Shown here: positions 1 to 64,000 of the stretch, one piece after another
Numbering within the stretch: the stretch's first letter is position 1
How the letters are laid out: each line of letters begins with the position of its first letter
Assembly (NCBI RefSeq): GCF_003058085.1
Contig: NZ_QBUD01000001.1
Span: forward strand, 1-64,000
DNA from: Yoonia sediminilitoris
GTDB taxonomy: Bacteria; Pseudomonadota; Alphaproteobacteria; Rhodobacterales; Rhodobacteraceae
DNA: 64,000 nt
Direction of reading: 5' to 3'
The notes under the pieces: generated by a model
Databases searched by the model: none
What the model was told of the DNA's origin: nothing
The model's input: only the letters and a program-made list of their open reading frames with translations
Program-made: the position numbers and the translations under genes

Positions 1-78
1 GAAGACGGCCTGCGCTTCGCGATCCGCGAAGGCGGCCGGACTGTGGGTGCAGGTGTCGTCTCGAAAATCGTCGAATAA
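1..78 (+). CDS. tuf: Elongation factor Tu, C-terminal end (partial)
   Basis: The window opens inside this gene. The 25 codons before the TAA read as the end of bacterial EF-Tu: a run containing LRFAIREGGRTVGAG and ending VSKIVE, part of the C-terminal beta-barrel (domain 3) of the GTPase that delivers aminoacyl-tRNA to the ribosome. The rest lies to the left of the window. The next gene on this strand is rarA, so this copy is not followed at once by ribosomal protein or secE genes. Which of the possibly two genomic tuf copies it is cannot be told from here. Confidence 0.93.
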   Translation, partial: EDGLRFAIREGGRTVGAGVVSKIVE

Positions 79-103
79 TCGACGATTAGCGAACGACACC
101 GGT

Positions 104-253
104 GGGACGCGACAGGTGATTAGACCAATCACCGAAAGTGTCCCGCAACAACGATCCTCTAGGTGCCCCTCACAACCGGGGCACCACAGACACCCAACCG
201 TAAGATGGATCCCGATCCATCCCCCCAAAGCCGCAGCAACCGCTGCGGCTTTT
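104..253 (+). terminator. Downstream region of tuf with a series of hairpins ending in a terminator
   Basis: The 233-base gap after tuf holds four inverted repeats in a row. GGTGATT/AATCACC (115-133) is enclosed by GGGAC/GTCCC (104-144). GGTGCCCC/GGGGCACC spans 162-185. GATGGAT/ATCCATC spans 204-221. AAGCCGCAGC/GCTGCGGCTT (228-251) is followed by a short T run. The last one has the form of a Rho-independent terminator and is the likely end of the tuf transcript. The roles of the upstream hairpins are unknown. Confidence 0.6.
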
Positions 254-311
254 GCCGTAAAACAGTGTCGCGACAATTCCCAAGCGATGCTCTGTCAGGT
301 ACACCGTACAT

Positions 312-1637
312 ATGTCTGATCTTTTCGGCGCACCGCCACAGCAGCAAACCGATCCTGCAAGCCAGTCCCGCGACCGGCCGCTGGCTGACCGGCTGCGGCC
401 AACGGGTCTGGACGAGGTGATCGGCCAGGATCATATTCTGGCGCCCGATGCTCCGTTGGGTGCGATGTTGGCCGCTAACGCCTTGTCATCGCTGATCTTT
501 TGGGGGCCACCGGGGGTGGGCAAGACCACGATAGCGCGCTTGCTGGCTGATGCGTCAGATCGTGAGTTTGTCCAGATCAGCGCGATCTTCTCCGGCGTGG
601 CCGAGTTGCGCAAAGTATTCGAGGCCGCAAAGACCCGCGCACGCATCGGGCAGGGCACGCTGTTGTTCGTGGACGAAATCCACCGTTTCAACAAAGCCCA
701 GCAGGACGGGTTTCTGCCGCATATGGAGGATGGCACCATCGTTCTGGTTGGGGCCACGACGGAAAATCCTTCGTTTGAGCTGAATTCAGCGCTGCTATCG
801 CGGTCTCAGGTCCTTGTCCTGCGGCGGCTCGAGAATGATGCATTGGCGGAACTGATGGCCCGGGCAGAGCAAATGCTCGACCGGCAATTGCCACTTGCCG
901 CAGATGCGCGCGCGGCCCTGTTAGAGATGGCCGATGGGGACGGGCGGGCCCTGTTGAACCTGATCGAACAGGCCACGACGATCAAATCCGACACGCCACT
1001 GGGCGCCAAGGAACTGGCGACCAGACTGCAACGCCGTGCGGCACAATATGACAAGTCCGGCGATGGTCATTATAACCTGATCTCTGCGCTGCATAAATCC
1101 GTGCGCGGGTCCGACCCCGATGCGGCGATGTACTGGCTGGCGCGGATGCTGACCGCAGGCGAGGACCCCCGTTTTCTGGCGCGCCGGATCACCCGAATGG
1201 CTGTCGAGGACATCGGCCTTGCCGACCCGCAGGCCACGCGCTTGTGTCTGGATGCCTGGGCGACCTATGAAAGATTGGGTTCTCCAGAAGGTGAACTGGC
1301 ATTGGGGCAGGCGGTGATCTACCTTGCGCTCGCACCGAAATCCAATGCCGCCTACAGGGCCTTCAAGGATGCAATGCGGGTGGCGAAACAGACCGGGTCC
1401 AAATCGCCGCCGAAACATATTCTGAACGCGCCGACGTCACTGATGAAAGATCAGGGCTATGGCGACGGATTTGCCTATGACCATGACGCCGAGGATGGAT
1501 TTTCCGGCCAGCATTACTTTCCCGATGATATGGAACGCATGCCCTTCTATGACCCACCTGAACGGGGGTATGAACGCGAAATGAAAAAGCGCGTGGATTA
1601 CTTTGCGCGCCTTCGGGACAAACGAAAGACGAACTGA
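312..1637 (+). CDS. rarA: Replication-associated recombination protein A (AAA+ ATPase)
   Basis: A 441-aa member of the RarA/MgsA/WRNIP1 family of clamp-loader-like AAA+ ATPases, which act at stalled replication forks and interact with single-strand binding protein. The N-terminal LFGAPP segment and the RPTGLDEVIGQDH block are typical of the family. Walker A is GPPGVGKT at about residues 65-72 and Walker B is LLFVDEIH near 117-124, followed by a TTENPSFELN sensor-1-type block. The C-terminal half carries the family tetramerisation domain. Length matches the family (about 440 aa). The ATG lies close behind a weak AGGT. It has its own space after the tuf terminator. Confidence 0.96.
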   Translation: MSDLFGAPPQQQTDPASQSRDRPLADRLRPTGLDEVIGQDHILAPDAPLGAMLAANALSSLIFWGPPGVGKTTIARLLADASDREFVQISAIFSGVAELRKVFEAAKTRARIGQGTLLFVDEIHRFNKAQQDGFLPHMEDGTIVLVGATTENPSFELNSALLSRSQVLVLRRLENDALAELMARAEQMLDRQLPLAADARAALLEMADGDGRALLNLIEQATTIKSDTPLGAKELATRLQRRAAQYDKSGDGHYNLISALHKSVRGSDPDAAMYWLARMLTAGEDPRFLARRITRMAVEDIGLADPQATRLCLDAWATYERLGSPEGELALGQAVIYLALAPKSNAAYRAFKDAMRVAKQTGSKSPPKHILNAPTSLMKDQGYGDGFAYDHDAEDGFSGQHYFPDDMERMPFYDPPERGYEREMKKRVDYFARLRDKRKTN

Positions 1638-1722
1638 GGCATGTATGGCTTACTGTTCGACGTAGATCATGCAGCTCCAAGGGTTCCTTGACACTGCCGA
1701 CGTTTAATTAAACCATCCTGCC

Positions 1723-2535
1723 ATGGATAAATTCGATCCCGAGTATTTCGGCAACTCCGATCAACAACGCCTTCAGATGCGCGCTGACAGTCTTTGGAAA
1801 CTGTTGCGGGACAACCCGGATTATGCTTGCCATGGTCGCGTTGTGGGGCTGGCAAATCTTTCCGAACATAACCTCGAACAGCAAATTGCGCTCGCACGTT
1901 TGCAAGGGGTCGCGCCAGTCGACGGGATGCCGCAGGAGCATCTTGCCGCGCGCCGCGCCGGATTGGAGGATGTCGGCTTGGTAACGGATGTCTACGACCA
2001 CTGGGAAGGTTCGGCAGCGACGTTTGAAGCCGCCGATGAAATTCTTGCCAAACGTGGGTTGCCCGCTGACCTTGAAGTCTGTGCGGTAGCTGCGGACACG
2101 TCTATACAAGATTTGAAAAATCTCGATAGTCTCACGCAGAGCTGCGATGTCCTGCTTCCCATGGGGTCATTCCTGCGGGGTTTCGAACTGCCGAGCGTAT
2201 TCCTTTATGCGAAAGACCCTGATGGGCGTGTCGTCGGGGCTGCGGCGGCCGTCGCACAGTTCCACGACGCCCATCCAAAGAAAGGGATGGTTTGGTGGGG
2301 AATGCTTTCGACACATGCAACGCGGCGTGGCGAAGGTATCGCCCTGACATTGGGTGCGATGGTCTTGCACGATGTTCGAGAAGAGCTGGGGTTTTCCGAA
2401 TGTTTCACCGGAATTCGTGCGGGCAACCTGCCTTCCGAGGCGCTTTGTTCGAAGCTCGCCTTATCACGAACGAACACTGTGGATTTGCTTGCGATTGATC
2501 CGGATGCGTTTGGTGCGGGCCGAATGACCAAGTGA
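1723..2535 (+). CDS. GNAT-family N-acetyltransferase-like protein
   Basis: A 270-aa protein whose C-terminal half looks like a GNAT acyl-CoA-dependent transferase. A strand pair around residues 158-180 (SVFLYAKDPDGRVVGAAAA) precedes a GMLSTHATRRGEGIALTL block, where RRGEG (about 201-205) matches the acetyl-CoA pyrophosphate loop R/Q-x-x-G-x-G/A. An IRAGNLPSEALCSKLAL helix follows, as in this fold. The N-terminal 130 residues are not recognised. The substrate is unknown. A TTGACA-like sequence at 1688-1693 could be part of its promoter, but no convincing -10 box was seen. Confidence 0.7.
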   Translation: MDKFDPEYFGNSDQQRLQMRADSLWKLLRDNPDYACHGRVVGLANLSEHNLEQQIALARLQGVAPVDGMPQEHLAARRAGLEDVGLVTDVYDHWEGSAATFEAADEILAKRGLPADLEVCAVAADTSIQDLKNLDSLTQSCDVLLPMGSFLRGFELPSVFLYAKDPDGRVVGAAAAVAQFHDAHPKKGMVWWGMLSTHATRRGEGIALTLGAMVLHDVREELGFSECFTGIRAGNLPSEALCSKLALSRTNTVDLLAIDPDAFGAGRMTK

Positions 2536-2715
2536 TCTGTGCTTGTCCGCTTGGTCCCGCTCAGCCACATATTTCAAGAGCGATATGGGCCGTTACTGTC
2601 CCCGTGCCAAAGGAAGGTCGCGCCCGAACCCGGGCCGAGGTCCGTCTAAGACTGCGCGGCATGGTATGCGGCCCTAGGAATTGACATCCATGCATTGAAC
2701 CGCCACAGGACGGGC

Positions 2716-3075
2716 ATGATTTCACCTTTGATCTCTGTCGCACTTGGGGGCGCTTTGGGTGCTGTGGGCCGGTTTCTTGTCGGTGTCTCGCTGCCGTTCC
2801 CGTATGGAACATTGGCGATCAATGTGCTGGGGTCATTTGTGATCGGGCTTGTCTGGGTGATCCTGACGGCGCGGGGCTTGCAGCATTGGCTGCCTTTCGT
2901 CATGACGGGCATTTTGGGCGGGTTCACAACCTTTTCTGCATTCTCTCTGGATACGCTGCGTCTGGTTGAGGCAGGTCGCTTGACAGCAGCGGGGACATAT
3001 GTGCTTGCCTCTGTGCTGCTTTCTCTTGCGGCGTGCGGGGCAGGGCTGTGGTTGGCAAAGGAAATGACAACATGA
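2716..3075 (+). CDS. crcB: CrcB/Fluc fluoride channel
   Basis: A small membrane protein of the CrcB (Fluc) family, which forms dual-topology dimers that export toxic fluoride. Counting from the chosen start it is 119 aa with four hydrophobic segments. The family signatures are GGALGAVGR (11-19), NVLGSF (36-41) and GGFTTFSAF (68-76), the last carrying the phenylalanines that line the pore. The ATG at 2716 is preferred over an in-frame ATG at 2695 because AGGA lies just upstream with good spacing and the family usually starts close to the first helix. Its stop overlaps the start of the next gene (ATGA). No fluoride riboswitch was found upstream. Confidence 0.92.
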   Translation: MISPLISVALGGALGAVGRFLVGVSLPFPYGTLAINVLGSFVIGLVWVILTARGLQHWLPFVMTGILGGFTTFSAFSLDTLRLVEAGRLTAAGTYVLASVLLSLAACGAGLWLAKEMTT

Positions 3076-4127
3076 GTGGCGTACAAACACGGGTCGTTGG
3101 ACCTGATGACGGCGATCAACGGGTGGACCGCTATATGCGTCGGCTGTTCCCGCATCTGACCCAGGGCCGCATTGAAAAGATGTGCCGCAAGGGCGAATTG
3201 CGCGTCGATGGCGGCCGCGTGAAGTCTAATTCACGCCTCGAAGTGGGCCAAAAGGTCCGCATCCCGCCTCTTCCGACCGAGGAAGAGGCAGATGCGCTGC
3301 GGTCACTGGCCAAGCATGGTGTGACCAAGGCAGATGCCAAGCTGATCCAGTCCTGTGTCATCTATAAAGACGACCATATCATTGCGATCAACAAACCTGC
3401 AGGTCTGGCCACGCAAGGCGGATCAAAGACAACCCGTCACGTTGATGGCATGTCAGAGGCACTGACGTTCGGCTATGATGAAAAGCCCCGTCTTGTACAC
3501 CGTCTGGACAAGGATACTTCCGGTGTCCTGTTGCTGGCCCGCACCCGGATGATGGCAAAGCAACTGACTGAAAACCTCAAGCATCGTGAGACCCGCAAGA
3601 TTTATTGGGCCGCCGTTGCCGGTGTTCCGCATCCGCGCGCGGGCACAATCAAATATGGGCTGGTCAAGGCCCCCGGTCATGGTCGCGGCGGCGAGAATGA
3701 AAAGATGCGCTGCGTGCATCCCCGCGATATCGACAGCACCGAAGGGGCCAAGCGTGCGACCAGCGATTATGCGGTCATGGATACGCTCGCCAGCCGCGCG
3801 TCATGGTGTGCGCTGGTCCCGATTACAGGCCGCACCCACCAATTGCGCGCACATATGGCGGAAATCGGTCATCCGATTATTGGTGACGGCAAATATGGCG
3901 GGTCAGGTCAGGAAAACCTTGGCGATGGCTGGGGCGCGGGCATGGGCAGCGAAATCGGGCGCAAGCTACATCTGCATGCGCGCAGCCTGACGATCGAGCA
4001 TCCGGTGACAGGTGCCACCCTGCATCTGACGGCCCCCTTGCCAGAGCATATGCAAAACACGTGGGACTTTGTGGGCTGGGTCGTCGGCCACGCCCCTGTT
4101 GATCCGTTCAATATGCCCGATGAGTGA
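3072..4127 (+). CDS. rluC: RluC/RluD-family 23S rRNA pseudouridine synthase
   Basis: A 351-aa pseudouridine synthase that isomerises uridines in 23S rRNA. An N-terminal S4 RNA-binding domain (about residues 17-70, with GRIEKMCRKGELRVDG) is followed by the catalytic domain. The motif HRLDKDTSG places the catalytic aspartate at about residue 146. INKPAGLATQGG and GRTHQLRAHM are further family blocks. The ATG at 3072 overlaps the crcB stop, which points to translational coupling; an upstream in-frame ATG at 3033 lies inside crcB and is less likely. RluC versus RluD specificity cannot be settled from motifs alone, though the arrangement is RluC-like. Confidence 0.88.
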   Translation: MSGVQTRVVGPDDGDQRVDRYMRRLFPHLTQGRIEKMCRKGELRVDGGRVKSNSRLEVGQKVRIPPLPTEEEADALRSLAKHGVTKADAKLIQSCVIYKDDHIIAINKPAGLATQGGSKTTRHVDGMSEALTFGYDEKPRLVHRLDKDTSGVLLLARTRMMAKQLTENLKHRETRKIYWAAVAGVPHPRAGTIKYGLVKAPGHGRGGENEKMRCVHPRDIDSTEGAKRATSDYAVMDTLASRASWCALVPITGRTHQLRAHMAEIGHPIIGDGKYGGSGQENLGDGWGAGMGSEIGRKLHLHARSLTIEHPVTGATLHLTAPLPEHMQNTWDFVGWVVGHAPVDPFNMPDE

Positions 4128-4785
4128 TTTACGCCTTGTGATATTCGACGTCGACGGAACACTCGTTGACAGTCAGGCTGAAATCGTTGCTGCCATGACC
4201 TCTGCGTTTGCAGGCGAGGGGCTTGATTTGCCCGACCGGCAACGCCTGCTTTCCATCGTGGGCCTTTCACTGGACGAAGCGTTTATCCAGCTTTGCCCCG
4301 ACAGTGATGCAGCGCGGCGTGCCCGATTGGTTGCGGGATACAAGAACAGTTACATGGACCTGCGCGACAGCCAGCGCAAATTCGGGCCGATGTTTCCGGG
4401 TGCGATGGATGTGCTGCAATCGCTGGCCGCACAGGAAGAGACCTTTCTGGCCGTCGCGACGGGCAAATCCCGGCGTGGGCTTGATAAGTTGCTGGAATAT
4501 TACGAATTGACCGGTTTCTTTCACAGTGAACAGGTGTCCGATCACCACCCGTCAAAGCCGAATCCGTCGATGATCCTCACCGCGTTGAATGACACGGGGG
4601 TGGATGCCGCACGGACGGTGATGATTGGGGACACGACATTTGACATGGACATGGGCCGTGCTGCCGGCGTGCGCACGATTGGCGTCAGTTGGGGGTATCA
4701 TCCTGCCGACAGCCTGCGGCCCGACGTCCTGATAGAGGATTTCGCGGCCCTTCCGGAGGCCGTTGACCAACTGACAGGCAACTAG
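4120..4785 (+). CDS. HAD-superfamily phosphatase (phosphoglycolate phosphatase-like)
   Basis: A 221-aa HAD hydrolase. Motif I is FDVDGTLVDS with nucleophile D10 and acid/base D12. A helical cap domain (C1 type) follows. Motif II is VATGKS and motif III/IV is KPNP followed by IGDTTFDMDMGRAAG. This pattern matches small phosphatases of the Gph/PhnX-like group; the natural substrate cannot be read from the sequence. The start is the ATG overlapping the end of the pseudouridine synthase gene by 8 nt, with the typical N-terminal length before motif I. It is followed one base later by the ATP12 gene, so these genes form one operon. Confidence 0.88.
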   Translation: MSDLRLVIFDVDGTLVDSQAEIVAAMTSAFAGEGLDLPDRQRLLSIVGLSLDEAFIQLCPDSDAARRARLVAGYKNSYMDLRDSQRKFGPMFPGAMDVLQSLAAQEETFLAVATGKSRRGLDKLLEYYELTGFFHSEQVSDHHPSKPNPSMILTALNDTGVDAARTVMIGDTTFDMDMGRAAGVRTIGVSWGYHPADSLRPDVLIEDFAALPEAVDQLTGN

Positions 4786-4786
4786 A

Positions 4787-5500
4787 ATGAGCGATTGGCA
4801 ACCCAAGAGATTTTGGAAACAGACGACAGCAACGCCCACTGACGGCGGCTATACAGTCCTGCTGGATGGGCGGCACGTCAAAACGCCCGGCAAGGCGCCG
4901 CTGACAATGCCGACCATGGCCATGGCCGAGGCCGTCGCGATGGAGTGGGACGCACAACAGGACAAGGTTGATCCGCGCACAATGCCGGTTACGCGCAGCG
5001 CGAACTCTGCCATCGACAAGGTCAGCACGCAGCGCGATGAGGTCATCGCGCATTTGGCTGAATATGCGGACAGTGACCTTCTTTGCTACCGTGCCAGCGA
5101 ACCGCAAGGTCTGGTCGCCCGCCAAAACGCGGGCTGGGACCCGGTGCTGGACTGGGCCGCGACACAGTTGAATGCCCGTTTGGCCGTTGGCGTCGGGGTG
5201 ATGTACCAGCCGCAGAACGCAGATGATCTTTCCCGTTTGCAGGCGGAAATCAAGGACCTTGATGCGTTCGCCCTGACCGCTGCACATGATTTAATCAGCT
5301 TGTCCGGCTCGTTCGTGCTGGCGGTTGCGGTTGTCCGCGAGCATCTCAATCCAGAGGTCGCGTGGGAATTGTCGCGGATTGACGAACAATGGCAGCTTGA
5401 ACAGTGGGGCAATGACGAGGAAGCAGAATCCAACGCTAGGTTGAAGCAGGATGACTTTCTGCATGCAGCCCGATTCTATGGGCTCTCACAGCAAGTTTGA
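4787..5500 (+). CDS. ATP12 family F1-ATPase assembly chaperone
   Basis: A 237-aa homologue of mitochondrial ATP12 (ATPAF2), the chaperone that binds the F1 alpha subunit before assembly of the ATP synthase. Recognisable blocks are the N-terminal KRFWKQT segment, YTVLLDGRHVKTPGKAPL, the AMEWDAQQDKVDPRTMPVTR region and the C-terminal HAARFYGLS. ATP12 is characteristic of alphaproteobacteria and mitochondria. It starts one base after the HAD gene stop and ends the crcB-rluC-HAD-ATP12 run. Confidence 0.92.
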   Translation: MSDWQPKRFWKQTTATPTDGGYTVLLDGRHVKTPGKAPLTMPTMAMAEAVAMEWDAQQDKVDPRTMPVTRSANSAIDKVSTQRDEVIAHLAEYADSDLLCYRASEPQGLVARQNAGWDPVLDWAATQLNARLAVGVGVMYQPQNADDLSRLQAEIKDLDAFALTAAHDLISLSGSFVLAVAVVREHLNPEVAWELSRIDEQWQLEQWGNDEEAESNARLKQDDFLHAARFYGLSQQV

Positions 5501-5715
5501 AAGCGCGCGGTGCTTGAACTACTTCGATAAAACTGCCCGATTTTTAGGCATTACTTATCAGTTTTAGAATCCTAGCACTTGACCTCAGGCCGAGAAACCG
5601 CACACTCTGGATCACCGAGACAGGGGACTGATCTCATCCACATGAACTGCCAATTCAGGCAGCATAATAACTGACGGCCCCCATGTTGGGGGCTGGAACT
5701 CAGGAAGAGGTAAAA
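5501..5715 (+). promoter_or_regulatory. aapJ leader with two hairpins
   Basis: A 215-base non-coding stretch in front of aapJ. It holds CTGCC/GGCAG (5647-5662) and, 9 bases before the ribosome binding site, GCCCCC/GGGGGC closed by one more A-T pair (5677-5693, three-base loop). The ribosome binding site is AGGAAGAGG (5702-5710). I could not define a convincing -35/-10 pair or match a known riboswitch class. The hairpin next to the binding site may protect the 5' end of the abundant aapJ mRNA or gate its translation. Confidence 0.45.
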
Positions 5716-6735
5716 ATGAATAAAACCGTATTTTTCGGCGCCGTGGCTGTCGCTGGCCTTGCTGCCAGCATGGGCTCAGCTGCAACGCTTGATGATATCA
5801 AGGAGCGCGGCTCGCTGAACTGCGGCGTGACAACTGGTCTGGTTGGTTTTGCGTCACCCGACGCAAACGGCGTTTGGACTGGCTTTGACGTTGGTGTATG
5901 CCGCGCTGTTGCCGCCGCCATCTTTGGCGACCCGACTGCTGTCGAGTTTGTACCAACCACCGGTAAGACCCGCTTCACTTCACTGGCGTCCGGCGAGATC
6001 GACCTGCTGGCACGGAACACAACATGGACATTCAGCCGTGACGTTGACCTGAAGTTCGATTTCGTTGGCGTGAACTACTATGACGGCCAGGGCTTCATGG
6101 TTCCAAAGGAGCTGGGCGTCAGCTCGGCCAAGGATCTGGACGGCGCGACTGTCTGTATCCAGACAGGTACGACAACAGAGCTGAACCTTGCTGATTTCTT
6201 CCGCACCAACAACATCTCTTACGAGCCGGTGCCGATTGAAACCAACGCGGAAGCGCAGCAGCAGTATCTCGCAGGTGCATGCGACGTCTACACAACTGAC
6301 GCATCGGGCCTTGCCGCGACACGCGCATCGTTTGAAAACCCGGCCGATCATGTTCTGTTGCCTGAAATCATCTCCAAAGAGCCGCTTGGCCCACTTGTTC
6401 GCCACGGCGACAACGACTTTGGTGATATCGCACGCTGGACATTGAACGCGCTGATCACAGCCGAAGAGCTGGGTGTGACATCTGCCAACGTCGAAGAGCT
6501 GGGCGCAGCAGCAGGCAACAACCCTGAAATCAACCGTCTGCTGGGCACCGAAGGTGAACTGGGCGCGATGCTGGGGCTGGAAGCCGACTGGGCCAAGAAC
6601 GCTATTGCGGCTGGCGGCAACTACGGTGAGCTGTTCGAAAAGAACATTGGTGAGAACACACCAATCGGCCTTGCGCGTGGTCTGAACGCTCAGTGGACCG
6701 ACGGTGGTCTGATCTACTCTCCACCGTTCCGCTAG
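5716..6735 (+). CDS. aapJ: General L-amino acid ABC transporter, periplasmic binding protein
   Basis: A 339-aa periplasmic solute-binding protein of the AapJ type, the receptor of the broad-range AapJQMP amino-acid importer known from rhizobia. An N-terminal signal peptide ends near GSAA. The mature part starts TLDDIKERGSLNCGV, followed by the type-3 binding-protein blocks GFDVGVCRAVAAAIFGD, TGKTRFTSLASGEIDLLARNT and WTFSRD. The C-terminal LIYSPPFR is typical. The ATG at 5716 is chosen because it follows AGGAAGAGG and starts the signal peptide directly. A strong hairpin follows the gene before the permeases. Confidence 0.95.
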   Translation: MNKTVFFGAVAVAGLAASMGSAATLDDIKERGSLNCGVTTGLVGFASPDANGVWTGFDVGVCRAVAAAIFGDPTAVEFVPTTGKTRFTSLASGEIDLLARNTTWTFSRDVDLKFDFVGVNYYDGQGFMVPKELGVSSAKDLDGATVCIQTGTTTELNLADFFRTNNISYEPVPIETNAEAQQQYLAGACDVYTTDASGLAATRASFENPADHVLLPEIISKEPLGPLVRHGDNDFGDIARWTLNALITAEELGVTSANVEELGAAAGNNPEINRLLGTEGELGAMLGLEADWAKNAIAAGGNYGELFEKNIGENTPIGLARGLNAQWTDGGLIYSPPFR

Positions 6736-6752
6736 GGTCGGCTGACAAGAAC

Positions 6753-6780
6753 AAAAGGCGCAGAGAAATCTGCGCCTTTT
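6753..6780 (+). terminator. Intra-operon terminator/attenuator hairpin after aapJ
   Basis: A perfect 12-bp stem, AAAAGGCGCAGA (6753-6764) against its complement (6769-6780), closed by a GAAA tetraloop and ending in TTTT. It has the form of a Rho-independent terminator. Because aapQMP follow without another obvious strong promoter, it probably works as a partial terminator or 3' stabiliser that keeps binding-protein mRNA above permease mRNA. Confidence 0.85.
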
Positions 6781-6857
6781 CACTTAAACGACAAACGGCA
6801 CGCGCAGGTCGAAACAATTGACCGCACAAAATGATGCCGGAACCACGGGGAAACATA

Positions 6858-8099
6858 ATGACATCGATTACCGACCCGCCACAGGGGTCATTCCGCCCGT
6901 CTATGCTTATCAATGACACGCGGTATCGATCTTACACATTTCAGGCGATTGCATTTATCGTTCTAGCTGCCTCGATTGGATATCTTCTTGATAATCTGTT
7001 CGAAAATCTGGCGGCGCAGGGGCTTGAGATCAGCTTTGGTTTTCTGGCCGCTCCGGCAGGCTATGATATCAACCAGACACTGATCGAATATACCAGCCAA
7101 TCAAGTAACTTGCGCGCTGCTGTTGTTGGTATTCTCAACACCCTTCTGGTGGCCGTTCTGGCTTGTGTAACCGCGACGGTTTTCGGTGTGCTGGCCGGTG
7201 TGCTGCGCCTGTCAAACAACTGGCTGGTCGCCAAACTGATGGCGATCTATGTCGAGATTTTTCGAAATATCCCCGTACTGATCTGGATCCTGATCATCTA
7301 CGGAATCATGACGATCGTTCTAGCCGCACCCCGGGATTTCCGCGGCGATGACCCTGCGGCGTCCATGTTTCTAGGCCTTGCGGCCTTTACAAACCGGGGT
7401 GTCTATATTCCGCTCCCGCAATTCACACGTGGCTTTGGCGCTGCTGAACTTGGCGCCATTTGGGATTGGCTTCTCGTCATTGCGCTGCTGATCGGATCAC
7501 TGATTGCGACCCGTTTTGTCACAGCGCGCGCAACCCGGATTCAGGAAGCGACGGGTATACGCCCCAAGACACTGATGACAAATCTGGCGATCTGGTTTGC
7601 GCCGCTCATCCTGACCTTTCTGATCCTCGGTCTTACTTTCGAGATTCCTGCCTTGCGCGGGTTCAACTTTGCAGGGGGCATCAAGATCGGTGCGCCGCTG
7701 ATCGCAATCTGGTTTGCGCTCTCGATCTATACCGGGGCCTTCATCGCTGAAAATGTCCGCGCCGGTATTCAGGCCGTATCCAAAGGCCAGACAGAGGCGG
7801 CCGCCGCGTTGGGCATCCGCCCCGGCCGGATCATGAGCCTTGTGATCCTGCCACAGGCCTTGCGGGTCATTATTCCACCGCTGATTTCCAACTACCTTAA
7901 CATCACCAAGAACTCGTCGCTGGCGATTTTGGTGGGTTATGCCGATGTCACGGCTACGCTTGGCGGGATCACACTGAACCAGACCGGTCGCGCAATCGAA
8001 TGTGTGTTGCTGTTGATGCTGTTCTATCTGCTGATCTCGTTGCTCATTTCTGCGGTGATCAATGTCTACAACAACGCAATCAAGCTGAAGGAGCGCTAA
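6858..8099 (+). CDS. aapQ: General L-amino acid ABC transporter, permease AapQ
   Basis: A 413-aa inner-membrane permease of the HisM/AapQ type. After a first membrane helix (near residues 28-45) it has a periplasmic region and the transport domain. The ATPase-coupling EAA loop reads EAAAALGIRPGRIMSLVILPQALR. The RNIPVLIW block is a family signature. The ATG at 6858 is chosen over an ATG at 6831 because GGGGAAA lies at suitable distance. It pairs with AapM, which starts 3 bases after its stop. Confidence 0.93.
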   Translation: MTSITDPPQGSFRPSMLINDTRYRSYTFQAIAFIVLAASIGYLLDNLFENLAAQGLEISFGFLAAPAGYDINQTLIEYTSQSSNLRAAVVGILNTLLVAVLACVTATVFGVLAGVLRLSNNWLVAKLMAIYVEIFRNIPVLIWILIIYGIMTIVLAAPRDFRGDDPAASMFLGLAAFTNRGVYIPLPQFTRGFGAAELGAIWDWLLVIALLIGSLIATRFVTARATRIQEATGIRPKTLMTNLAIWFAPLILTFLILGLTFEIPALRGFNFAGGIKIGAPLIAIWFALSIYTGAFIAENVRAGIQAVSKGQTEAAAALGIRPGRIMSLVILPQALRVIIPPLISNYLNITKNSSLAILVGYADVTATLGGITLNQTGRAIECVLLLMLFYLLISLLISAVINVYNNAIKLKER

Positions 8100-8102
8100 G
8101 CG

Positions 8103-9401
8103 ATGACCAATAATCATGACCGCTCCATCGCCTTTGTCCGCACCGAAGACGTGCCGGCAGCCCCGCCGCCGCCCAATGCGGCCGGGCCCACAAAATGGCT
8201 CAAGGACAATCTGTTTGCCACGATCCCTAACAGCATCCTGACAATCGTTGCTCTTCTGGTCATCTATCTGATCCTGCAGGGCACGCTGCCATGGCTGCTG
8301 AACGGGGTTTGGGTGTCGCCCAGCCTGTCGGTTTGCCGCGATATTCTAGACGGGGCGACGGGAGCCTGTTTTGCGGTGCTGACGGAACGCTGGAACCAGC
8401 TTTTGTTCGGTTTCCAGTATCCTGCCGATCTGTACTGGCGGCCGGGACTGGCGTTCATCCTGTTGTTCTTTGCAGCGGCGCCTGTCCTGTTCTTTGATCT
8501 GCCGCGCAAGCTGTTGATCTTCACGGCACTCTATCCTTTCATCGCCTTCTATCTGATCTGGGGTGGCTCGATCCTGACACCGATTGTGGCACTTGTGGGC
8601 GTCGTCGCTGGCGCGGCAGTGTACCAGAGATACGTCAAGGGCAGCTTTGCATTGGGCTTTTTCGCAGGCATCGTTGCGGCGCTGATTGTGTGGAACCTGG
8701 GCGGCCTGATCATCCCCGATGAGGAAATCACCGAAGGGGCGATGCGCTCGGTTGCAAGTCGTGATTTGGGTGGTTTCATGCTAAACATGATGCTGGGTGT
8801 GACCTGTGTGTCGCTGTCGGTACCGCTTGGGATCGCGCTTGCACTCGGGCGTCAGTCCAGCATGCCGCTGATCAAATACATCTGCGTGATCTTCATTGAG
8901 TTCATTCGCGGCGTGCCTTTGATCACCCTGCTGTTCGTGGCCAGCGTCATGCTGTCATACTTCTTTCCGCCCGAAGCGACGGTCGATCTGTTCCTGCGTG
9001 TTGTGATCATGATCACGATGTTCTCAGCGGCCTACATCGCCGAGGTCATCAGGGGCGGTCTGGCGGCGTTGCCAAAGGGCCAGTATGAGGCAGGCGACAG
9101 TCTGGGGCTGGATTACGCGCAGTCCATGCGGCTGATCATCCTGCCGCAGGCGCTGAAGATTTCCATCCCCGGCATCGTGAATGTGGCCGTTGGCCTGTTC
9201 AAGGATACAACGCTGGTTTCCGTCATTTCGATGTTCGATCTGGTCGGCATGATCCGCGGGCCAATTCTGGCATCAACTGACTGGCAGGGGATTTACTGGG
9301 AACTCTTCGGGTTTGCAGCACTGCTATTCTTCGTCGTCTGCTACGGCATCTCACAATACTCACAATGGTTGGAGCGCAGGCTCGCAACCGACCATCGCTA
9401 G
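8103..9401 (+). CDS. aapM: General L-amino acid ABC transporter, permease AapM
   Basis: A 432-aa inner-membrane permease, partner of AapQ. The N-terminus is cytoplasmic and proline-rich (APPPPNAAGP). Several extra membrane helices precede the core, as is usual for AapM. The core shows EFIRGVPLITLLF and the EAA loop GQYEAGDSLGLDYAQSMRL. The C-terminus ends YGISQYSQWLERRL, a family hallmark. Spacing to aapQ (3 bases) and aapP (15 bases) supports a single transcript. Confidence 0.93.
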   Translation: MTNNHDRSIAFVRTEDVPAAPPPPNAAGPTKWLKDNLFATIPNSILTIVALLVIYLILQGTLPWLLNGVWVSPSLSVCRDILDGATGACFAVLTERWNQLLFGFQYPADLYWRPGLAFILLFFAAAPVLFFDLPRKLLIFTALYPFIAFYLIWGGSILTPIVALVGVVAGAAVYQRYVKGSFALGFFAGIVAALIVWNLGGLIIPDEEITEGAMRSVASRDLGGFMLNMMLGVTCVSLSVPLGIALALGRQSSMPLIKYICVIFIEFIRGVPLITLLFVASVMLSYFFPPEATVDLFLRVVIMITMFSAAYIAEVIRGGLAALPKGQYEAGDSLGLDYAQSMRLIILPQALKISIPGIVNVAVGLFKDTTLVSVISMFDLVGMIRGPILASTDWQGIYWELFGFAALLFFVVCYGISQYSQWLERRLATDHR

Positions 9402-9416
9402 GAGGAGGCTTTTATC

Positions 9417-10184
9417 ATGGCCGAAGCAACACAAATGAAAGTCTCGGACGAGCTTGCGATCACGATCGAGAATATGAACAAGTGGTACGGCACGTTCCAC
9501 GTTCTGCGCGACATCGATCTGACCGTCTATCGGGGTGAACGCATTGTCATCTGCGGCCCGTCCGGGTCTGGCAAATCGACGCTGATCCGCTGCATCAACG
9601 CGCTGGAAGAACACCAGCAGGGCAAGATCGTAGTGGATGGGACGGTGCTGTCGTCTGATCTGAAAAACATCGACAAGATCCGGTCAGAGGTTGGCATGTG
9701 TTTCCAGCACTTCAACCTTTTCCCGCATCTGACGATTCTGGAAAACTGCACGCTGGCTCCGATCTGGGTGCGCAAGACACCCAAGAAGGAAGCCGAAGAA
9801 ACGGCGATGCATTTCCTTGAAAAGGTGAAAATTCCTGATCAGGCAAACAAGTATCCGGGCCAATTGTCAGGTGGGCAGCAGCAGCGTGTGGCCATCGCCC
9901 GCTCGCTTTGCATGAAGCCGCGTATCATGCTGTTTGACGAACCCACATCGGCGCTTGACCCTGAGATGATCAAGGAAGTGCTAGATACGATGATCGAACT
10001 GGCCGAGGAAGGCATGACCATGCTGTGTGTGACCCACGAGATGGGCTTTGCACGGCAGGTGGCCAACCGCGTGATCTTTATGGATCAAGGCCAGATTGTT
10101 GAACAGAACGAGCCAGAGGAATTCTTCCTCAACCCGCAGTCAGAGCGGACGCAACTGTTCCTGAGCCAGATTCTGGGTCACTAG
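9417..10184 (+). CDS. aapP: General L-amino acid ABC transporter, ATPase AapP
   Basis: A 255-aa ABC ATPase that powers AapQM. Walker A is GPSGSGKST, the Q-loop lies in [13 protein letters not shown], the signature is LSGGQQQR, Walker B is [15 protein letters not shown], and the H-loop is in [10 protein letters not shown]. Length and order match polar amino-acid ATPases. A strong AGGAGG ribosome binding site stands before the ATG. It ends the operon and a GC-rich hairpin follows. Confidence 0.95.
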
Positions 10185-10192
10185 AACACCGC

Positions 10193-10218
10193 AGCGCCGG
10201 GCATTCGTCCGGCGCTGA
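10193..10218 (+). terminator. Hairpin at the end of the aap operon
   Basis: CAGCGCCGG (10193-10201) pairs with CCGGCGCTG (10210-10218) nine bases after the aapP stop codon. No long T run follows directly, so it may be a weak terminator or an mRNA 3'-end protector. It lies between the aap operon and the convergent guanidine operon. In 10219-10456 I recognise no gene. Confidence 0.55.
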
Positions 10219-10456
10219 CACGCGCTCATCCATCCTTTTTGGTCCCTTCTCTTGCGACGGATAGGCTTGATGAGTTCATCATGAAGGGCCCAGGAACGCA
10301 GCCGCGAGGGTCGTGTTGCGACTATGGGAAAGCGTGCTGACGGTCGGTGCGACGGCGGTTTCGACGGATCGTCTGGCCTCTTCCATTACGGAAAATGCAG
10401 CAGTTTCATCAGTTGAAACCTTATTTGTGCTTGTTAGACACCTGCCCGATGTCTGT

Positions 10457-10609
10457 TCAAAAGCGGTCTCGCCAAGCAACCAAGCCAGCCAGAGTAATCG
10501 CAACAAGGCCTGCCGCCAATGGAAGCGCCGACGCGACGATGACAACCTCTTGATGCGCGGCCGCAGGTGTGGCTGCGACGAGAACCATAAAAAATATTCC
10601 GGTCTTCAT
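10457..10609 (-). CDS. 50-aa hydrophobic protein, last gene of the guanidine operon
   Basis: A small open reading frame of 50 codons. It starts MKTGIFFMVLVAATPAAAH, which looks like a signal peptide with an AxA cleavage site before HQEVV. It continues with a hydrophobic helix (ALPLAAGLVAITLAGLVAW) and ends in a charged tail, RDRF. Its ATG overlaps the stop of the upstream histidine-rich gene (ATGA), the same junction type used elsewhere in this operon, which strongly suggests it is translated by coupling. I do not recognise a family. A small membrane partner in metal or guanidine handling is possible from context only. A truncated larger protein is the alternative. Confidence 0.6.
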   Translation of the reverse strand: MKTGIFFMVLVAATPAAAHQEVVIVASALPLAAGLVAITLAGLVAWRDRF

Positions 10610-11049
10610 TTGCCTATTGCCCCTGCGGCCTGGTGGCTTTTCATGAAGCTGCGCAAATCCTCGACGTGTTTTGTCCGCAAAGACACATAGATCAGTCCCA
10701 TATTAGTCCGCTCTGTCACCATCGGTCCCGGATAGGGCAGATAGCTGAGTTCGCGTGATCCGAAGGATGGCGACGCTGTACCTACTTGCCATTCGGTAGT
10801 CAGCGTGACGTCCACCAGCTTCATTGTCGGTCCGCCTTCGGGGTCGGCCATTTCCAAAGGCACGCCGGCGATGCGCAGATAGGACATTTTGTCTTTGGCA
10901 TCGATGAACCCTTCGATGAATTGTGTTGTCAAAACCTTCAGTTCTTCGGCGCGGTCCGCATCTGGCATGTGGCTGTGCAAGTGCTCGCCGTCATGCGCGT
11001 GGTTGTGCCCGATGTGACCGATATGGCCGTTCACGATATCATGTGGCAT
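10606..11049 (-). CDS. Histidine-rich protein of the guanidine operon (possible metallochaperone)
   Basis: A 147-aa soluble protein. The first 27 residues hold nine histidines (HIGHIGHNHAH and EHLHSH), a pattern seen in nickel or zinc storage and chaperone proteins. The remaining 120 residues (from about AEELKVLTTQFIEGFIDAKDKMSYLRIAGVP) match no family I know, including HypA and HypB. The ATG at 11049 follows GGAAAGAGG and overlaps the end of the hydrolase gene by 11 nt; the longer in-frame extension lies inside that gene. In cyanobacteria the guanidine hydrolase needs nickel and is encoded with HypA/HypB-like proteins, so a nickel-delivery role is a reasonable inference, not shown here. Confidence 0.78.
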   Translation of the reverse strand: MPHDIVNGHIGHIGHNHAHDGEHLHSHMPDADRAEELKVLTTQFIEGFIDAKDKMSYLRIAGVPLEMADPEGGPTMKLVDVTLTTEWQVGTASPSFGSRELSYLPYPGPMVTERTNMGLIYVSLRTKHVEDLRSFMKSHQAAGAIGK

Positions 11050-12283
11050 TGGACCACCTCTTTCCTTCGAATTCGCCGTGCGGAATGGTGACCGGTTTGT
11101 CCATATGCCGCTTATGTGCGCCCAATTTACCGGATGATACAAGCGAACCAAGGACATCAACGATAACCCGTGTGCCCATCAAGGCCGTGATTTCAGACTG
11201 ATCATAGGGCGGAGCGACTTCCACCAACTCCATGCTGCAAATCCCCTCGGCGGCAACTTTGCTGACGAGAGCCAATGCTTCGCGCGGCAGGAAACCGCCC
11301 GGCTCTGGCCAACCGGTGCCGGGGACAAAGCCACAATCGATGCTGTCGATATCAAATGACAGGTAAACCATATCGACCCCGTCCCACGCCATCTCGAGTG
11401 CCATCTCGACGGTCTTGTCGATCCCCATCTTTTCCATATCGCCCATGGTGATGATGTTGGTTTCGCGTTCGCGCGCGACCTTCACGGCCTCGCGCGGGAC
11501 CTGCCAGCCACCGATGCCGATTTGCACAAGGTTCTTTGCCGGTACGTTGGGCATATTGGTAGCATGGAACCAGGGTGTCGTATGCATGCGTTCATCAAGG
11601 TCTTTTTCCTGAATATCCGCATGGCGATCAAAGTGGATGATCCCGATCTTCTTGGAAGTGCATTCCGCGATCCCCCGCACACAGGGAAAACCGATGGAAT
11701 GGTCTCCACCAATCATGATCGGCAATGATCCCGATGACGACACATGGCTGACACCGCGTGTTATCTGGTCAAAGGTCTTTTCGATATTCGCGGGAATTGT
11801 AAAAACATCGCCCGCGTCACACAGCGTCATCTGTTCGCGTAGATCTACGCCCGTTTCATAGTTGTAGGGCGTGTAAAGCGCCGAGATCTTGCGCAATCCC
11901 TGCGGACCGAACCGTGTGCCCGCACGATACGTCGTGCCACCGTCAAACGGGATACCCAGAACAGTGGCGTCATAATCGCCGACCTCGGTCGCGTCTTCCG
12001 CATAGGGTGCCTTGAGGAAGGTATTGATGCCCGCGTAGTGTGGCAGCTCGCCGCGCGCAAAAGTCGGAATAGACTTATCCTCGATGCTGTCAGCACCGGT
12101 CAGCCCCATGCGCAGCGCCCATTTCTTTTCTTCATCCCAGCCGGTTTCAGGCAGCCCTTCTTCGGCCTGCATGGCTTTCCAGCCTCGCAGCTTCGTCAGG
12201 TCGGGGTGGTGATAGCGGCGGCTATCACCGATCTGATCGCGCGGATGATGTGAGCGCGTCCGATCAATGGGCCTGCAAAACAT
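11039..12283 (-). CDS. gdmH: Ureohydrolase, probable guanidine hydrolase (GdmH type)
   Basis: A 414-aa member of the arginase/agmatinase fold, about 100 residues longer than SpeB agmatinases. Metal-binding motifs are GGDHS (H195), FDRHAD (D219, H221, D223) and SFDID (D311, D313). Features that fit guanidine hydrolase (Synechocystis Sll1077 type) rather than agmatinase are the long N-terminal part with FARGELPHYAGINTF (76-90), DRHAD in place of the usual DAH-D, and PGTGWPEPGG (321-330). The product would be urea plus ammonium. A guanidine-I riboswitch at the head of the operon is the strongest support. The start at 12283 follows GAGGAGAAG and overlaps the ATPase gene by 20 nt. Annotation pipelines would call it agmatinase (speB). 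Confidence 0.85.
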   Translation of the reverse strand: MFCRPIDRTRSHHPRDQIGDSRRYHHPDLTKLRGWKAMQAEEGLPETGWDEEKKWALRMGLTGADSIEDKSIPTFARGELPHYAGINTFLKAPYAEDATEVGDYDATVLGIPFDGGTTYRAGTRFGPQGLRKISALYTPYNYETGVDLREQMTLCDAGDVFTIPANIEKTFDQITRGVSHVSSSGSLPIMIGGDHSIGFPCVRGIAECTSKKIGIIHFDRHADIQEKDLDERMHTTPWFHATNMPNVPAKNLVQIGIGGWQVPREAVKVARERETNIITMGDMEKMGIDKTVEMALEMAWDGVDMVYLSFDIDSIDCGFVPGTGWPEPGGFLPREALALVSKVAAEGICSMELVEVAPPYDQSEITALMGTRVIVDVLGSLVSSGKLGAHKRHMDKPVTIPHGEFEGKRWSNAT

Positions 12284-13031
12284 GTGTCTTCTCCTCAAGT
12301 GCTTGGAATGGGATGCCGCCATCGCGGGCATCAAAGTCGAAAGTAATCGTCGCGCCATAGGCGTTCGGGTCGTGAGGGTCCCAGCGCGGTTTGTCGAAAA
12401 CCAAGACGCGGTCGCCAAGTTTGAAGGCCTCATGCAGATCATGGGTGACCATAAAGACCGTCATCAGGGTCTCGGCCCGCAACTCGGTCAGGAACTCATG
12501 CATGGAAAGCCGCGTGCCCGGGTCAAGCGCGCCAAAGGGTTCATCAAGCAACAAAACCCGTGGGCGCGCCGCCAAGGCCTGCCCGATGGCCAACCTTTGC
12601 TGCATGCCGCCTGATAACGTCGCTGGATATTGATCGGCCACATGGTCCAAACCGCAGCGTGCCAGCGTTTCATCAGCGCGCGCCATGGCCGCCTTTCGTT
12701 CAGCCCCAAAGAACCGCCCCCACGGGCGGCGGAAGCTTCCGCCAGCCACGATATTGTCGCGCACTGTCAGATGAGGGAATACCGAATAGCGTTGAAACAC
12801 GACGCCACGATCAAGCCCGGGTTCGGTGGCGGGGGCTGCGCCTGCAATGCTGACGCTGCCAAACGTGGGGGTCTCTTGTGCCAGCAGCAACCGCAGAAAA
12901 GTGGACTTGCCACAGCCCGACGCACCAACAATCGAGATAAATTCGCCTTCTTCTATCTCGACATTGACGCGCTCTATGATTGGGCGCCTGCCGTAGGTTT
13001 GGAATACGTTCTTGACGGTGACAAAGCTCAT
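12264..13031 (-). CDS. NitT/TauT-family ABC transporter ATPase (guanidine operon)
   Basis: A 255-aa ABC ATPase of the SsuB/TauB/NrtD group. Walker A is GASGCGKST, the Q-loop region is VVFQRYSVFPHLT, the signature is LSGGMQQR and Walker B is VLLLDEPFGALDP. The ATG at 13031 overlaps the permease stop (ATGA). In Synechocystis the guanidine hydrolase gene is likewise near an ABC importer of this class, so the likely substrate is guanidine. Here the importer has lost its binding protein gene, so whether it still works is uncertain. Confidence 0.88.
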   Translation of the reverse strand: MSFVTVKNVFQTYGRRPIIERVNVEIEEGEFISIVGASGCGKSTFLRLLLAQETPTFGSVSIAGAAPATEPGLDRGVVFQRYSVFPHLTVRDNIVAGGSFRRPWGRFFGAERKAAMARADETLARCGLDHVADQYPATLSGGMQQRLAIGQALAARPRVLLLDEPFGALDPGTRLSMHEFLTELRAETLMTVFMVTHDLHEAFKLGDRVLVFDKPRWDPHDPNAYGATITFDFDARDGGIPFQALEEKTHVLQAH

Positions 13032-13840
13032 AGTCCCTCCTGCACCCAATGGAAGAAACGCCGCGATATCCAGCGCAGCCCCCAGTCAATCAAGAATGCC
13101 AAGATCGTGATCCAGATGACGTAGGTAAAAATGACATCCATTGCGAGGTAACGGCGCACCAGGAAAATACGATAGCCAAGGCCCCCGTCAGATGCGATCG
13201 CCTCGGCTGCGATCAAAAAGAGCCATGCAGGTCCAAGGGACAGGCGCACCGACTGGATCAATCGCGGCATGACTTGCGGTAATGCCACCCGGATGGCGAT
13301 GACCCAGCTCGAAGCGCCCAGAGTCTGGGCTTTGACCAGCAGTTCTTCCGGTATCTCGATCACGCGTTGGCTCAGATCACGGATCAGGAATGGCAATGTG
13401 CCAACGACGATCAAGACGACTTTGGATAACTCGCCCAGTCCAAAGACAATAAAAAGTATCGGCAACAATGCCAGTGGCGGGATCATGGACAAGACCGCCA
13501 CGAATTGCGCCAGAAAGCTTCGCACGAGTGGAAATAGCCCGATCAGCAGACCAAATAACAACCCGACGGACGCCGAGATTCCGATGCCAAGGCCAAGCCG
13601 TTGCAGGCTGGCCCAGGTGTCGTGCCAAAACAGGATACGCCCGGTGCGCCTGTCACCTTCGCTGACCAGACGTACCATCGTGTCCCATATCTTGTCAGGT
13701 GCGGGTAGCAGCTTGTCCTGCGGGTTCGCTGACAGCCGGATGTCAGAGCCGATTGCATAGGTCAAAAAGACGAATAAGAAGGGCAGCAACATCAAGAACA
13801 CCGCGAAAGGACGTCCAGGCTTTATGTTGATCAGGCGCAT
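13028..13840 (-). CDS. NitT/TauT-family ABC transporter permease (guanidine operon)
   Basis: A 270-aa inner-membrane permease of the SsuC/TauC/NrtB group with about six membrane helices. The coupling loop reads ELLVKAQTLGASSWVIAIRVALPQVMPRL. The first helix (FAVFLMLLPFLFVFLTYAIG) is followed by a periplasmic loop with LLPAPDKIWDTM. An ATG at 13840 is taken as the start; a TTG at 13858 in the same frame is possible. Neither has a clear ribosome binding site, and the ATG lies just after a strong hairpin, so translation may once have been coupled to the binding-protein gene whose stub ends at 13883. Confidence 0.87.
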   Translation of the reverse strand: MRLINIKPGRPFAVFLMLLPFLFVFLTYAIGSDIRLSANPQDKLLPAPDKIWDTMVRLVSEGDRRTGRILFWHDTWASLQRLGLGIGISASVGLLFGLLIGLFPLVRSFLAQFVAVLSMIPPLALLPILFIVFGLGELSKVVLIVVGTLPFLIRDLSQRVIEIPEELLVKAQTLGASSWVIAIRVALPQVMPRLIQSVRLSLGPAWLFLIAAEAIASDGGLGYRIFLVRRYLAMDVIFTYVIWITILAFLIDWGLRWISRRFFHWVQEGL

Positions 13841-13847
13841 ATGAAGC

Positions 13848-13875
13848 GCCCGCCGCAAGTTGCATCGCAGCGGGC
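13848..13875 (-). repeat. Hairpin between binding-protein stub and permease
   Basis: On the minus strand GCCCGCTGC (13875-13867) can pair with GCGGCGGGC (13856-13848) with one G-U pair and a ten-base loop. It starts a few bases after the stop of the binding-protein stub. Strong hairpins in the same place occur in the aap and mannoside operons of this window, which suggests a shared way of shielding binding-protein mRNA. Confidence 0.6.
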
Positions 13876-13882
13876 ATATTCC

Positions 13883-13996
13883 TTAGAGATCACCATCGGC
13901 CGCCATTTGCATGTAGGTCGTGTCAAACCGGAAGGTCACGTTCAATTGCTCAAAGTGGAATGACCGCGTGGGTGGCAACATGAAGCGCTGGTCAAA
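13883..13996 (-). pseudogene. 3' stub of the guanidine ABC transporter substrate-binding protein gene
   Basis: Reading the minus strand, 37 in-frame codons ending in TAA give FDQRFMLPPTRS, then FHFEQLNVTF and FDTTYMQMAADGDL. This looks like the C-terminal end of a NitT/TauT-type periplasmic binding protein, and it sits where such a gene is expected, directly before the permease. The rest of the gene (signal peptide and roughly 350 codons) is missing. The stub begins within about 15 bases of the end of the riboswitch aptamer, so one deletion probably removed the expression platform and most of the gene. The exact junction cannot be fixed without a relative for comparison. An ATG at 13981 would give at most a 32-aa peptide. 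Confidence 0.7.
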
Positions 13997-14004
13997 CCTG
14001 CACA

Positions 14005-14112
14005 GTAGCCTCCCGGGATTTTGCCCCGCCGTGTACCGAACCACCTGAGGGCAGACGGCGATAACTCTTGGACCTGACCCCAGCACGTGGGCGGAACCCT
14101 AGTTATCCTGCA
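14005..14112 (-). promoter_or_regulatory. Guanidine-I riboswitch (ykkC class)
   Basis: The minus strand carries the conserved blocks of the ykkC/guanidine-I aptamer in the right order: CTAGGGTTCCG (14102-14092), GGTCCAAGAG (14074-14065), ACACGG (14034-14029) and GGCAAAATCCCGGGAG (about 14025-14010). The helices also form. P1 is GATAACT (14108-14102) with AGTTATC (14066-14060), P2 is CCCA (14091-14088) with TGGG (14082-14079), and P3 is CGCCGT (14060-14055) with ACGGCG (14032-14027). This class binds guanidinium and usually turns genes on. It heads the operon with the hydrolase and ABC transporter. What remains of an expression platform after the deletion is unclear; GGGAGG at 14014-14009 is part of the aptamer end. 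Confidence 0.94.
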
Positions 14113-14118
14113 CTCTAA

Positions 14119-14147
14119 CCTAACGATGAGACCCAGTCGTCGCTCAA
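14119..14147 (-). promoter_or_regulatory. Possible promoter of the guanidine operon
   Basis: On the minus strand TTGAGC (14147-14142) and GTTAGG (14124-14119) are 17 bases apart and end a few bases before the first aptamer helix, where transcription would have to start. The -10 box is poor, so this is a position-based guess. Confidence 0.35.
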
Positions 14148-14282
14148 CTGTGACGTTCACCAATTCCCTTACTCACCTTGAACCTGCCTATTTTTCGGGC
14201 GAAATATTCAGACGTGCCTCTCCAGAAGGTCCAATAAGAACTGGTCAAGGCGATATTCATATGCACGAGGGCGTTCATTACA

Positions 14283-14545
14283 CTTAAGGCAACGGCAGCT
14301 TTTTCCCGCAGTGTGTGAATTCGACCCGGTTCTGATTTCGCGCCGTTTGCGCGTGATTGTCAGCAGGCCGGCGCGCTTCAGGATGGCGAGATGGCCAGAC
14401 GACGTTTATGGCTTTGCCACCAATCGCTCTGCTATCGTCAGCGCTGGAACGCCGTTGGCGCGGATTTCACCAATAGCCGAAATGCGGCCAATCGTGTCGG
14501 ATGGGCCACGGCGGCAAGGGTCTTGATGGCGGTTTCCTCTTTCAT
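14283..14545 (-). pseudogene. Broken ArsR-family transcriptional regulator
   Basis: The minus strand encodes pieces of an ArsR/SmtB winged-helix repressor in two frames. From an ATG at 14545 it reads MKEETAIKTLAAVAHPTR, then LAAFRLLVKSAPTAFQR and a stop. In another frame it continues NGVPALTIAERLVAKP, an in-frame TAA, then TSSGHLAILKRAGLLTITRK and REIRT. Together these cover the N-terminal helix, recognition helix and wing of an ArsR protein. A frameshift near 14450, the TAA near 14409 and an unrecognisable C-terminus show that it is dead. Confidence 0.75.
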
Positions 14546-14720
14546 GCTTCGTCAATGCCCGGCCCTGATGATTTTGGCTGGCGTTCATGGTGACGAATAT
14601 GAAGGCCAGATCTCGGTGGCAAACCCTGCGCGTACACTTGGTGCGCCCGATATCCGCGGGCGAGTGATCCTGCCTTTGGCAGATTATGCGGTCAATCTGC
14701 TCAATGCGTGGGTGTTTAAC
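14523..14720 (+). pseudogene. Remnant of a succinylglutamate desuccinylase/aspartoacylase-family deacylase
   Basis: The segment MILAGVHGDEYEGQISVANP, continued by ARTLGAPDIRGRVILPLAD, matches the zinc-binding N-terminal region of the AstE/AspA/DoeB deacylase family (the HGDEYEG block holds the His and Glu ligands). It is divergent from, and partly on top of, the start of the ArsR remnant, so sequence upstream has been lost. After about 14720 the reading frame drifts into sequence unlike the family. No intact gene is possible. Confidence 0.65.
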
Positions 14721-14959
14721 GGCGTCGGGGTGACCCGGCCCCGCACTCCCGTCGCACCAGCAGATCGGGCTATCCGGCGCATGCCCCCAGGAACCGCGTG
14801 AAGTCGCATCGCCCGCAAAACCCGCGCCGCTCACATCAGCACGCAACACTCGCCAAAAGCGCAATACCGCGAGAACGTTTTTGTCCGAGGGTCCAAAGCT
14901 GACACGGCAATAGATACTCTTTAAGCTGACAGGTAAACGATCTTTACAGGAGATTCTTC

Positions 14960-15442
14960 ATGGGACCAATCGAAGAAAAACTGAGTGAGCTTGGGTTCAA
15001 CTTACCCGCACCAACAAGGGTTCCCAATGGTCTGCATTTGCCGTTCTCCTTTGTGAACCTGCGCGGCAACCGCCTTATTTTTTCAGGTCACCCCAAGAAT
15101 TCAATGGATGGTGGCATTGCCGGCCCTTTTGGCGTTGTGGGAAGCGACTTCACAACCGATGAGGCCTATAACGAAGCGCAGCAGGTTGCACTTTCTGTCC
15201 TCGCAAATATCAAGGCCGAGATTGGCGACCTATCCAGAATTACTGGCTGGTCACGGGTATTCGGAATGGTGACATCCGCTCCGGGCTATACAGAGCAGCA
15301 CCTTGTGCTCAATGGGTTTAGTGATCTGATAATAGGTATATTCGGAAGGGACGTTGGTCGCCACGCGCGGTCGGCGATTGGCGTGAGCGCGCTGCCGCTT
15401 GGGTTTGCGATGGAAATCGAAGGTGAAGTGGAAATCGAATAG
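14960..15442 (+). CDS. RidA/YjgF-family protein
   Basis: A 160-aa protein of the longer RidA-like subgroup (about 150 aa, as opposed to 128 aa for RidA itself). Blocks include NLRGNRLIFSGH, DFTTDEAYNEAQQVALSVLA, LSRITGWSRVFGMV and a C-terminal HARSAIGVSALPLGFAMEIE. Members deaminate reactive enamines/imines or act in catabolic pathways. The catalytic arginine typical of true RidA lies in the HARSAIGV block. The ribosome binding site is CAGGAG before the ATG. It stands alone next to the decayed region. Its substrate is unknown. The 293 bases after it (15443-15735) show no gene I can support. Confidence 0.85.
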   Translation: MGPIEEKLSELGFNLPAPTRVPNGLHLPFSFVNLRGNRLIFSGHPKNSMDGGIAGPFGVVGSDFTTDEAYNEAQQVALSVLANIKAEIGDLSRITGWSRVFGMVTSAPGYTEQHLVLNGFSDLIIGIFGRDVGRHARSAIGVSALPLGFAMEIEGEVEIE

Positions 15443-15735
15443 ATTATACAGCAGCAGCGCACGTTCATTCCGTGCGCGCAGCACCGGTGTTTCGCAACAT
15501 GATCGAAATCCCGGAAGATAGATGGAAAAATGCGCACCACCGACAGCGTTTCGCGAAATACCTGATCCACAGCTTTTCGGGAAGCGCCTTAGTCGCAGCG
15601 GCAGGAGGCGACTTGCTCCATTTCCTTTTAGCCGATGGCGAAAATGATTTTGATGGTCGCCGGGGCTCCTTCAGTGGAGGATCACGTGCACGTACGACGC
15701 GCCGCGCCGACTGGCGCAGCGGTTTTTATATTGAT

Positions 15736-16326
15736 TTACCGCCGCCCGCAGGACCTTAGCTGGGTGTCGTACAGCACAGCGCGGGTTTCAACTTCTCCGG
15801 CGATGCGGACTAGCCAGCTTTTGGATTTCCATGTGCCTCTTTTGAACCCCGTACGCCCGTCATGATAGGCCAGATACTGGTTGCGGGTGTCATAGATCGG
15901 CACGCCGGTCTCTGCCACGGTCTGTTCCATGTACCAGCCCATGAAGTCGGTCGCTGCATAGATATCATCACGGCGGGCGCGGCGCCCGCCTTTGGCCTGC
16001 TGGTATTCTTTCCATGTCCCGTCAAGCGCCTGCGAATAGCCAAATGCCGACGACTGCCGCCCGACCGGGATCACACCCAATGCATACCGGTGCGGTGTCC
16101 GGTTGTCGGAAATGAATTTGCTTTCCTGATAGATGATCGCCATCAGGGAAGGCACCGGCACACCGTAGCGGCGTTCAACCGTTTTGAAGGCGCGAAGATA
16201 TTCGGGGCGCTGCGACACGATACTACAGGCGTTATCAAGGTCCCGCGGGGCGCTGCCATAGCCTGACCCACCACCACAGCTGCCCAAAACCAGCATCAAT
16301 ATCATCGCGCGAAGGAAACTGCTCAT
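15736..16326 (-). CDS. Lytic transglycosylase-like lipoprotein (SLT domain)
   Basis: A 196-aa protein with a lipoprotein signal (MSSFLRAMILMLVLGSC, lipobox LGSC) and a lysozyme-like SLT domain. The catalytic glutamate lies in IIYQESKF, followed by SAFGYSQALDGTWKEYQ and YLAYHDGRTGFKRGTW. Such enzymes cleave the glycan strand of peptidoglycan. The ATG at 16326 is chosen because the lipobox then falls at the usual distance; a TTG 10 codons upstream is possible. It is close to bacterial type-1 lytic transglycosylases found as single genes in Rhodobacterales. Confidence 0.86.
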   Translation of the reverse strand: MSSFLRAMILMLVLGSCGGGSGYGSAPRDLDNACSIVSQRPEYLRAFKTVERRYGVPVPSLMAIIYQESKFISDNRTPHRYALGVIPVGRQSSAFGYSQALDGTWKEYQQAKGGRRARRDDIYAATDFMGWYMEQTVAETGVPIYDTRNQYLAYHDGRTGFKRGTWKSKSWLVRIAGEVETRAVLYDTQLRSCGRR

Positions 16327-16402
16327 TTGCCGCTCGCTTTTATATGTTTTTTTCAAACTATAGCGAAGGAATTTGCGCCTGTGAACGATAAAGACGTCCC
16401 GG

Positions 16403-17283
16403 CTACATCACGAAGGCAAGAATAACCGGAATTGCCACAATCGACAGCAGGGTCGAGGCCACGACCAACCCGGCTACCGGGCGGGCATCGCTGCCGTATT
16501 TTTCGGCCAGCAGATAAGAGGTCACAGCCACCGGCGTGGTCACCTGCAGGATCAGGACGGCGCTCGCCACCTTATCCAGATCGAACCACATCGCCGTACC
16601 CCAGCCGATTGCAAAACAGATCGCCAATTTGATCACGGACAATACAAACGCCTGACCCAATGCTTTGGTCTCCAGCCGCGCTACGGCGACCCCCAACGTT
16701 ATCAGCATGATCGGAATCGCGATCTGCCCGATCAGATCCAGCGTATTCGTCAGGAAAACTGGCGTCTGCCAGCCCTGCCACAGAAAGATGCCACCAAGCA
16801 CCGTTGCTCCGACCAGTGGTTCCTGCACCACGCGGCGCAGCGACCCGCCGCCTGACACGATCCAGATGCCAATCGTGAAGGAAAGATTGCCATCACAGCA
16901 AAGACGACCACGGCCAACCCAAGCCCTTCCTGTCCAAAGGCGAACAGCGCCAGCGGCAGACCTAAGTTACCTGTATTGCCAAAGGCGAGCGGGGCGACAA
17001 AGGTTGCCACATCCAGCCGCATCAGACGCACGACGGCAAAGCTGGCGATCATGATGACTGCGTAAGCGGCTAGGGCCGCAAAGGACAGAGTTGCCAAAGC
17101 AGTCGGCTCCACCTTGGATTGCATCAGGGCCACAAACACCAAACACGGCACCGACAAGGTCATTGCCAGCCGCGTCACAAACTGGACCCGATACTCGAAC
17201 CCGAGCTTGACCCAGACAAAGCCGATGGCTGCGAGAATGAAAACAGGTGCGGTGATATTCAAAACTGTCAGTGCAATGTTCAC
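16403..17283 (-). pseudogene. AEC-family (auxin efflux carrier-like) transporter with a frameshift
   Basis: Two overlapping minus-strand frames together make one AEC permease. The first (from 17283) gives MNIALTVLNITAPVFILAAI through FGNTGNLGLPLALFAFGQEG to VVVFAVMAI. The second resumes SFTIGIWIVSGGGSLRRVVQ and runs to the end (ILAFVM). The joint lies at about 16884-16885, where one base appears to be missing after the ATC codon. All expected helices are present otherwise, so the break is recent or a sequencing error. It is divergent from hspQ. The substrate is unknown. Confidence 0.82.
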
Positions 17284-17365
17284 AAACTGTTTCCCAAAAA
17301 TTTAGCCGATATGGTGGACTTTTCACCGTTTCACCGCTTATATCGATTTCGGGGTATTGTGAATT

Positions 17366-17692
17366 ATGTTTAAGACGCGCGCGAAATATCATTTGGGCCA
17401 AGTGGTCCGTCACCGCAAACATCCGTTTCGCGGCGTGGTATTTGATGTGGATGCGATCTTTTCTAATACCGATGCATGGTACAACGCCATCCCCGAAGAC
17501 AGCCGGCCCAAAAAGGACCAGCCGTTCTATCACCTGCTGGCCGAGAATGACCAAAGTTTTTATGTGGCTTATGTATCCGAACAGAACCTTGTCGCGGATT
17601 ATTCTGGTGAGCCTGTCGATCACCCCGATGTTGACGACCTGTTTGGCCCGTTCGAGGATGGCCAGTATCCGCTTCAGGTGCAACTGAACTAA
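17366..17692 (+). CDS. hspQ: Heat shock protein HspQ / hemimethylated-DNA-binding-like protein
   Basis: A 108-aa protein of the HspQ (YccV) family. The N-terminal KYHLGQVVRHRKHPFRGVVFDVD and the centre QPFYHLLAENDQSFYVAYVSEQNL are near-invariant in the family. In enterobacteria HspQ influences DnaA stability and acts as a Lon specificity factor. The gene stands divergent from the AEC transporter. Confidence 0.93.
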   Translation: MFKTRAKYHLGQVVRHRKHPFRGVVFDVDAIFSNTDAWYNAIPEDSRPKKDQPFYHLLAENDQSFYVAYVSEQNLVADYSGEPVDHPDVDDLFGPFEDGQYPLQVQLN

Positions 17693-17835
17693 GCCCGTTC
17701 AATACGGCCCCCATTAACTCCGGTTTTTTGCCTTGCTGGCCGTAAGCTTGCCGCGAAAGCGTGCAAATGCGTGCGGGGGCTGGTCTTTGTCCGTGTGAAT
17801 GTTACATCTCCGCTCAAGTCTGAAAGGAATGTAGA

Positions 17836-18612
17836 ATGCTCGTCACCGTCTCCCCCGCAAAATCCCTTGATATGGCCCCTGTGGACATTGCGCCGACCCA
17901 GCCTGCCTTTCAAAAAGAAGCGATCAGCCTTGCGAAAACCGCCAAGAACCTGACGCTGAAAGATCTCAAGGCCCTGATGAGTATTTCTGACGATCTGGCC
18001 CGGTTGAACCGCGACAGGTTTGCGGCCTTCCAGCCAGAGCCGACCTCGGATGTGGTGAAACCTGCCGCGCTGGCCTTCAATGGTGACACCTATCAGGGGC
18101 TGGAGGCAAAAACCCTGACCGAAGATGACCTGATGTGGGCGCAGGATCACTTGTGCATTCTGTCGGGCCTTTACGGTGTCTTGCGTCCACTGGACGCGAT
18201 CCAGCCATATCGTCTGGAAATGGGCAGCCGACTGAAAACGCGGCGGGGCAAGTCGCTCTATGACTACTGGGGCGACACCATCGCCAAGGCCCTGAACGCG
18301 CAAGCCGCGGCGCAGGGTGCAGATACGCTGATCAATTGCGCCAGTCAGGAATATTTCGGTGCCGCCGACCGCAAGGCCCTGAAACTGCGGGTCATTACGC
18401 CTGTGTTCATGGAGATCAAAGACGACAAACCGCGCATCGTCAGCTTTTTCGCAAAGCGCGCACGCGGGGCAATGGCGCGCTTTGTCGTTGAGAACAGGTT
18501 AACTGACCCTGAAGGAATCAAGGATTTCGTCACGGGTGGTTACGCCTATGACGCGGACCTGTCAGAGGGCAACAATTGGGTGTTCCTGCGGGACTATCCC
18601 GCCGCTGCATGA
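17836..18612 (+). CDS. yaaA: Peroxide stress protein YaaA
   Basis: A 258-aa YaaA (DUF328) protein, which limits Fenton damage by lowering free iron under hydrogen peroxide stress in E. coli. Family blocks seen are MLVTVSPAKSLD, LMSISDDLARLNRDRF, AFNGDTYQGL, LSGLYGVLRPLD, YRLEMGSRLKT, INCASQEYF and FFAKRARGAMARF. The ATG follows AAAGGAATGTAG. A hairpin overlaps its stop codon, separating it from the convergent thiolase. Confidence 0.95.
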   Translation: MLVTVSPAKSLDMAPVDIAPTQPAFQKEAISLAKTAKNLTLKDLKALMSISDDLARLNRDRFAAFQPEPTSDVVKPAALAFNGDTYQGLEAKTLTEDDLMWAQDHLCILSGLYGVLRPLDAIQPYRLEMGSRLKTRRGKSLYDYWGDTIAKALNAQAAAQGADTLINCASQEYFGAADRKALKLRVITPVFMEIKDDKPRIVSFFAKRARGAMARFVVENRLTDPEGIKDFVTGGYAYDADLSEGNNWVFLRDYPAAA

Positions 18613-18634
18613 ATCTGGTCTGGCGCGCGGCGGG
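18598..18634. terminator. Hairpin between convergent yaaA and thiolase genes
   Basis: CCCGCCGC (18598-18605, including the last codons of yaaA) pairs with GCGGCGGG (18627-18634). A CTTCTTTTT run follows on the plus strand a few bases later. It is a likely terminator for yaaA and may also block read-through from the thiolase gene. Confidence 0.5.
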
Positions 18635-18654
18635 ATGACGGCTTCTTTTTGGAC

Positions 18655-19830
18655 CTAGATTCGTTCAATCGCCATAGCGATACCTTGTCCGCCGCCGATG
18701 CACATGGTGATCAATGCGCGTTTTCCGCTGGTACGTTCCAACTCGTACATGGCTTTGATCGTGATGATGGCCCCCGTCGCACCGACCGGATGGCCCAACG
18801 CGATGGCCCCACCGTTGGGATTGACCTTGGCCGGGTCAAATCCAAGCTCTTTTGACACTGCAAGCGCCTGTGCTGCAAAAGCTTCGTTGGATTCGATCAC
18901 ATCAAAATCGCCAACCGAAAGCCCGGTTTTGGCCAGCAGGTTCTGCACCGCAGGGATGGGGCCGATCCCCATGACCTCTGGCCGCACACCGGCGTGGGCG
19001 TAGCCGAGGATGCGGAATTTGGGCGTCAGGCCTGCTTTCTCAGCGGCATCCGCGGTGGCAAGCACGATGGCGGCCGCGCCGTCGTTCAGGCCAGAGGCGT
19101 TGCCAGCCGTGACGGTTCCGTCCTTCTGAAAGACCGGGCGCAGGCCTGCAAGGGCCTCTGCTGTTGTCGCTTTGGCATGTTCGTCAGTGACGAAATCCAC
19201 CATCTCGCGTTTTCGTTTGACCTTGACCGGGGTGATCTGGCTGTCAAAATGCCCGGCCGCCATCGCCGCAGCCGCGCGCTGCTGGCTTTGCAGGGCGAAA
19301 GCGTCCTGCTCTGCGCGGCTGATCCCAAATTCACCCGACACGTTTTCAGCAGTCACCCCCATATGGCCAGTTCCGAATGGGCAATTCAGGGTGCCCAGCA
19401 TCATGTCCTGCGTGACGATATCGCCCATTTTGGCGCCCCACCGTTGATCGGCAATGATGAAGGGAGACCGGCTCATACATTCAGCACCGCCCGCCAGTCC
19501 AAAGTCGGCATCGCCCAGCATCAGCGACTGGGCCACGGACACGATGGCCTGAACCCCCGACCCGCAAAGCCGGTTGACGTTCATCGCGGGCACACTGTCA
19601 GGCACACCGGCCTGCATCGCGGCGACACGGCTCAGGTACATGTCCTTTGGTTCGGTATTGATCACCTGCCCAAAGGCCACATGGCCAATCTTATCACCCG
19701 CGACCTGTGCACGTTCCAGCGCCGCTTTGGCCGCTGTCGTGCCCAGTTCAATCGGGCTGGTTCCGGCCAGCGACCCGCCAAATGTGCCGATTGCGGTCCG
19801 TGCGCCGCCAAGAATTACGATATCTGTCAA
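18655..19830 (-). CDS. Acetyl-CoA C-acyltransferase (thiolase)
   Basis: A 391-aa thiolase. The nucleophile Cys is in NRLCGSGVQA, and the C-terminal ESNEAFAAQ, ALGHPVGATGA and CIGGGQG blocks supply the catalytic His and second Cys. It could serve biosynthetic acetoacetyl-CoA formation or beta-oxidation; the sequence does not decide. I chose the TTG at 19830 as start: it has GGGAGG at ideal spacing and gives the standard N-terminus TDIVILGGARTAIGTFGG and family length. A longer frame upstream would add an unusual N-terminus. A 16-bp palindrome lies 75 bp upstream. Confidence 0.92.
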   Translation of the reverse strand: MTDIVILGGARTAIGTFGGSLAGTSPIELGTTAAKAALERAQVAGDKIGHVAFGQVINTEPKDMYLSRVAAMQAGVPDSVPAMNVNRLCGSGVQAIVSVAQSLMLGDADFGLAGGAECMSRSPFIIADQRWGAKMGDIVTQDMMLGTLNCPFGTGHMGVTAENVSGEFGISRAEQDAFALQSQQRAAAAMAAGHFDSQITPVKVKRKREMVDFVTDEHAKATTAEALAGLRPVFQKDGTVTAGNASGLNDGAAAIVLATADAAEKAGLTPKFRILGYAHAGVRPEVMGIGPIPAVQNLLAKTGLSVGDFDVIESNEAFAAQALAVSKELGFDPAKVNPNGGAIALGHPVGATGAIITIKAMYELERTSGKRALITMCIGGGQGIAMAIERI

Positions 19831-19904
19831 TGTGGCCTCCCTTGCTGTTTGCGCAACTGTATCCTGTCTGCTCGGGGTGAACAGCAAAACGTGAGGTCAT
19901 ATGA

Positions 19905-19920
19905 AAACGGACGTTCGTTT
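19905..19920. promoter_or_regulatory. Candidate operator palindrome between thiolase and VOC genes
   Basis: AAACGGACGTTCGTTT is a 16-bp inverted repeat with one mismatched pair. It lies in the divergent gap between the thiolase (start 19830) and the VOC gene (start 19965). Size and symmetry fit a TetR-type or similar dimeric repressor. The regulator is not in this window. Confidence 0.45.
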
Positions 19921-19964
19921 CTGGCCTGTTTTGATGTATGCTAATGTATGCTATCCGGGGCGCT

Positions 19965-20327
19965 ATGATCAAAGCACTTGACCATATTCAACTGGCGCTC
20001 CCTGCGGGTTCAGAGGATGACTTGCGAGCCTTTTATTGCGATGCTCTGGGCATGGTTGAGATACCCAAACCTGCGCCATTGCGCGGCAGGGGCGGATTTT
20101 GGGCCAATGCGGGGGAATTGCAGGTGCATTTCGGAGTGGACCTCGATTTTCACCCGGCAACAAAGGCCCATTTGGCGTTTGCAGTCGCGGATATTGACGC
20201 TTTGGCCCGCGATCTGGCGGACAAGGGCTATCCGGTGACGTGGGATACGGCACTGCCTGATGTGCGCCGCTTCTTCTGCAACGATCCCGTGGGCAACCGG
20301 ATGGAGTTCATAGCCGCGCCAGTCTGA
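19965..20327 (+). CDS. VOC (glyoxalase/dioxygenase fold) family protein
   Basis: A 120-aa single VOC-fold protein: LDHIQLALPAGSEDDLRAFYCDALGM at the start, LQVHFGV in the middle and FFCNDPVGNRMEFIA at the end. The His and Glu of these blocks are the usual metal ligands, so it may be a metal-dependent lyase, dioxygenase or resistance protein; the substrate is unknown. The ATG at 19965 is preferred over an upstream in-frame ATG at 19938 because it has a GGGG element and starts the first strand directly. A perfect tandem duplication of ATGTATGCTA (19934-19953) lies just before it. Confidence 0.8.
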   Translation: MIKALDHIQLALPAGSEDDLRAFYCDALGMVEIPKPAPLRGRGGFWANAGELQVHFGVDLDFHPATKAHLAFAVADIDALARDLADKGYPVTWDTALPDVRRFFCNDPVGNRMEFIAAPV

Positions 20328-20407
20328 CCCGTTTTCGACGGTGTAAATTGTCGCAAGGGCGTTTCCTTCGCAATCGGACGTGATAGGTCACGGATAAGCG
20401 AGGGGTC

Positions 20408-21064
20408 ATGCTGCTAGACGTCAAAGATATTCACAAAACATACGCCACCGCCGATGGCCCCTTTGAAGTGCTGCGCGGTATCGGCCTGACGCTCGACGCG
20501 GGTGAAACGCTGGCGCTGACGGGTGAATCCGGCAGTGGCAAAAGTACGTTACTTCATCTGATCGGCGGGCTTGATACGCCTGACCGGGGGCAGATCATGC
20601 TGGATGGCGTCGATATTGCGGCACTTGATGACAATGGCCGTGCCGATTTGCGTCGCGGTACGGTAGGCGTGGTGTTTCAGCAATTCAACCTGATCCCCAG
20701 TTTGAAAGTGTCAGACAATATTGCGTTTCAGGCGCGTCTTGCTGGTCGATATGATCCTGACTGGTTGACGGTGCTTGCGGATCGTATGGGATTGACCCCG
20801 CAAATGGGCAAATACCCCGAACAATTGTCCGGCGGCCAACAGCAACGCGTTGCGATTGCCCGCACGCTGGCCCCCAAACCCCGCCTTGTGCTGGCCGATG
20901 AACCCACCGGTAATCTGGACGAGGCCACGGCGTCAGTGGTCATGGACCTGATGCTTGAGCTTGTGACGGTAACCGGCGCCGGACTGTTGATGGTGACACA
21001 TTCCGACGCTCTGGCGGGCAGGATGCAAAGACGTCTGCATCTGCGCGCAGGTCAGGTCGCATGA
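20408..21064 (+). CDS. ABC transporter ATPase (LolD/MacB-like)
   Basis: A 218-aa ABC ATPase with Walker A GESGSGKST, signature LSGGQQQR and Walker B LVLADEPTGNLDEAT. The size and the DEPTGNLD form are those of the LolD/MacB/FtsE branch, which pairs with FtsX-fold permeases. Its stop overlaps the start of such a permease by 4 nt. Together they would act in extrusion or mechanotransmission across the inner membrane instead of classical uptake. Confidence 0.92.
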   Translation: MLLDVKDIHKTYATADGPFEVLRGIGLTLDAGETLALTGESGSGKSTLLHLIGGLDTPDRGQIMLDGVDIAALDDNGRADLRRGTVGVVFQQFNLIPSLKVSDNIAFQARLAGRYDPDWLTVLADRMGLTPQMGKYPEQLSGGQQQRVAIARTLAPKPRLVLADEPTGNLDEATASVVMDLMLELVTVTGAGLLMVTHSDALAGRMQRRLHLRAGQVA

Positions 21065-23445
21065 CAAGGGCGACGTTGCATGCGCTGCTGTCACACTGGT
21101 GGCGTAACCCGCTGCAACTATTCACACTTTTGGCGGGTCTTGCCTTGGCGACGGCCCTGTGGTCCGGCGTGCAGGCGGTCAATGCCGAAGCCCGCGCCAG
21201 CTATGATGCCGCCGCCGCCACATTGGGCGAAGGGCAATATGACAGGCTGACGCGCCGCGACGGCCAGCCGATGGATCAGACCATATATGTGCGCTTGCGG
21301 CGTGCGGGCTGGCTGGTCAGCCCTGTGGTACAGGGCCGATTGGACGGGGTGCGCATTGTCGGGGTCGAGCCGCTGACAGCGCCCGGCGGGATTGGCCCGG
21401 TCAACCTGTCCCAGGATGCGGATATCGGCAGTTTTCTAACCGGCGCGGGTCAGTTGTTTGGCAATGCCGAAACCGCAGCACGGCTGCCTGATCTTGACGT
21501 AATCATCAGCCCCCAGACAGCGCCGGGCACCGCCGTGACCGATATCGGCGTGGCACAAGACCTGCTGGGAAAGTCTGGCCGGATCGACAGTCTGATTGTC
21601 TTGCCGGCACAGCCCCAAGGGCGACCGGCGCTGGCTGATATTGCGCCGGAGTTGACGCGACAACAGGCGCAGGGTGGGTCTGATGTAGGGCGGCTGACTG
21701 ACAGTTTTCACCTCAATCTGACGGCCTTTGGACTGTTGTCCTTTGCGGTGGGGATTTTCATTGTGAACGGCGCCATCGGGCTGGCCTTTGAACAGCGCAG
21801 GCCCGTTGTGCGCACGCTGCGTGCGCTTGGCCTGCCGTTGCGCCGGCTGATCATTCTGATGGCGGCGGAGCTGATGATTTTCGCGCTGGTCGCAGGCATC
21901 GTTGGCGTGGCTTTGGGGTATGTGATTGCGGCCCTGCTGCTGCCTGATGTGGCTGCGACCCTGCGCGGGCTTTATGGGGCGGATGTATCAGGGACCTTGC
22001 AGTTGCGCCCGTCATGGTGGCTGTCGGGTCTTGCCATCGCACTTGGCGGCACCGCACTTGCGGCAAGCGGTGCGCTTTACAAGCTGTCACGCATGCCTTT
22101 GCTGGCCGCCGCCCAGCACCGCGCCCTTGCCATGGCTGCGGGAAAGCGCGCACTGGCACAAGGGGCAATCGCGGTCTGCCTGTTGATCATGTCAGCGGTT
22201 CTGATGGTCACAGCCGACGGTCTGATCGGTGGATTCACTTTGCTTGGGGCCTTGCTGATCGGGGCGGCGCTTGCTCTGCCGCTGATCCTTGACCAGATAT
22301 TGCGTGTGGCTGGCGGGTTGGCCAAGTCGGTCACGGCCCAGTGGTTCTGGGCGGATACGCGCCAGCAATTGCCGGGCTTGTCACTGGCGCTGATGGCGCT
22401 GCTGTTGGCGATGGCGGCCAATGTGGGCGTGTCGACCATGGTTTCCAGTTTTCGGCTGACATTTACGGCGTTTCTGGACCAACGGCTCGCGTCCGAGCTT
22501 TATGTCAGCACCGAAGATGCGCGCCAGACTGCAGCCCTGATCGCCTATGCCGCCGAAACTGCCGATGCGCTTTTGCCTATCCAAAGCGCCGAGACAGACA
22601 TTGAAGGTCAGCCCACGCAGGTATTCGGCGCGCGTGACCATGCGACCTACCGTGACAACTGGGCCTTTTTGCAGGCCACGCCCGACCCGTGGGATACGAC
22701 TTTTGCGGGGCAGACGATCCTGATCAACGAACAGCTTTCCAGACGGGCAGGGCTTGATCTGGGCGATGAGATACGCTTGCAGGATCAGACCTTCACTGTG
22801 GCGGGTGTTTACGGCGACTACGGCAACCCGATTGGGCAAGCCTTGATCAATGAAGCGCAGTTTTTTCGGCTTTACCCCGATGTGATGCCTGACCGGTTCG
22901 GTGTGCGGATGCCAGCCGAAAAAGTGCCGGAGTTCGTGGCGGGATTAGAGGCGCAAACGGGAATTCCACCCAGCCAGACGATCAATCAGGCGGGGATCAA
23001 GGCAATTTCGCTGGCGATATTTGAACGCACTTTTACGGTGACGACGGCGCTGAATATCCTCACACTCGCCGTTGCAGGCTTTGCCATTTTGATGAGCCTG
23101 CTGACGCTTGCCACGATGCGCGTCCCGCAACTGGCCCCGGCATGGGCGATGGGGATGACAAGGGCGCGGCTGGGCAGGTTGGAACTGATGCGCGCGGTTC
23201 TGCTGGCTATGCTCACGGCGATTGTGGCCTTGCCTTTGGGGCTGGCGCTGGCGTGGGCGCTGCTGGCAGTTGTCAATGTAGCTGCCTTTGGTTGGCAACT
23301 GCCGATGTATATCTTCCCTTGGGACTATGCACGACTGGGGCTCTTTGCTTTGCTGGCCGCAGCCTTGGCCGCCCTTTGGCCCGCACGTAAACTGGCCCGC
23401 ACGCCGCCTGCGGATTTGCTCAAGGTGTTTTCCAATGAACGTTAG
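21061..23445 (+). CDS. FtsX-like ABC permease
   Basis: A 794-aa inner-membrane protein with duplicated FtsX-type domains. An N-terminal helix (LFTLLAGLALATALWSGVQ) precedes a periplasmic domain, then helices around residues 225-350, a second periplasmic domain and a final helix set ending ALWPARKLARTPPADLLKVF. The last motif is the usual FtsX-family end. It begins inside the ATPase stop and ends inside the next gene, so the three form a tightly coupled unit. The substrate is not known; lipid or lipoprotein handling would be typical of the class. Confidence 0.9.
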   Translation: MTRATLHALLSHWWRNPLQLFTLLAGLALATALWSGVQAVNAEARASYDAAAATLGEGQYDRLTRRDGQPMDQTIYVRLRRAGWLVSPVVQGRLDGVRIVGVEPLTAPGGIGPVNLSQDADIGSFLTGAGQLFGNAETAARLPDLDVIISPQTAPGTAVTDIGVAQDLLGKSGRIDSLIVLPAQPQGRPALADIAPELTRQQAQGGSDVGRLTDSFHLNLTAFGLLSFAVGIFIVNGAIGLAFEQRRPVVRTLRALGLPLRRLIILMAAELMIFALVAGIVGVALGYVIAALLLPDVAATLRGLYGADVSGTLQLRPSWWLSGLAIALGGTALAASGALYKLSRMPLLAAAQHRALAMAAGKRALAQGAIAVCLLIMSAVLMVTADGLIGGFTLLGALLIGAALALPLILDQILRVAGGLAKSVTAQWFWADTRQQLPGLSLALMALLLAMAANVGVSTMVSSFRLTFTAFLDQRLASELYVSTEDARQTAALIAYAAETADALLPIQSAETDIEGQPTQVFGARDHATYRDNWAFLQATPDPWDTTFAGQTILINEQLSRRAGLDLGDEIRLQDQTFTVAGVYGDYGNPIGQALINEAQFFRLYPDVMPDRFGVRMPAEKVPEFVAGLEAQTGIPPSQTINQAGIKAISLAIFERTFTVTTALNILTLAVAGFAILMSLLTLATMRVPQLAPAWAMGMTRARLGRLELMRAVLLAMLTAIVALPLGLALAWALLAVVNVAAFGWQLPMYIFPWDYARLGLFALLAAALAALWPARKLARTPPADLLKVFSNER

Positions 23446-24469
23446 AGTTTGGATTTTTTGTCTGTTTCCTTTTGCAGCATTCGCACAGGGCTTTGCGGGG
23501 CTGGGCAGCGACGCCGAAGGCTTCAGCATACCGACCCCGGACCCTGCGTTCGACTTCCCTGCCGACCATGGCCCGCACAATGATTACCGGATCGAATGGT
23601 GGTATCTGACCGCAAACCTTCAGGCAGCAGATGGCACGCCTTACGGCCTGCAATGGACATTGTTCCGATCTGCCTTGGCCCCGGAAAAAGGCGATGGCTG
23701 GCGCGCGCCACAGATCTGGATGGGCCATGCAGCGGTGACCACCCCGACGGCACATCACGTCAGCGAACGGCTGGCACGTGGCGGCATCGGGCAAGCAGGT
23801 GTTGTGGCTGACCCGTTTGAAGCATGGATTGACGATTGGACATTGTCAGGGGATTGGCAGACCTTGGACATGACCGCCAGTGGACCGACTTTCGGCTATG
23901 ACATGGCGCTGACCGCGCGGGGGCCGCTGGTGTTTCACGGGGACAAGGGATTTTCGGTGAAATCCGCGCAAGGGCAGGCGTCTTACTATTATTCGCAGCC
24001 CTTCTTTGAAATTGCGGGCACACTGGACCTGCCTGAAGGGACGGTTGCGGTCACTGGTAACGCTTGGCTCGACAGGGAATGGTCATCGCAGCCCTTGGCG
24101 GACAATCAAACCGGCTGGGACTGGTTTTCATTGTCGTTTGATGATGGTGCCAAGCTGATGGGCTTTCGCTTGCAGCAGACCGATGGCAACAGCTACACCT
24201 CGGCCACATGGATCGCGCCGGACGGGGCGACGACGGCTTTTCCCGACGGGGCTTTCACTGCCGATCCGGGTGAAACATACCAAACCAAGGGTGGCGAAGT
24301 CCCGGTATCGTGGGCGGTCAGCTTGCCTGCAAAGGGTGTCAACGTCACTGTAGATGCTATAAATCCCGATGCGTGGATGACAACATCGGTGCCCTATTGG
24401 GAAGGGCCGGTGCGTGTATCCGGCAGTCATACGGGCACAGGCTATCTGGAGATGACAGGCTATGAGTGA
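23435..24469 (+). CDS. AttH/CrtC lipocalin-like domain protein
   Basis: A 344-aa secreted protein with a signal peptide (MNVRVWIFCLFPFAAFA). Blocks such as YRIEWWYLTANL, GLQWTLFRSAL, WMGHAAVTT, WLDREWSSQPL and GWDWFSLSFDDGAKLMGFRL match the AttH family, related to carotenoid 1,2-hydratase (CrtC). Such genes commonly follow a LolD-like ATPase and FtsX-like permease, as here. The ATG at 23435 overlaps the permease gene by 11 nt and begins the signal peptide; upstream in-frame starts lie in permease sequence. The molecular role is unproven, possibly an exported lipid-binding or modifying protein. Confidence 0.87.
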   Translation: MNVRVWIFCLFPFAAFAQGFAGLGSDAEGFSIPTPDPAFDFPADHGPHNDYRIEWWYLTANLQAADGTPYGLQWTLFRSALAPEKGDGWRAPQIWMGHAAVTTPTAHHVSERLARGGIGQAGVVADPFEAWIDDWTLSGDWQTLDMTASGPTFGYDMALTARGPLVFHGDKGFSVKSAQGQASYYYSQPFFEIAGTLDLPEGTVAVTGNAWLDREWSSQPLADNQTGWDWFSLSFDDGAKLMGFRLQQTDGNSYTSATWIAPDGATTAFPDGAFTADPGETYQTKGGEVPVSWAVSLPAKGVNVTVDAINPDAWMTTSVPYWEGPVRVSGSHTGTGYLEMTGYE

Positions 24470-25019
24470 ATGGTTCGAGTCCCGCAAGGGCATGCGCGAT
24501 GAGGTCTGGGATACGATTGTGCAGGGGTTGATTGATCCTGATCACCCCGCCAAGACCCCGACGTTTGCCACAGTGTCCCCGCACGGCTGGCCAGAGGCGC
24601 GGACCGTTGTGATACGCGGCGCCGACCCCGAGGCAGGAACTGTTTCCGTCTATACAGATATCTACTCGGACAAGGTGCGCAGTCTGAAAGCAAATCCGCG
24701 TGCTGCCTTGGTGATCTGGGATCACCGGAAATCGCTTCAGGTCCGGCTGAGCCTGCAGGTGACTGTGCGGTCAGGTGCATCAGTGCGCGATCTGTGGGAA
24801 AAGGTCCCGGACCACAGCCAGCTGAGCTATGGGGTTGCACCTGTGCCCGGGCACCCGATTGAGGAGCGGCTGGCCTATCAGAAACGCCCTGACCCAGACG
24901 CCTTTGCCGTGCTTGACTGCGAAGTGCTGACAATTGATGCGGTTTACCTTGGGCGCGACCATCAGCGCGCAATCTATTCACGTTCCGATGACTGGGTCGG
25001 GCAATGGCTTTCGCCTTAG
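24462..25019 (+). CDS. Pyridoxamine 5'-phosphate oxidase-family flavin-binding protein
   Basis: A 185-aa split-barrel protein. FATVSPHGWPEARTVVIRG and VRSLKANPRAALVIWDHRKSLQVRLSL are the FMN-binding blocks of the PNPOx-like fold. It lacks clear PdxH substrate residues, so a general flavin- or F420-dependent oxidoreductase or stress role is as likely as vitamin B6 synthesis. It starts 8 nt inside the lipocalin-like gene. Confidence 0.85.
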   Translation: MSEWFESRKGMRDEVWDTIVQGLIDPDHPAKTPTFATVSPHGWPEARTVVIRGADPEAGTVSVYTDIYSDKVRSLKANPRAALVIWDHRKSLQVRLSLQVTVRSGASVRDLWEKVPDHSQLSYGVAPVPGHPIEERLAYQKRPDPDAFAVLDCEVLTIDAVYLGRDHQRAIYSRSDDWVGQWLSP

Positions 25020-25043
25020 GTCCAAGCCCGCTAAGGATCGGTT

Positions 25044-27143
25044 ATGAAAACATTTCCTTTGACACGCGACCTTGTATTGGTGGGGGGCGGCCATACCCAT
25101 GCGCTTGTACTGCGCCAATGGGGGATGAACCCGCTACCTGGTGTGCGGCTGACCGTCATCAACCCCGGCCCGACCGCGCCCTATTCAGGGATGCTGCCGG
25201 GGTTTGTGGCAGGGCACTATAGTCGCGATGAGCTGGATATCGATCTGGTCAGGTTGGCGCGTTTCGCGGGTGCGCGCCTGATCAATGACTATGCAACGGG
25301 CATCAACCGTGATGCGCAAACGGTCAGTGTGGATGGGCACCCGCCGATTGCCTATGATGTGTTGGCGATAGATGTTGGGATCACCTCTGCGATGCCGCAA
25401 ATGCCGGGTTTCAGTGCCCATGCCATTCCGGCTAAACCGCTGGGCACCTTTGCATCGCGTTGGGATGAATTTCGGGCCACCGCCCAAGACCCGCAGATCG
25501 CGATTATCGGCGGCGGCGTCGCCGGGGCGGAATTGGCGATGGCGATGCATCATGCGCTCAGGGATCGCAACCCGACAGTCCGCCTGATCGACCGCAGCCG
25601 GGTGTTGAGTGCCTTGGGATATAAGGCCCGCTCAAGAATGATGGCCGCCTTGACCGCGCAAAAGGTCGAGATCATCGAAGATGCGGACGTGTCCGAGGTC
25701 TTTCCTGAAGGTGTAACTCTGACAGACGGCCGCACCATCCGCAGCGATTTCACCACCGGCGCGGCGGGCGCGAAACCGCATGACTGGATCGCAACGACCG
25801 GATTGGACCTGCACGAGGGTTTCATCACCGTTGATGCGCATCTGCAATCCAACGATCCCAATATCTTTGCCGTTGGCGATTGTGCCCATCTTGCATTCGA
25901 TCCGCGCCCCAAGGCGGGTGTCTATGCCGTGCGCGAAGCGCCGGTGCTGTTTGACAATCTGCGCGCTGCCCTGTCAGGCGGTGCGCTGCGCCGCTACAGG
26001 CCGCAAAAGGATTACCTCAAGTTGGTGTCGATGGGAGGCAAATCCGCCTTGGCCGAAAAATTCGGGACCGCGCGCGAAGGACCGGTGTTGTGGAAGCTGA
26101 AGGATCATATTGACCGCAAATTCATGGACCAGTTCGATGATCTGCCGCAGATGGCAGCGCCGCACTTGCCAAAACGACATGCCAAGGGCCTGAAAGAAGC
26201 ACTTGGCGATAAGCCGATGTGCGGGGGGTGCGGCGCGAAAGTTGGACGTGCGACGCTGGAAACCATGCTTGTCGATCAATTCGGCGATGACGCGGCGATG
26301 GTGCAGCCTGGTCAGGTGATCAGCACCGATCATCTGCGCGCGCTGACGCTTGATCCGGTCCTGATGACGCGGATCGCGGCGGTCCATGCGCTGGGCGATA
26401 TCTGGGCAATGGGCGCCACGCCGCAGGCTGTGACGGCTAGCATTATCCTGCCGCCGCTGTCGGGCGACTTGCAGGCGCGCACGATGGCCGAAATCATGCA
26501 AACTGCCACGGACGTCATGGCACAGGCGGGCGCAAGGATCGTGGGGGGGCATACGTCACTGGGCGAGGAACTGACGATTGGATTCACGCTGACGGGGCTT
26601 TGCGACAAACCGATCACGCTGGCGGGCGCGCGGCCGGGTGATGCGCTGATTCTGACAAAGCCGATTGGCAGCGGTACCATCATGGCGGCTGAAATGGCGG
26701 GCAAGGCCCGTGGTGCCGATGTGATGGCCTGTTTTGCGCACATGATAAAGGGGCAAGCTGCCGCGTCGCAGATTTTACGCGGTGCCCATGCGATGACCGA
26801 TGTTACCGGCTTTGGACTGGCGGGGCACTTGCGCGGAATCTGTGATGCATCCGGTGTCGGGGCCGCCCTGCAAACTGACGCCATTCCGTTGATGGACGGG
26901 GCCGCGGAGCTTTCCGCGAAAGGCATACAGTCCAGCATTTTTGATGATAACGTTGCTGGCGCCGGGCTGATTGACGGAGAAACCTTTGATCTGGTCTATG
27001 ATCCCCAAACGGCAGGTGGATTGCTGGCGGCAGTCGCGTCGGGGGAGGCAGAGACAATCATCGGCGACTTGCTAGCCGCAGGCTATCCCGCAGTGGTAAT
27101 CGGTGAAATCACAGACGCATCGGGGCAGATCCTTTTGCACTAA
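25044..27143 (+). CDS. selD: FAD oxidoreductase-selenide, water dikinase fusion (SelD)
   Basis: A 699-aa two-domain protein. Residues 1-370 are a pyridine-nucleotide-disulfide-type oxidoreductase (VLVGGGHTHALVLRQW, AIIGGGVAGAELAMAM, NIFAVGDCAHLA). From about residue 385 follows SelD, which makes selenophosphate from selenide and ATP. GGCGAKVGRATLETML carries the equivalents of the E. coli catalytic Cys17 (C396) and Lys20 (K399), and GGHTSLGEE and MTDVTGFGLAGHL are further SelD blocks. The oxidoreductase may generate or channel the reduced selenium substrate. It faces mnmH, the user of selenophosphate, with stop codons overlapping. No selA/selB lies in the window. Confidence 0.95.
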   Translation: MKTFPLTRDLVLVGGGHTHALVLRQWGMNPLPGVRLTVINPGPTAPYSGMLPGFVAGHYSRDELDIDLVRLARFAGARLINDYATGINRDAQTVSVDGHPPIAYDVLAIDVGITSAMPQMPGFSAHAIPAKPLGTFASRWDEFRATAQDPQIAIIGGGVAGAELAMAMHHALRDRNPTVRLIDRSRVLSALGYKARSRMMAALTAQKVEIIEDADVSEVFPEGVTLTDGRTIRSDFTTGAAGAKPHDWIATTGLDLHEGFITVDAHLQSNDPNIFAVGDCAHLAFDPRPKAGVYAVREAPVLFDNLRAALSGGALRRYRPQKDYLKLVSMGGKSALAEKFGTAREGPVLWKLKDHIDRKFMDQFDDLPQMAAPHLPKRHAKGLKEALGDKPMCGGCGAKVGRATLETMLVDQFGDDAAMVQPGQVISTDHLRALTLDPVLMTRIAAVHALGDIWAMGATPQAVTASIILPPLSGDLQARTMAEIMQTATDVMAQAGARIVGGHTSLGEELTIGFTLTGLCDKPITLAGARPGDALILTKPIGSGTIMAAEMAGKARGADVMACFAHMIKGQAAASQILRGAHAMTDVTGFGLAGHLRGICDASGVGAALQTDAIPLMDGAAELSAKGIQSSIFDDNVAGAGLIDGETFDLVYDPQTAGGLLAAVASGEAETIIGDLLAAGYPAVVIGEITDASGQILLH

Positions 27144-28192
27144 AGCCTTGCGATGGCTGCAATGATGGCGTCGGCCGCGGCTTCCTGACCCTGATCATCC
27201 AGTGTTGCTGCTGACACTGTCGCAATCACCTCGCGTTCGTTGATGCGCCGTGATTTTGCATAGGCCGGGTCATAGTGGTCTTGGGCCAATGCCTTTGACA
27301 GCCCCACCAAGTCGCCCGCCTGAGACAAGGCAATCCATTGATCAACAATCGCATGGCCGCGCACCCAGCGCAGCGGGGCAAGCCGTTGGGCTAACTTTTC
27401 TGTATCGGCAATCACATCATGATAGGCCCGCGACAGGTACTGTGCGCGCGCGCCCAAAGGCACGTCCATCGCGACGCGCGGGGCGGCCAGCATGGCAGTC
27501 CATAGCATCGGCGGCAGGATAAGCTTGCCAATCTTGCTGCTTTCGGCCTCGACCACCACTACGCGGTCGGGATCACAGCCATTCAAGGCCACGGCGAGGG
27601 CGGTTTCAAACCCCTTTTGTGCCGGTTGGCCGCTGGGCATGGCCCCCAGCAGCGACCCGCGATGCGCGGCCAGCCCTTCAAGGTCCAATGTCTGTACGCC
27701 GCGTGCAGCCAGCCTGTGCAACAGGTCCGTTTTGGCTGTGCCGGTATTGCCATCCAGCAAAACCAGCCGATGCGGCAGTGGCACGTCGTAAAGGGTCTTG
27801 TTCACGAGACGGCGGAAACTGGTGTAGCCGCCATTGATGGTCTGGGCGCGCCAGCCAATTTCCGACAGGAGCGTCGCAAAAACCCCCGACCGCTGCCCGC
27901 CGCGCCAGCAATAGACCAGCGGCCGCCACGCACCGTCCTTGTCTGCCAATGGCCCGCTGATGTGGTCAGCCAAGTTGCGAATGACCATGCTGGCACCGAC
28001 CTTGCGCCCGTCAAACGGGCTAATCTGCTTGTAGATTGTGCCAACCTTGGCCCTTTGACCGTTGTCCAGCGCGGGGAGATTGATCGCACCCGGAATATGA
28101 TCCTGTGCGAATTCGGCGGGCGAACGCACATCAATCACAGTGTCAAAACCGTGGTTCAGGATCGCATCAAGGCTGTCAAAGGTCACTGGCAT
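27140..28192 (-). CDS. mnmH: tRNA 2-selenouridine synthase
   Basis: A 350-aa MnmH/SelU. An N-terminal rhodanese domain (DVRSPAEFAQDHIPGAINLP; active-site Cys95 in LVYCWRGGQRSG) is followed by a P-loop domain (LLDGNTGTAKTDLL, about residues 146-158). The enzyme replaces sulfur by selenium in wobble 2-thiouridine of certain tRNAs by way of a geranylated intermediate. Its stop overlaps that of selD on the other strand (27140-27143). Gene pairing with selD fits a genome where selenium is used in tRNA. Confidence 0.95.
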   Translation of the reverse strand: MPVTFDSLDAILNHGFDTVIDVRSPAEFAQDHIPGAINLPALDNGQRAKVGTIYKQISPFDGRKVGASMVIRNLADHISGPLADKDGAWRPLVYCWRGGQRSGVFATLLSEIGWRAQTINGGYTSFRRLVNKTLYDVPLPHRLVLLDGNTGTAKTDLLHRLAARGVQTLDLEGLAAHRGSLLGAMPSGQPAQKGFETALAVALNGCDPDRVVVVEAESSKIGKLILPPMLWTAMLAAPRVAMDVPLGARAQYLSRAYHDVIADTEKLAQRLAPLRWVRGHAIVDQWIALSQAGDLVGLSKALAQDHYDPAYAKSRRINEREVIATVSAATLDDQGQEAAADAIIAAIARL

Positions 28193-28292
28193 GTGCCCGC
28201 ATCTAACCCAGACATCCGGGCAAAGGAAGTGGGTCCATGGGCAGATGAAAATAGGATTCTAATCCTGCGTGATCTGCACTAGCCTGCACCTG

Positions 28293-30218
28293 ATGACTTA
28301 TGACGACCTGCATATGATCACCCATTGGGCGCAAGTCGTCCAATTGCGCGATGATGACTTGCTGACCCCGGCCGAGCTTGTTCTGATCAACGCGGCGAGC
28401 CGGGGGGAAACGGCAAATATCAGCCAGAGAGTGCCAAACCACAAGGCACCGCACGTTCTGATCAGGGCGGCCTTGTTGCGCTATCTGATTTTGGGGGGGT
28501 GCAAGGATTTTCAGACGCAACCATCGGGCATCACAGTCAATGGGGCATGGATCGGCGGGCTGTTGGACCTGCGCTTTACCCGGGCACACGGACCGATTGA
28601 TTTCTTCAACTGTCATCTGGCGCAGCGGGCGGAACTGGTACAACTGCGGGCGGACGGGCTGGCCATCGTCAATTGCATATTGGTCGATGGCATCAATGCA
28701 TCGCGGGTGCAGGTCAGTGGTAACGTCACCCTGAACGGGTCGCGTTCGGACGGAAAAATCTCTCTGTCGGGGTCCGAAATCGGCGGGCATCTGTCTTGTG
28801 TCCATGCGACACTGCGTAATCCGGGCAGGTCTGCGATCAAGGCGCAGGGCATGTCCGTGTCCAGTAGCGTGCTGCTGGAAGGAACCGTGGCCGAAGGGAT
28901 GGTCAGCCTGCTGGGGGCGCGCATCGACGGGCAGTTGGTTTGCATTGGGTCCGACCTGAGCAATCCGGCGGGGCATGCGCTGCAAGCCCAAAGCGCGCGC
29001 ATTCAGGGCGATGTGCTTTGCTGTTATGCCAACAGTACCGGCGAGGTCAGCTTTCTGGGGGCCGAAATCGGTGGTGTGCTGGATTGTTCACACGGGACCT
29101 TGCGCAATCCTGACGGGCTGGCGCTGAATGCGCAACGGCTTGTTGTCCGCGAAGGGTTCGTCTGGCGTAGGATCAAGGGGCTGACCGGCACCGTCGATCT
29201 GACATCGGCGCATGTGGGAGACCTTTGGGATGATCACGAAAGTTGGGTCAAGACAGATGGCCTGTTCCTCAGTGGGTTCATTTATGACATTCTGCATGGC
29301 GGGATTGATGTAGGTGAACGGCTCGCATGGCTCAAGAAAGGGGCCATATCGCGCCGCGAATTCTATCCGCAGCCGTACGAACAGCTTGCAAAGCTTCTGC
29401 GCGACACCGGGCACAAGTCGGACGCGCGTGACATCATGGTCGCCAAGGAAAAAGAACAGCGACGCGCATCGCGCACCCGCTGGCGGCGTGAACGGCAATG
29501 GCGGCGTGATCTGGTTGCCGCCGGGCAACTGCCGGACTCAGACAGGGCTGACGCCTTCGCAAAACTTTCCGCACGCAGGCCAGTTGACGAAGAACTTGCA
29601 CGGCTTGTGATGCTGTTCCCCCCTGATGGCGCGCCCTCTTTTACCGACGCCCTGACACTGCAACTGGCCCGGCAGCAATTCCGGGCCGAGCAGAACAGCT
29701 ATATTCTGCGCAAGAAACTCCGCAGCATCGGCAGTGTGATTGCAGACCGGATATTTGGCCTGGTCGTCGGCTATGGGCATAGGCCAGAGCGCAGCTTCTA
29801 CGTGCTGATTACCCTCATTGCGATTGGCTGGTTTCTGGCCGACCGCGCATGGAAAGAGGGTGACTTCGCCCCGACAATTGGCCCTGTGCTGATGTCGCCG
29901 GGTTGGCAGGCACTGGCAACTGACGTACGCGTTCAGAACCCTGCGCAGGTCTGGTCGGACAAATACATGCTGGCCCCCGATGGTGCCACCGTCCTGACCG
30001 AAGGCCGCGATTACGAGACGTTTCACCCGTTGGCCTACGCCGTCGATGTGGTCGTTCCGATCATTTCACTGGGGCAAGAGGCATCTTGGGCACCATCAAC
30101 AACGCGCGGACCCTGGGGCTGGTGGCTCTGGTGGATCAGGTGGCTGCTGACGGCATTTGGCTGGATCGTCACGGCGATTGGCGCGGCTGCCGTGACCGGT
30201 GTTATCCGCCGCGATTAG
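28293..30218 (+). CDS. Beta-helix repeat membrane protein of unknown function
   Basis: About 640 aa. Residues roughly 80-320 contain degenerate repeats of the form I-x-G-x-L-x-C...L-R-N-P-x-G-x-A-L-x-A-Q, for example IGGHLSCVHATLRNPGRSA, IDGQLVCIGSDLSNPAGHA and IGGVLDCSHGTLRNPDGLA, as expected for a right-handed beta-solenoid. A basic helical stretch (KEKEQRRASRTRWRRERQW) follows. Two C-terminal hydrophobic segments (FYVLITLIAIGWFLA, and a Trp-rich helix pair before VTGVIRRD) anchor it in the membrane. Similar proteins are sometimes labelled membrane-associated oxidoreductase without evidence. The start is uncertain: ATG at 28293 or 28314, or GTG at 28269, none with a clear ribosome binding site. 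Confidence 0.75.
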   Translation: MTYDDLHMITHWAQVVQLRDDDLLTPAELVLINAASRGETANISQRVPNHKAPHVLIRAALLRYLILGGCKDFQTQPSGITVNGAWIGGLLDLRFTRAHGPIDFFNCHLAQRAELVQLRADGLAIVNCILVDGINASRVQVSGNVTLNGSRSDGKISLSGSEIGGHLSCVHATLRNPGRSAIKAQGMSVSSSVLLEGTVAEGMVSLLGARIDGQLVCIGSDLSNPAGHALQAQSARIQGDVLCCYANSTGEVSFLGAEIGGVLDCSHGTLRNPDGLALNAQRLVVREGFVWRRIKGLTGTVDLTSAHVGDLWDDHESWVKTDGLFLSGFIYDILHGGIDVGERLAWLKKGAISRREFYPQPYEQLAKLLRDTGHKSDARDIMVAKEKEQRRASRTRWRRERQWRRDLVAAGQLPDSDRADAFAKLSARRPVDEELARLVMLFPPDGAPSFTDALTLQLARQQFRAEQNSYILRKKLRSIGSVIADRIFGLVVGYGHRPERSFYVLITLIAIGWFLADRAWKEGDFAPTIGPVLMSPGWQALATDVRVQNPAQVWSDKYMLAPDGATVLTEGRDYETFHPLAYAVDVVVPIISLGQEASWAPSTTRGPWGWWLWWIRWLLTAFGWIVTAIGAAAVTGVIRRD

Positions 30219-30504
30219 GGTTCGTGCGCTCATCCTGATCAATCCAACGCGACCGGACCGCCCATATCGTCGAGATGACGATCACAATTTGGGCGGGCAG
30301 GAAGAACAGGATAAAAAAGAAGAGTGCGAGCCAGAACAGCGACAGTTGCATATAGTAAACAAAGAAAAGTGCGGGCTGCAAAGCAAGTGCAAGCACAATG
30401 ACAATCAGGGCCGTATCAAGGGCCACCGGAATCCACGCCTGTTTCCGCGATGTCGGCCTGCCCGCATTGATGCGTCTGCGGGCAAGCGTGCGGCTGATCA
30501 ACAT
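30202..30504 (-). CDS. Small membrane protein of unknown function
   Basis: A 100-aa protein with a basic N-terminus (RTLARRRINAGRPTSRKQ) and two long hydrophobic segments (PVALDTALIVIVLALALQP, and FWLALFFFILFFLPAQIVIV) ending in a short polar tail. GGAG stands about 8 bases before the ATG. It lies downstream of dapD on the same strand and its end overlaps the 3' end of the beta-helix gene by 17 bp. No family recognised. The membrane helices and ribosome binding site make it a credible gene. Confidence 0.65.
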   Translation of the reverse strand: MLISRTLARRRINAGRPTSRKQAWIPVALDTALIVIVLALALQPALFFVYYMQLSLFWLALFFFILFFLPAQIVIVISTIWAVRSRWIDQDERTNPNRGG

Positions 30505-30551
30505 ACGATCACTCCAAAAGGGATGGTGCCCCGAGGAAGGGGCAAGAGGGC

Positions 30552-31379
30552 CTAGTCCCTCAGTAGCTCATTGATGCCCGTTTTTGAACGGGTCCGCTCG
30601 TCCACGCGCTTGACAATTACAGCGCAATAAAGGTTCACGTTGTTCTTTGACGGCATGGAGCCTGCAACGACCACCGAATAAGGCGGTACTTCGCCATACA
30701 TGACCTCGCCGGTTTCACGGTCGACGATCTTGGTGGATTGGCCGATGAAAACACCCATGCCCAGCACGGACCCTTCACGCACAATGCAGCCTTCGACGAC
30801 TTCGGACCGTGCCCCGATAAAGCAATTGTCTTCGATGATCGTGGGGCCCGCCTGCATGGGTTCCAGCACGCCACCGATGCCAACGCCGCCTGACAGATGC
30901 ACGTTCTTGCCGATCTGCGCGCATGATCCGACGGTGGCCCAGGTATCGACCATGGTGCCCTCGTCAACATAGGCGCCAAGGTTCACGAATGACGGCATCA
31001 GTACCACGCCGGGGGCGATAAAGGCCGACTTGCGCACAACGCAGTTGGGAACGGCGCGGAAACCTGCGGCCTTCCACTGGTTGTCGCCCCAGCCTTTGAA
31101 CTTGCTGTCGACCTTGTCCCACCAACCGGAGCCTTGCGGACCGCCATCCTGCTGTTCCATGTCCTTGATGCGAAAGCCCAGCAAAACCGCCTTTTTGGCC
31201 CATTGGTTCACATGCCAACTGCCATCTTCCTGCTTTTCGGCGACGCGCAATGAGCCGCTGTCGAGCGCATGCAGCGTATCCTCGATCGCTTCGCGGGTTT
31301 CACCTGTGGTGGCTGGGGTGATGGTATCACGGGCCTCCCATGCGGATTCGATGGCGGTCTCAAGGGCAGCGTTGGACAT
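30552..31379 (-). CDS. dapD: 2,3,4,5-tetrahydropyridine-2,6-dicarboxylate N-succinyltransferase
   Basis: A 275-aa DapD, the acyltransferase of the succinylase branch of lysine and diaminopimelate synthesis. The hexapeptide-repeat left-handed beta-helix is visible in [59 protein letters not shown] split over successive turns, followed by [16 protein letters not shown] and VLGMGVFIG. Length matches the family (about 274). It is divergent from the LOG-family gene. Confidence 0.97.
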
Positions 31380-31566
31380 GTCAGTCTCCGATCATTGTAT
31401 TTAAGCGGGTAAGTAGCCCGACCGGCAGGATCAATCAACGCCGCATGATGATGATGGGGTGGTTCAATGGAACATTCCTGAAAAACAGCCCGCGCGCGCG
31501 ACAAGATTGATTGCATCTTAAGGCGCAAGCGGCAACCTTGGCGCAAACGACCCAAGGGACAGTTCT

Positions 31567-32412
31567 ATGAAAGATCACCGAAATCACCCGTTGCGTGATA
31601 GTCATGAGGATCGCGAGGCAGCGACTCATATCCCCGACACGCCGCAAACCCGTGCGCCGTCTTACGCGCTGGCCTTTGCGGACGAGGAGTTCCTGTGTCG
31701 CGAAGAACTGCGGCCAGTGCGGTTGCAGCTCGAACTGCTCAAGCCCGAGATGCTGATGAACGAGGCCGGTATCAATTCGACTATTGTTCTGTTCGGTGGG
31801 GCCCGCATCCCTGAACCATCGCAAAAGGACACGGCGCGCACGCAAACACTGGCCGACCTTTCGCAATATTACACCGAAGCGCGCCGGTTTTCGCAGATGA
31901 TGACAAAACGATCTGTGGAAAATGGCGGTACCGACGATGTGATCGCCACTGGCGGCGGGCCGGGTGTGATGGAGGCGGGCAACCGCGGCGCAGAGGATGC
32001 GGGGGGCAAGTCAATCGGGCTCAACATCGTTTTGCCGCACGAACAGGCGCCCAATACGTATGTCTCGCCAGAGTTGTGTTTCAATTTCCACTATTTCGCG
32101 GTCCGCAAGATGCATTTTCTGATGCGTGCCGGGGCTGTTTGCGTTTTTCCCGGTGGTTTTGGCACCTTGGACGAGATGTTTGAAGCGCTTACGCTAATCC
32201 AGACGGGACGCATGGCGCGGGTGCCGTTCCTGCTGTTCGGGCGGTCTTTTTGGGAAAAGATCATCAATTGGGAGGCGCTTGCCGATGCAGGCACGATTTC
32301 CGAAGATGACCTGTCGCTGTTCCGCTTTGTCGAGACCGCAGAAGAGGCGGTCGCCGCATTGGACAGTTGGGAAGGCAAGGGCGAAAAACGCGGGGCTATA
32401 CCGGGGCGTTAG
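31567..32412 (+). CDS. LOG-family protein (TIGR00730-type nucleoside 5'-monophosphate phosphoribohydrolase)
   Basis: A 281-aa Rossmann-fold protein with the family motifs GGGPGVMEAGNRGA and PGGFGTLDEMFEALT. Members release free cytokinin-type bases from nucleotides or hydrolyse other nucleoside monophosphates; they are often mislabelled lysine decarboxylase. It has an extended N-terminal part of about 80 residues (DEEFLCREELRPVRLQLELLKPE), typical of the longer subgroup in alphaproteobacteria. It ends 15 bases from the convergent LacI-type gene. Confidence 0.88.
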   Translation: MKDHRNHPLRDSHEDREAATHIPDTPQTRAPSYALAFADEEFLCREELRPVRLQLELLKPEMLMNEAGINSTIVLFGGARIPEPSQKDTARTQTLADLSQYYTEARRFSQMMTKRSVENGGTDDVIATGGGPGVMEAGNRGAEDAGGKSIGLNIVLPHEQAPNTYVSPELCFNFHYFAVRKMHFLMRAGAVCVFPGGFGTLDEMFEALTLIQTGRMARVPFLLFGRSFWEKIINWEALADAGTISEDDLSLFRFVETAEEAVAALDSWEGKGEKRGAIPGR

Positions 32413-32426
32413 GACCCTGACGCAGA

Positions 32427-33464
32427 TCACTGTTCCGGTTTTTCCGGGACCTCAAGATGTTGCATCGGCGCAAGTTCGGGATGGCGGATCGCCTGAATGG
32501 CGGCCTTGGCCAGAAATTCCCCGGCAGAGCCAACTGATTCTGCCATCGTCAGGATATCCGACCGGACAAGTTTGAGAAACGGCGCCGCCTCTTTGGCAAA
32601 GATATCAAAGTCTTTGCCAATCGTGCGGCCGCAGGCTTCGGCGGCGGCGACGGCACCCATTGCGGCACCGGCGGATGCTGTCACAACTGTATCCGTTTGC
32701 GGGTGTGCCTTCAGATGTGCGATCAGTGCGTCGGCCACATCGGGGCTGGGGCTGTCGCTTGTGACCGTATCAAGGATAAACAGGCTTTGCTGGTTGGCCT
32801 CTGCCCGCTCGCGTAATCCGGCAACAAGATGCAAGGCATAGCTTTGTTTTTGGGGCGGGGCCACGACAGCTACATGTTTGCGGTTGCGCGCATGTAACAT
32901 GTTGATTGCGCGTCGCCCGTAGGCTTCATTGTCAAAATCATAATAGGCGTGCTGGTCCGACCAATTGCTGCGCCCGTGGGTGGCAAATGGAAAATCACGC
33001 TCCATCAGATAGGCGATGCGCGGATCATTGGGTTCGATCTGGTTGAATATCACACCATCAGCGGACCCGGTTTCGACAATATAGCGGATGGGTTTCATGA
33101 TATCGTCGCCGGGTGCGTAAGGGGTGACATTGAGATGAAAGTTTGTGCCCTGCAATCCTTCTGCCACTGATGAAATCAGACGGGCGGTGTGATTGTCATG
33201 TTCGGTGGACATGATCAGGCTGATCACATTTGTCCGGCCGGTTCGCAAACGCACACCGGCCCTGTTGGGCACATATCCAATCTCGTCCGCGATCTGGCGA
33301 ATCAGCTTTTTGGTGTCGCGCCCGATATCGGGCGCGTCATTCAGCGCGCGTGACACCGTGGGCACGGCCAACCCGCTGATTTTTGAGATGGTTTTCAGCG
33401 TTGGCTTGGTACCAGCCGGTAGAAGCGCACTTCTCTGCTCGGCTGACAGTTTACTTCCCGGCAT
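32427..33464 (-). CDS. LacI-family transcriptional regulator of the mannoside operon
   Basis: A 345-aa LacI/GalR regulator. The N-terminal helix-turn-helix is PTLKTISKISGLAVPTVSRALNDAPDIG, followed by the hinge and a periplasmic-binding-protein-like sensor domain (NVISLIMSTEHDNHTARLIS onwards). The ATG at 33464 is chosen because the DNA-binding domain then begins close to the N-terminus; the longer frame adds 23 unlikely residues. Its divergent position to the sugar ABC operon suggests it controls that operon, with candidate operator sequences at 33508-33524 and 33611-33644. Confidence 0.92.
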   Translation of the reverse strand: MPGSKLSAEQRSALLPAGTKPTLKTISKISGLAVPTVSRALNDAPDIGRDTKKLIRQIADEIGYVPNRAGVRLRTGRTNVISLIMSTEHDNHTARLISSVAEGLQGTNFHLNVTPYAPGDDIMKPIRYIVETGSADGVIFNQIEPNDPRIAYLMERDFPFATHGRSNWSDQHAYYDFDNEAYGRRAINMLHARNRKHVAVVAPPQKQSYALHLVAGLRERAEANQQSLFILDTVTSDSPSPDVADALIAHLKAHPQTDTVVTASAGAAMGAVAAAEACGRTIGKDFDIFAKEAAPFLKLVRSDILTMAESVGSAGEFLAKAAIQAIRHPELAPMQHLEVPEKPEQ

Positions 33465-33597
33465 CTTGTCCAAGGTCCTATTTTCACAGCATTTCGCTGG
33501 TTCTTGCGGCGATATATATGCGCCGTCCCACAAAAGGCCAACGACTTCAGTCGCTTACTTTTTGCAGGATGTTTCAGTTAATGTTGCTTAAAAACTC

Positions 33598-33644
33598 TTG
33601 CTAGGTCAATCTAAATCGATATAGGCTCTACTACAACGATTTAG
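33598..33644 (+). promoter_or_regulatory. Promoter and candidate operator of the mannoside operon
   Basis: TTGCTA (33598-33603) and TATAGG (33620-33625), 16 bases apart, could be the -35 and -10 boxes. An inverted repeat CTAAATCG (33611-33618) / CGATTTAG (33637-33644) brackets the -10 box; its first arm lies in ATCGAT, a CG-centred palindrome of the kind LacI-type proteins bind. A second palindrome, GGCG-ATATATATG-CGCC, lies at 33508-33524 nearer the regulator gene. The ribosome binding site GGGAGG follows at 33650-33655. Confidence 0.5.
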
Positions 33645-33664
33645 TAACAGGGAGGAAAACCAAA

Positions 33665-34891
33665 ATGAATTTCAGAACAAAACTGCTTGCCGCAACGGCG
33701 ATCGTCAGTGCGTCAGCTGCATCGGCGGTAGAACTTGAAGTCACCCACTGGTGGACTTCGGGTGGTGAAGCCGCAGCCGTTTCCAAATTCGCCGACGCAT
33801 GGAATGCCACGGGCAACACATGGGTGGACGGCGCGATTGCGGGTTCAGGGGGCACTGCACGTCCGATCATCATTTCGCGGATTCTGGGTGGCGATCCGAT
33901 GGCCGCGACACAGTTGAACCACGGACGGCAGGCAGAAGAACTGATCGAAGCAGGTTTGTTGCTGGACCTGACCGATGTGGCTGAAGCTGGCGGATGGCGC
34001 GACATCGTGAACCCCTCCAGCCTGTTGGATTCCTGCACTTTGGACGGCCGGATTTACTGCGTGCCGGTCAATATCCACTCGGCCCAGTGGCTGTGGCTTT
34101 CGCATGACGCCTATGAAAAGGCCGGTGTTGCCGTGCCATCGGATTGGAATGAATTTGTAGCCTCTGCGCCTGCACTGGAAAAAGCAGGTGTGACGCCGCT
34201 GGCGATGGGGCAGCAGGGCTGGCAGCAGAACCTTGCCTTTGGTGCGATCACCATCGCCGTGGCCGGTCTGGATGCATGGCGTGAAGTAACCGTGAACAAG
34301 AACGCTGATGTGGCCCGCGGGCCCGAGTATACGGCTGTGTTCGAAGCTGTCGCATCTGCGCGCGAGTTGGCGCGCGAATCCAACGTGCAGGACTGGAACC
34401 AGGCAACCAATATGGTCATCACAGGCACCGCTGGTGCGCAGCTGATGGGTGACTGGGCGCAGGGCGAGTTTTCTGTCGCACAACAGGTCGAAGGCGAGGA
34501 TTACTCCTGCCTGCCCGGTCTGGGATTGAACCCCATTCTGGATACCGGCGGTGACGCTTTCTATTTCCCGGTCAATGATGACCCTGAAATCACTGCTGCG
34601 CAAAAAGAGCTGGCCGCACTTCTAATTTCGCCCGAAGTGCAGGTGTCGTTCAACCTTGCCAAAGGATCATTGCCCGTGCGCGGCGACATTGACATGGCGG
34701 CAGCAAACGGCTGTATGCAAAAGGGTCTGGGTATTCTGGCGGACGGTGGTGTTCTGCCATCGGGCGACCAGTCATTGTCTGCTGATACGCAAACCCAGAT
34801 CGAGGACCTGATGGCGCAATTCTGGTCGTCGGACATGCCAGCCAGCGAAGCGCAGGCGAAATATGCCGACATCATCGCACGCGCTGACTGA
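33665..34891 (+). CDS. Carbohydrate ABC transporter, substrate-binding protein
   Basis: A 408-aa family-1 extracellular solute-binding protein. The signal peptide ends near SAASA, followed by VELEVTHWWTSGGEAAAVSKF, the typical start of a sugar-binding protein. QWLWLSHDAYEKAGVAVPSDW and MGDWAQGEF are common blocks. The operon partner beta-mannosidase suggests a manno-oligosaccharide or similar glycoside as ligand. Strong ribosome binding site (GGGAGG). A GC-rich hairpin separates it from the permeases. Confidence 0.93.
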   Translation: MNFRTKLLAATAIVSASAASAVELEVTHWWTSGGEAAAVSKFADAWNATGNTWVDGAIAGSGGTARPIIISRILGGDPMAATQLNHGRQAEELIEAGLLLDLTDVAEAGGWRDIVNPSSLLDSCTLDGRIYCVPVNIHSAQWLWLSHDAYEKAGVAVPSDWNEFVASAPALEKAGVTPLAMGQQGWQQNLAFGAITIAVAGLDAWREVTVNKNADVARGPEYTAVFEAVASARELARESNVQDWNQATNMVITGTAGAQLMGDWAQGEFSVAQQVEGEDYSCLPGLGLNPILDTGGDAFYFPVNDDPEITAAQKELAALLISPEVQVSFNLAKGSLPVRGDIDMAAANGCMQKGLGILADGGVLPSGDQSLSADTQTQIEDLMAQFWSSDMPASEAQAKYADIIARAD

Positions 34892-34908
34892 CGCTTTGCT
34901 CTGATCAT

Positions 34909-34941
34909 GCGGGCACGGGGCGAACGCATCGCCGTGCCCGC
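34909..34941 (+). repeat. Hairpin between binding-protein and permease genes
   Basis: GCGGGCACGG (34909-34918) pairs with CCGTGCCCGC (34932-34941), a perfect 10-bp stem. No T run follows. Its place right after the binding-protein gene suggests protection of that part of the mRNA from 3' decay, giving more binding protein than permease. Confidence 0.7.
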
Positions 34942-34980
34942 AACAACATTCCCCTATTTCCTGATGATGGAGCCGACACG

Positions 34981-35898
34981 ATGACCGTGGCCTCGGACCC
35001 CCCGGTTCAGACGGTTCGCAAGCCGAACCGGATGTTCAAGAACAAGATGGCAAAGATTGCTTCGATCCCGATGATCCTGACGGCGCTTTGCGTTTTCGTT
35101 GGCGGTACATTGTGGACCGTCCTGCATTCCTTCACCGGTTCGCGGATGTTGCCCAAGCGCGACTGGGTCGGACTGGCGCAATATGAACGCCTGTGGGACA
35201 GCGACCGTTGGATCATTTCGGTCAAGAACCTTGCTCTCTACGGGTTCTTTTCACTGACCTTCACGTTGGTTGTGGCTTTCTGTCTGGCCGCGTGCCTTGA
35301 CCGCAAGATCCGCTTTGAAAATACATTCCGCACCATTTTTCTTTATCCATTTGCACTTTCGTTCGTTGTGACCGGGCTGGCATGGCAATGGATTTTGAAC
35401 CCGCAATTCGGATTTCAGTCAGTCGTGCGTGGTTGGGGCTGGGAGAGCTTTAACTTTGATCCGCTCAACAACCCCGAAACGGTCATGTTTGGCCTGCTGA
35501 TTGCGGGCTTGTGGCAAGGGACCGGCCTGATCATGTGCATCATGCTGGCGGGTCTGCGTGGCATTGATGAGGACATCTGGAAAGCCGCACGGGTCGACGG
35601 GATTGGTACCGTCAAAACCTATGTGCAGGTCATCATTCCGATGATGCGCCCTGTCTTTATCACGTCACTTGTGCTGATCGCGTCCGGTATCATCAAACTT
35701 TACGATCTGGTCGTGGCCCAGACCAACGGGGGGCCGGGGATCAGTTCCGAAGTGCCCGCAAAATACGTCATCAACTACATGTTTCAGGCGCAGAACCTTG
35801 GGCAGGGGTTTGCGGCATCCACGATGATGCTGGTTTCGGTTGTGATCATTCTGATCCCTTGGGCCTATCTTGAATTCGGGGGGAAGAAAAATGGCTGA
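34981..35898 (+). CDS. Carbohydrate ABC transporter permease (MalF type)
   Basis: A 305-aa permease with six membrane helices. The EAA-loop region reads DEDIWKAARVDGIGTVKTYVQVIIPMMRP. It belongs to the MalF/UgpA-like CUT1 group by length and by its pairing with a second permease that starts 8 nt before its stop codon. NTFRTIFLYPFALSFVVTGLAW is a typical transport-core block. Confidence 0.93.
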   Translation: MTVASDPPVQTVRKPNRMFKNKMAKIASIPMILTALCVFVGGTLWTVLHSFTGSRMLPKRDWVGLAQYERLWDSDRWIISVKNLALYGFFSLTFTLVVAFCLAACLDRKIRFENTFRTIFLYPFALSFVVTGLAWQWILNPQFGFQSVVRGWGWESFNFDPLNNPETVMFGLLIAGLWQGTGLIMCIMLAGLRGIDEDIWKAARVDGIGTVKTYVQVIIPMMRPVFITSLVLIASGIIKLYDLVVAQTNGGPGISSEVPAKYVINYMFQAQNLGQGFAASTMMLVSVVIILIPWAYLEFGGKKNG

Positions 35899-36874
35899 TC
35901 TGAACGCAAATGCCGGGGTTGTCCCGCAAGGGCCGAAGCCCAAAAAACGGCTGAGCCGGGGGAATATTTTCCTCTATGGCACATTGATTGTGGTCAGCTT
36001 GTACTACTTGCTGCCGCTTTATGTGATGATGGTCACGTCTCTCAAGGGTATGCCCGAAATTCGGATGGGCAACGTCTTTGGCCCACCGCTTGAGATCACC
36101 TATCAGCCATGGGTCAAGGCATGGTCGGAAGCCTGCACCGGCATCAATTGCGATGGGCTGTCGCGGGGTTTCTGGAATTCGGTGTGGATTTTGGTCCCGT
36201 CGCTGGTGCTGTCGATTTCGATTGCGTCGGTCAATGGTTACGCGCTGGCCAACTGGAAGTTCAAAGGGTCCGAGACGTTCTTTACCGTTCTGATCATCGG
36301 CGCCTTTATCCCTTATCAGACGATGCTGTACCCGCTGGTGATCATGCTGCGCGAAAGCGGTGACGGAATCACCTGGCTGGTGTCATGGATGAACCCGATA
36401 CTTGAGGCGCTGGGAATGGAACCGTTTGGCCGCATTCGCCTGATGGGGTCGCTGTCAGGGCTGGTGATCGTGCATTCGATATTCGGGATGCCGATTCTGA
36501 CGTTGCTGTTCCGCAATTACTTTGCCTCGGTGCCCGAAGAGTTGTTCAAGGCCGCCCGCGTGGATGGGGCGGGGTTCTGGACGATCTATTTCAAGATCAT
36601 GCTGCCTATGGCGCTGCCGATTTTCGTCGTCGCGATCATTTTGCAGGTAACGGGCATCTGGAACGACTTCCTGTTCGGCGTGATCTACACCAAACCCAAT
36701 ATTTATCCGATGACTGTGCAGCTGAATAACATCGTGAATTCGGTACAGGGCGTTAAGGAATATAACGTCAATATGGCGGCAACTCTGCTGACCGGTCTGG
36801 TGCCACTCGTCATTTACTTCGCCTCTGGCAAACTCTTCGTACGCGGCATTGCAGCCGGTGCTGTGAAAGGCTGA
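35891..36874 (+). CDS. Carbohydrate ABC transporter permease (MalG type)
   Basis: A 327-aa permease. The EAA loop is PEELFKAARVDGAGFWTIYFKIMLPMALP, and YLLPLYVMMVTSLKGMPEI is the usual MalG-type N-terminal block. The ATG at 35891 follows GGGGGAAG and overlaps the upstream permease gene by 8 nt; the frame extends upstream to 35870 but without a binding site. It forms the heterodimeric CUT1 channel with its neighbour. Confidence 0.93.
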   Translation: MADLNANAGVVPQGPKPKKRLSRGNIFLYGTLIVVSLYYLLPLYVMMVTSLKGMPEIRMGNVFGPPLEITYQPWVKAWSEACTGINCDGLSRGFWNSVWILVPSLVLSISIASVNGYALANWKFKGSETFFTVLIIGAFIPYQTMLYPLVIMLRESGDGITWLVSWMNPILEALGMEPFGRIRLMGSLSGLVIVHSIFGMPILTLLFRNYFASVPEELFKAARVDGAGFWTIYFKIMLPMALPIFVVAIILQVTGIWNDFLFGVIYTKPNIYPMTVQLNNIVNSVQGVKEYNVNMAATLLTGLVPLVIYFASGKLFVRGIAAGAVKG

Positions 36875-36876
36875 CT

Positions 36877-37956
36877 ATGTCCTATTCTGTTGAAATCAAG
36901 AAACTCGATCTGGCTTTTGGCGCTGTCAAAGTGCTGCAAGAGCTGGACCTGAACATTCACGAGGGCGAATTCCTTGTCCTGCTGGGGTCATCGGGCTGTG
37001 GCAAATCAACCCTGCTGAACTGTATCGCGGGCCTTTTGGAAGTGACGGACGGGCAAATCCATATCAAGGGCCAGAACGTCACATGGGCCGAACCGTCAGA
37101 GCGGGGCATCGGCATGGTGTTCCAATCCTACGCGCTATATCCGCAGATGACGGTGCGGGGGAACCTGTCGTTCGGGCTCAAGAATGCAAAGTTGCCCAAG
37201 GCCGAGATTGAAGAACGCGTGGCACGTGCCGCCGGTATTCTACAGATCGAAGCCTTGCTGGACCGCAAACCCGGTGCCCTGTCAGGTGGGCAGCGGCAGC
37301 GGGTGGCCATTGGGCGTGCACTGGTGCGGGATGTGGATGTTTTCTTGTTCGATGAACCGCTGTCGAACCTTGATGCCAAGCTGCGCGTTGACCTGCGGGT
37401 GGAATTGAAGCGCCTGCACAACCAGTTGCAAAATACGATGATCTACGTGACCCATGATCAGGTCGAGGCGATGACGCTGGCGGACCGGATTGCCGTCATG
37501 AAAGGCGGCGCCATTATGCAATTGGGCAGCCCGGATGAAATCTATAACAGGCCGCGCAATCTATATGTCGCGGATTTCATCGGCTCGCCGTCGATGAACT
37601 TTCTTGAGGGGCAGTTCGCAGACGGCAGTTTCAGGATTGACGACATGGCCATGCCGATGACCGGCTACGAATACGTCGAGGGCCAACCAAGTAACCGTGC
37701 TGCAGTAATCGGAATCCGGCCAGAGCATGTGGTCACGGGCGAATTGGTCGGTAATGCGCCGCTGCAATATACTGTTGACGTTGATCTGGTCGAACCTATG
37801 GGTTCTGACACCCTGATCTATGCCAAACTGGGCCAGCACGGGTTCCGCATCCGGATGGACGGGCAGGCGATTGTCAAGGCAGGCGAGGCACTTGCGATCG
37901 GGATTGATCCTGCGCGGGCGTCACTGTTTGACAAGGCCAGCGAGAACCGAATTTGA
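36877..37956 (+). CDS. Carbohydrate ABC transporter ATPase (MalK/UgpC type)
   Basis: A 359-aa ATPase with a C-terminal regulatory OB-fold part. Walker A is GSSGCGKST, signature LSGGQRQR, Walker B VFLFDEPLSNLDAKLR and H-loop VTHDQVEAMTLADRI. IYNRPRNLYVADFIGSPSMNFL is the typical MalK transition to the TOBE domain. It begins 2 bases after the permease stop and its end touches the mannosidase start. Confidence 0.95.
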   Translation: MSYSVEIKKLDLAFGAVKVLQELDLNIHEGEFLVLLGSSGCGKSTLLNCIAGLLEVTDGQIHIKGQNVTWAEPSERGIGMVFQSYALYPQMTVRGNLSFGLKNAKLPKAEIEERVARAAGILQIEALLDRKPGALSGGQRQRVAIGRALVRDVDVFLFDEPLSNLDAKLRVDLRVELKRLHNQLQNTMIYVTHDQVEAMTLADRIAVMKGGAIMQLGSPDEIYNRPRNLYVADFIGSPSMNFLEGQFADGSFRIDDMAMPMTGYEYVEGQPSNRAAVIGIRPEHVVTGELVGNAPLQYTVDVDLVEPMGSDTLIYAKLGQHGFRIRMDGQAIVKAGEALAIGIDPARASLFDKASENRI

Positions 37957-40319
37957 ATGACCTCTCAGGAGACTGGGCGCTGTCTGACGACAGTGGGGCC
38001 TATGCCTGTACCATGGCGATGCCCACTGACGGTATCAGCGCATTGCATGCCGCAGGGTTGATCCCTGACCCCTATTGGGGGCGGAACGAATATGACTTGC
38101 GCTGGATTTGTGAACGCGACTGGACAGCAACGCGCGGGTTTGACCTGACGGAGACAGATGTCGATCTGGTCCTGTCCGAAGTCGATACGGTCGTGACGGT
38201 TCGGGTGAACGATATCATCGTGTTGGAGGCCGAGAATGCCTTTCGCACCTACCGCGTCTCACTAAACGGCGTTGGACGTGTGGGCAGCAATACCATCAGC
38301 GTGACATTTCACAATGTTGTCGCGGCAGGTTCCGCCAGGCAGGAAGCCCACCCGTTTGATTTGCCGCAAAGTGATAACTGCCCGATTCCAAACGGGAATA
38401 TGCTGCGCAAACCAGCTTTTGATTTTGGCTGGGATTGGAACATCGCGCTGGCTCCGTTCGGCATTTATGGAAAGATGGCAATTGAGCCATCAGCAGCCCC
38501 GCGCATCGACCGGATGGCGATCGTGCAGGAACATGGCGACGGCTTTGTGGATGTGGAGATCACCGCTTATGTCAACAATTGGCAGGGTGCGGTGACTGCA
38601 ACACTGGCCGGGCAGACGGTCATGGCCGATTGTGTGGATGGGGTTTGTGACTTTTCCATCCGCATTGCTGACCCCGTGCTTTGGTGGCCCGTAGGGCAGG
38701 GCGACCCGCATCTTTATCGGCTTGCCGTTACCGTCGCTAAAGCAACGGCCACGCGCTTGGTCGGTTTGCGCACTATGGAACTGGTGGCTGAGACAGATAG
38801 CGCGGGGCTTGGGTTCAAATTTCGGGTCAATGGCCGCGATGTGTTTTGCAAAGGTGCCAACTGGATTCCCGCAGATGCTTTGCCAGGCCGTATTACAGAC
38901 GCCAAGACCCGCGCGTTGCTGCAATCTGCCGTGGATGCGAACATGAACATGGTTCGCGTCTGGGGCGGCGGGCGCTATGAGCCGGACAGTTTCTATGATG
39001 CATGCGATGAACTGGGCTTGATGGTCTGGCAGGATTTCATGTTTGCCTGCAACCTGTATCCCTCTGACGAAAGCTACCTGGCCAACGTCAGGGCCGAGGT
39101 CGCTGATAATGTGGCCCGCATCCATCATCACGCCTGCCTTGCTGTCTGGTGCGGTGATAATGAACTGATCGGGGCATTGGGTTGGTACGCCTGTTCGATC
39201 AAGGACCGTGACCGCTATCTCGTGAATTACGACCGTCTGAACCGCACGCTTGAGGTGGCATTGAAAGACATCGACCCCACCGCGAATTGGTGGCCGTCAT
39301 CACCATCGCCCGGCCCGATGAATTTCGGCGATGCGTGGCACGATGACGGATCCGGCGACATGCATTTCTGGTCAGTCTGGCACGAAGGCCGCGACTTTGA
39401 CCACTACCGCGATGTCAGCCCGCGCTTTTGCTCGGAATTCGGTTTTCAAAGCTATCCGTCGATGATCGAAATTGAACGCTTCGCCGGGCCAGAGGATCAG
39501 AATATCGCCGCCCCTGTTCTGGAAAGTCACCAGAAGAACGCAGGCGGCAATGCCCGGATCGCCGAGACGATGTTTCGCTATTTCCGCTGGCCGGAAAAGT
39601 TCGATGATTTTGTCTATCTGTCCCAAATCCAGCAGGGGCTGGCGATCAAAACTGCCGTCACCCATTGGCGCAGCCTGAAACCGCACTGCATGGGCACGCT
39701 GATCTGGCAATTGAATGACACCTGGCCGGTTTGTTCGTGGGCTTCCCTGAACCATCAGGGTGACTGGAAGCTGATGCACCATATGGCGCAGGATTTTTTT
39801 GCACCTTTGCTGGTCACGGCGGTCCCGGATGACAGCGGCTACATGTTGCGGGTCGTCAATGATGCGCCACAGCCGGAAACCGTTGCGATCAGCGCTTATG
39901 CGCTGGCTATGGACGGGCGCACGCGTCAGATCGGGCAGGCCGAGGTCATGACTGACGCTGCCTCAATTGACGCATTGCATGTCGCGGCCGACCAAATCGG
40001 GCCGCAAGAAATGCTGCATTATGTCTGGCGCACCGCCGACGGGCAGCAAACCCATGATACCTTTGCCCCGCGCCCCTATAAATCCTATGACCTGCAATCG
40101 CCCCAGCTCCTGCTTCGTGTGGAAGGCAATGTGATTCACGTTCGTTCGGAAGGGCTGGCGCATTTCTTTGCGGTCGAAGCAGACATTGCAGGTCGGTTTG
40201 ATCAGAACGTCCTGACCCTGTTGCCAGAGACTGAAACGACCATGTGCTTCACGCCAGCCGATCCCGATGCGGCTGCGACATTCACGTTTCGTGATTTGCA
40301 CAGCGCAACTTACCGATAA
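37953..40319 (+). CDS. Beta-mannosidase, glycoside hydrolase family 2
   Basis: A 788-aa family GH2 enzyme without signal peptide, so it acts in the cytoplasm on imported oligosaccharides. The N-terminal sugar-binding-like domain begins NDLSGDWALSDD; the barrel contains FCKGANWIPADALPGRI and VRVWGGGRYEPDSFYDACDELGLMVWQDFMFAC, typical of beta-mannosidases. The acid/base is E404 in WCGDNE and the nucleophile E495 in CSEFGFQSYPS. Most relatives have N in place of D402. The start is a TTG at 37953 overlapping the ATPase stop; the nearby ATG at 37957 is out of frame. Substrate specificity (mannose versus related sugars) is inferred. Confidence 0.9.
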   Translation: MNDLSGDWALSDDSGAYACTMAMPTDGISALHAAGLIPDPYWGRNEYDLRWICERDWTATRGFDLTETDVDLVLSEVDTVVTVRVNDIIVLEAENAFRTYRVSLNGVGRVGSNTISVTFHNVVAAGSARQEAHPFDLPQSDNCPIPNGNMLRKPAFDFGWDWNIALAPFGIYGKMAIEPSAAPRIDRMAIVQEHGDGFVDVEITAYVNNWQGAVTATLAGQTVMADCVDGVCDFSIRIADPVLWWPVGQGDPHLYRLAVTVAKATATRLVGLRTMELVAETDSAGLGFKFRVNGRDVFCKGANWIPADALPGRITDAKTRALLQSAVDANMNMVRVWGGGRYEPDSFYDACDELGLMVWQDFMFACNLYPSDESYLANVRAEVADNVARIHHHACLAVWCGDNELIGALGWYACSIKDRDRYLVNYDRLNRTLEVALKDIDPTANWWPSSPSPGPMNFGDAWHDDGSGDMHFWSVWHEGRDFDHYRDVSPRFCSEFGFQSYPSMIEIERFAGPEDQNIAAPVLESHQKNAGGNARIAETMFRYFRWPEKFDDFVYLSQIQQGLAIKTAVTHWRSLKPHCMGTLIWQLNDTWPVCSWASLNHQGDWKLMHHMAQDFFAPLLVTAVPDDSGYMLRVVNDAPQPETVAISAYALAMDGRTRQIGQAEVMTDAASIDALHVAADQIGPQEMLHYVWRTADGQQTHDTFAPRPYKSYDLQSPQLLLRVEGNVIHVRSEGLAHFFAVEADIAGRFDQNVLTLLPETETTMCFTPADPDAAATFTFRDLHSATYR

Positions 40320-40337
40320 CGCCATCAAGGAAGTACA

Positions 40338-41084
40338 ATGCTTAACATATCCTACCAGCTCTATTGTTCCCGCAACTTTCCGCCGATTGGGGCCACGCTG
40401 AAAATGCTGTCGGACGCAGGCTTTACCCAAGTCGAGGGCTATAATGGCCTGTTCAATGATCTGGAAGGGTTGAAAGCCGGACTTGCAGAGACAGGCCTGC
40501 AAATGACGAGCAGCCATGTCGGGCATCAGTTGCTGGCTGACGATCCGGCGGGTATGCTGCAAATCATCAAGGATCTGGGAGTCAAAAAAGTATTCGCCCC
40601 TCATATCGCACCAGATCAGCGCCCCACGGATGCCGCCGGCTGGGCCGCGTTCGGCCAACGGTTGGCCGAGATTGGCAAGCCAGTGCAGGATGCGGGCCTT
40701 GTCTGGGGCTGGCACAATCATGATTTTGAACTGACCAAGCTTGCCAGCGGGGAATTCCCCCTTGATCTGATGATGGGAGCATCTGACGATTTGATGATGG
40801 AGCTTGATCTGGGCTGGGTCACACGCGCCGGAGAGGACCCCGTCGCCTGGATCAATAAATACAGCGGACGGATTGCCGCCGCCCATATCAAGGATGTGGC
40901 CGCCGCAGGCGAATGCACGGACGAGGACGGCTGGGCCGATGTGGGCCACGGTACAATGGACTGGCCCGCCATTCATACCGCATTGCAGGCGGCGGGGTGC
41001 GATCATTACGTCGTTGAACATGACAACCCCAAGGACCACCAACGCTTTGCGACCCGGTCGCTGGCCGCGATCCAGAACTTCTAA
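40338..41084 (+). CDS. Sugar phosphate isomerase/epimerase-like TIM-barrel protein
   Basis: A 248-aa xylose-isomerase-like TIM barrel. Metal and catalytic blocks seen are GLVWGWHNHDFEL, MELDLGWVTRAGEDP, HIKDVA and DWPAIHTALQAAGCDHYVVEHD, with the Glu/Asp/His set expected for a divalent metal site. Such enzymes in sugar operons isomerise or epimerise sugars or keto-sugars made by partner oxidoreductases. It lies between the mannosidase and a Gfo/Idh/MocA oxidoreductase with 18- and 9-base gaps. Confidence 0.88.
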   Translation: MLNISYQLYCSRNFPPIGATLKMLSDAGFTQVEGYNGLFNDLEGLKAGLAETGLQMTSSHVGHQLLADDPAGMLQIIKDLGVKKVFAPHIAPDQRPTDAAGWAAFGQRLAEIGKPVQDAGLVWGWHNHDFELTKLASGEFPLDLMMGASDDLMMELDLGWVTRAGEDPVAWINKYSGRIAAAHIKDVAAAGECTDEDGWADVGHGTMDWPAIHTALQAAGCDHYVVEHDNPKDHQRFATRSLAAIQNF

Positions 41085-41093
41085 GGAAAACAC

Positions 41094-42218
41094 ATGACAC
41101 AACTTGGCGTTGGCATCATTGGATGCGGCAATATTTCAACCGCCTACTGCCGTCTTGCGCCCATGTTCAAATCGCTTTCGGTCAAGGCTGTGGCTGATAT
41201 CAACATGGACGCAGCACGGGCAAAGGCCGCAGAGTTCGACCTGCGCGCCGAAACTGTCGCTGACCTGCTCAAGGCGCCGGATATTGATGTGGTTGTCAAC
41301 CTGACGATCCCCGCGGTGCATTTTGACGTGACCCGCCAGATTCTTGAAGCGGGCAAACATGCCTATTCCGAAAAGCCACTGGTGTTGACCTTGGAAGAGG
41401 CGGAAAAGCTGCGTGAACTTGCCGCTGCCAAGAACCTGCGGGTCGGGTCGGCCCCTGATACGTTTCTTGGGGGCGCGCATCAGCAGGCGCGTGCTGCGAT
41501 TGACGCCGGCGATGTGGGCCGCATCATCGGGGGCACATGCCATGTGATGGGGCACGGCATGGAAAGCTGGCACCCGAATCCGGATTTCTTTTTTCAGCCG
41601 GGCGCGGGCCCCGTGTTGGATATCGGCCCATATTACGTGGTGAACCTGCTGCAACTGATCGGGCCTGTGAAATCGGTGGCGTCGCTGGCGACAACCACCT
41701 TTGCAGAGCGGACCATCGGCAGCGGGCCCCGCACCGGTGAACAGATCCCGGTTTCAACACCCACGAACATTCACGCACTGCTTGAATTCGCAAATGGTGC
41801 CACTGTGACCCTTGGGGCCAGCTGGGATGTCTGGGCCAACCGACACAGCCCGATGGAGCTTTACGGCGAAGATGCATCGCTGTTTGTGCCGGACCCGAAT
41901 TTCTTTGGTGGGACAGTCGAAATCGGCGGGCCGGATAAGGAAATCAGGGCGCTTCCCACTTGGGATCATCCATTCGGTGTGCCTAATCAGGATGACGGCA
42001 CGCGGGCGAACTATCGCTGTGCAGGACTTGCCGATATGGCGACGGCGATTGCCGAAGGGCGCGCGCATCGCTGTAGCGTCGATCTGGCCGTGCATGCCGT
42101 TGATGTCATGACAAGCATCCTGAGGGCTGGCGAAGAACGCAGGTTCATCGATCTGACAACCACTTGCGCACGTCCCGCAGCATTGTCGCCGCAAGAGGCG
42201 CGCGCCCTGCTGGCCTGA
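41094..42218 (+). CDS. Gfo/Idh/MocA-family oxidoreductase
   Basis: A 374-aa NAD(P)-dependent sugar oxidoreductase. GVGIIGCGNISTAYCRLAP is the Rossmann start, HAYSEKPLVLTLEEAEKL carries the EKP catalytic lysine, and DIGPYYVVNLLQLIGPV is the C-terminal domain block with the proton relay. The last gene of the LacI-controlled operon. With the TIM-barrel protein it probably oxidises and rearranges the released sugar; the substrate is unknown. Confidence 0.92.
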   Translation: MTQLGVGIIGCGNISTAYCRLAPMFKSLSVKAVADINMDAARAKAAEFDLRAETVADLLKAPDIDVVVNLTIPAVHFDVTRQILEAGKHAYSEKPLVLTLEEAEKLRELAAAKNLRVGSAPDTFLGGAHQQARAAIDAGDVGRIIGGTCHVMGHGMESWHPNPDFFFQPGAGPVLDIGPYYVVNLLQLIGPVKSVASLATTTFAERTIGSGPRTGEQIPVSTPTNIHALLEFANGATVTLGASWDVWANRHSPMELYGEDASLFVPDPNFFGGTVEIGGPDKEIRALPTWDHPFGVPNQDDGTRANYRCAGLADMATAIAEGRAHRCSVDLAVHAVDVMTSILRAGEERRFIDLTTTCARPAALSPQEARALLA

Positions 42219-42222
42219 CCGG

Positions 42223-42636
42223 CTAGCCGACCATGACAGGTGGCGCGTCCGATGGTTTCATCGGGCCGCCAAACCGGCGCCGCATCCTTGCGTGGCTATA
42301 GCCAAGATCGCTCAGGCTGCACAGCCTGCGCCCGGCCAGATCCTCAAGACAAAGGCCGCCGCCGGATTTCGCGAAATAGTACCCGCGGCGATGCAATCTG
42401 TTTTGCAGGTCTGCCCAACTGGTGGCCGATCGCAGATCATGCTCCAATTCGGCGCGTAACGGCGCAAGCTGCTTTTCAACCCTTGCTGCGCGCGCTGTCT
42501 TACTGCGCTGAAAATCGCGCGACAGGGCAGCGCACACCAAAACACCTATCGCCTGATCGTCGCGCCCTCCAAGATGTTCAAGGGCGTCGGCAAGTTCGGG
42601 CGGGAGGTTGAGTAAAATTTGTTTCATACGCACCAT
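42223..42636 (-). CDS. Putative DNA-binding protein of unknown function (RHH-like N-terminus)
   Basis: About 137 aa (start ATG at 42636 or 42627). It begins KQILLNLPPELADALEHLGG, reminiscent of a ribbon-helix-helix strand-helix start. The C-terminal part, WADLQNRLHRRGYYFAKSGGG through CSLSDLGYSHARMRRRFG, resembles the small domain found at the end of some plasmid relaxases. The gene lies 3' to rlmN on the same strand, 26 bases away, and is not near mobilisation genes. Function not assigned. Confidence 0.6.
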   Translation of the reverse strand: MVRMKQILLNLPPELADALEHLGGRDDQAIGVLVCAALSRDFQRSKTARAARVEKQLAPLRAELEHDLRSATSWADLQNRLHRRGYYFAKSGGGLCLEDLAGRRLCSLSDLGYSHARMRRRFGGPMKPSDAPPVMVG

Positions 42637-42662
42637 ATCGCTCGGACATGGTGAAGATACGG

Positions 42663-43838
42663 TTAAAGCCCGGTTTCCTGCGCGATCTGGGCACGCGACT
42701 TCCGGGCGCGCTCTGTCGCGGATTTCAATTGACCGCAAGCGGCCATGATATCCTCGCCGCGTGGCTTGCGCACTGGCGATGCATATCCCGCATTGTGAAC
42801 AATATCGGCAAAGGCGCGGATGCGGTTGTTGGATGACCGACGATAAGGCGCGCCGGGCCATTCGTTGAAAGGGATCAGGTTGATCTTGGCAGGGATACCC
42901 TCAATCAGCTTAACCAGACGGTGGGCGTCTTCATCACTGTCGTTCACCCCGTCCAGCATCACATATTCAAAGGTGATCCGCTCGGAATTCGACACTTTGG
43001 GATAGACCCGCAGGGCATCCAGCAGTTCAGCGATATTCCAGCGTTTGTTAATCGGAACCAACCCATCGCGCACCGCGTCTGTTGTGGCGTGAAAGGACAC
43101 GGCCAGCTGACAGCCGATTTCCTGAGCGGTACGGGCAATTTCGGGCACGACGCCCGAGGTCGAAAGGGTAATCCGGCGACGGGACAGCTGAATCCCGTCT
43201 GGGTCCATCGCAATTTTCATCGCGTCGCGCACGTTCTCAAAATTATAAAGCGGCTCGCCCATCCCCATCAGGACTATATTGGACAACAAGCGCGGGCTAT
43301 CGGACCGGGTTCCCTGCTCCGGCCATTCGCCCAGATCATCACGGGCCAACATCACCTGACCGATGATTTCCGCGGGCGTCAGATTGCGGACAAGCTTTTG
43401 GGTGCCGGTATGGCAGAAAGAGCAGGTCAGAGTACAACCAACCTGACTGGAAATGCACAAGGTTCCGCGATCGGTTTCGGGGATATAGACAACTTCGACC
43501 TCGTGACCGCCAGCGATGCGGCACAGATACTTGCGGGTGCCGTCGTCCGACACCTGCCGGGTCACAACTTTGGGGACTGCGATCACAAACTTTTCGGCCA
43601 GCATTGCGCGGTAATCCTTGGCCAGATTGGTCATCGCCGCAAAATCGCGGACGCCCCAATGGTAGATCCACTGCCAGATCTGACCGACGCGCATCTTGGC
43701 CTGTTTTTCTGGGGTGCCTGCCGCGATCAGGGCATCGCGCATCTGCGTACGCGTGAGCCCGATCAGGTTTTGGGGGCCGTCAGGCTGCTTGCGCGGAATC
43801 GTCAGCACATCTTGGGTGATCGGGGCCTTGGGGTCCAT
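42663..43838 (-). CDS. rlmN: 23S rRNA (adenine2503-C2)-methyltransferase RlmN
   Basis: A 391-aa radical SAM enzyme that methylates A2503 of 23S rRNA and A37 of some tRNAs. The 4Fe-4S motif CTLTCSFC has C135, C139 and C142. [12 protein letters not shown] and [14 protein letters not shown] are RlmN blocks, and the C-terminal ACGQL carries the methylated cysteine of the dual-radical mechanism. Length is typical of alphaproteobacteria. Confidence 0.97.
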
Positions 43839-43954
43839 GGAGCGTCTCGCTGGTCAGGGGTCAAGCCGTTCATATAAGAAAAAAGGGCCGCCTTCACAAG
43901 GAAAGCGTGCCCAACTTCTTATGGCCAAAAATATCCCCGCCGGAGGCGCACCTC

Positions 43955-44485
43955 TCAACCGGTGCAGCGGGTTTCCGCTTCTTCGACCGCTGCGGTAAAG
44001 CCCAGCAGGCTAAAAGTGTCCTGCGTCACAGTGCCCCGGCCCGACCGCCCGGTGGCAATCGCCGTGGCGCCGCGCTTCATGGCCGCCACGAATTTGGCGT
44101 CATCTTCGGGAGTCGCAGGCCATGCAAACTCGCCTTCGGTGAACATCTGGAACGTCGTATCGTCAATTTTCAAATCGACGGTCGAGCCATCAGCAAAAGG
44201 GTAGCCGCCAGCAAACATCACCTGCCCGTTTACGCCTTTGCCGGGGCGATAGAATACGATCAGCCGGATATCGCCACGGCGGACCGTGACGACATTGCCA
44301 TCACGCGTATTGACCGTTTCCTTCGGGGCGGACACAGCCCAACATTCATTCGGGTTGCTCTCGACGAAAACGCTCCAGTCGGTGTTGGCAGCCACCCGAC
44401 TGCTACTTTCCTCTTGGGCCACTGCTGACCCGACCCAAAAAACCGTGGCGGATACGCCTATCATGCGCGAAATCATAGAAATCAT
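43955..44485 (-). CDS. Invasion-associated locus B (IalB) family protein
   Basis: A 176-aa periplasmic protein: signal peptide MISMISRMIGVSATVFWVGSAVAQ, then the IalB domain with TDWSVFVESNPNECWAVS, RLIVFYRPGKGVNGQVMFAGGYPFADG and a C-terminal EEAETRC. Two cysteines (NECW and ETRC) may form a disulfide. The ATG at 44485 has GGAGG and begins the signal peptide; a longer frame upstream is unlikely. In Bartonella IalB aids invasion, but the family is widespread in free-living alphaproteobacteria with unknown role. Confidence 0.88.
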   Translation of the reverse strand: MISMISRMIGVSATVFWVGSAVAQEESSSRVAANTDWSVFVESNPNECWAVSAPKETVNTRDGNVVTVRRGDIRLIVFYRPGKGVNGQVMFAGGYPFADGSTVDLKIDDTTFQMFTEGEFAWPATPEDDAKFVAAMKRGATAIATGRSGRGTVTQDTFSLLGFTAAVEEAETRCTG

Positions 44486-44680
44486 CTTACAGCCTCCAAG
44501 CTGTCCTTGCCTCTGCCGTCCCATTGATACCTTGATGCATCTTTGCGCAGCTTTTCTACTGGCAGGACCTGACTTAACTCGATAGCCCATAGCCTAACAA
44601 GAAATCGACCCGCTGGGAAAGCCCCAAACACGACGGGCCGGTCAATCTGAAACGAAATCAAAGTGGAAAGTGAAGACAGC

Positions 44681-45664
44681 ATGGGTAAACCGGTTGACAT
44701 GGTAGAGGTCTGGCGTGGCGATTTGCTTGAGTCTGTGCATCAGGGGCACGCCGTGGTCTGCGATGATTTGGGGCAAATCGTGCAGTGCTGGGGTGATCCG
44801 GACAAGCTGATCTTTCCCCGCTCATCGTGCAAGATGGTGCAGGCCCTGCCGCTGGTGGAAAGCGGCATTGCGCTCAGCGATGAACAGTTGGCGCTGGCTT
44901 GCGCTTCGCATAGTGGTGCCGCGATCCATATCGACCGCGTCGGCGCGTGGTTGCGTGACCTTGGTTTGACAGATGATGATTTTCGCTGCGGTCCGCAGAT
45001 GCCCCGCGATCCGGCGATCAAGACGGCCTTGATCAAATCCGATCAAACGCCCTGCCAAATTCACAATAACTGTTCCGGCAAACATGCGGGTTTTTTGCAT
45101 CTGACCCAGCATATCGGCGCCGGGCCGGATTATGAACTGATCGACCATCCGATTCAGCAATTGTGCAAATCCGCGTTCGAGGAAACCGTGCAGGAAACCA
45201 GCCCGCTCTACGGGATCGATGGCTGTTCGGCCCCCAACCATGCCTGCACCCTGCATGGGCTGGCCCGGTCGATGGCGTTCTTCGCGAGTGCACATGACCG
45301 CTCTGACGCGCGCAGCACTGCGGCATCGCGGCTTGTGCAGGCGATGGCGGCACACCCTGCGCTGGTCGCGGGCGAAGGACGCGCCTGCACCGAACTGATG
45401 CGCGCCATGCAAGGCAAGGTCACAATCAAGACAGGGGCCGAGGGCGTGTTTACCGCCATAATCCCCGAAAAACGATTGGGTGTCGCGGTCAAGGCGGCCG
45501 ACGGATCAACCCGTGCGGCGGAATGTGTGATTGCGGCGATTCTAGTCAAGTTGGGGGTGCTGGATGCGTTGCATCCGGCAGCTATTGCACGGATGAACCC
45601 GCCGATTGCCAATCGGCGTGGCACAGTCACGGGCCACATTAGGCCAGCGGCAGCGTTGCGATGA
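44681..45664 (+). CDS. L-asparaginase II-family protein
   Basis: A 327-aa protein of the asparaginase II family (Rhizobium etli type), which hydrolyses asparagine without homology to the E. coli enzymes. Family blocks are VEVWRGDLLESVHQGHAVV, FPRSSCKMVQALPLVES, LALACASHSGAAIH, NNCSGKHAGFL and GIDGCSAPNHACTLHGLA; the SK, GKH and Cys positions match the serine/lysine and zinc site of the family. The ATG at 44681 follows GAAGA; a GTG at 44663 is possible. Confidence 0.88.
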   Translation: MGKPVDMVEVWRGDLLESVHQGHAVVCDDLGQIVQCWGDPDKLIFPRSSCKMVQALPLVESGIALSDEQLALACASHSGAAIHIDRVGAWLRDLGLTDDDFRCGPQMPRDPAIKTALIKSDQTPCQIHNNCSGKHAGFLHLTQHIGAGPDYELIDHPIQQLCKSAFEETVQETSPLYGIDGCSAPNHACTLHGLARSMAFFASAHDRSDARSTAASRLVQAMAAHPALVAGEGRACTELMRAMQGKVTIKTGAEGVFTAIIPEKRLGVAVKAADGSTRAAECVIAAILVKLGVLDALHPAAIARMNPPIANRRGTVTGHIRPAAALR

Positions 45665-45754
45665 CCCGGTTGCGCCGCGCTTGGTTGAACATTCACCCCC
45701 GTACGGGCACATAGACCGGCATCGAGCACACGCCGCAACAAGGAACGCCCCCTC

Positions 45755-46543
45755 ATGACCTTTACCCTTGCCACTTGGAACATCAACTCTGTCAGGCTGC
45801 GCGAAGATATCGTGGCCCGCCTGCTGCGTGAAGAGGCGCCTGATGTCTTGTGTTTGCAAGAATGCAAAAGCGTGGTGGACAAAATCCCGACAGAGCAGTT
45901 TGCGCAACTGGGTTACTCCCACAAGGTTGCGCGGGGGCAGAAGTCCTATAACGGGGTCGCAATCTTTTCCAAGATTCCGATGGTTGAGGCAGGGGCCGAG
46001 GATTTCGCAAGCCTTGGCCATGCCCGCCATATAGCCGCACGGCTGGACAACGGGGTGACGATCCATAACCATTATGTCCCCGCAGGCGGCGATGTGGCTG
46101 ATCGCACCGTCAACGAAAAGTTTGGTCAGAAACTCGACTACCTGACCGAAATGCGCGACACCTTTTCGAGGGACAAGCCGCAGAAATCCATCCTTGTGGG
46201 AGATCTGAACATCGCACCGCGCGAAGACGACGTTTGGGATCACAAGAAACTGCTGAAAGTCGTGAGCCATACCCCGATTGAAGTGGACCATTTCAATGAG
46301 GTGATGGAGGCTGGCGCGTGGACCGATGTGACCCGCAAGGATATCCCCGACGGGCGGCTTTACAGTTGGTGGTCCTACCGTGCCAAGGATTGGGACGCCG
46401 CCGATAAGGGCCGCCGCCTGGATCACATCTGGGCCACTCCCGACATCAAGAATGCAGCCCATTCAAGTCGCGTTCTGCGGGATGTGCGCGGATGGGACAA
46501 GCCAAGCGATCATGCCCCCGTATTTGCCACGTTTGATCTTTAG
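45755..46543 (+). CDS. xthA: Exodeoxyribonuclease III
   Basis: A 262-aa apurinic/apyrimidinic endonuclease and 3'-exonuclease of base-excision repair. ATWNINSVRLR, CLQECKSV, VGDLNIAPREDDVW, YSWWSYRA, GRRLDHIWA and SDHAPVFATF hold the metal-binding Glu, the DLN motif and the catalytic DH pair. Single gene. Confidence 0.96.
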   Translation: MTFTLATWNINSVRLREDIVARLLREEAPDVLCLQECKSVVDKIPTEQFAQLGYSHKVARGQKSYNGVAIFSKIPMVEAGAEDFASLGHARHIAARLDNGVTIHNHYVPAGGDVADRTVNEKFGQKLDYLTEMRDTFSRDKPQKSILVGDLNIAPREDDVWDHKKLLKVVSHTPIEVDHFNEVMEAGAWTDVTRKDIPDGRLYSWWSYRAKDWDAADKGRRLDHIWATPDIKNAAHSSRVLRDVRGWDKPSDHAPVFATFDL

Positions 46544-46600
46544 GGCCCCCGTGCCTGACGCCATAAAAAAGGCCCGATAAATTAAAGGAAGGATACGCCT

Positions 46601-47626
46601 ATGACCCTGCCCACGACGATGAAAGCCATGGTGCAGTTGCACAGCGGTTACGCCGACAGCCACACCGGGCCAAACCTGTCAGACCTTTCCCCTTATCTGG
46701 CACTGCGCGACATTGCTTTGCCCGTCCCCGCCGCGGGACAGGCATTGATCAAGGTGCATCTGGCAGCCGTGAACCCGTCGGACATCCATTTCATCAAGGG
46801 TGAATATGGTCAGCCGCGCGTGCACGGGATGCCCGCCGGATTTGAAGCCGTGGGCGAGGTCGTGGCAGGTGAAACCCCGCTTTTGGGGCAGCGGGTCAGC
46901 TTTTATGCAACCGGGTCCGGCACATGGGCGGAATATGCGATGACCGATCTGCAAGGGCTTGTTCCCTGCCGTCCTGATCTGGCCGAAACCGATGCGGCTG
47001 GTCAGGTGGTCAATCCGCTGACCGCGATTGCCATGTTCGATATTGTCAAAGCTGCGGGGGCGGACTCTTTTGTTTTGAACGCGGCAGGCTCGCAATTATG
47101 CAAGTTGCTGATCGCGTTGGGGCGCGATCATGGGATCAAGCCGATTGCCGTTGTGCGCCGCGCCGCACAGGCCGACATGTTGCGCGCACTTGGCGCAGCA
47201 GAAGTGATTGTCAGCAGCGATGATGATGCGCTGACCCAAGCGCAGGCGGCCTTTGACAGGTACAAGCCGCGTATCCTGCTGGATGCGGTTGGCGATCAGT
47301 TCACGGCGGATTTGTTCTTTGCCATGCCAAACCATGCGCGCTGGGTCAACTACGGGAAATTGTCGACTCAGGCCCCAAAGCTGACCAACCTTGGGCAAAT
47401 GATCTTTCGCAACAAGCAGATCGAAGGGTTCTGGCTGACCCGTTGGCTCAAGCAAACCGACCGCGACCGTGTGACACAGGCCTTCATGGAGATTCAGGAG
47501 CGTTTCGTCACAGGCAAGTGGACGACGGATGTGGCAGGGGTCGTGCCTTTGTCGCAGGCGATGGCGGAACTGCCGGGGGTCTTGGCCAAACCTGACGGAA
47601 AAGCTTTCATAGATCCGCGCAGCTAG
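46601..47626 (+). CDS. Zinc-independent MDR-family quinone/enoyl reductase-like oxidoreductase
   Basis: A 341-aa medium-chain dehydrogenase/reductase. The N-terminal catalytic domain has VNPSDIHFIKGEYG and GFEAVGEVVAG. The nucleotide-binding domain (FVLNAAGSQLCKLLIALGRDHGI) has no structural-zinc cysteine loop. The order resembles quinone oxidoreductases and mitochondrial-type trans-2-enoyl-CoA reductases. GGAAGG precedes the ATG. Substrate unknown. Confidence 0.85.
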   Translation: MTLPTTMKAMVQLHSGYADSHTGPNLSDLSPYLALRDIALPVPAAGQALIKVHLAAVNPSDIHFIKGEYGQPRVHGMPAGFEAVGEVVAGETPLLGQRVSFYATGSGTWAEYAMTDLQGLVPCRPDLAETDAAGQVVNPLTAIAMFDIVKAAGADSFVLNAAGSQLCKLLIALGRDHGIKPIAVVRRAAQADMLRALGAAEVIVSSDDDALTQAQAAFDRYKPRILLDAVGDQFTADLFFAMPNHARWVNYGKLSTQAPKLTNLGQMIFRNKQIEGFWLTRWLKQTDRDRVTQAFMEIQERFVTGKWTTDVAGVVPLSQAMAELPGVLAKPDGKAFIDPRS

Positions 47627-47832
47627 GGCGGGCTTCGCAACAGGTCTACCGATGTGCCTTATTCCTTTGCATTTTATTCAAAGCCTAAAAAATTGTCATT
47701 GTTTTGAGGTAACGATTCAATCGAGGATGCCTCCAAGCGCCTGCTGCGGCTTGCACAAACGGCTGAATTGCGCCAAGGCAGCCTGCGCAGGGTGTCAGAT
47801 TTGTTGAAAATCGCCAACTGCGTTGCTATTTT
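47627..47832. other. Intergenic stretch before rsfS without recognised features
   Basis: About 206 bases, more A+T-rich than its surroundings at 47660-47710. I could not support a gene, terminator or known RNA in it. The rsfS promoter presumably lies here. Confidence 0.5.
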
Positions 47833-47937
47833 ATGAACAAGCCTTGCGTCGGGGCCATGACGGCGCGCTATAAGGAGGACAATGCACTGTCTCTTATCAC
47901 CTCGGCCGACGATCCGGCCAACGCAGGGGCGCACGCA

Positions 47938-48294
47938 GTGAACGCGCCCAAAACCGCAGACAGCGAAAGCCTTTTGGCGGCTGTACTGAAGTCACTAGAT
48001 GATGACAAAGGCGAGGATATCGTGCAGATCAATCTGCGCGGGAAATCCGAAATGGGCGACTATATGGTGATCGCTTCCGGCCGCTCGACACGTCAGGTGA
48101 CGGCCATGTCGGAAAAGCTGGCTGACCGTCTGAAGCAGGAATTTGGTATTCTGTCGAAGATCGAAGGCAAAGACACCGGCGATTGGGTGCTGATTGATAC
48201 GGGCGATATCATTGTCCATATTTTCCGTCCCGAAGTGCGCGAGTTCTACCAGCTTGAAAAGATGTGGCAGCCAGGTACGGCGACAACAGTCTGA
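47938..48294 (+). CDS. rsfS: Ribosomal silencing factor RsfS
   Basis: RsfS binds ribosomal protein uL14 and blocks subunit joining in stationary phase. Blocks seen are KGEDIVQINLRGKSEMGDYMVIASGRSTRQV, LKIE-type DTGDWVLIDTGDIIVHIF and REFYQLEKMW. From the GTG at 47938 it is 118 aa, close to family size. The same frame is open from 47833 (ATG) and 47857 (ATG), and a strong AAGGAGG at 47872-47878 stands before a CTG in frame and before a 19-codon ORF (ATG 47882) whose TGA overlaps the GTG. The true start is therefore uncertain; coupling through the short ORF is one option. Confidence 0.88.
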   Translation: MNAPKTADSESLLAAVLKSLDDDKGEDIVQINLRGKSEMGDYMVIASGRSTRQVTAMSEKLADRLKQEFGILSKIEGKDTGDWVLIDTGDIIVHIFRPEVREFYQLEKMWQPGTATTV

Positions 48295-48764
48295 TGCGGG
48301 TCCAGATTTGCGCGGTCGGGCGACTGCGCAAGGGCCCCGAGCGTGACCTCTATGATGATTACCTGACCCGCTTTGACCGGACCGGGCGGGCATTGGCGCT
48401 GGGCCCGGCGCAACTGATCGAGGTCGAAGACAAAAAGGGCGGGGGCATGGCGGCAGAGGCCGCATTGTTGGAACGCGCGGTCCCCGATGGTGCCCTGATC
48501 TGCACGCTGGACGAACGTGGCAAGCTCATGGCGTCGCCGGACTTTGCGCAGACATTGGGGCGCTGGCGTGATCAGGGTCGGCAGGATGTATCATTTATCA
48601 TTGGCGGCGCTGATGGCATTGATCCGGCCTTGCGTGCCCGCGCAGATGCATCGTTGAGTTTTGGCAAAATGGTCTGGCCGCACATGCTGGTCCGGGTGAT
48701 GCTGGCCGAACAGCTTTACCGCGCCGCCTCTATTCTGGCAGGTGGACCTTATCATCGCAGCTGA
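48294..48764 (+). CDS. rlmH: 23S rRNA (pseudouridine1915-N3)-methyltransferase RlmH
   Basis: A 156-aa SPOUT methyltransferase. It begins MRVQICAVGRLRKGPERDLYDDY and holds the knot region CTLDERGKLMASPDFAQTL and FIIGGADGIDP, ending FGKMVWPHMLVRVMLAEQLYRA. The ATG shares one base with the rsfS stop (TGATG). The pair rsfS-rlmH is conserved in many bacteria. Confidence 0.96.
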   Translation: MRVQICAVGRLRKGPERDLYDDYLTRFDRTGRALALGPAQLIEVEDKKGGGMAAEAALLERAVPDGALICTLDERGKLMASPDFAQTLGRWRDQGRQDVSFIIGGADGIDPALRARADASLSFGKMVWPHMLVRVMLAEQLYRAASILAGGPYHRS

Positions 48765-48866
48765 TACGGGCAGTCCGCAGGGTTGTCGCGAGAACAGTAA
48801 ACGATATGTTCATCTTTTGCTGCAGGTGCGCTAAGCCTTGCACAATTCACAACGAAGGAGTTTGCG

Positions 48867-50378
48867 ATGTCTGCCCGGAAACCTGTTGTCTTGTGCATTC
48901 TTGATGGCTGGGGGTTGCGCGATGCCGTGGAAGGCAACGCTCCCAGGCAGGCTGAGACACCCAATTTTGACAAGATCATGCAGGGACCACATGCGCAGCT
49001 TGTGACCCACGGGCGTGATGCTGGCCTGCCCGCAGGCCAGATGGGCAATTCCGAAGTAGGCCATACCAATATCGGGGCCGGTCGCATTGTTGCGATGGAC
49101 CTTGGTCAGATTGAACTGGCGATCGAAGATGGGTCATTTGCCAAGGCGGACCCACTGCAGGCCTTCATCGCAAAAATGCAGGCAAGCGGCGGGCGGGCGC
49201 ATTTGATGGGCGTTGTGTCCGATGGCGGTGTACACGGTCATGTCGACCATATGATTGCGGCGGCCAACATCATTGCCGATGCAGGGGTGCCCGTGGTCAT
49301 TCATGCCATCACCGACGGGCGTGACGTGGCACCCTCATCGGCTGCGTCCTTTATGAAAACGCTCGAGGCGGGCCTGCCGGAGAATGCGCGCATTTGCACC
49401 GTCATTGGCCGCTATTACGCGATGGACCGTGACAATCGCTGGGACCGCGTGCAAGCCGCCTATGAGGCGATGGTCAATGCCGAGGGGCACAAAGCCGCGA
49501 CCCCGGCAGAGGCGATCAAGGCGGCTTATGCAGACGGCAAAACAGATGAATTCATCCCCGCAACCGTCATCGGTGATTATGCCGGTGTTGCCAAGGGCGA
49601 CGGGTTTTTCTGCCTGAACTTCCGCTCTGACCGGGCGCGCGAAATCCTGTCTGCGATTGCTGATCCTGCATTTGACGGTTTTGCGCGTGAACTACCTGAT
49701 ATGACTGCCCTGTTGGGCATGGTCAGCTATTCCGACCGGCATGATGAATTATTCGAAACAGTCTTTCCCAAACGCGACATCCAGAACACGCTGGGTGCCT
49801 GGGTGGCAAAACACGGGTTGCGCCAGTTCCGGCTGGCCGAGACCGAGAAATACCCCCATGTGACCTTTTTCCTGAATGGCGGGATCGAGACACCTGAAAA
49901 TGGCGAAGACCGCTACATGGCCCCGTCGCCCAAGGTTGCAACCTATGACTTGCAGCCGGAAATGTCGGCGGGCGAAGTGACGGAGCATTTCGTCAAGGCG
50001 ATTGAAGCCGGCTATGACCTGATCGTCACCAACTATGCCAACCCTGATATGGTGGGCCATACCGGTGATCTGGATGCGGCCATCAAAGCCTGCGAAGCCG
50101 TCGATCAGGGGTTGGGCAAGGTGCTGACTGCGCTTGATGCCGCTGGCGGAGCGATGATTGTGACCGCCGATCACGGCAACTGCGAAATGATGATCGACCC
50201 CGAAACAGGAGGCCCGCATACCGCCCACACGACAAACCCGGTGCCCGTGGCGCTGGTTGGTGGCCCGCAGGGGGCGCAGTTGCGTGACGGGCGGCTTGCC
50301 GATCTTGCACCGACTGTTATTGACCTGATGGGGCTGGAATTGCCTGCCGAAATGACCGGGCGCAGTCTGATCAAATGA
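48867..50378 (+). CDS. gpmI: 2,3-bisphosphoglycerate-independent phosphoglycerate mutase
   Basis: A 503-aa cofactor-independent mutase of glycolysis (3-phosphoglycerate to 2-phosphoglycerate) with two manganese ions. VVLCILDGWGLRD opens the phosphatase domain, GNSEVGHTNIGAGRIV carries the active-site serine, DGRDVAPSSAASF lies in the transferase domain, and VTNYANPDMVGHTGDLDAAI and TADHGNCEMM close the metal site. Length matches the family (about 505). Confidence 0.97.
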   Translation: MSARKPVVLCILDGWGLRDAVEGNAPRQAETPNFDKIMQGPHAQLVTHGRDAGLPAGQMGNSEVGHTNIGAGRIVAMDLGQIELAIEDGSFAKADPLQAFIAKMQASGGRAHLMGVVSDGGVHGHVDHMIAAANIIADAGVPVVIHAITDGRDVAPSSAASFMKTLEAGLPENARICTVIGRYYAMDRDNRWDRVQAAYEAMVNAEGHKAATPAEAIKAAYADGKTDEFIPATVIGDYAGVAKGDGFFCLNFRSDRAREILSAIADPAFDGFARELPDMTALLGMVSYSDRHDELFETVFPKRDIQNTLGAWVAKHGLRQFRLAETEKYPHVTFFLNGGIETPENGEDRYMAPSPKVATYDLQPEMSAGEVTEHFVKAIEAGYDLIVTNYANPDMVGHTGDLDAAIKACEAVDQGLGKVLTALDAAGGAMIVTADHGNCEMMIDPETGGPHTAHTTNPVPVALVGGPQGAQLRDGRLADLAPTVIDLMGLELPAEMTGRSLIK

Positions 50379-51460
50379 GGCTGGCCACGTTGCTTTTCTG
50401 TCTGGCCTTGCCCGCAGGGGCGCAAAGCCCCGAGGTGATCGCACAGGATGCGATGGCGCAACTTGATCAGGCGCAGGCCAGTCTGGTCGCAGCGCAAAGT
50501 AAGGGCGAAAGGGTCAAGGCCCTGACCGACACCGTGCGCGCCTATGAGTCGGGGATCATCGCCCTCAACGAAGGGTTGCGACAGGTGGCTGCGGAACAGA
50601 CAGAGCTTGAGACAGCGTTAGAAGCCGAAACGGCAGAGCTGTCGGCTCTCATTGCTGCGCTACAGTCAATCGGACGCACGCCCATTCCTGTGCTGCAAGC
50701 CCATCCTGACGGGGCACTTGCGGCGGCGCGCGCGGGCGGCGTCTTGGCAGACCTGACCCCGGCGGTAAGGCGGCGTGCTGCGACGCTCCGGCAAAGACTG
50801 GACCGGTTGGCCGGAGTGCGGTCCTTGCGCGCAGAGGCTTTGCAGACATTGCGGGACGGCCTTGCGGGTGCACAGGACGCGCGCAGCGCATTGGGGCAAG
50901 CGATTTCGGACCGCACAGAGGTGCCTCAAAGGTTTTCAGAAGACCCGGTGCAGACAACGCTGCTTTTGGCCACTTCGCAGACGTTGGATGCATTTGCCAA
51001 CGGCCTGTTGGGGGCCGTCCCCGCATCAGACATCACACTGTCGGCGGATGGAAACCTTGCGTTGCCGGTCGCAGGAAAAGTGCTGGCCGATGATGGCACG
51101 GGCAGGCCGGGCGTGCGCATTGCGACACAGCCAAGGGCGCTGGTCACGACACCGGTCCAGGTGACAGTCTTGTTTGAGGGAGAGCTTCTTGACTATAGTC
51201 ATGTCGCCATCCTTGAGCCGAGCGCCGGGATATTGTTTGTCATTGCGGGAATGGAAACAAGTTTCGCGACGGTTGGCGAAATCCTTCCGCAAGGTGCACC
51301 TGTTGGATTGATGGGTGGGCAGCAACAGCAAAGTGACGCAGAATTGAGTCAAAATTCGCAACTTGACGGTACCGCAACCCGGCAAACGCTTTATCTTGAA
51401 GTCAGAGACGGGCAAGCTCCGGTTAATCCCGCTGCATGGTTTGCGTTGGAAGTAGAGTAG
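50375..51460 (+). CDS. EnvC-like murein hydrolase activator (degenerate LytM/M23 domain)
   Basis: A 361-aa secreted protein: signal peptide MRLATLLFCLALPAGAQS, a long coiled coil (about residues 25-190, rich in Ala, Gln, Glu and Arg) and a C-terminal LytM-type domain (ALPVAGKVLADDGTGRPGVRI, LDYSHVAILEPSAGILFVIAGMETSFATVGEILPQGAPVGLMGG, LYLEVRDGQAPVNPAAWF). The zinc-ligand histidines of active M23 peptidases are not all present, as in EnvC/NlpD, which activate amidases. It overlaps gpmI by ATGA and precedes ctpA, the usual order in alphaproteobacteria. Confidence 0.87.
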   Translation: MRLATLLFCLALPAGAQSPEVIAQDAMAQLDQAQASLVAAQSKGERVKALTDTVRAYESGIIALNEGLRQVAAEQTELETALEAETAELSALIAALQSIGRTPIPVLQAHPDGALAAARAGGVLADLTPAVRRRAATLRQRLDRLAGVRSLRAEALQTLRDGLAGAQDARSALGQAISDRTEVPQRFSEDPVQTTLLLATSQTLDAFANGLLGAVPASDITLSADGNLALPVAGKVLADDGTGRPGVRIATQPRALVTTPVQVTVLFEGELLDYSHVAILEPSAGILFVIAGMETSFATVGEILPQGAPVGLMGGQQQQSDAELSQNSQLDGTATRQTLYLEVRDGQAPVNPAAWFALEVE

Positions 51461-51472
51461 GATAACGACGAT

Positions 51473-52810
51473 ATGAGAAAGTTGATCATTGCCGCCGTAG
51501 GCGGTGCCGCATTGGGCCTTTTTGCCACGAGCCAACTTGCCGGTCCATTGCTGGCGCAAGAATCAAAGAACAACGCAAGCGTCTACGAGCAGCTTGATCT
51601 TTTCGGTGACATCTTCGAGCGGATCAGAAGCGGCTATGTCGAGGAAGTCAACGATAAGGAATTGATAGAAGCGGCCATCAACGGGATGCTGACGTCGCTT
51701 GATCCGCACTCCAGCTATCTGTCTGCCGATGATGCAGCCAAGATGCGGGTGCAGACATCTGGCGAATTTGGCGGACTTGGCATCGAAGTCACTCAGGAAG
51801 AAGGCTGGGTCAAGGTCGTCTCACCGATGGATGGCACCCCTGCCGATGCTGCGGGCGTGCTGGCAGGTGACTTCATCACTGGCGTGGACGGCGAAAGTGT
51901 GTTGGGTCTGACCCTAGACGATGCGGTCAACATGATGCGCGGCCCTGTCGGTTCGGAAATCATCATCACCGTAGTGCGAGAGGGCGAGCCGGAGCCATTC
52001 GAGATTTCGATCATTCGCGATACAATCAAGCTGACTGCGGTGCGCAGTCGGACCGAAGGAAATGCCGTTGTTCTGCGTGTCACAACCTTCAACGACCAGA
52101 CCTATCCGAACTTGCGTGAGGGTATCCAAGCCCAGGTTGAAGAGGCGGGCGGCATCGAGAATGTCGATGGTATTGTGCTTGATTTGCGCAACAATCCGGG
52201 TGGTTTGCTGAATCAGGCGATCTACGTGTCTGATGCGTTCCTTGACGCAGGTGAAATCGTGTCAACGCGCGGCCGTGACCCGGCGGATGGCGAACGGTTC
52301 AATGCCGAACCCGGCGATCTGGCCCAGGGTAAACCGATCGTCGTTTTGATCAATGGTGGCTCGGCTTCGGCGTCCGAAATCGTGGCTGGCGCGTTGCAGG
52401 ATCATCGCCGCGCCATCGTGGTCGGCACGAAGTCCTTTGGTAAGGGGTCGGTCCAAACAGTCGTACCGCTGCGCGGCGACGGGGCCATGCGTTTGACAAC
52501 CGCGCGTTACTACACGCCGTCCGGGCGCTCGATTCAGGCCTTGGGTATTTCGCCCGACATCATTGTCGAGCAGCCACGCCCGCGCCCTGCATCCGAAGAA
52601 GGGGAAGAGGATCAGCCAACCTTGCGGTCCGAAGCGGATTTGCGTGGCTCACTGGATAACGACAGCCTGACAGAAGATCAAATTCGCCAGATAGAAGAGG
52701 ATCGCGCGCGTGCAGAAGCCGCAGCGCAGTTGCGCGAAGATGACTACCAGTTGGCCTATGCCATCGACATCCTCAAGGGGCTCAACGCTCTTGGACCGAT
52801 AAGCCGCTAG
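51473..52810 (+). CDS. ctpA: Carboxy-terminal processing protease (S41 peptidase CtpA)
   Basis: A 445-aa periplasmic protease. A signal/anchor segment (LIIAAVGGAALGLFATSQLAG) is followed by the N-terminal helices with MLTSLDPHSSYLSADDAAKM, the PDZ domain (GGLGIEVTQEEGWVKVVSPMDGTPADAAGVLAGD) and the S41 core with GIVLDLR-type NNPGGLLNQAI. The catalytic serine lies in GGSASASEIVAGAL and the lysine in SFGKGSVQT. A long acidic C-terminal tail follows. It probably acts with the upstream EnvC-like protein in cell-wall control. Confidence 0.95.
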   Translation: MRKLIIAAVGGAALGLFATSQLAGPLLAQESKNNASVYEQLDLFGDIFERIRSGYVEEVNDKELIEAAINGMLTSLDPHSSYLSADDAAKMRVQTSGEFGGLGIEVTQEEGWVKVVSPMDGTPADAAGVLAGDFITGVDGESVLGLTLDDAVNMMRGPVGSEIIITVVREGEPEPFEISIIRDTIKLTAVRSRTEGNAVVLRVTTFNDQTYPNLREGIQAQVEEAGGIENVDGIVLDLRNNPGGLLNQAIYVSDAFLDAGEIVSTRGRDPADGERFNAEPGDLAQGKPIVVLINGGSASASEIVAGALQDHRRAIVVGTKSFGKGSVQTVVPLRGDGAMRLTTARYYTPSGRSIQALGISPDIIVEQPRPRPASEEGEEDQPTLRSEADLRGSLDNDSLTEDQIRQIEEDRARAEAAAQLREDDYQLAYAIDILKGLNALGPISR

Positions 52811-52843
52811 TTTAGACTGGCAGCAGTTTCGGCAAGCAAGATT

Positions 52844-52872
52844 CAAGGTTGCAACTTATAGTTGCGACCTTG
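52844..52872 (+). terminator. Hairpin between ctpA and the response regulator gene
   Basis: A 13-bp imperfect stem: CAAGGT and GCAACT pair with AGTTGC and ACCTTG around a three-base loop, with one T-G pair inside. It starts 34 bases after the ctpA stop. It lacks a T run, so it could be a terminator, mRNA stabiliser or protein-binding palindrome. Confidence 0.55.
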
Positions 52873-52924
52873 CCTGTTTGGCGCTAAATGACATCGTGTC
52901 AAAATCAGTCGGAACGGTAATCCT

Positions 52925-53275
52925 ATGACCCAGAAATTATCGGGCCTGAAAGTCCTTATCGTAGAGGACAATTTTTTGCTGTTGGATGTCTTCAAGAATA
53001 TCTTCGAGGAAGCTCGCGCCAAGGTGACGACAGCGCAATCTTTGCAAGCGGGGCTGAAGCTGGTGAACGAAAGCTTTCATGCCGCCTTGCTCGACGTCTG
53101 CCTGCCAGATGGCGAGGTCTACCCTATTGCAGATCGTTTTGCGGGGACCGGGACAAAGATTGTCTTTCTGTCGGGCTTCGGTGACGTTAATCTGGCTGTC
53201 GATCGCTATCCCAACGCAGTGGCCCTGACCAAGCCCGTGACCGCAGATGATCTGGTTGCTGCAATTTTTTCCTAA
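52925..53275 (+). CDS. Stand-alone response regulator receiver protein
   Basis: A 116-aa CheY-like receiver with no output domain. Acidic pair E14-D15 (LIVEDN), phosphoacceptor D57 (ALLDVCLPDG), switch S83 (FLSGFG) and K103 (TKPV) are all in place, so it should be phosphorylated. No histidine kinase is next to it. Single-domain receivers of this kind commonly act as phosphate sinks or shuttles. Confidence 0.92.
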   Translation: MTQKLSGLKVLIVEDNFLLLDVFKNIFEEARAKVTTAQSLQAGLKLVNESFHAALLDVCLPDGEVYPIADRFAGTGTKIVFLSGFGDVNLAVDRYPNAVALTKPVTADDLVAAIFS

Positions 53276-53296
53276 CTGCGGCCGCGGACCTGACCC

Positions 53297-55747
53297 CTAA
53301 GCTTTGGCCCGCTCACCAGTAGGGTCATAGAAGGGTTTAAGCTGCGCCACCGCCTTGATGCGCGTCCCCATCACATCGATTTCGTAGTTGCTGGCCAGCA
53401 TGTCCGCAGCTGTTTCCCCCGGCTGCGCGCAAGGCACATAGCCCATGCCAATGGCCGACCCGACGTAGTGGCCATAGCCGCCTGATGTCAGATGGCCCAC
53501 GACCTTGCCGTCGCGCAGGACGGGTTCGTTGTGAAAAAGCAGCGGCTCTGCATCGGTCAGTTGGAATTGCACCAGACGCCGCGCCAACCCGGCGTCGCGT
53601 TTGCGCAGAACAGCGTCGCGGCCGATAAAGGCAGGCTTGTCCGTCTTGACCGCGAAACCAAGCCCGGCTTCCAGCACATGGTCTTCGCAGGTGATGTCAT
53701 GCCCGAAATGGCGAAAGCCCTTTTCCATCCGGCAGGTGTCCATCATATGCATACCGCAAAATGTCAGCCCGAAATCTGCCCCTGACTTTGCGACGGTTTC
53801 AAAGACATGGGCGCACATATCGGTGCTCACGTAAATTTCCCAGCCAAGTTCGCCGACGTAAGTGACGCGGTGCGCGCGGGCGAGCGCCATGCCGATTTCA
53901 ATCTCTTGCGCGGTCCCGAAGGGATTGGCCGTGTTGCTGAAATCGTTGGGCGACACAGCCTGCAACAGGTCACGTGCGCGCGGTCCCATGATGGCCAGCA
54001 CGCCTTCGCCCGTCGTCACATCTGTGATGACCACGTTGAATGCGCCTTTGTTGCGCTGCATCCACGTGAAATCCGCAACCCGCGTGGCCGCTGGTCCGAC
54101 CACAAGATAGAGATCCTCTGCAAGCCGGGTGACGGTTACATCAGCCTCGATCCCTGCGGATACGTTCAGAAACTGGGTATAGACGATCTTGCCCACCGGC
54201 ACGTCATATTGGCCGCCGCCGATATGGTTCATGAATGCCGTCGCATCAGGTCCTTCGACACGGAATTTGCCGAAGGACGACATATCATACACGCCGACAT
54301 TCTGGCGGATGGCCAGATGCTCGTCGCGGACGTTGTCAAAGAAGTTCTGGCGCGACCAACTGTATTGATATTCCGGTTTTTGCCCCTCGCGGGCGAACCA
54401 GTTGGCGCGTTCCCAGCCCGCCAACTCACCCATCACAGCATCCCGTTCCAGCAGTTGCGCGTGAAACGGAGTGCGCCGGATGCCGCGCGCTGTGGCCTTT
54501 TGGCGGAAAGGGAAGTGGTCTGCATAAAGCAGGCCAAGCGTTTCCTTGGACCGTTCAAAAAGGTAGGTCTTGTTGCCCTGAAACGGCTGCATCCGTGAGA
54601 TATCCACATCGCCCAGATCAAACGGTTTTTCGCCCGTGTCCATCCATTGCGACAGGGCCATGCCAGCGCCGCCTGCCGACTGGATCCCGATCGAATTGAA
54701 ACCGGCAGCGACCCATACGTTATCCATCTCGGGTGCCTGTCCCAAATGATAGGCGTCATCGGGTGTGAAGGATTCCGGGCCGTTAAAGAAGGTGTGGATG
54801 CCTGCTTCGGCCAGCATCGGCATCCGGTTGATCGCCTGCTCCAGTATCGGCTCAAAGTGGTCGAAGTCTTCTGGAAGCTGGTCAAACTCGAAATCGGCGG
54901 GAATGCCGTCCATTGCCCATGGTTTGGCGTTTGGTTCAAAAGCACCCAGTAGCATTTTGCCTGCGTCTTCCTTGTAGTAGGCGCACTCGTCGGGCACCCG
55001 GAGAACAGGCATTTGGGTCAGATCGGGGATCGCCTCGGTGACGATATAGAAATGTTCGCAGGCATGAAGCGGTACGTTGGTGCCCAGCATCCGTCCCACC
55101 TGATGCCCCCACATGCCGCCACAGTTGACGACCATATCACAGGTTGTGTGCCCTCGTTCGCCGCCTTGTTCCCAATCAACACCGGTGATGCGGCGACCAT
55201 CGCGGCTGACGCCTGTGACCAAGGTGTGTTCGATGACTTGCGCGCCGTTCTGTCGGGCCCCTTTGGCCAGCGCCAAGGCGATGTTGGCCGGATCGCCCTG
55301 ACCATCAAGTGGCAGATAGACACCGGCGGTGACACCCTCGATATTCAAATGCGCATAGCAGTTCTTGACTTCGGATGGTGAAATCTCCTCGACCTCTACG
55401 CCAAAGGCGCGGGCCATGCCGGCTTGGCGGTAAATCTCTTCCTTGCGGGCGTCGGACAGGGCCACGGTGATGGAACCGCAGCGTTTGAAGCCGGTGGCAA
55501 CGCCTGTTTCGGCCTCAAGGTTGCCATAGAGTTCCTGACTGTATTTCGCCAGCTTGGTCATGTTCGCGGTTGCGCGCAATTGCGCGATCAACCCCGCCGC
55601 GTGCCATGTCGTGCCGGAGGTCAGCTGCTTGCGTTCCAGCAGCAAAACATCTTTCCAGCCCAGTTTGGCAAGGTGGTAGGCGACAGAACAGCCGATGACG
55701 CCGCCACCGATAATGACGACGCGTGCGGATGAGGGGGGCAGAGCCAT
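53297..55747 (-). CDS. FAD-dependent dimethylglycine/sarcosine dehydrogenase-like protein (copy 1)
   Basis: An 816-aa protein in two parts. The N-terminal FAD domain (VVIIGGGVIGCSVAYHLAKLGW, LTSGTTWHAAGL with the His that carries covalent FAD in relatives) is followed from about residue 430 by a GcvT-type folate-binding aminomethyltransferase domain (RANWFAREGQ, YDMSSFGKFRVEGPDA, GELGWEIYV). Relatives oxidatively demethylate dimethylglycine or sarcosine and pass the C1 unit to tetrahydrofolate. It is the last gene of a four- or five-gene minus-strand operon and is as long as the paralogue encoded two genes upstream. Exact substrate unproven. Confidence 0.92.
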   Translation of the reverse strand: MALPPSSARVVIIGGGVIGCSVAYHLAKLGWKDVLLLERKQLTSGTTWHAAGLIAQLRATANMTKLAKYSQELYGNLEAETGVATGFKRCGSITVALSDARKEEIYRQAGMARAFGVEVEEISPSEVKNCYAHLNIEGVTAGVYLPLDGQGDPANIALALAKGARQNGAQVIEHTLVTGVSRDGRRITGVDWEQGGERGHTTCDMVVNCGGMWGHQVGRMLGTNVPLHACEHFYIVTEAIPDLTQMPVLRVPDECAYYKEDAGKMLLGAFEPNAKPWAMDGIPADFEFDQLPEDFDHFEPILEQAINRMPMLAEAGIHTFFNGPESFTPDDAYHLGQAPEMDNVWVAAGFNSIGIQSAGGAGMALSQWMDTGEKPFDLGDVDISRMQPFQGNKTYLFERSKETLGLLYADHFPFRQKATARGIRRTPFHAQLLERDAVMGELAGWERANWFAREGQKPEYQYSWSRQNFFDNVRDEHLAIRQNVGVYDMSSFGKFRVEGPDATAFMNHIGGGQYDVPVGKIVYTQFLNVSAGIEADVTVTRLAEDLYLVVGPAATRVADFTWMQRNKGAFNVVITDVTTGEGVLAIMGPRARDLLQAVSPNDFSNTANPFGTAQEIEIGMALARAHRVTYVGELGWEIYVSTDMCAHVFETVAKSGADFGLTFCGMHMMDTCRMEKGFRHFGHDITCEDHVLEAGLGFAVKTDKPAFIGRDAVLRKRDAGLARRLVQFQLTDAEPLLFHNEPVLRDGKVVGHLTSGGYGHYVGSAIGMGYVPCAQPGETAADMLASNYEIDVMGTRIKAVAQLKPFYDPTGERAKA

Positions 55748-55762
55748 GATGAAAACCTGTTT

Positions 55763-56635
55763 CTAGACGATTGTGTGGCCAGCGGCACGAATGGCCTCTG
55801 CTAGGGTCGCGATATGCCCGGGGCCGACCTCGCAACAGCCGCCAACGATTGTGGCCCCTTGCGCGATCCAGTCCATCGCATAAGCGGCGTAGGCTTCGGG
55901 GCCAAGGTCACGGCGCGGGCTGAGCGCATCGACCGTTGGCTTGTCCTTGAGAAAATCCGACGTGATCTGCTGAAACCCGTTCGCATAACCGCCAAAGGGC
56001 AGCGGGCCTGACGCCAGAACAGCCATCGCGGCGCCGATCGCCTCGGGGGCAGAGCAGTTCGCCAGAATGGCATCGGCCCCGTCGATTTGGGTCAGCACAT
56101 CGGCCACAGGCTCGCCGGAGCGCAGCTTGGTCCCGTCACGGTCATCCACGGTCATCGCCAGCCAGACCGGTTTGCCAACTGTCAGCGCGGCCTCAAGCAC
56201 GGCGCGCGCGTGGGCCACTGATGCAACCGTTTCTGCGATGATCAAATCAACGGAGGGTGACAGGATCAGCGCCACTTCAGCATATTTCGCTACCGCCAGA
56301 TCATGCGCGGGGTGCAAGTCAGGGCGGTAGGATGCGCCCAAAGGTCCGATGGCGCCTGCAATCCTGCCGGGGCCTGCGACCTCTTTCAAAGCCATTGTGT
56401 GCAGGGTCTCGAATTGCCCTTCCAGCGGGGTCCCTGCCAGCCGGTCACGGTGAATGGCGTAGGTATTGGCTGTATGCACGGTCGCCCCCGCCGCGCGGTA
56501 GTCCGCATGGACCTGCGCGACCAGACCCGGATGGTCGCGCATGATTTGCGTAGACCACAGCGGGGTCGGTGCATCGCCCGCGCGATGCACCAGTTCCTGT
56601 CCCATTCCGCCGTCAAGAAGAGTAATGTCCGTCAC
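55763..56635 (-). CDS. Homocysteine S-methyltransferase family protein
   Basis: A 290-aa protein of the MmuM/BHMT family. LLDGGMGQELVHR opens the barrel. The zinc cysteines are in ILANCSAPEAI and in GGCCEVGP near the C-terminus. Members transfer a methyl group from betaine, S-methylmethionine or similar donors to homocysteine. The start is a GTG overlapping the stop of the upstream FAD gene (GTGA). Between two dimethylglycine-dehydrogenase-like genes it may remove the first methyl of glycine betaine or of a related methylated amine. Confidence 0.9.
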   Translation of the reverse strand: MTDITLLDGGMGQELVHRAGDAPTPLWSTQIMRDHPGLVAQVHADYRAAGATVHTANTYAIHRDRLAGTPLEGQFETLHTMALKEVAGPGRIAGAIGPLGASYRPDLHPAHDLAVAKYAEVALILSPSVDLIIAETVASVAHARAVLEAALTVGKPVWLAMTVDDRDGTKLRSGEPVADVLTQIDGADAILANCSAPEAIGAAMAVLASGPLPFGGYANGFQQITSDFLKDKPTVDALSPRRDLGPEAYAAYAMDWIAQGATIVGGCCEVGPGHIATLAEAIRAAGHTIV

Positions 56636-59082
56636 GCTTTGATCCTTGTGTTTTCAGGATCCCAAAGCGGTTGGTCCTCCTGAATCGTGGCTGTGTATTT
56701 TTCGCCATAAATCTCAATCTCCACTTTGGCGCCAGAGACATTCGCGTCGGACCGGATCATGCCCAGAGCGATGGATTTATTGACCCGGTAGCCCCAATCG
56801 GCTGACGTCGTTTCACCAACGACATCTCCGTTCACCCAGATCGGCGACATGTAAGGTGCATCGGCAGCGCCGGGGCTATCCAGCGTCATGGTGGCAAAGC
56901 CTTTCTTGCGGCCTTGCTGCTTTTCAGCCATCAGGGCCTGCTTGCCGGGGAAGTCGCTGGCCTTGTCGAAACGGATGAAACGCTCCAGTCCGCCTTCCAG
57001 CAATGTGTAGTCGGTGGACAGATCGCCTTTCCACGCGCGGTAGCCCTTTTCGATGCGCAGCGCGTTCAGGGCAAACATGCCAAAAGGCACGGCACCCGCG
57101 CCCAAAACGGCATTATAGAGTGCGGGTAAGTTGGCGTTGGCCGCGTGAATTTCCCAGCCCAGTTCACCGGCAAAGCTTACCCGCGCCAGGGCGCAATCAA
57201 TCCCCGCCACCTTGGCAGGTTGGTGTGACAGCCATGGCAAGCTCAGGTCCGCATCTGTCCCCAGTGCTGTGAACAAGTCGCGCGATTTCGGGCCGGTCAC
57301 TATGAGGGTTGAATAGTCCGTTGTGTGATCTGTCAGGGAAATCCCGTCGGGCAGATTGCGCGCCAGAACCTCGTAGTCATGCCATTGCGCGGTGGCGGCG
57401 GTGATCAGGGTGAAATGGTCATCGCTATGTCGCATCACCGACATTTCGGTCAGGATACGCCCACGACTGTCGGGGAAATAGGCAAGGTTCATGCGCCCGA
57501 CCGATGGCAGTGCGCCTGCGATCAGACCGTCCAGATATGCGGCAACACCGTCGCCCGACAGGTTGAACCGTGAAAACCCGGGCAGATCAAGAACGCCGAC
57601 CCCGTCGCGCACGGCCTCGCATTCCTCTTTGACACGGATCGCCCATGGGCCGTCACGTTCCCATGTTTCGGTCGCGGCAAGCGATGTATCGTCGCCCTCT
57701 TTGGCGAACCAATTCGCCCGCTCCCATCCGTTGAAGGCCCCCATCTGGCCGCCCAATGCCCGCACTTTGGCATCATTGGGTGACAGTTTCTTGTCGCGCC
57801 CGGCGGGCCACATCTTGTGGGGGAAATGCATCCCATATTCATGGCCATAGGTTTCCAGCGCCTTGGCCAGACAATAGTCGGCGTCGGTGTAGTCGGTATA
57901 ACGGCGCGGATCGACCGACCACATGTCGCGCTCTGTCTCGCCATGGATCAGCCATTCAGCCATGACCTTGCCCGCGCCGCCGCCCTGGACGATGCCAAAG
58001 GTAAAGGAATGAGCATCAAACGCATTGCGCACACCGGGCATGGGCCCGAGCATCGGCAGACCATCGGGCGCATAGGGAATCGGGCCATTGATGTTGCGGC
58101 CAACGCCCGCCGTTCCAAGCAGCGGCACACGGGCCATCGCGTCCTCGATATACCATTCAAGCCGCTCCAGATCGTCAGGGTAAAGCTGAAAGCTGAAATC
58201 GTCGGGCATCGGGTCATTCGCAGTAGTCCAATGTGCCTTGCAGTTCCGCTCGTAAGGGCCAAGGTTCAGACCATTCTTGTCCTGCCGCAGATAGTAAGAA
58301 CTATCGACATCGCGGATCAGCGGCGTCTTTTTGCCCTGTTCTTCGGACCATGCTTTAAGTTCGGGGATTTCTTCGGTCAGGAAATATTGATGTGACATCA
58401 CGGCCAGTGGCACGTCGCGAGCGCCGAAGGGTTTGAACCATTCACCGACGCGGGCGGCATAGTAACCGGCGGCATTCACCACCTTTTCGCAGCGGATGTC
58501 ACCTTTGTCGGTTTTGACGGTCCAGCCATCGCTTGTCTGTTCAACACCGGTGGCCGGACAAAACCGTTCAACCCTTGCGCCCAGATCGCGCGCGCCCTTT
58601 GCCATGGCCTGCGTCAGTTGTGCGGGGTCGATATCACCATCCAGCGGGTCCCAAAGCACGCCTGACAGATCATGCGTTTCCAGAAACGGGTGCAGCTTTT
58701 TCGCCTCTGCCATGTCGATCATTTCAATCGGCAGTCCCATCGCTTTGGCTTGCCCCGCGACACGCGCGAATTCCTGCGCGCGTTCCTTGCTATGACCAAG
58801 CCGGATAGAGCCGGTAACGTGGTAGTTCATCGGATAATCTACGTCCTCGGCCAGACTGCGGTACATATCTAGCGAATAGCGCTGCATGTTCATCACAGCC
58901 CAGTTGGGGGCGAAGTTCGGACAATTGCCAGCCGCGTGCCATGTGGACCCCGCAGTCAGTTCGTTCTTTTCCAGCAGAACACAATCGGTCCAGCCTTCCT
59001 TGGCCAGATGATAAAGGATCGATACGCCGACAACCCCGCCACCGATGATGACGACACGCGCCGAAGTTGGAAAGTCAGACAT
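56632..59082 (-). CDS. FAD-dependent dimethylglycine/sarcosine dehydrogenase-like protein (copy 2)
   Basis: An 816-aa paralogue of the downstream gene, same domain order: FAD domain (VVIIGGGVVGVSILYHLAKEGW, LTAGSTWHAAGNCPNFAPNW) and C-terminal GcvT-like domain (RANWFAKEGDDTS, LDLPGFSRFNLSGDG, GELGWEIHA). The residues after the TWHAAG motif differ clearly between the copies (NCPNF here, LIAQL there), so they probably act on different substrates in a chain, such as dimethylglycine and sarcosine. The ribosome binding site is AGGGGGAA. Confidence 0.92.
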   Translation of the reverse strand: MSDFPTSARVVIIGGGVVGVSILYHLAKEGWTDCVLLEKNELTAGSTWHAAGNCPNFAPNWAVMNMQRYSLDMYRSLAEDVDYPMNYHVTGSIRLGHSKERAQEFARVAGQAKAMGLPIEMIDMAEAKKLHPFLETHDLSGVLWDPLDGDIDPAQLTQAMAKGARDLGARVERFCPATGVEQTSDGWTVKTDKGDIRCEKVVNAAGYYAARVGEWFKPFGARDVPLAVMSHQYFLTEEIPELKAWSEEQGKKTPLIRDVDSSYYLRQDKNGLNLGPYERNCKAHWTTANDPMPDDFSFQLYPDDLERLEWYIEDAMARVPLLGTAGVGRNINGPIPYAPDGLPMLGPMPGVRNAFDAHSFTFGIVQGGGAGKVMAEWLIHGETERDMWSVDPRRYTDYTDADYCLAKALETYGHEYGMHFPHKMWPAGRDKKLSPNDAKVRALGGQMGAFNGWERANWFAKEGDDTSLAATETWERDGPWAIRVKEECEAVRDGVGVLDLPGFSRFNLSGDGVAAYLDGLIAGALPSVGRMNLAYFPDSRGRILTEMSVMRHSDDHFTLITAATAQWHDYEVLARNLPDGISLTDHTTDYSTLIVTGPKSRDLFTALGTDADLSLPWLSHQPAKVAGIDCALARVSFAGELGWEIHAANANLPALYNAVLGAGAVPFGMFALNALRIEKGYRAWKGDLSTDYTLLEGGLERFIRFDKASDFPGKQALMAEKQQGRKKGFATMTLDSPGAADAPYMSPIWVNGDVVGETTSADWGYRVNKSIALGMIRSDANVSGAKVEIEIYGEKYTATIQEDQPLWDPENTRIKA

Positions 59083-59091
59083 GGTTCCCCC

Positions 59092-59475
59092 TTAATATTG
59101 TGCAATATGCGGCGCATCGTCCGCGATTTCGTAATATGTGCCCTTGTGCGCGCAAAAGATGTGCTTGCCCGGTTTCAGATCATTGGGCGTGTCGAAGCAA
59201 CCGGCAGCGATGCCGATGCCATCCTCATCATTCATCCTGTAGAACAGGCTGGACCCGCAGGTCCCACAAAACCCCCGCTTGGCCCAGTCAGAAGAGACGT
59301 ACCAGCGCAGGCCCTCGTCTTGGGTAAAGGTAAGCTGGTCAAAGGCCGCGTGGGTTGACGCCCACAGGTGCCCGCTGGTGCGGCGGCACTGGCTACAATG
59401 GCAGAAAGTCACCGTTTCGCGCAGACCTGTCACCTCAAAAGCCACCTCGCCGCATTCACATCGTCCGGTTGCCAT
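59092..59475 (-). CDS. GFA-family protein (CENP-V/glutathione-dependent formaldehyde-activating fold)
   Basis: A 127-aa zinc protein. CECGEVAFE, CHCSQCRRTSG and CGTCGSSLFY give the Cys set of the GFA/CENP-V fold. The founding member Gfa was proposed to form S-hydroxymethylglutathione from formaldehyde. Next to two demethylating oxidases, which can release formaldehyde, that role is plausible but not shown. ATG at 59475 has a perfect GAAGGAGG; a TTG 5 codons upstream is unlikely. Confidence 0.88.
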   Translation of the reverse strand: MATGRCECGEVAFEVTGLRETVTFCHCSQCRRTSGHLWASTHAAFDQLTFTQDEGLRWYVSSDWAKRGFCGTCGSSLFYRMNDEDGIGIAAGCFDTPNDLKPGKHIFCAHKGTYYEIADDAPHIAQY

Positions 59476-59486
59476 TGCGTCCTCCT

Positions 59487-60056
59487 TCAATAGACAGGGG
59501 GTGAGATGATCCAGATCATCTCGCAGGGGTCATCGTAAGGGTTGGCCCAGCGGAAACACTCTCCGCGCAATCGAAAGCTGTCACCGGGGCCAAGGTGAAA
59601 CTGCTTCTCTTCGACCCAGAGTGTTATGCGGCCTGTGACCAGATAGCCGATTTCCGTCGTGTCCCGCTGGGTGGGGCCGGGTGATGTTGCGCCCGGCGCA
59701 AAGGCTGAATGCACAACCTCAAAATCATCGGTCAAGTCGGGGGACAGCAGCGACTCGACAAGTCCGGGCATGCGCGACCCGATCGGGCGGCGGGCGTCTC
59801 GTCGCACAATGACCCCGTCTTCGCTTTGCGCAGCCCCGGTGTGGGCAAGGCTTGAGACCGAGACATCCAAGAGCGCCGCCAGTGCCTGTTGGTCCGCAAA
59901 TGTGGGCACGGAAATGTCGCGCTCCACCTGACTGATCCACCCGACAGAACGGCCCATTTTTGCGGCAAGGTCAGAAAGCGTCAGCCCACGGGCCTTGCGC
60001 AGCGCGCGCAAGTCAGCGCCAAGCGTATTGCTTTGGATAGGCTGTAACTTTGACAT
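59487..60056 (-). CDS. XRE-family regulator with C-terminal cupin domain
   Basis: A 189-aa regulator. Residues about 12-66 form an XRE helix-turn-helix (LRALRKARGLTLSDLAAKMGRSVGWISQVERDI). The C-terminus is a small cupin (HLGPGDSFRLRGECFRWANPYDDPCEMIWI), probably the sensor of a metabolite. It is the first gene of the demethylation operon and likely controls it. An inverted repeat GTGAAA/TTTCAC (60066-60090) just upstream of the start may be its operator. Confidence 0.9.
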   Translation of the reverse strand: MSKLQPIQSNTLGADLRALRKARGLTLSDLAAKMGRSVGWISQVERDISVPTFADQQALAALLDVSVSSLAHTGAAQSEDGVIVRRDARRPIGSRMPGLVESLLSPDLTDDFEVVHSAFAPGATSPGPTQRDTTEIGYLVTGRITLWVEEKQFHLGPGDSFRLRGECFRWANPYDDPCEMIWIISPPVY

Positions 60057-60151
60057 GAGAGTGCCGTGAAAAAAGTGTCAATAATTTCACGCTACAGGAA
60101 TTTTTGGATATGGGAAGAAGTTTTTTCGGGAAAAACACTGAAAATGACGGC

Positions 60152-60170
60152 AGACCGCGAGGAGCGGTCT
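60152..60170 (-). terminator. Hairpin downstream of the CrtA-like gene
   Basis: AGACCGC and GCGGTCT pair around a five-base loop. On the minus strand it lies after the CrtA-like gene and is followed, after some bases, by T-rich sequence. Likely terminator between that gene and the XRE-cupin operon. Confidence 0.5.
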
Positions 60171-60207
60171 TGCGGAAAAAAGGGACGCAGCAAGAGGCGC
60201 GCTCTCG

Positions 60208-60939
60208 CTAACTCATCTCAAGAACTGGATTGCTCCCGTCCCAAGTACCCTTGCTTGCCAAGATGCGGGCTCTGCTGAACGAACTGTGGTCGAAATGCCC
60301 GACCTCCCGCTGATAGTCCATTTGCGCGCGGTGATGCCCGGGCTTATACGCAGCAGCCATCATGGCTGCGTCGGTCCGCCAAAGTGACACAGTCATTCCG
60401 TCGTGCCCGTCGACGCCAGCGCCGCTGAATACCGCTCTGCGGATATTGTCGGTCAATGTTGCGTAAAAATCTTGTACGCGGTCGACCTCGCGGATAAAAT
60501 TGCTGATCCGAGGCAGGTCATCTGGCCCCGGATTCTCGTATCCGGCAGAAGTAATGACGATCAGCGGACCGCCAGGGTCAGACGGGCAGGTTTTGAAGGT
60601 CTCATTTTCCATCAGGGAACCACGCCAGTCCACCTTGCCTCGGTGCGAGTAGGGCACAACCAAGGCATGAAACGCCTCCAAAGTGTCATCTAGAAATGGC
60701 AGATGTTCATCTGGATTTTCAAAGACTTCTTCAGCCAAATCGCGGGAGGGATAGATTCCGAAGCCTCCCCATTCTTCGGAAACATTCGTCCGCATTCCGT
60801 TCGGACCTTGAGGCGATGCGGGGTAAAACCTCCATGCTTCAGCCTTTTTCGGACCAGGCAAGGGATTGTTGGTCCCGTCAATCGGGGCGCGCAGGCGAAC
60901 GCGATGAAAAACAATCCAATCGTGACGCGTACTTTCCAT
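60208..60939 (-). CDS. Spheroidene monooxygenase (CrtA)-like protein
   Basis: A 243-aa protein. The C-terminal block MTVSLWRTDAAMMAAAYKPG, followed by HHRAQMDYQREVGHFDHSSFSRARILASKGTWDG, is the pattern of CrtA and related haem/dimeric alpha-beta-barrel monooxygenases. No carotenoid genes lie nearby, so the real substrate may be different. The ATG at 60939 is the first in frame; the N-terminus has a run of hydrophobic and basic residues (DWIVFHRVRLRAP). Confidence 0.75.
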   Translation of the reverse strand: MESTRHDWIVFHRVRLRAPIDGTNNPLPGPKKAEAWRFYPASPQGPNGMRTNVSEEWGGFGIYPSRDLAEEVFENPDEHLPFLDDTLEAFHALVVPYSHRGKVDWRGSLMENETFKTCPSDPGGPLIVITSAGYENPGPDDLPRISNFIREVDRVQDFYATLTDNIRRAVFSGAGVDGHDGMTVSLWRTDAAMMAAAYKPGHHRAQMDYQREVGHFDHSSFSRARILASKGTWDGSNPVLEMS

Positions 60940-61130
60940 GTTTCTGTTCCCTAAAAACCCAACCTGTTGGCTAGCCTAGCACGAGATACGCTAGTGCCCA
61001 TAGAGATGATTGAAGTTTGCGCGAACGTCTGGATCGGACTCAAAACAGCCATTTATTCATAGCGCAACTTGGCGCGGAAACAGGACGAAGTTGTCGAGTC
61101 GGCTTTATCTGCGGACCTGGCCAAACAGCT

Positions 61131-61586
61131 TTAGCCGAATGCAGACCGCAGGATCGCTGCCATCTCGTCGGCGTCGTCTTGGGTAAAGGCGTCGGGCTGG
61201 TCGCTGTCGATATCGAAGACGCCGATCAGGGTACCGTCATTGCCCCATACCGGTAAAACCAGTTCTGACCGTGTGCTGCTTGCGCAGGCGATATGGCCGG
61301 GAAAGGCATCCACGTCAGCGACAAGCTGGACCTGTCCGGTGCGCGCCGCTGCCCCGCAGACCCCGCGTGAGAATGGAATGACCAGACAGCCGTGTCCGCC
61401 CTGATATGGGCCGATCTTCAGCAGTTCAGGCCCAACGACGCGGTAAAACCCTGTCCAGTCAAAGCGGTCATCGCTGTGGTGCACTTCGCAGGCAACGGTG
61501 GCCATCAGCGACACGATATCGTCTTCGCCTTCCGTCAGTGCGGTGATGGTCTTGGCGAGTGTCGGGTAGTCGACGGATTGCGGCAT
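61131..61586 (-). CDS. Free methionine-(R)-sulfoxide reductase (GAF domain)
   Basis: A 151-aa single GAF-domain protein of the fRMsr type, which repairs free methionine-R-sulfoxide with thioredoxin. FDWTGFYRVVGPELLKIGPYQG, HGCLVIPFSRGVCGAAARTG and DVDAFPGHIACASSTRSELVLPV carry the three catalytic cysteines at family positions. Single gene. The 170 bases between it and the CrtA-like gene show no feature. Confidence 0.92.
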   Translation of the reverse strand: MPQSVDYPTLAKTITALTEGEDDIVSLMATVACEVHHSDDRFDWTGFYRVVGPELLKIGPYQGGHGCLVIPFSRGVCGAAARTGQVQLVADVDAFPGHIACASSTRSELVLPVWGNDGTLIGVFDIDSDQPDAFTQDDADEMAAILRSAFG

Positions 61587-61617
61587 TTAGTTCTCTTTTT
61601 TTGCGTGTCTTTGCGGG

Positions 61618-62775
61618 TTAGGGGCGTTCAATCGCTATGGCCGTGCCTTCGCCGCCACCGATGCAGATCGCGGCGACCCCGCGTTTCAGCCCCCGCGCTT
61701 CCAGCGCGTGTAGCAGGGTCACGATGATCCGCGTTCCTGATGCGCCAATCGGATGGCCAAGTGCACAGGCGCCGCCGTTTACGTTCATCCTGTCGCGGGG
61801 GATACCCATTTCGCGCATGAAGGCCATGGGGACCACGGCGAAGGCCTCATTCACTTCCCACAGGTCCACATCCGCCACGGTCCAGCCGATTTTCGGAAGC
61901 AGCTTTTGGGCCGCAGGCACCGGTGCCGTGGTAAACCAGCCGGGGGCCTGCGCGTGGCTGGCGTGCCCCATGATACGGGCACGGATGTTGGCAGCCTGAT
62001 CGGTGCCCAGTACAAGTGCCGCCGCCCCGTCTGAAATGCTGGAGGCATTCGCGGCGGTCACGGTGCCGCCCTCGCGAAAGGCGGGCTTGAGCGTTGGTAT
62101 CTTGTCGGGCCGTGCCTTGGCTGGCTGTTCGTCGGCGGACACCTGTTCATCGCCGCGACGGTGGTGCAGGGTGACCGGTGTGATCTCTGCGTCAAACCCG
62201 CCGCTTTCCTGTGCAGCCAATGCGTTGGACAGCGACCCGAGCGCATAGTCGTCTTGCGCCGCACGCGTAAACTGAAACTTTTGCGCGCAATCCTCGGCGA
62301 AGGTGCCCATCAGGCGACCTTTGTCATAGGCATCCTCAAGCCCGTCAAGAAACATGCTGTCCTGCACGGTCTGGTGGCCGATGCGGGCACCGCCGCGCAG
62401 CTTGGGCAGCAGGTAGGGGGCGTTGGTCATGCTTTCCATGCCGCCTGCCACCATCACGTCGGCGCTGCCAAGCGCGATCTGGTCAAAGGCCATCATTGTG
62501 GTTTTCATCCCCGACCCGCACATCTTGTTGACCGTGGTTGCGGGCACGTCATCGCCCAGCCCTGCGGCAAATCCCGCCTGCCGAGCGGGGGCCTGACCGA
62601 TGCCCGCAGGCAGAACGCAGCCCATCAGCAATTCGTCGACTGTGCCGATATTTGCATGTTCCATGGCTGCCTTGATCGCGGCACCGCCCAGTGTCGGCGC
62701 GTTAGTACCCGCAAAAACGCCCTGAAATCCGCCCATTGGCGTGCGTGCCGCGCCAGTGATGTAAACCTGTCTCAT
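61618..62775 (-). CDS. Acetyl-CoA acetyltransferase/acyltransferase (thiolase)
   Basis: A 385-aa thiolase, second of two in the window. Nucleophile Cys in NKMCGSGMKTT, and C-terminal WEVNEAFAVVPMAF, GGACALGHPIGASGT and CIGGGEGTAIAIE. The ATG at 62775 follows GGAGG and gives the standard MRQVYITGAARTPMGGF; a longer frame upstream is not needed. The downstream fRMsr gene starts 31 bases after it on the same strand. The natural pathway cannot be fixed. Confidence 0.93.
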   Translation of the reverse strand: MRQVYITGAARTPMGGFQGVFAGTNAPTLGGAAIKAAMEHANIGTVDELLMGCVLPAGIGQAPARQAGFAAGLGDDVPATTVNKMCGSGMKTTMMAFDQIALGSADVMVAGGMESMTNAPYLLPKLRGGARIGHQTVQDSMFLDGLEDAYDKGRLMGTFAEDCAQKFQFTRAAQDDYALGSLSNALAAQESGGFDAEITPVTLHHRRGDEQVSADEQPAKARPDKIPTLKPAFREGGTVTAANASSISDGAAALVLGTDQAANIRARIMGHASHAQAPGWFTTAPVPAAQKLLPKIGWTVADVDLWEVNEAFAVVPMAFMREMGIPRDRMNVNGGACALGHPIGASGTRIIVTLLHALEARGLKRGVAAICIGGGEGTAIAIERP

Positions 62776-62975
62776 ATCGTCCTCCGCTTTCGCGCAGAGT
62801 ACGCCGCGCGCCGGAAAACGAAAAGCCTTCAAAGCGCCCCAATTCGATCATTCTTGGGCCGTGATCACGGGGCAATCATCGTGTCATAGCCAATAGGCTT
62901 TCCCCGGCGCTGCTTGCTATTAGCCCCCACCCTTGCAGGTGGCGTCGGGAACTTCCTCCTCGTTCCAGAATTGCG

Positions 62976-63003
62976 TTGCACTTGACTACGAGTGCCCTAA
63001 TTT
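62976..63003 (+). promoter_or_regulatory. Possible promoter of the gamma-glutamyltransferase gene
   Basis: TTGCAC (62976-62981) and TAATTT (62998-63003) are 16 bases apart and stand 25 bases before the ATG. An inverted repeat GCACT/AGTGC (62979-62995) lies within the spacer. Suggestive only. Confidence 0.4.
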
Positions 63004-63027
63004 GTCCCGAAATGCGGGAGAAAAATA

Positions 63028-64000
63028 ATGCGCGATTTTCATAAACCCGGCCGCTCTGCGGTCTTTGCCACAAATGGTATCTGCGCGACATCGCACCCGC
63101 TGGCCTCAAAAGTTGCCGTGCAAATGCTGGAGGCGGGGGGCAACGCCATGGACGCGGCCATCGCGGGCGCCGTTCTGCTTGGGTTTTGTGAGCCGCAAAT
63201 GACCGGGATTGGTGGCGATTGTTTTGTGCTGATGACACCGCCGGGCGAAGATCGGGTTATCGCGCTCAACGGGTCGGGACGCGCACCCGCTGGTATTGAT
63301 GCCGCCGCCCTACGTGCAAAGGGACCGGTGATTGCACCCTATTCGGCTGATGCCGTCAGCGTGCCCGGCGCGATCGATGCATTCTGTCGTTTGTCCAAGG
63401 ATTGGGGCGCGCTTGGCCTGAAGGCGGTTTTGGCCCCCGCCATTCACTATGCAGAGGCGGGCATTCCTGTGGCACCGCGGGTGGCCTTTGACTGGGCGCA
63501 GTCGGTTGACAACCTGTCGGGGCAGGCCCGCGATATGTTTTTACTGGATGGTGCGGCGCCAAAGCCGGGGCAGATGTTCCGCGCGCCCAAGCAGGCCGAG
63601 GTGTTGCGCCGCGTTGCCATGGATGGGCGCGAAGGTTTCTACGAAGGTGACGTCGCCGAAGATATGGTTGCGAGCCTGAACGCATTGGGCGGGACCCATA
63701 CGCTGGATGATTTTGCCGACACCGCCTGCGACTATACTGAGCCGGTGACGGGCGGCTACGGCGGGCTGGACCTGTTTGAGCATCCGCCAAACGGGCAGGG
63801 GGCGACGGCGATCCTGTTGCTGAATATCCTCAAGCATTTCAACATCGCAGGTATGGACCCGTGGGGTGCCGAACGCGCCCATATCGAAGCCGAGGCAACC
63901 AAGCTGGCCTATGATACCCGCAACCGCTTTGTCGCCGACCCCGCGTATATGACCCGGCTTGACTATATGACCGCCCCGGAAACGGCGGCAAAACTCGCCG
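63028..64000 (+). CDS. Gamma-glutamyltransferase family protein (5' part; runs off the window)
   Basis: The frame opens at ATG 63028 after CGGGAG and stays open to the last base (324 codons). It reads MRDFHKPGRSAVFATNG, then ATSHPLASKVAVQMLEAGGN, AMDAAIAGAVLLGFCEPQMT and GIGGDCFVLM, the N-terminal signature of the Ggt/CapD family. TKLAYDTRNRFVADPAYM is the block shortly before the autocatalytic threonine, which must lie beyond the window. No signal peptide is visible, so a cytoplasmic enzyme is likely. It could act on glutathione or another gamma-glutamyl compound. Confidence 0.92.
   Translation, partial: MRDFHKPGRSAVFATNGICATSHPLASKVAVQMLEAGGNAMDAAIAGAVLLGFCEPQMTGIGGDCFVLMTPPGEDRVIALNGSGRAPAGIDAAALRAKGPVIAPYSADAVSVPGAIDAFCRLSKDWGALGLKAVLAPAIHYAEAGIPVAPRVAFDWAQSVDNLSGQARDMFLLDGAAPKPGQMFRAPKQAEVLRRVAMDGREGFYEGDVAEDMVASLNALGGTHTLDDFADTACDYTEPVTGGYGGLDLFEHPPNGQGATAILLLNILKHFNIAGMDPWGAERAHIEAEATKLAYDTRNRFVADPAYMTRLDYMTAPETAAKLA

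Follow-up and report, generated by a model that had tools for sequence, protein, structure and literature searches.

Guanidine use has been worked out in detail in one cyanobacterium, in comammox Nitrospira and in a few enterobacteria. In Synechocystis PCC 6803, sll1077 is gdmH and is accompanied by hypA, hypB and the ABC genes sll1080-1082, as given in the available text of two reports (PMC8390497; PMC12186494). A different arrangement is described for comammox Nitrospira inopinata, where a guanidine-I riboswitch and a guanidinase occur with an APC permease, the available text naming no nickel chaperone gene nearby (PMC11410670). In the metformin/dimethylguanidine hydrolase operons of Aminobacter and Pseudomonas, a Ni-dependent ureohydrolase made of two hydrolase subunits is encoded beside HypA, HypB and HupE, according to the accessible part of the report (PMC11399263). 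More generally, riboswitch-linked agmatinase-like or agmatine-utilisation genes are described as widespread in the accessible parts of two surveys (PMC8390497, PMC3766115).

The 64,000-nucleotide stretch analysed here (the window) comes from Yoonia sediminilitoris and carries on its minus strand what appears, with a probability of about 0.8, to be a riboswitch-controlled, GdmH-type guanidine-utilisation operon that has lost its binding-protein gene and in which a protein named here HRP147 is proposed to deliver nickel. This operon is like that of Synechocystis PCC 6803 in combining a guanidine-I riboswitch, NitT/TauT-type ABC genes and GdmH, as far as the latter is set out in the available text (PMC8390497, PMC12186494), but it differs in that HypA/HypB are absent, with HRP147 and a 50-aa peptide instead, and in that the binding-protein gene is deleted. 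It shares the riboswitch and the guanidinase with N. inopinata (9fek being the second-closest solved structure), whereas its ABC genes and HRP147 set it apart. It is also like the metformin/dimethylguanidine hydrolase operons in its nickel-type ureohydrolase and unlike them in having no second hydrolase subunit at the locus; HRP147 is encoded downstream and, unlike the HypA of those operons, matches neither HypA nor any other Pfam model. A preliminary description of this DNA as a guanidine operon is largely right, and is supported in part.

The guanidine-I (ykkC) aptamer, claimed by the preliminary description on the minus strand, lies at 14008..14113 (-), where the Rfam model RF00442 matches 14113-14008(-) over its full length (model positions 1-107) and scores 70.0 bits (gathering threshold 63; E 2.1e-10), and the motifs CTAGGGTTCCG, GGTCCAAGAG, ACACGG and CCCGGGAG are all found. 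This covariance search had been suggested as a check, with the lack of a match as the outcome that would count against the aptamer; the match obtained is significant, and it is the sole guanidine-I copy found in the genome, no second one turning up in a search of the whole assembly. An alignment of 28 aptamers bears out two of the three helices described for this one, namely GATAACT/AGTTATC (97% of cells paired, 2-4 pair types at 5/7 positions, whole in 23/28) and CCCA/TGGG (97% paired, 3-5 pair types, whole in 22/28). The third, CGCCGT/ACGGCG (82% paired, variation confined to one side), is ruled out as a conserved aptamer helix, since it is whole in 8/28 as opposed to 24/28 for the pairing of the GCCG arm with its conserved partner CGGT (96% paired, both sides varying). 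Among related loci, a riboswitch is detected with model R1 at 78/80 and at 51/53 of those outside the set behind the model, as against 30/80 with a wider motif expression; many relatives have fewer than 20 bases between two aptamer motifs. Of the ten class-level gdmH loci L128-L137, six give a clear riboswitch match to model R1 and L131 a weak one (29 bits); no match is obtained for L129, L130 or L133, the stretch for L133 starting within the binding-protein gene. The leader after the aptamer (expression-platform region, 13943..14007, minus strand), compared by eye with seven relatives and also with L001, is conserved in close relatives and ends at the deletion junction described below. A promoter and terminator scan of 13700-14400 returned no promoter and one terminator-like site, within the permease, against 0.7 in shuffles.

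The enzyme of the operon is a 414-aa protein of the arginase family, encoded at 11039..12283 (-), whose closest PDB entries are the two characterised guanidinases 7esr (E 1.1e-163) and 9fek (E 6.9e-162), with E-values about 114-115 orders of magnitude below that of the structure ranked next (1.9e-48); structures named agmatinase by their depositors follow at 3.5e-37 (4dz4), 7.1e-36 (1wog) and 2.2e-33 (7lol). Residues that confer guanidine specificity have been described in the available text of PMC11410670 (T97/W305 in Synechocystis, T105/H222/W313/E344 in N. inopinata), and these are matched by T117/H233/W324/E354 of the hydrolase, which are present in 80/80 loci too. In a tree of 29 rows with several long outgroup branches and no SpeB row, the protein groups with both characterised guanidinases (branch 100/99), as the preliminary description had expected of a guanidinase rather than an agmatinase; the grouping with SpeB that would have spoken against it was not seen in that tree. 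It is highly improbable that the hydrolase is instead an agmatinase or another guanidino-acid hydrolase with an incidental riboswitch context, a reading that could draw on the arginase-family Pfam match, on a TIGR01230 score close to the cut-off (166.4 vs 174.3 bits) and on orthologues annotated as agmatinase family. Both NCBIfam agmatinase models stay under their cut-offs (NF002564 with 206.1 vs 302), the riboswitch is present at nearly all related loci, and the T117 and W324 places are both occupied by other residues in guanidinobutyrase, PAH and two paralogues from the same genome, L082 and L083, while the motifs are missing from L085; with the guanidinases as closest structures and T117/W324 throughout the loci, agmatinase identity was rejected. 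The hydrolase is accordingly named a guanidinase here and is predicted to be active on guanidine, and a urease alpha gene located elsewhere in the genome agrees with the guanidine-to-urea pathway that had been suggested. The same description had forecast that automatic annotation would name an agmatinase and a nitrate/taurine transporter; annotated plasmid records do call the hydrolase 'agmatinase family protein', but one record lists its transporter as a 'putative urea ABC transporter substrate-binding protein', an 'ABC transporter permease subunit' and an 'ATP-binding cassette domain-containing protein'.

Between riboswitch and hydrolase, the NitT/TauT-type permease and ATPase that had been described were confirmed on the minus strand. 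The permease (270 aa, 13028..13840, PF00528 1.5e-21) has TauC as its best NCBIfam model (3.6e-31) and the NrtD/TauB-type ATPase (12264..13031, PF00005 9.9e-32) has ntrCD (1.9e-53), each under its cut-off; the ATPase start overlaps the permease stop (ATGA). In 77/80 related loci a binding-protein gene of about 350 aa lies between riboswitch and permease, and in Y. sediminilitoris a deletion of about 1 kb (1012 bases missing vs L001, junction at 13942/13943) has taken most of it, together with its start codon and the directly preceding leader. What is left is the last 19 codons and stop at 13883..13942 (-), recognised in tblastn searches of the window with the binding proteins of L001 (66% identity, E 7e-7) and L003 (69%, E 9e-7). 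A strong hairpin follows between this remnant and the permease start (13844..13881, minus strand; the 45 bases from 13882 fold at -22.7 kcal/mol), and GC-rich inverted repeats were seen by eye at the corresponding place in seven relatives. The preliminary description did not mention the missing gene.

That the gap is an assembly error is very unlikely. The assembly is a draft of 49 contigs and the deletion is known from one genome only; the junction, however, sits inside a 1.03-Mb contig, completeness is 99.99% with no stray binding-protein copy in the assembly, and the Pelagimonas locus L059 represents another loss of the binding protein, absent there between riboswitch (4050-4167) and permease (4304) with the rest retained. 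All five other gdmH-bearing genomes of the genus retain the full binding protein. Thus, of the binding protein, permease and ATPase that would make up a guanidine ABC importer, the permease and ATPase are encoded in open frames, and a complete import pathway, as implied by the preliminary description, is not supported because the binding protein is deleted and its remnant is the only match in the genome. NitT/TauT-class importers depend on their binding protein, and for this reason the importer probably does not import, leaving guanidine import by this strain doubtful on sequence grounds. A functional importer, whether its binding protein is encoded elsewhere or has diverged strongly, or its permease works alone, is unlikely; in its favour, both reading frames are open and conserved, and L059 keeps riboswitch and permease likewise. 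Against it stand the class dependence just mentioned and the near-complete genome, in which L001/L003-type queries give no other binding-protein match at E 1e-3, a search that a more distant one would escape. The dN/dS of permease and ATPase is low (0.04-0.08), near that of the sister pair L001-L003 (0.04-0.05), which points either to a recent deletion or to an importer that is still of importance. Of the four sequences compared, the window permease evolves fastest in 3/3 outgroup comparisons, by up to 15%, and the window ATPase in 1/3.

Behind gdmH lies HRP147 (147 aa, 10606..11049, minus strand), a candidate nickel-delivery partner with nine histidines in its first 32 residues. It adjoins gdmH in 79/80 loci, and in the family the two are found in the identical 37/246 genomes, on the same strand and at most 600 bases apart; in the class sample, HRP147 is present in all 13/387 genomes having gdmH and in two genomes without it. 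At L055 it stays beside gdmH although guanidine-type transporter genes are absent. No match was found for the window protein in Pfam or NCBIfam, none above chance in Pfam for 30 family members, and no relative by sequence among solved structures (best E 0.2 and 4.6), so that it is not identified as HypA (PF01155) or HypB (TIGR00073). The core is modelled as two helices, five strands and a helix (pLDDT 88.5) and has no confident structural match in a fold search (best E 0.38 and 0.56); the fold therefore gives no clue to function. A weak likeness to COMM domains (TM 0.40 and 0.39 by target) was not taken as kinship.

HypA was not found in the Y. sediminilitoris genome, and the HypB model (TIGR00073) has two matches under its cut-off, the better of which, at a distance of 3 kb from urease alpha, is probably UreG. 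It is tentatively suggested, at somewhat less than even odds, that HRP147 represents a new nickel-metallochaperone family distinct from HypA/HypB, dedicated to guanidinase across Alphaproteobacteria and acting with the 50-aa peptide, the import arm being shed in some strains. Similar credence is due to readings in which HRP147 is no nickel chaperone but helps guanidinase to fold, belongs to it as a subunit, regulates it, or stores zinc or cobalt more generally. The conservation across the class of the core domain rather than the histidine head, the members with few histidines (L133, L134, L135) and the core without a solved counterpart fit such a role, as does the second subunit that metformin hydrolase requires for activity in the available text of PMC11399263. 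The head is not universal, and nickel binding by it therefore cannot be the whole function of HRP147. A nickel role, by contrast, is favoured by histidine-rich heads (5-28 His, median 16, in 77 HRP147-family proteins) in operons of a nickel enzyme and by HypA/HypB at that place in cyanobacteria and metformin-degraders, as far as the sources above describe them. Counting against it, HypA is over cut-off in 10/37 gdmH-bearing family genomes and could serve the guanidinase there, two Rubrobacter plasmid loci have a guanidinase without HRP147, and N. inopinata has no chaperone gene nearby in the available account (PMC11410670).

In the mechanism proposed, free guanidine would switch the operon on through the guanidine-I riboswitch. 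In relatives with the intact operon, the import of guanidine would fall to a periplasmic binding protein together with permease and ATPase, the nickel ureohydrolase would split it to urea and ammonium, and urease would complete the breakdown of urea. The histidine-rich head of HRP147 may capture nickel and pass it to the guanidinase, replacing HypA/HypB, while the 50-aa membrane peptide may help take in or hold nickel, its exposed histidine start gathering the metal. In Y. sediminilitoris the operon would serve leaked-in or internally made guanidine, or decay may be beginning. If the wider reading given above is true, the operon is losing its import arm but retains riboswitch, enzyme and nickel arm, and what served to scavenge guanidine is becoming a means of clearing it from inside the cell. 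The deletion is a warning that the presence of the operon does not equate to guanidine import by the organism.

Guanidinase occurs in 37/246 sampled genera of this largely marine family, hidden under the name agmatinase, and HRP147, a single unannotated gene, is a candidate answer to how it is supplied with nickel without HypA/HypB. Among the literature matches listed there is no report of the operon in Rhodobacteraceae, Roseobacter, Rhodobacterales or Alphaproteobacteria, though supplements of PMC8390497 and PMC3766115 may name roseobacter operons, and none of a histidine-rich or chaperone partner of guanidinase. The small genes at 11049-10606 and 10609-10457 went without comment in the preliminary description, although they lie inside the region it covered. 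The second of these, overlapping HRP147 by ATGA, encodes the 50-aa peptide (10457..10609, minus strand), which has a signal-like head ending in AAAH followed by one hydrophobic stretch; it has no Pfam match and a chance-level NCBIfam match (0.027), and ATGA-coupled peptides of similar make lie behind HRP147 in 37/77 loci under a strict rule.

What sets the alphaproteobacterial guanidine operon apart as a new variant is the arrangement with HRP147, our name for a 147-aa protein with a His-rich head encoded behind the hydrolase (10606-11049, minus strand); by sequence, the riboswitch and guanidinase are a further member of an already known type. The guanidine-I (ykkC) aptamer of the preliminary description is borne out by a match on the minus strand to Rfam model RF00442 at 14113-14008, which covers the full model length (70.0 bits, E 2.1e-10, gathering score 63) and belongs to the sole Rfam family above threshold in the 64 kb; no second guanidine-I copy was found across the strain's 4.67-Mb genome. 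In an alignment of this aptamer with 27 relatives (n = 28), picked by motif or Rfam independently of the tested helices, two of the three proposed helices hold, with 97% of cells paired and compensating changes, but the third pairing is whole in only 8 of 28; that arm instead pairs with CGGT, in a helix that is whole in 24 of 28 and has substitutions in both arms. Model R1, a covariance model trained on 28 aptamers (11 confirmed by Rfam), detects the riboswitch in 78 of the best 80 of 573 confirmed relatives from one scan of the genome collection, mostly Rhodobacteraceae or roseobacter genera as named in the records, and in 51 of the 53 among them left out of training. It finds none in locus L055, while the stretch of L037 starts inside the permease; L070 is truncated at a contig edge.

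The 414-aa arginase-family hydrolase (GdmH; 11039-12283, minus strand), encoded downstream of the riboswitch behind the permease and ATPase, was expected to be of the guanidine rather than the agmatine type, and the comparisons agree. Its closest solved relatives, 7esr/7oi1 (E 1.1e-163) and 9fek (E 6.9e-162), are named 'probable agmatinase 2' and 'putative agmatinase 2' by their depositors and have been identified as guanidinases, the first from Synechocystis and the second from N. inopinata (PMC11410670); the third-ranked is a guanidinobutyrase (E 1.9e-48). Guanidine specificity has been assigned to T97 and W305 in Synechocystis, equivalent to T105 and W313 in N. inopinata, for which H222 and E344 are also named (PMC11410670). 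If the published numbering is taken to differ by two from that of the chains, a shift inferred from its fit to both of them, the counterparts in the window protein are T117, W324, H233 and E354, and these four residues are identical in all of the best 80 of 573 loci. The guanidinobutyrase, PAH and two own-genome paralogues (L082, L083) differ at both the Thr and the Trp position, and L085 is without the motifs. The NCBIfam agmatinase models score under their cut-offs, one narrowly. In a 29-row tree without SpeB, in which several outgroup branches are very long and guanidinase branching is open at the base, a branch with 100/99 support separates the window protein, the two guanidinases and every other gdmH row from the rest.

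The HRP147 gene was passed over in the preliminary description. Among the best 80 of 573 loci, the family lies behind the hydrolase in 79, the stretch of L041 ending with the hydrolase, and the full order riboswitch, binding protein, permease, ATPase, hydrolase, HRP147 is kept in 76; the Sinorhizobium fredii NGR234 megaplasmid carries the same six elements (HRP147 at 7.6e-16). Within the genus, the hydrolase (E 1e-150) occurs in 6 of 56 genomes, own genome counted. Across 246 family genomes, each from a different genus, the 37 that have gdmH (E 1e-120) are exactly those with HRP147 (E 1e-3), and the two genes are neighbours in each; the hydrolase is truncated at a contig edge in G215 and interrupted by an internal stop in G228. 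In the class, 13 of 387 class genomes have gdmH, all 13 with HRP147. Two further class genomes have HRP147 without gdmH: in G406 (L126) it is a fragment with a stop, and in G605 (L127, 5519-6532) the riboswitch is followed by the first part of a binding-protein gene running into HRP147, and the 8-kb stretch yields no match to the permease, the ATPase or the hydrolase; this reflects either decay or a join made during assembly. At two Rubrobacter plasmid loci the hydrolase occurs with no HRP147 within about 11 kb. In L055, gdmH and HRP147 are kept without guanidine-type transporter genes, adjoining a divergent set resembling another ABC transporter, which ties HRP147 to the enzyme and not to import.

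HRP147 of the window has no Pfam or NCBIfam match, no Pfam match below 0.05 turns up for any of 30 core members, and the two matching plasmid records annotate the protein as hypothetical. Its core is modelled fairly confidently (pLDDT 88.5, pTM 0.74), with no solved relative found by sequence or fold. In 77 proteins collected by their MPHD-like start among the best 80 of 573 relatives, the head holds 5-28 His (median 16), and there are four Cys in all. GdmH and metformin hydrolase have been described as Ni-dependent and activated by HypA/HypB encoded nearby (PMC11399263, PMC8390497, PMC12186494), with a similar situation in marine picocyanobacteria (PMC10119275). HypA has no match in the own genome, and the His-rich head, conserved core and location in a Ni-enzyme operon suggest that HRP147 may replace HypA/HypB as nickel partner of the guanidinase. 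Against a simple form of this reading, L133-L135 have few His, and HypA, matched at E 1e-3 in 11 of the 37 gdmH family genomes, is above cut-off in ten; it shares a contig with gdmH in two of these, at distances of 45 and 254 kb, and is on a different contig in the other eight. The product of a 50-aa gene overlapping HRP147 has a signal-like head that closes with A-x-A-H, and a single hydrophobic segment. Under a strict rule, coupled genes like it follow HRP147 at 37 of 77 loci (among the best 80 of 573), and more loci look to have one. The nickel transporter HupE is encoded next door in metformin degraders (PMC11399263), which makes a nickel role for this peptide plausible by analogy. A cluster of frames also follows HRP147 in 55 of the best 80 of 573 loci, starting at a median of 365 bases behind gdmH; the frame tested, from L074, encodes a hydrolase of the metallo-beta-lactamase fold (PF00753, 1e-21), and none of this type was seen behind the window's operon.

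Of the ABC importer described behind the riboswitch, the permease and ATPase are present, the ATPase start overlapping the permease stop, but the own genome's copy has lost the binding protein. A binding-protein match of at least 320 residues occurs in 77 of the best 80 of 573 loci (exceptions L037, L055 and L059), in all 77 between riboswitch and permease; a Limimaricola plasmid record annotates it as 'putative urea ABC transporter substrate-binding protein'. In the window, aptamer and permease are 167 bases apart, and the sequence resembles L001 across aptamer and leader as far as AATTG (13947-13943), then jumps at 13942 to the codon for L001 residue 334. The 1,012 bases of L001 that are absent span the sequence just ahead of the start codon, the start codon itself and, in all, 333 of 352 codons, leaving the final 19 codons and stop. 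The L001 protein as query found nothing beyond this remnant in the own genome (E 1e-3), and the gene is full length in all five other gdmH-bearing genomes of the genus. A second loss is seen in L059 (Pelagimonas, 4050-5116), where the riboswitch (4050-4167) stands directly before the permease (from 4304) and a binding-protein match is absent. The window's other operon genes have open reading frames. Set against L001, L002, L003 and L008, permease and ATPase have dN/dS of 0.04-0.08, and hydrolase and HRP147 of 0.01-0.07; the pair L001 and L003 gives 0.02-0.05, and dS is saturated. In each of the three outgroup comparisons the window permease comes out slightly faster than its three counterparts (by up to 15%); the ATPase does so in one. 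Either the loss is recent or constraint on the remaining genes persists. A GC-rich hairpin (13844-13881, minus strand, -22.7 kcal/mol) between remnant and permease start may govern how much binding protein is made relative to permease; similar inverted repeats were seen by eye in relatives.

Urea from guanidine could be used further in this strain, since urease alpha is encoded at position 177579 of contig C1. A different layout is seen on a Rubrobacter indicoceani plasmid (L139, 4795-11164), where a riboswitch match (67 bits, model R1), guanidinase and sodium:solute symporter are followed by formamidase on the opposite strand and by urease genes, with no ABC importer genes or HRP147 nearby. 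In the window, no clear intact gene was seen at 14130-14960; a 136-aa plus-strand frame there (14391-14798) has a 40-residue AstE/AspA match (PF24827, 2e-5, just under cut-off) and 27 bits to DoeB, and may be a piece of a deacylase of the ectoine-degradation type. An apparent amino-acid ABC transporter set on the plus strand (5683-10184) runs towards the guanidine operon; the permease at 8103 and the ATPase at 9417 both hit polar-amino-acid families, and the two frames ahead of them may encode a binding protein and a second permease.
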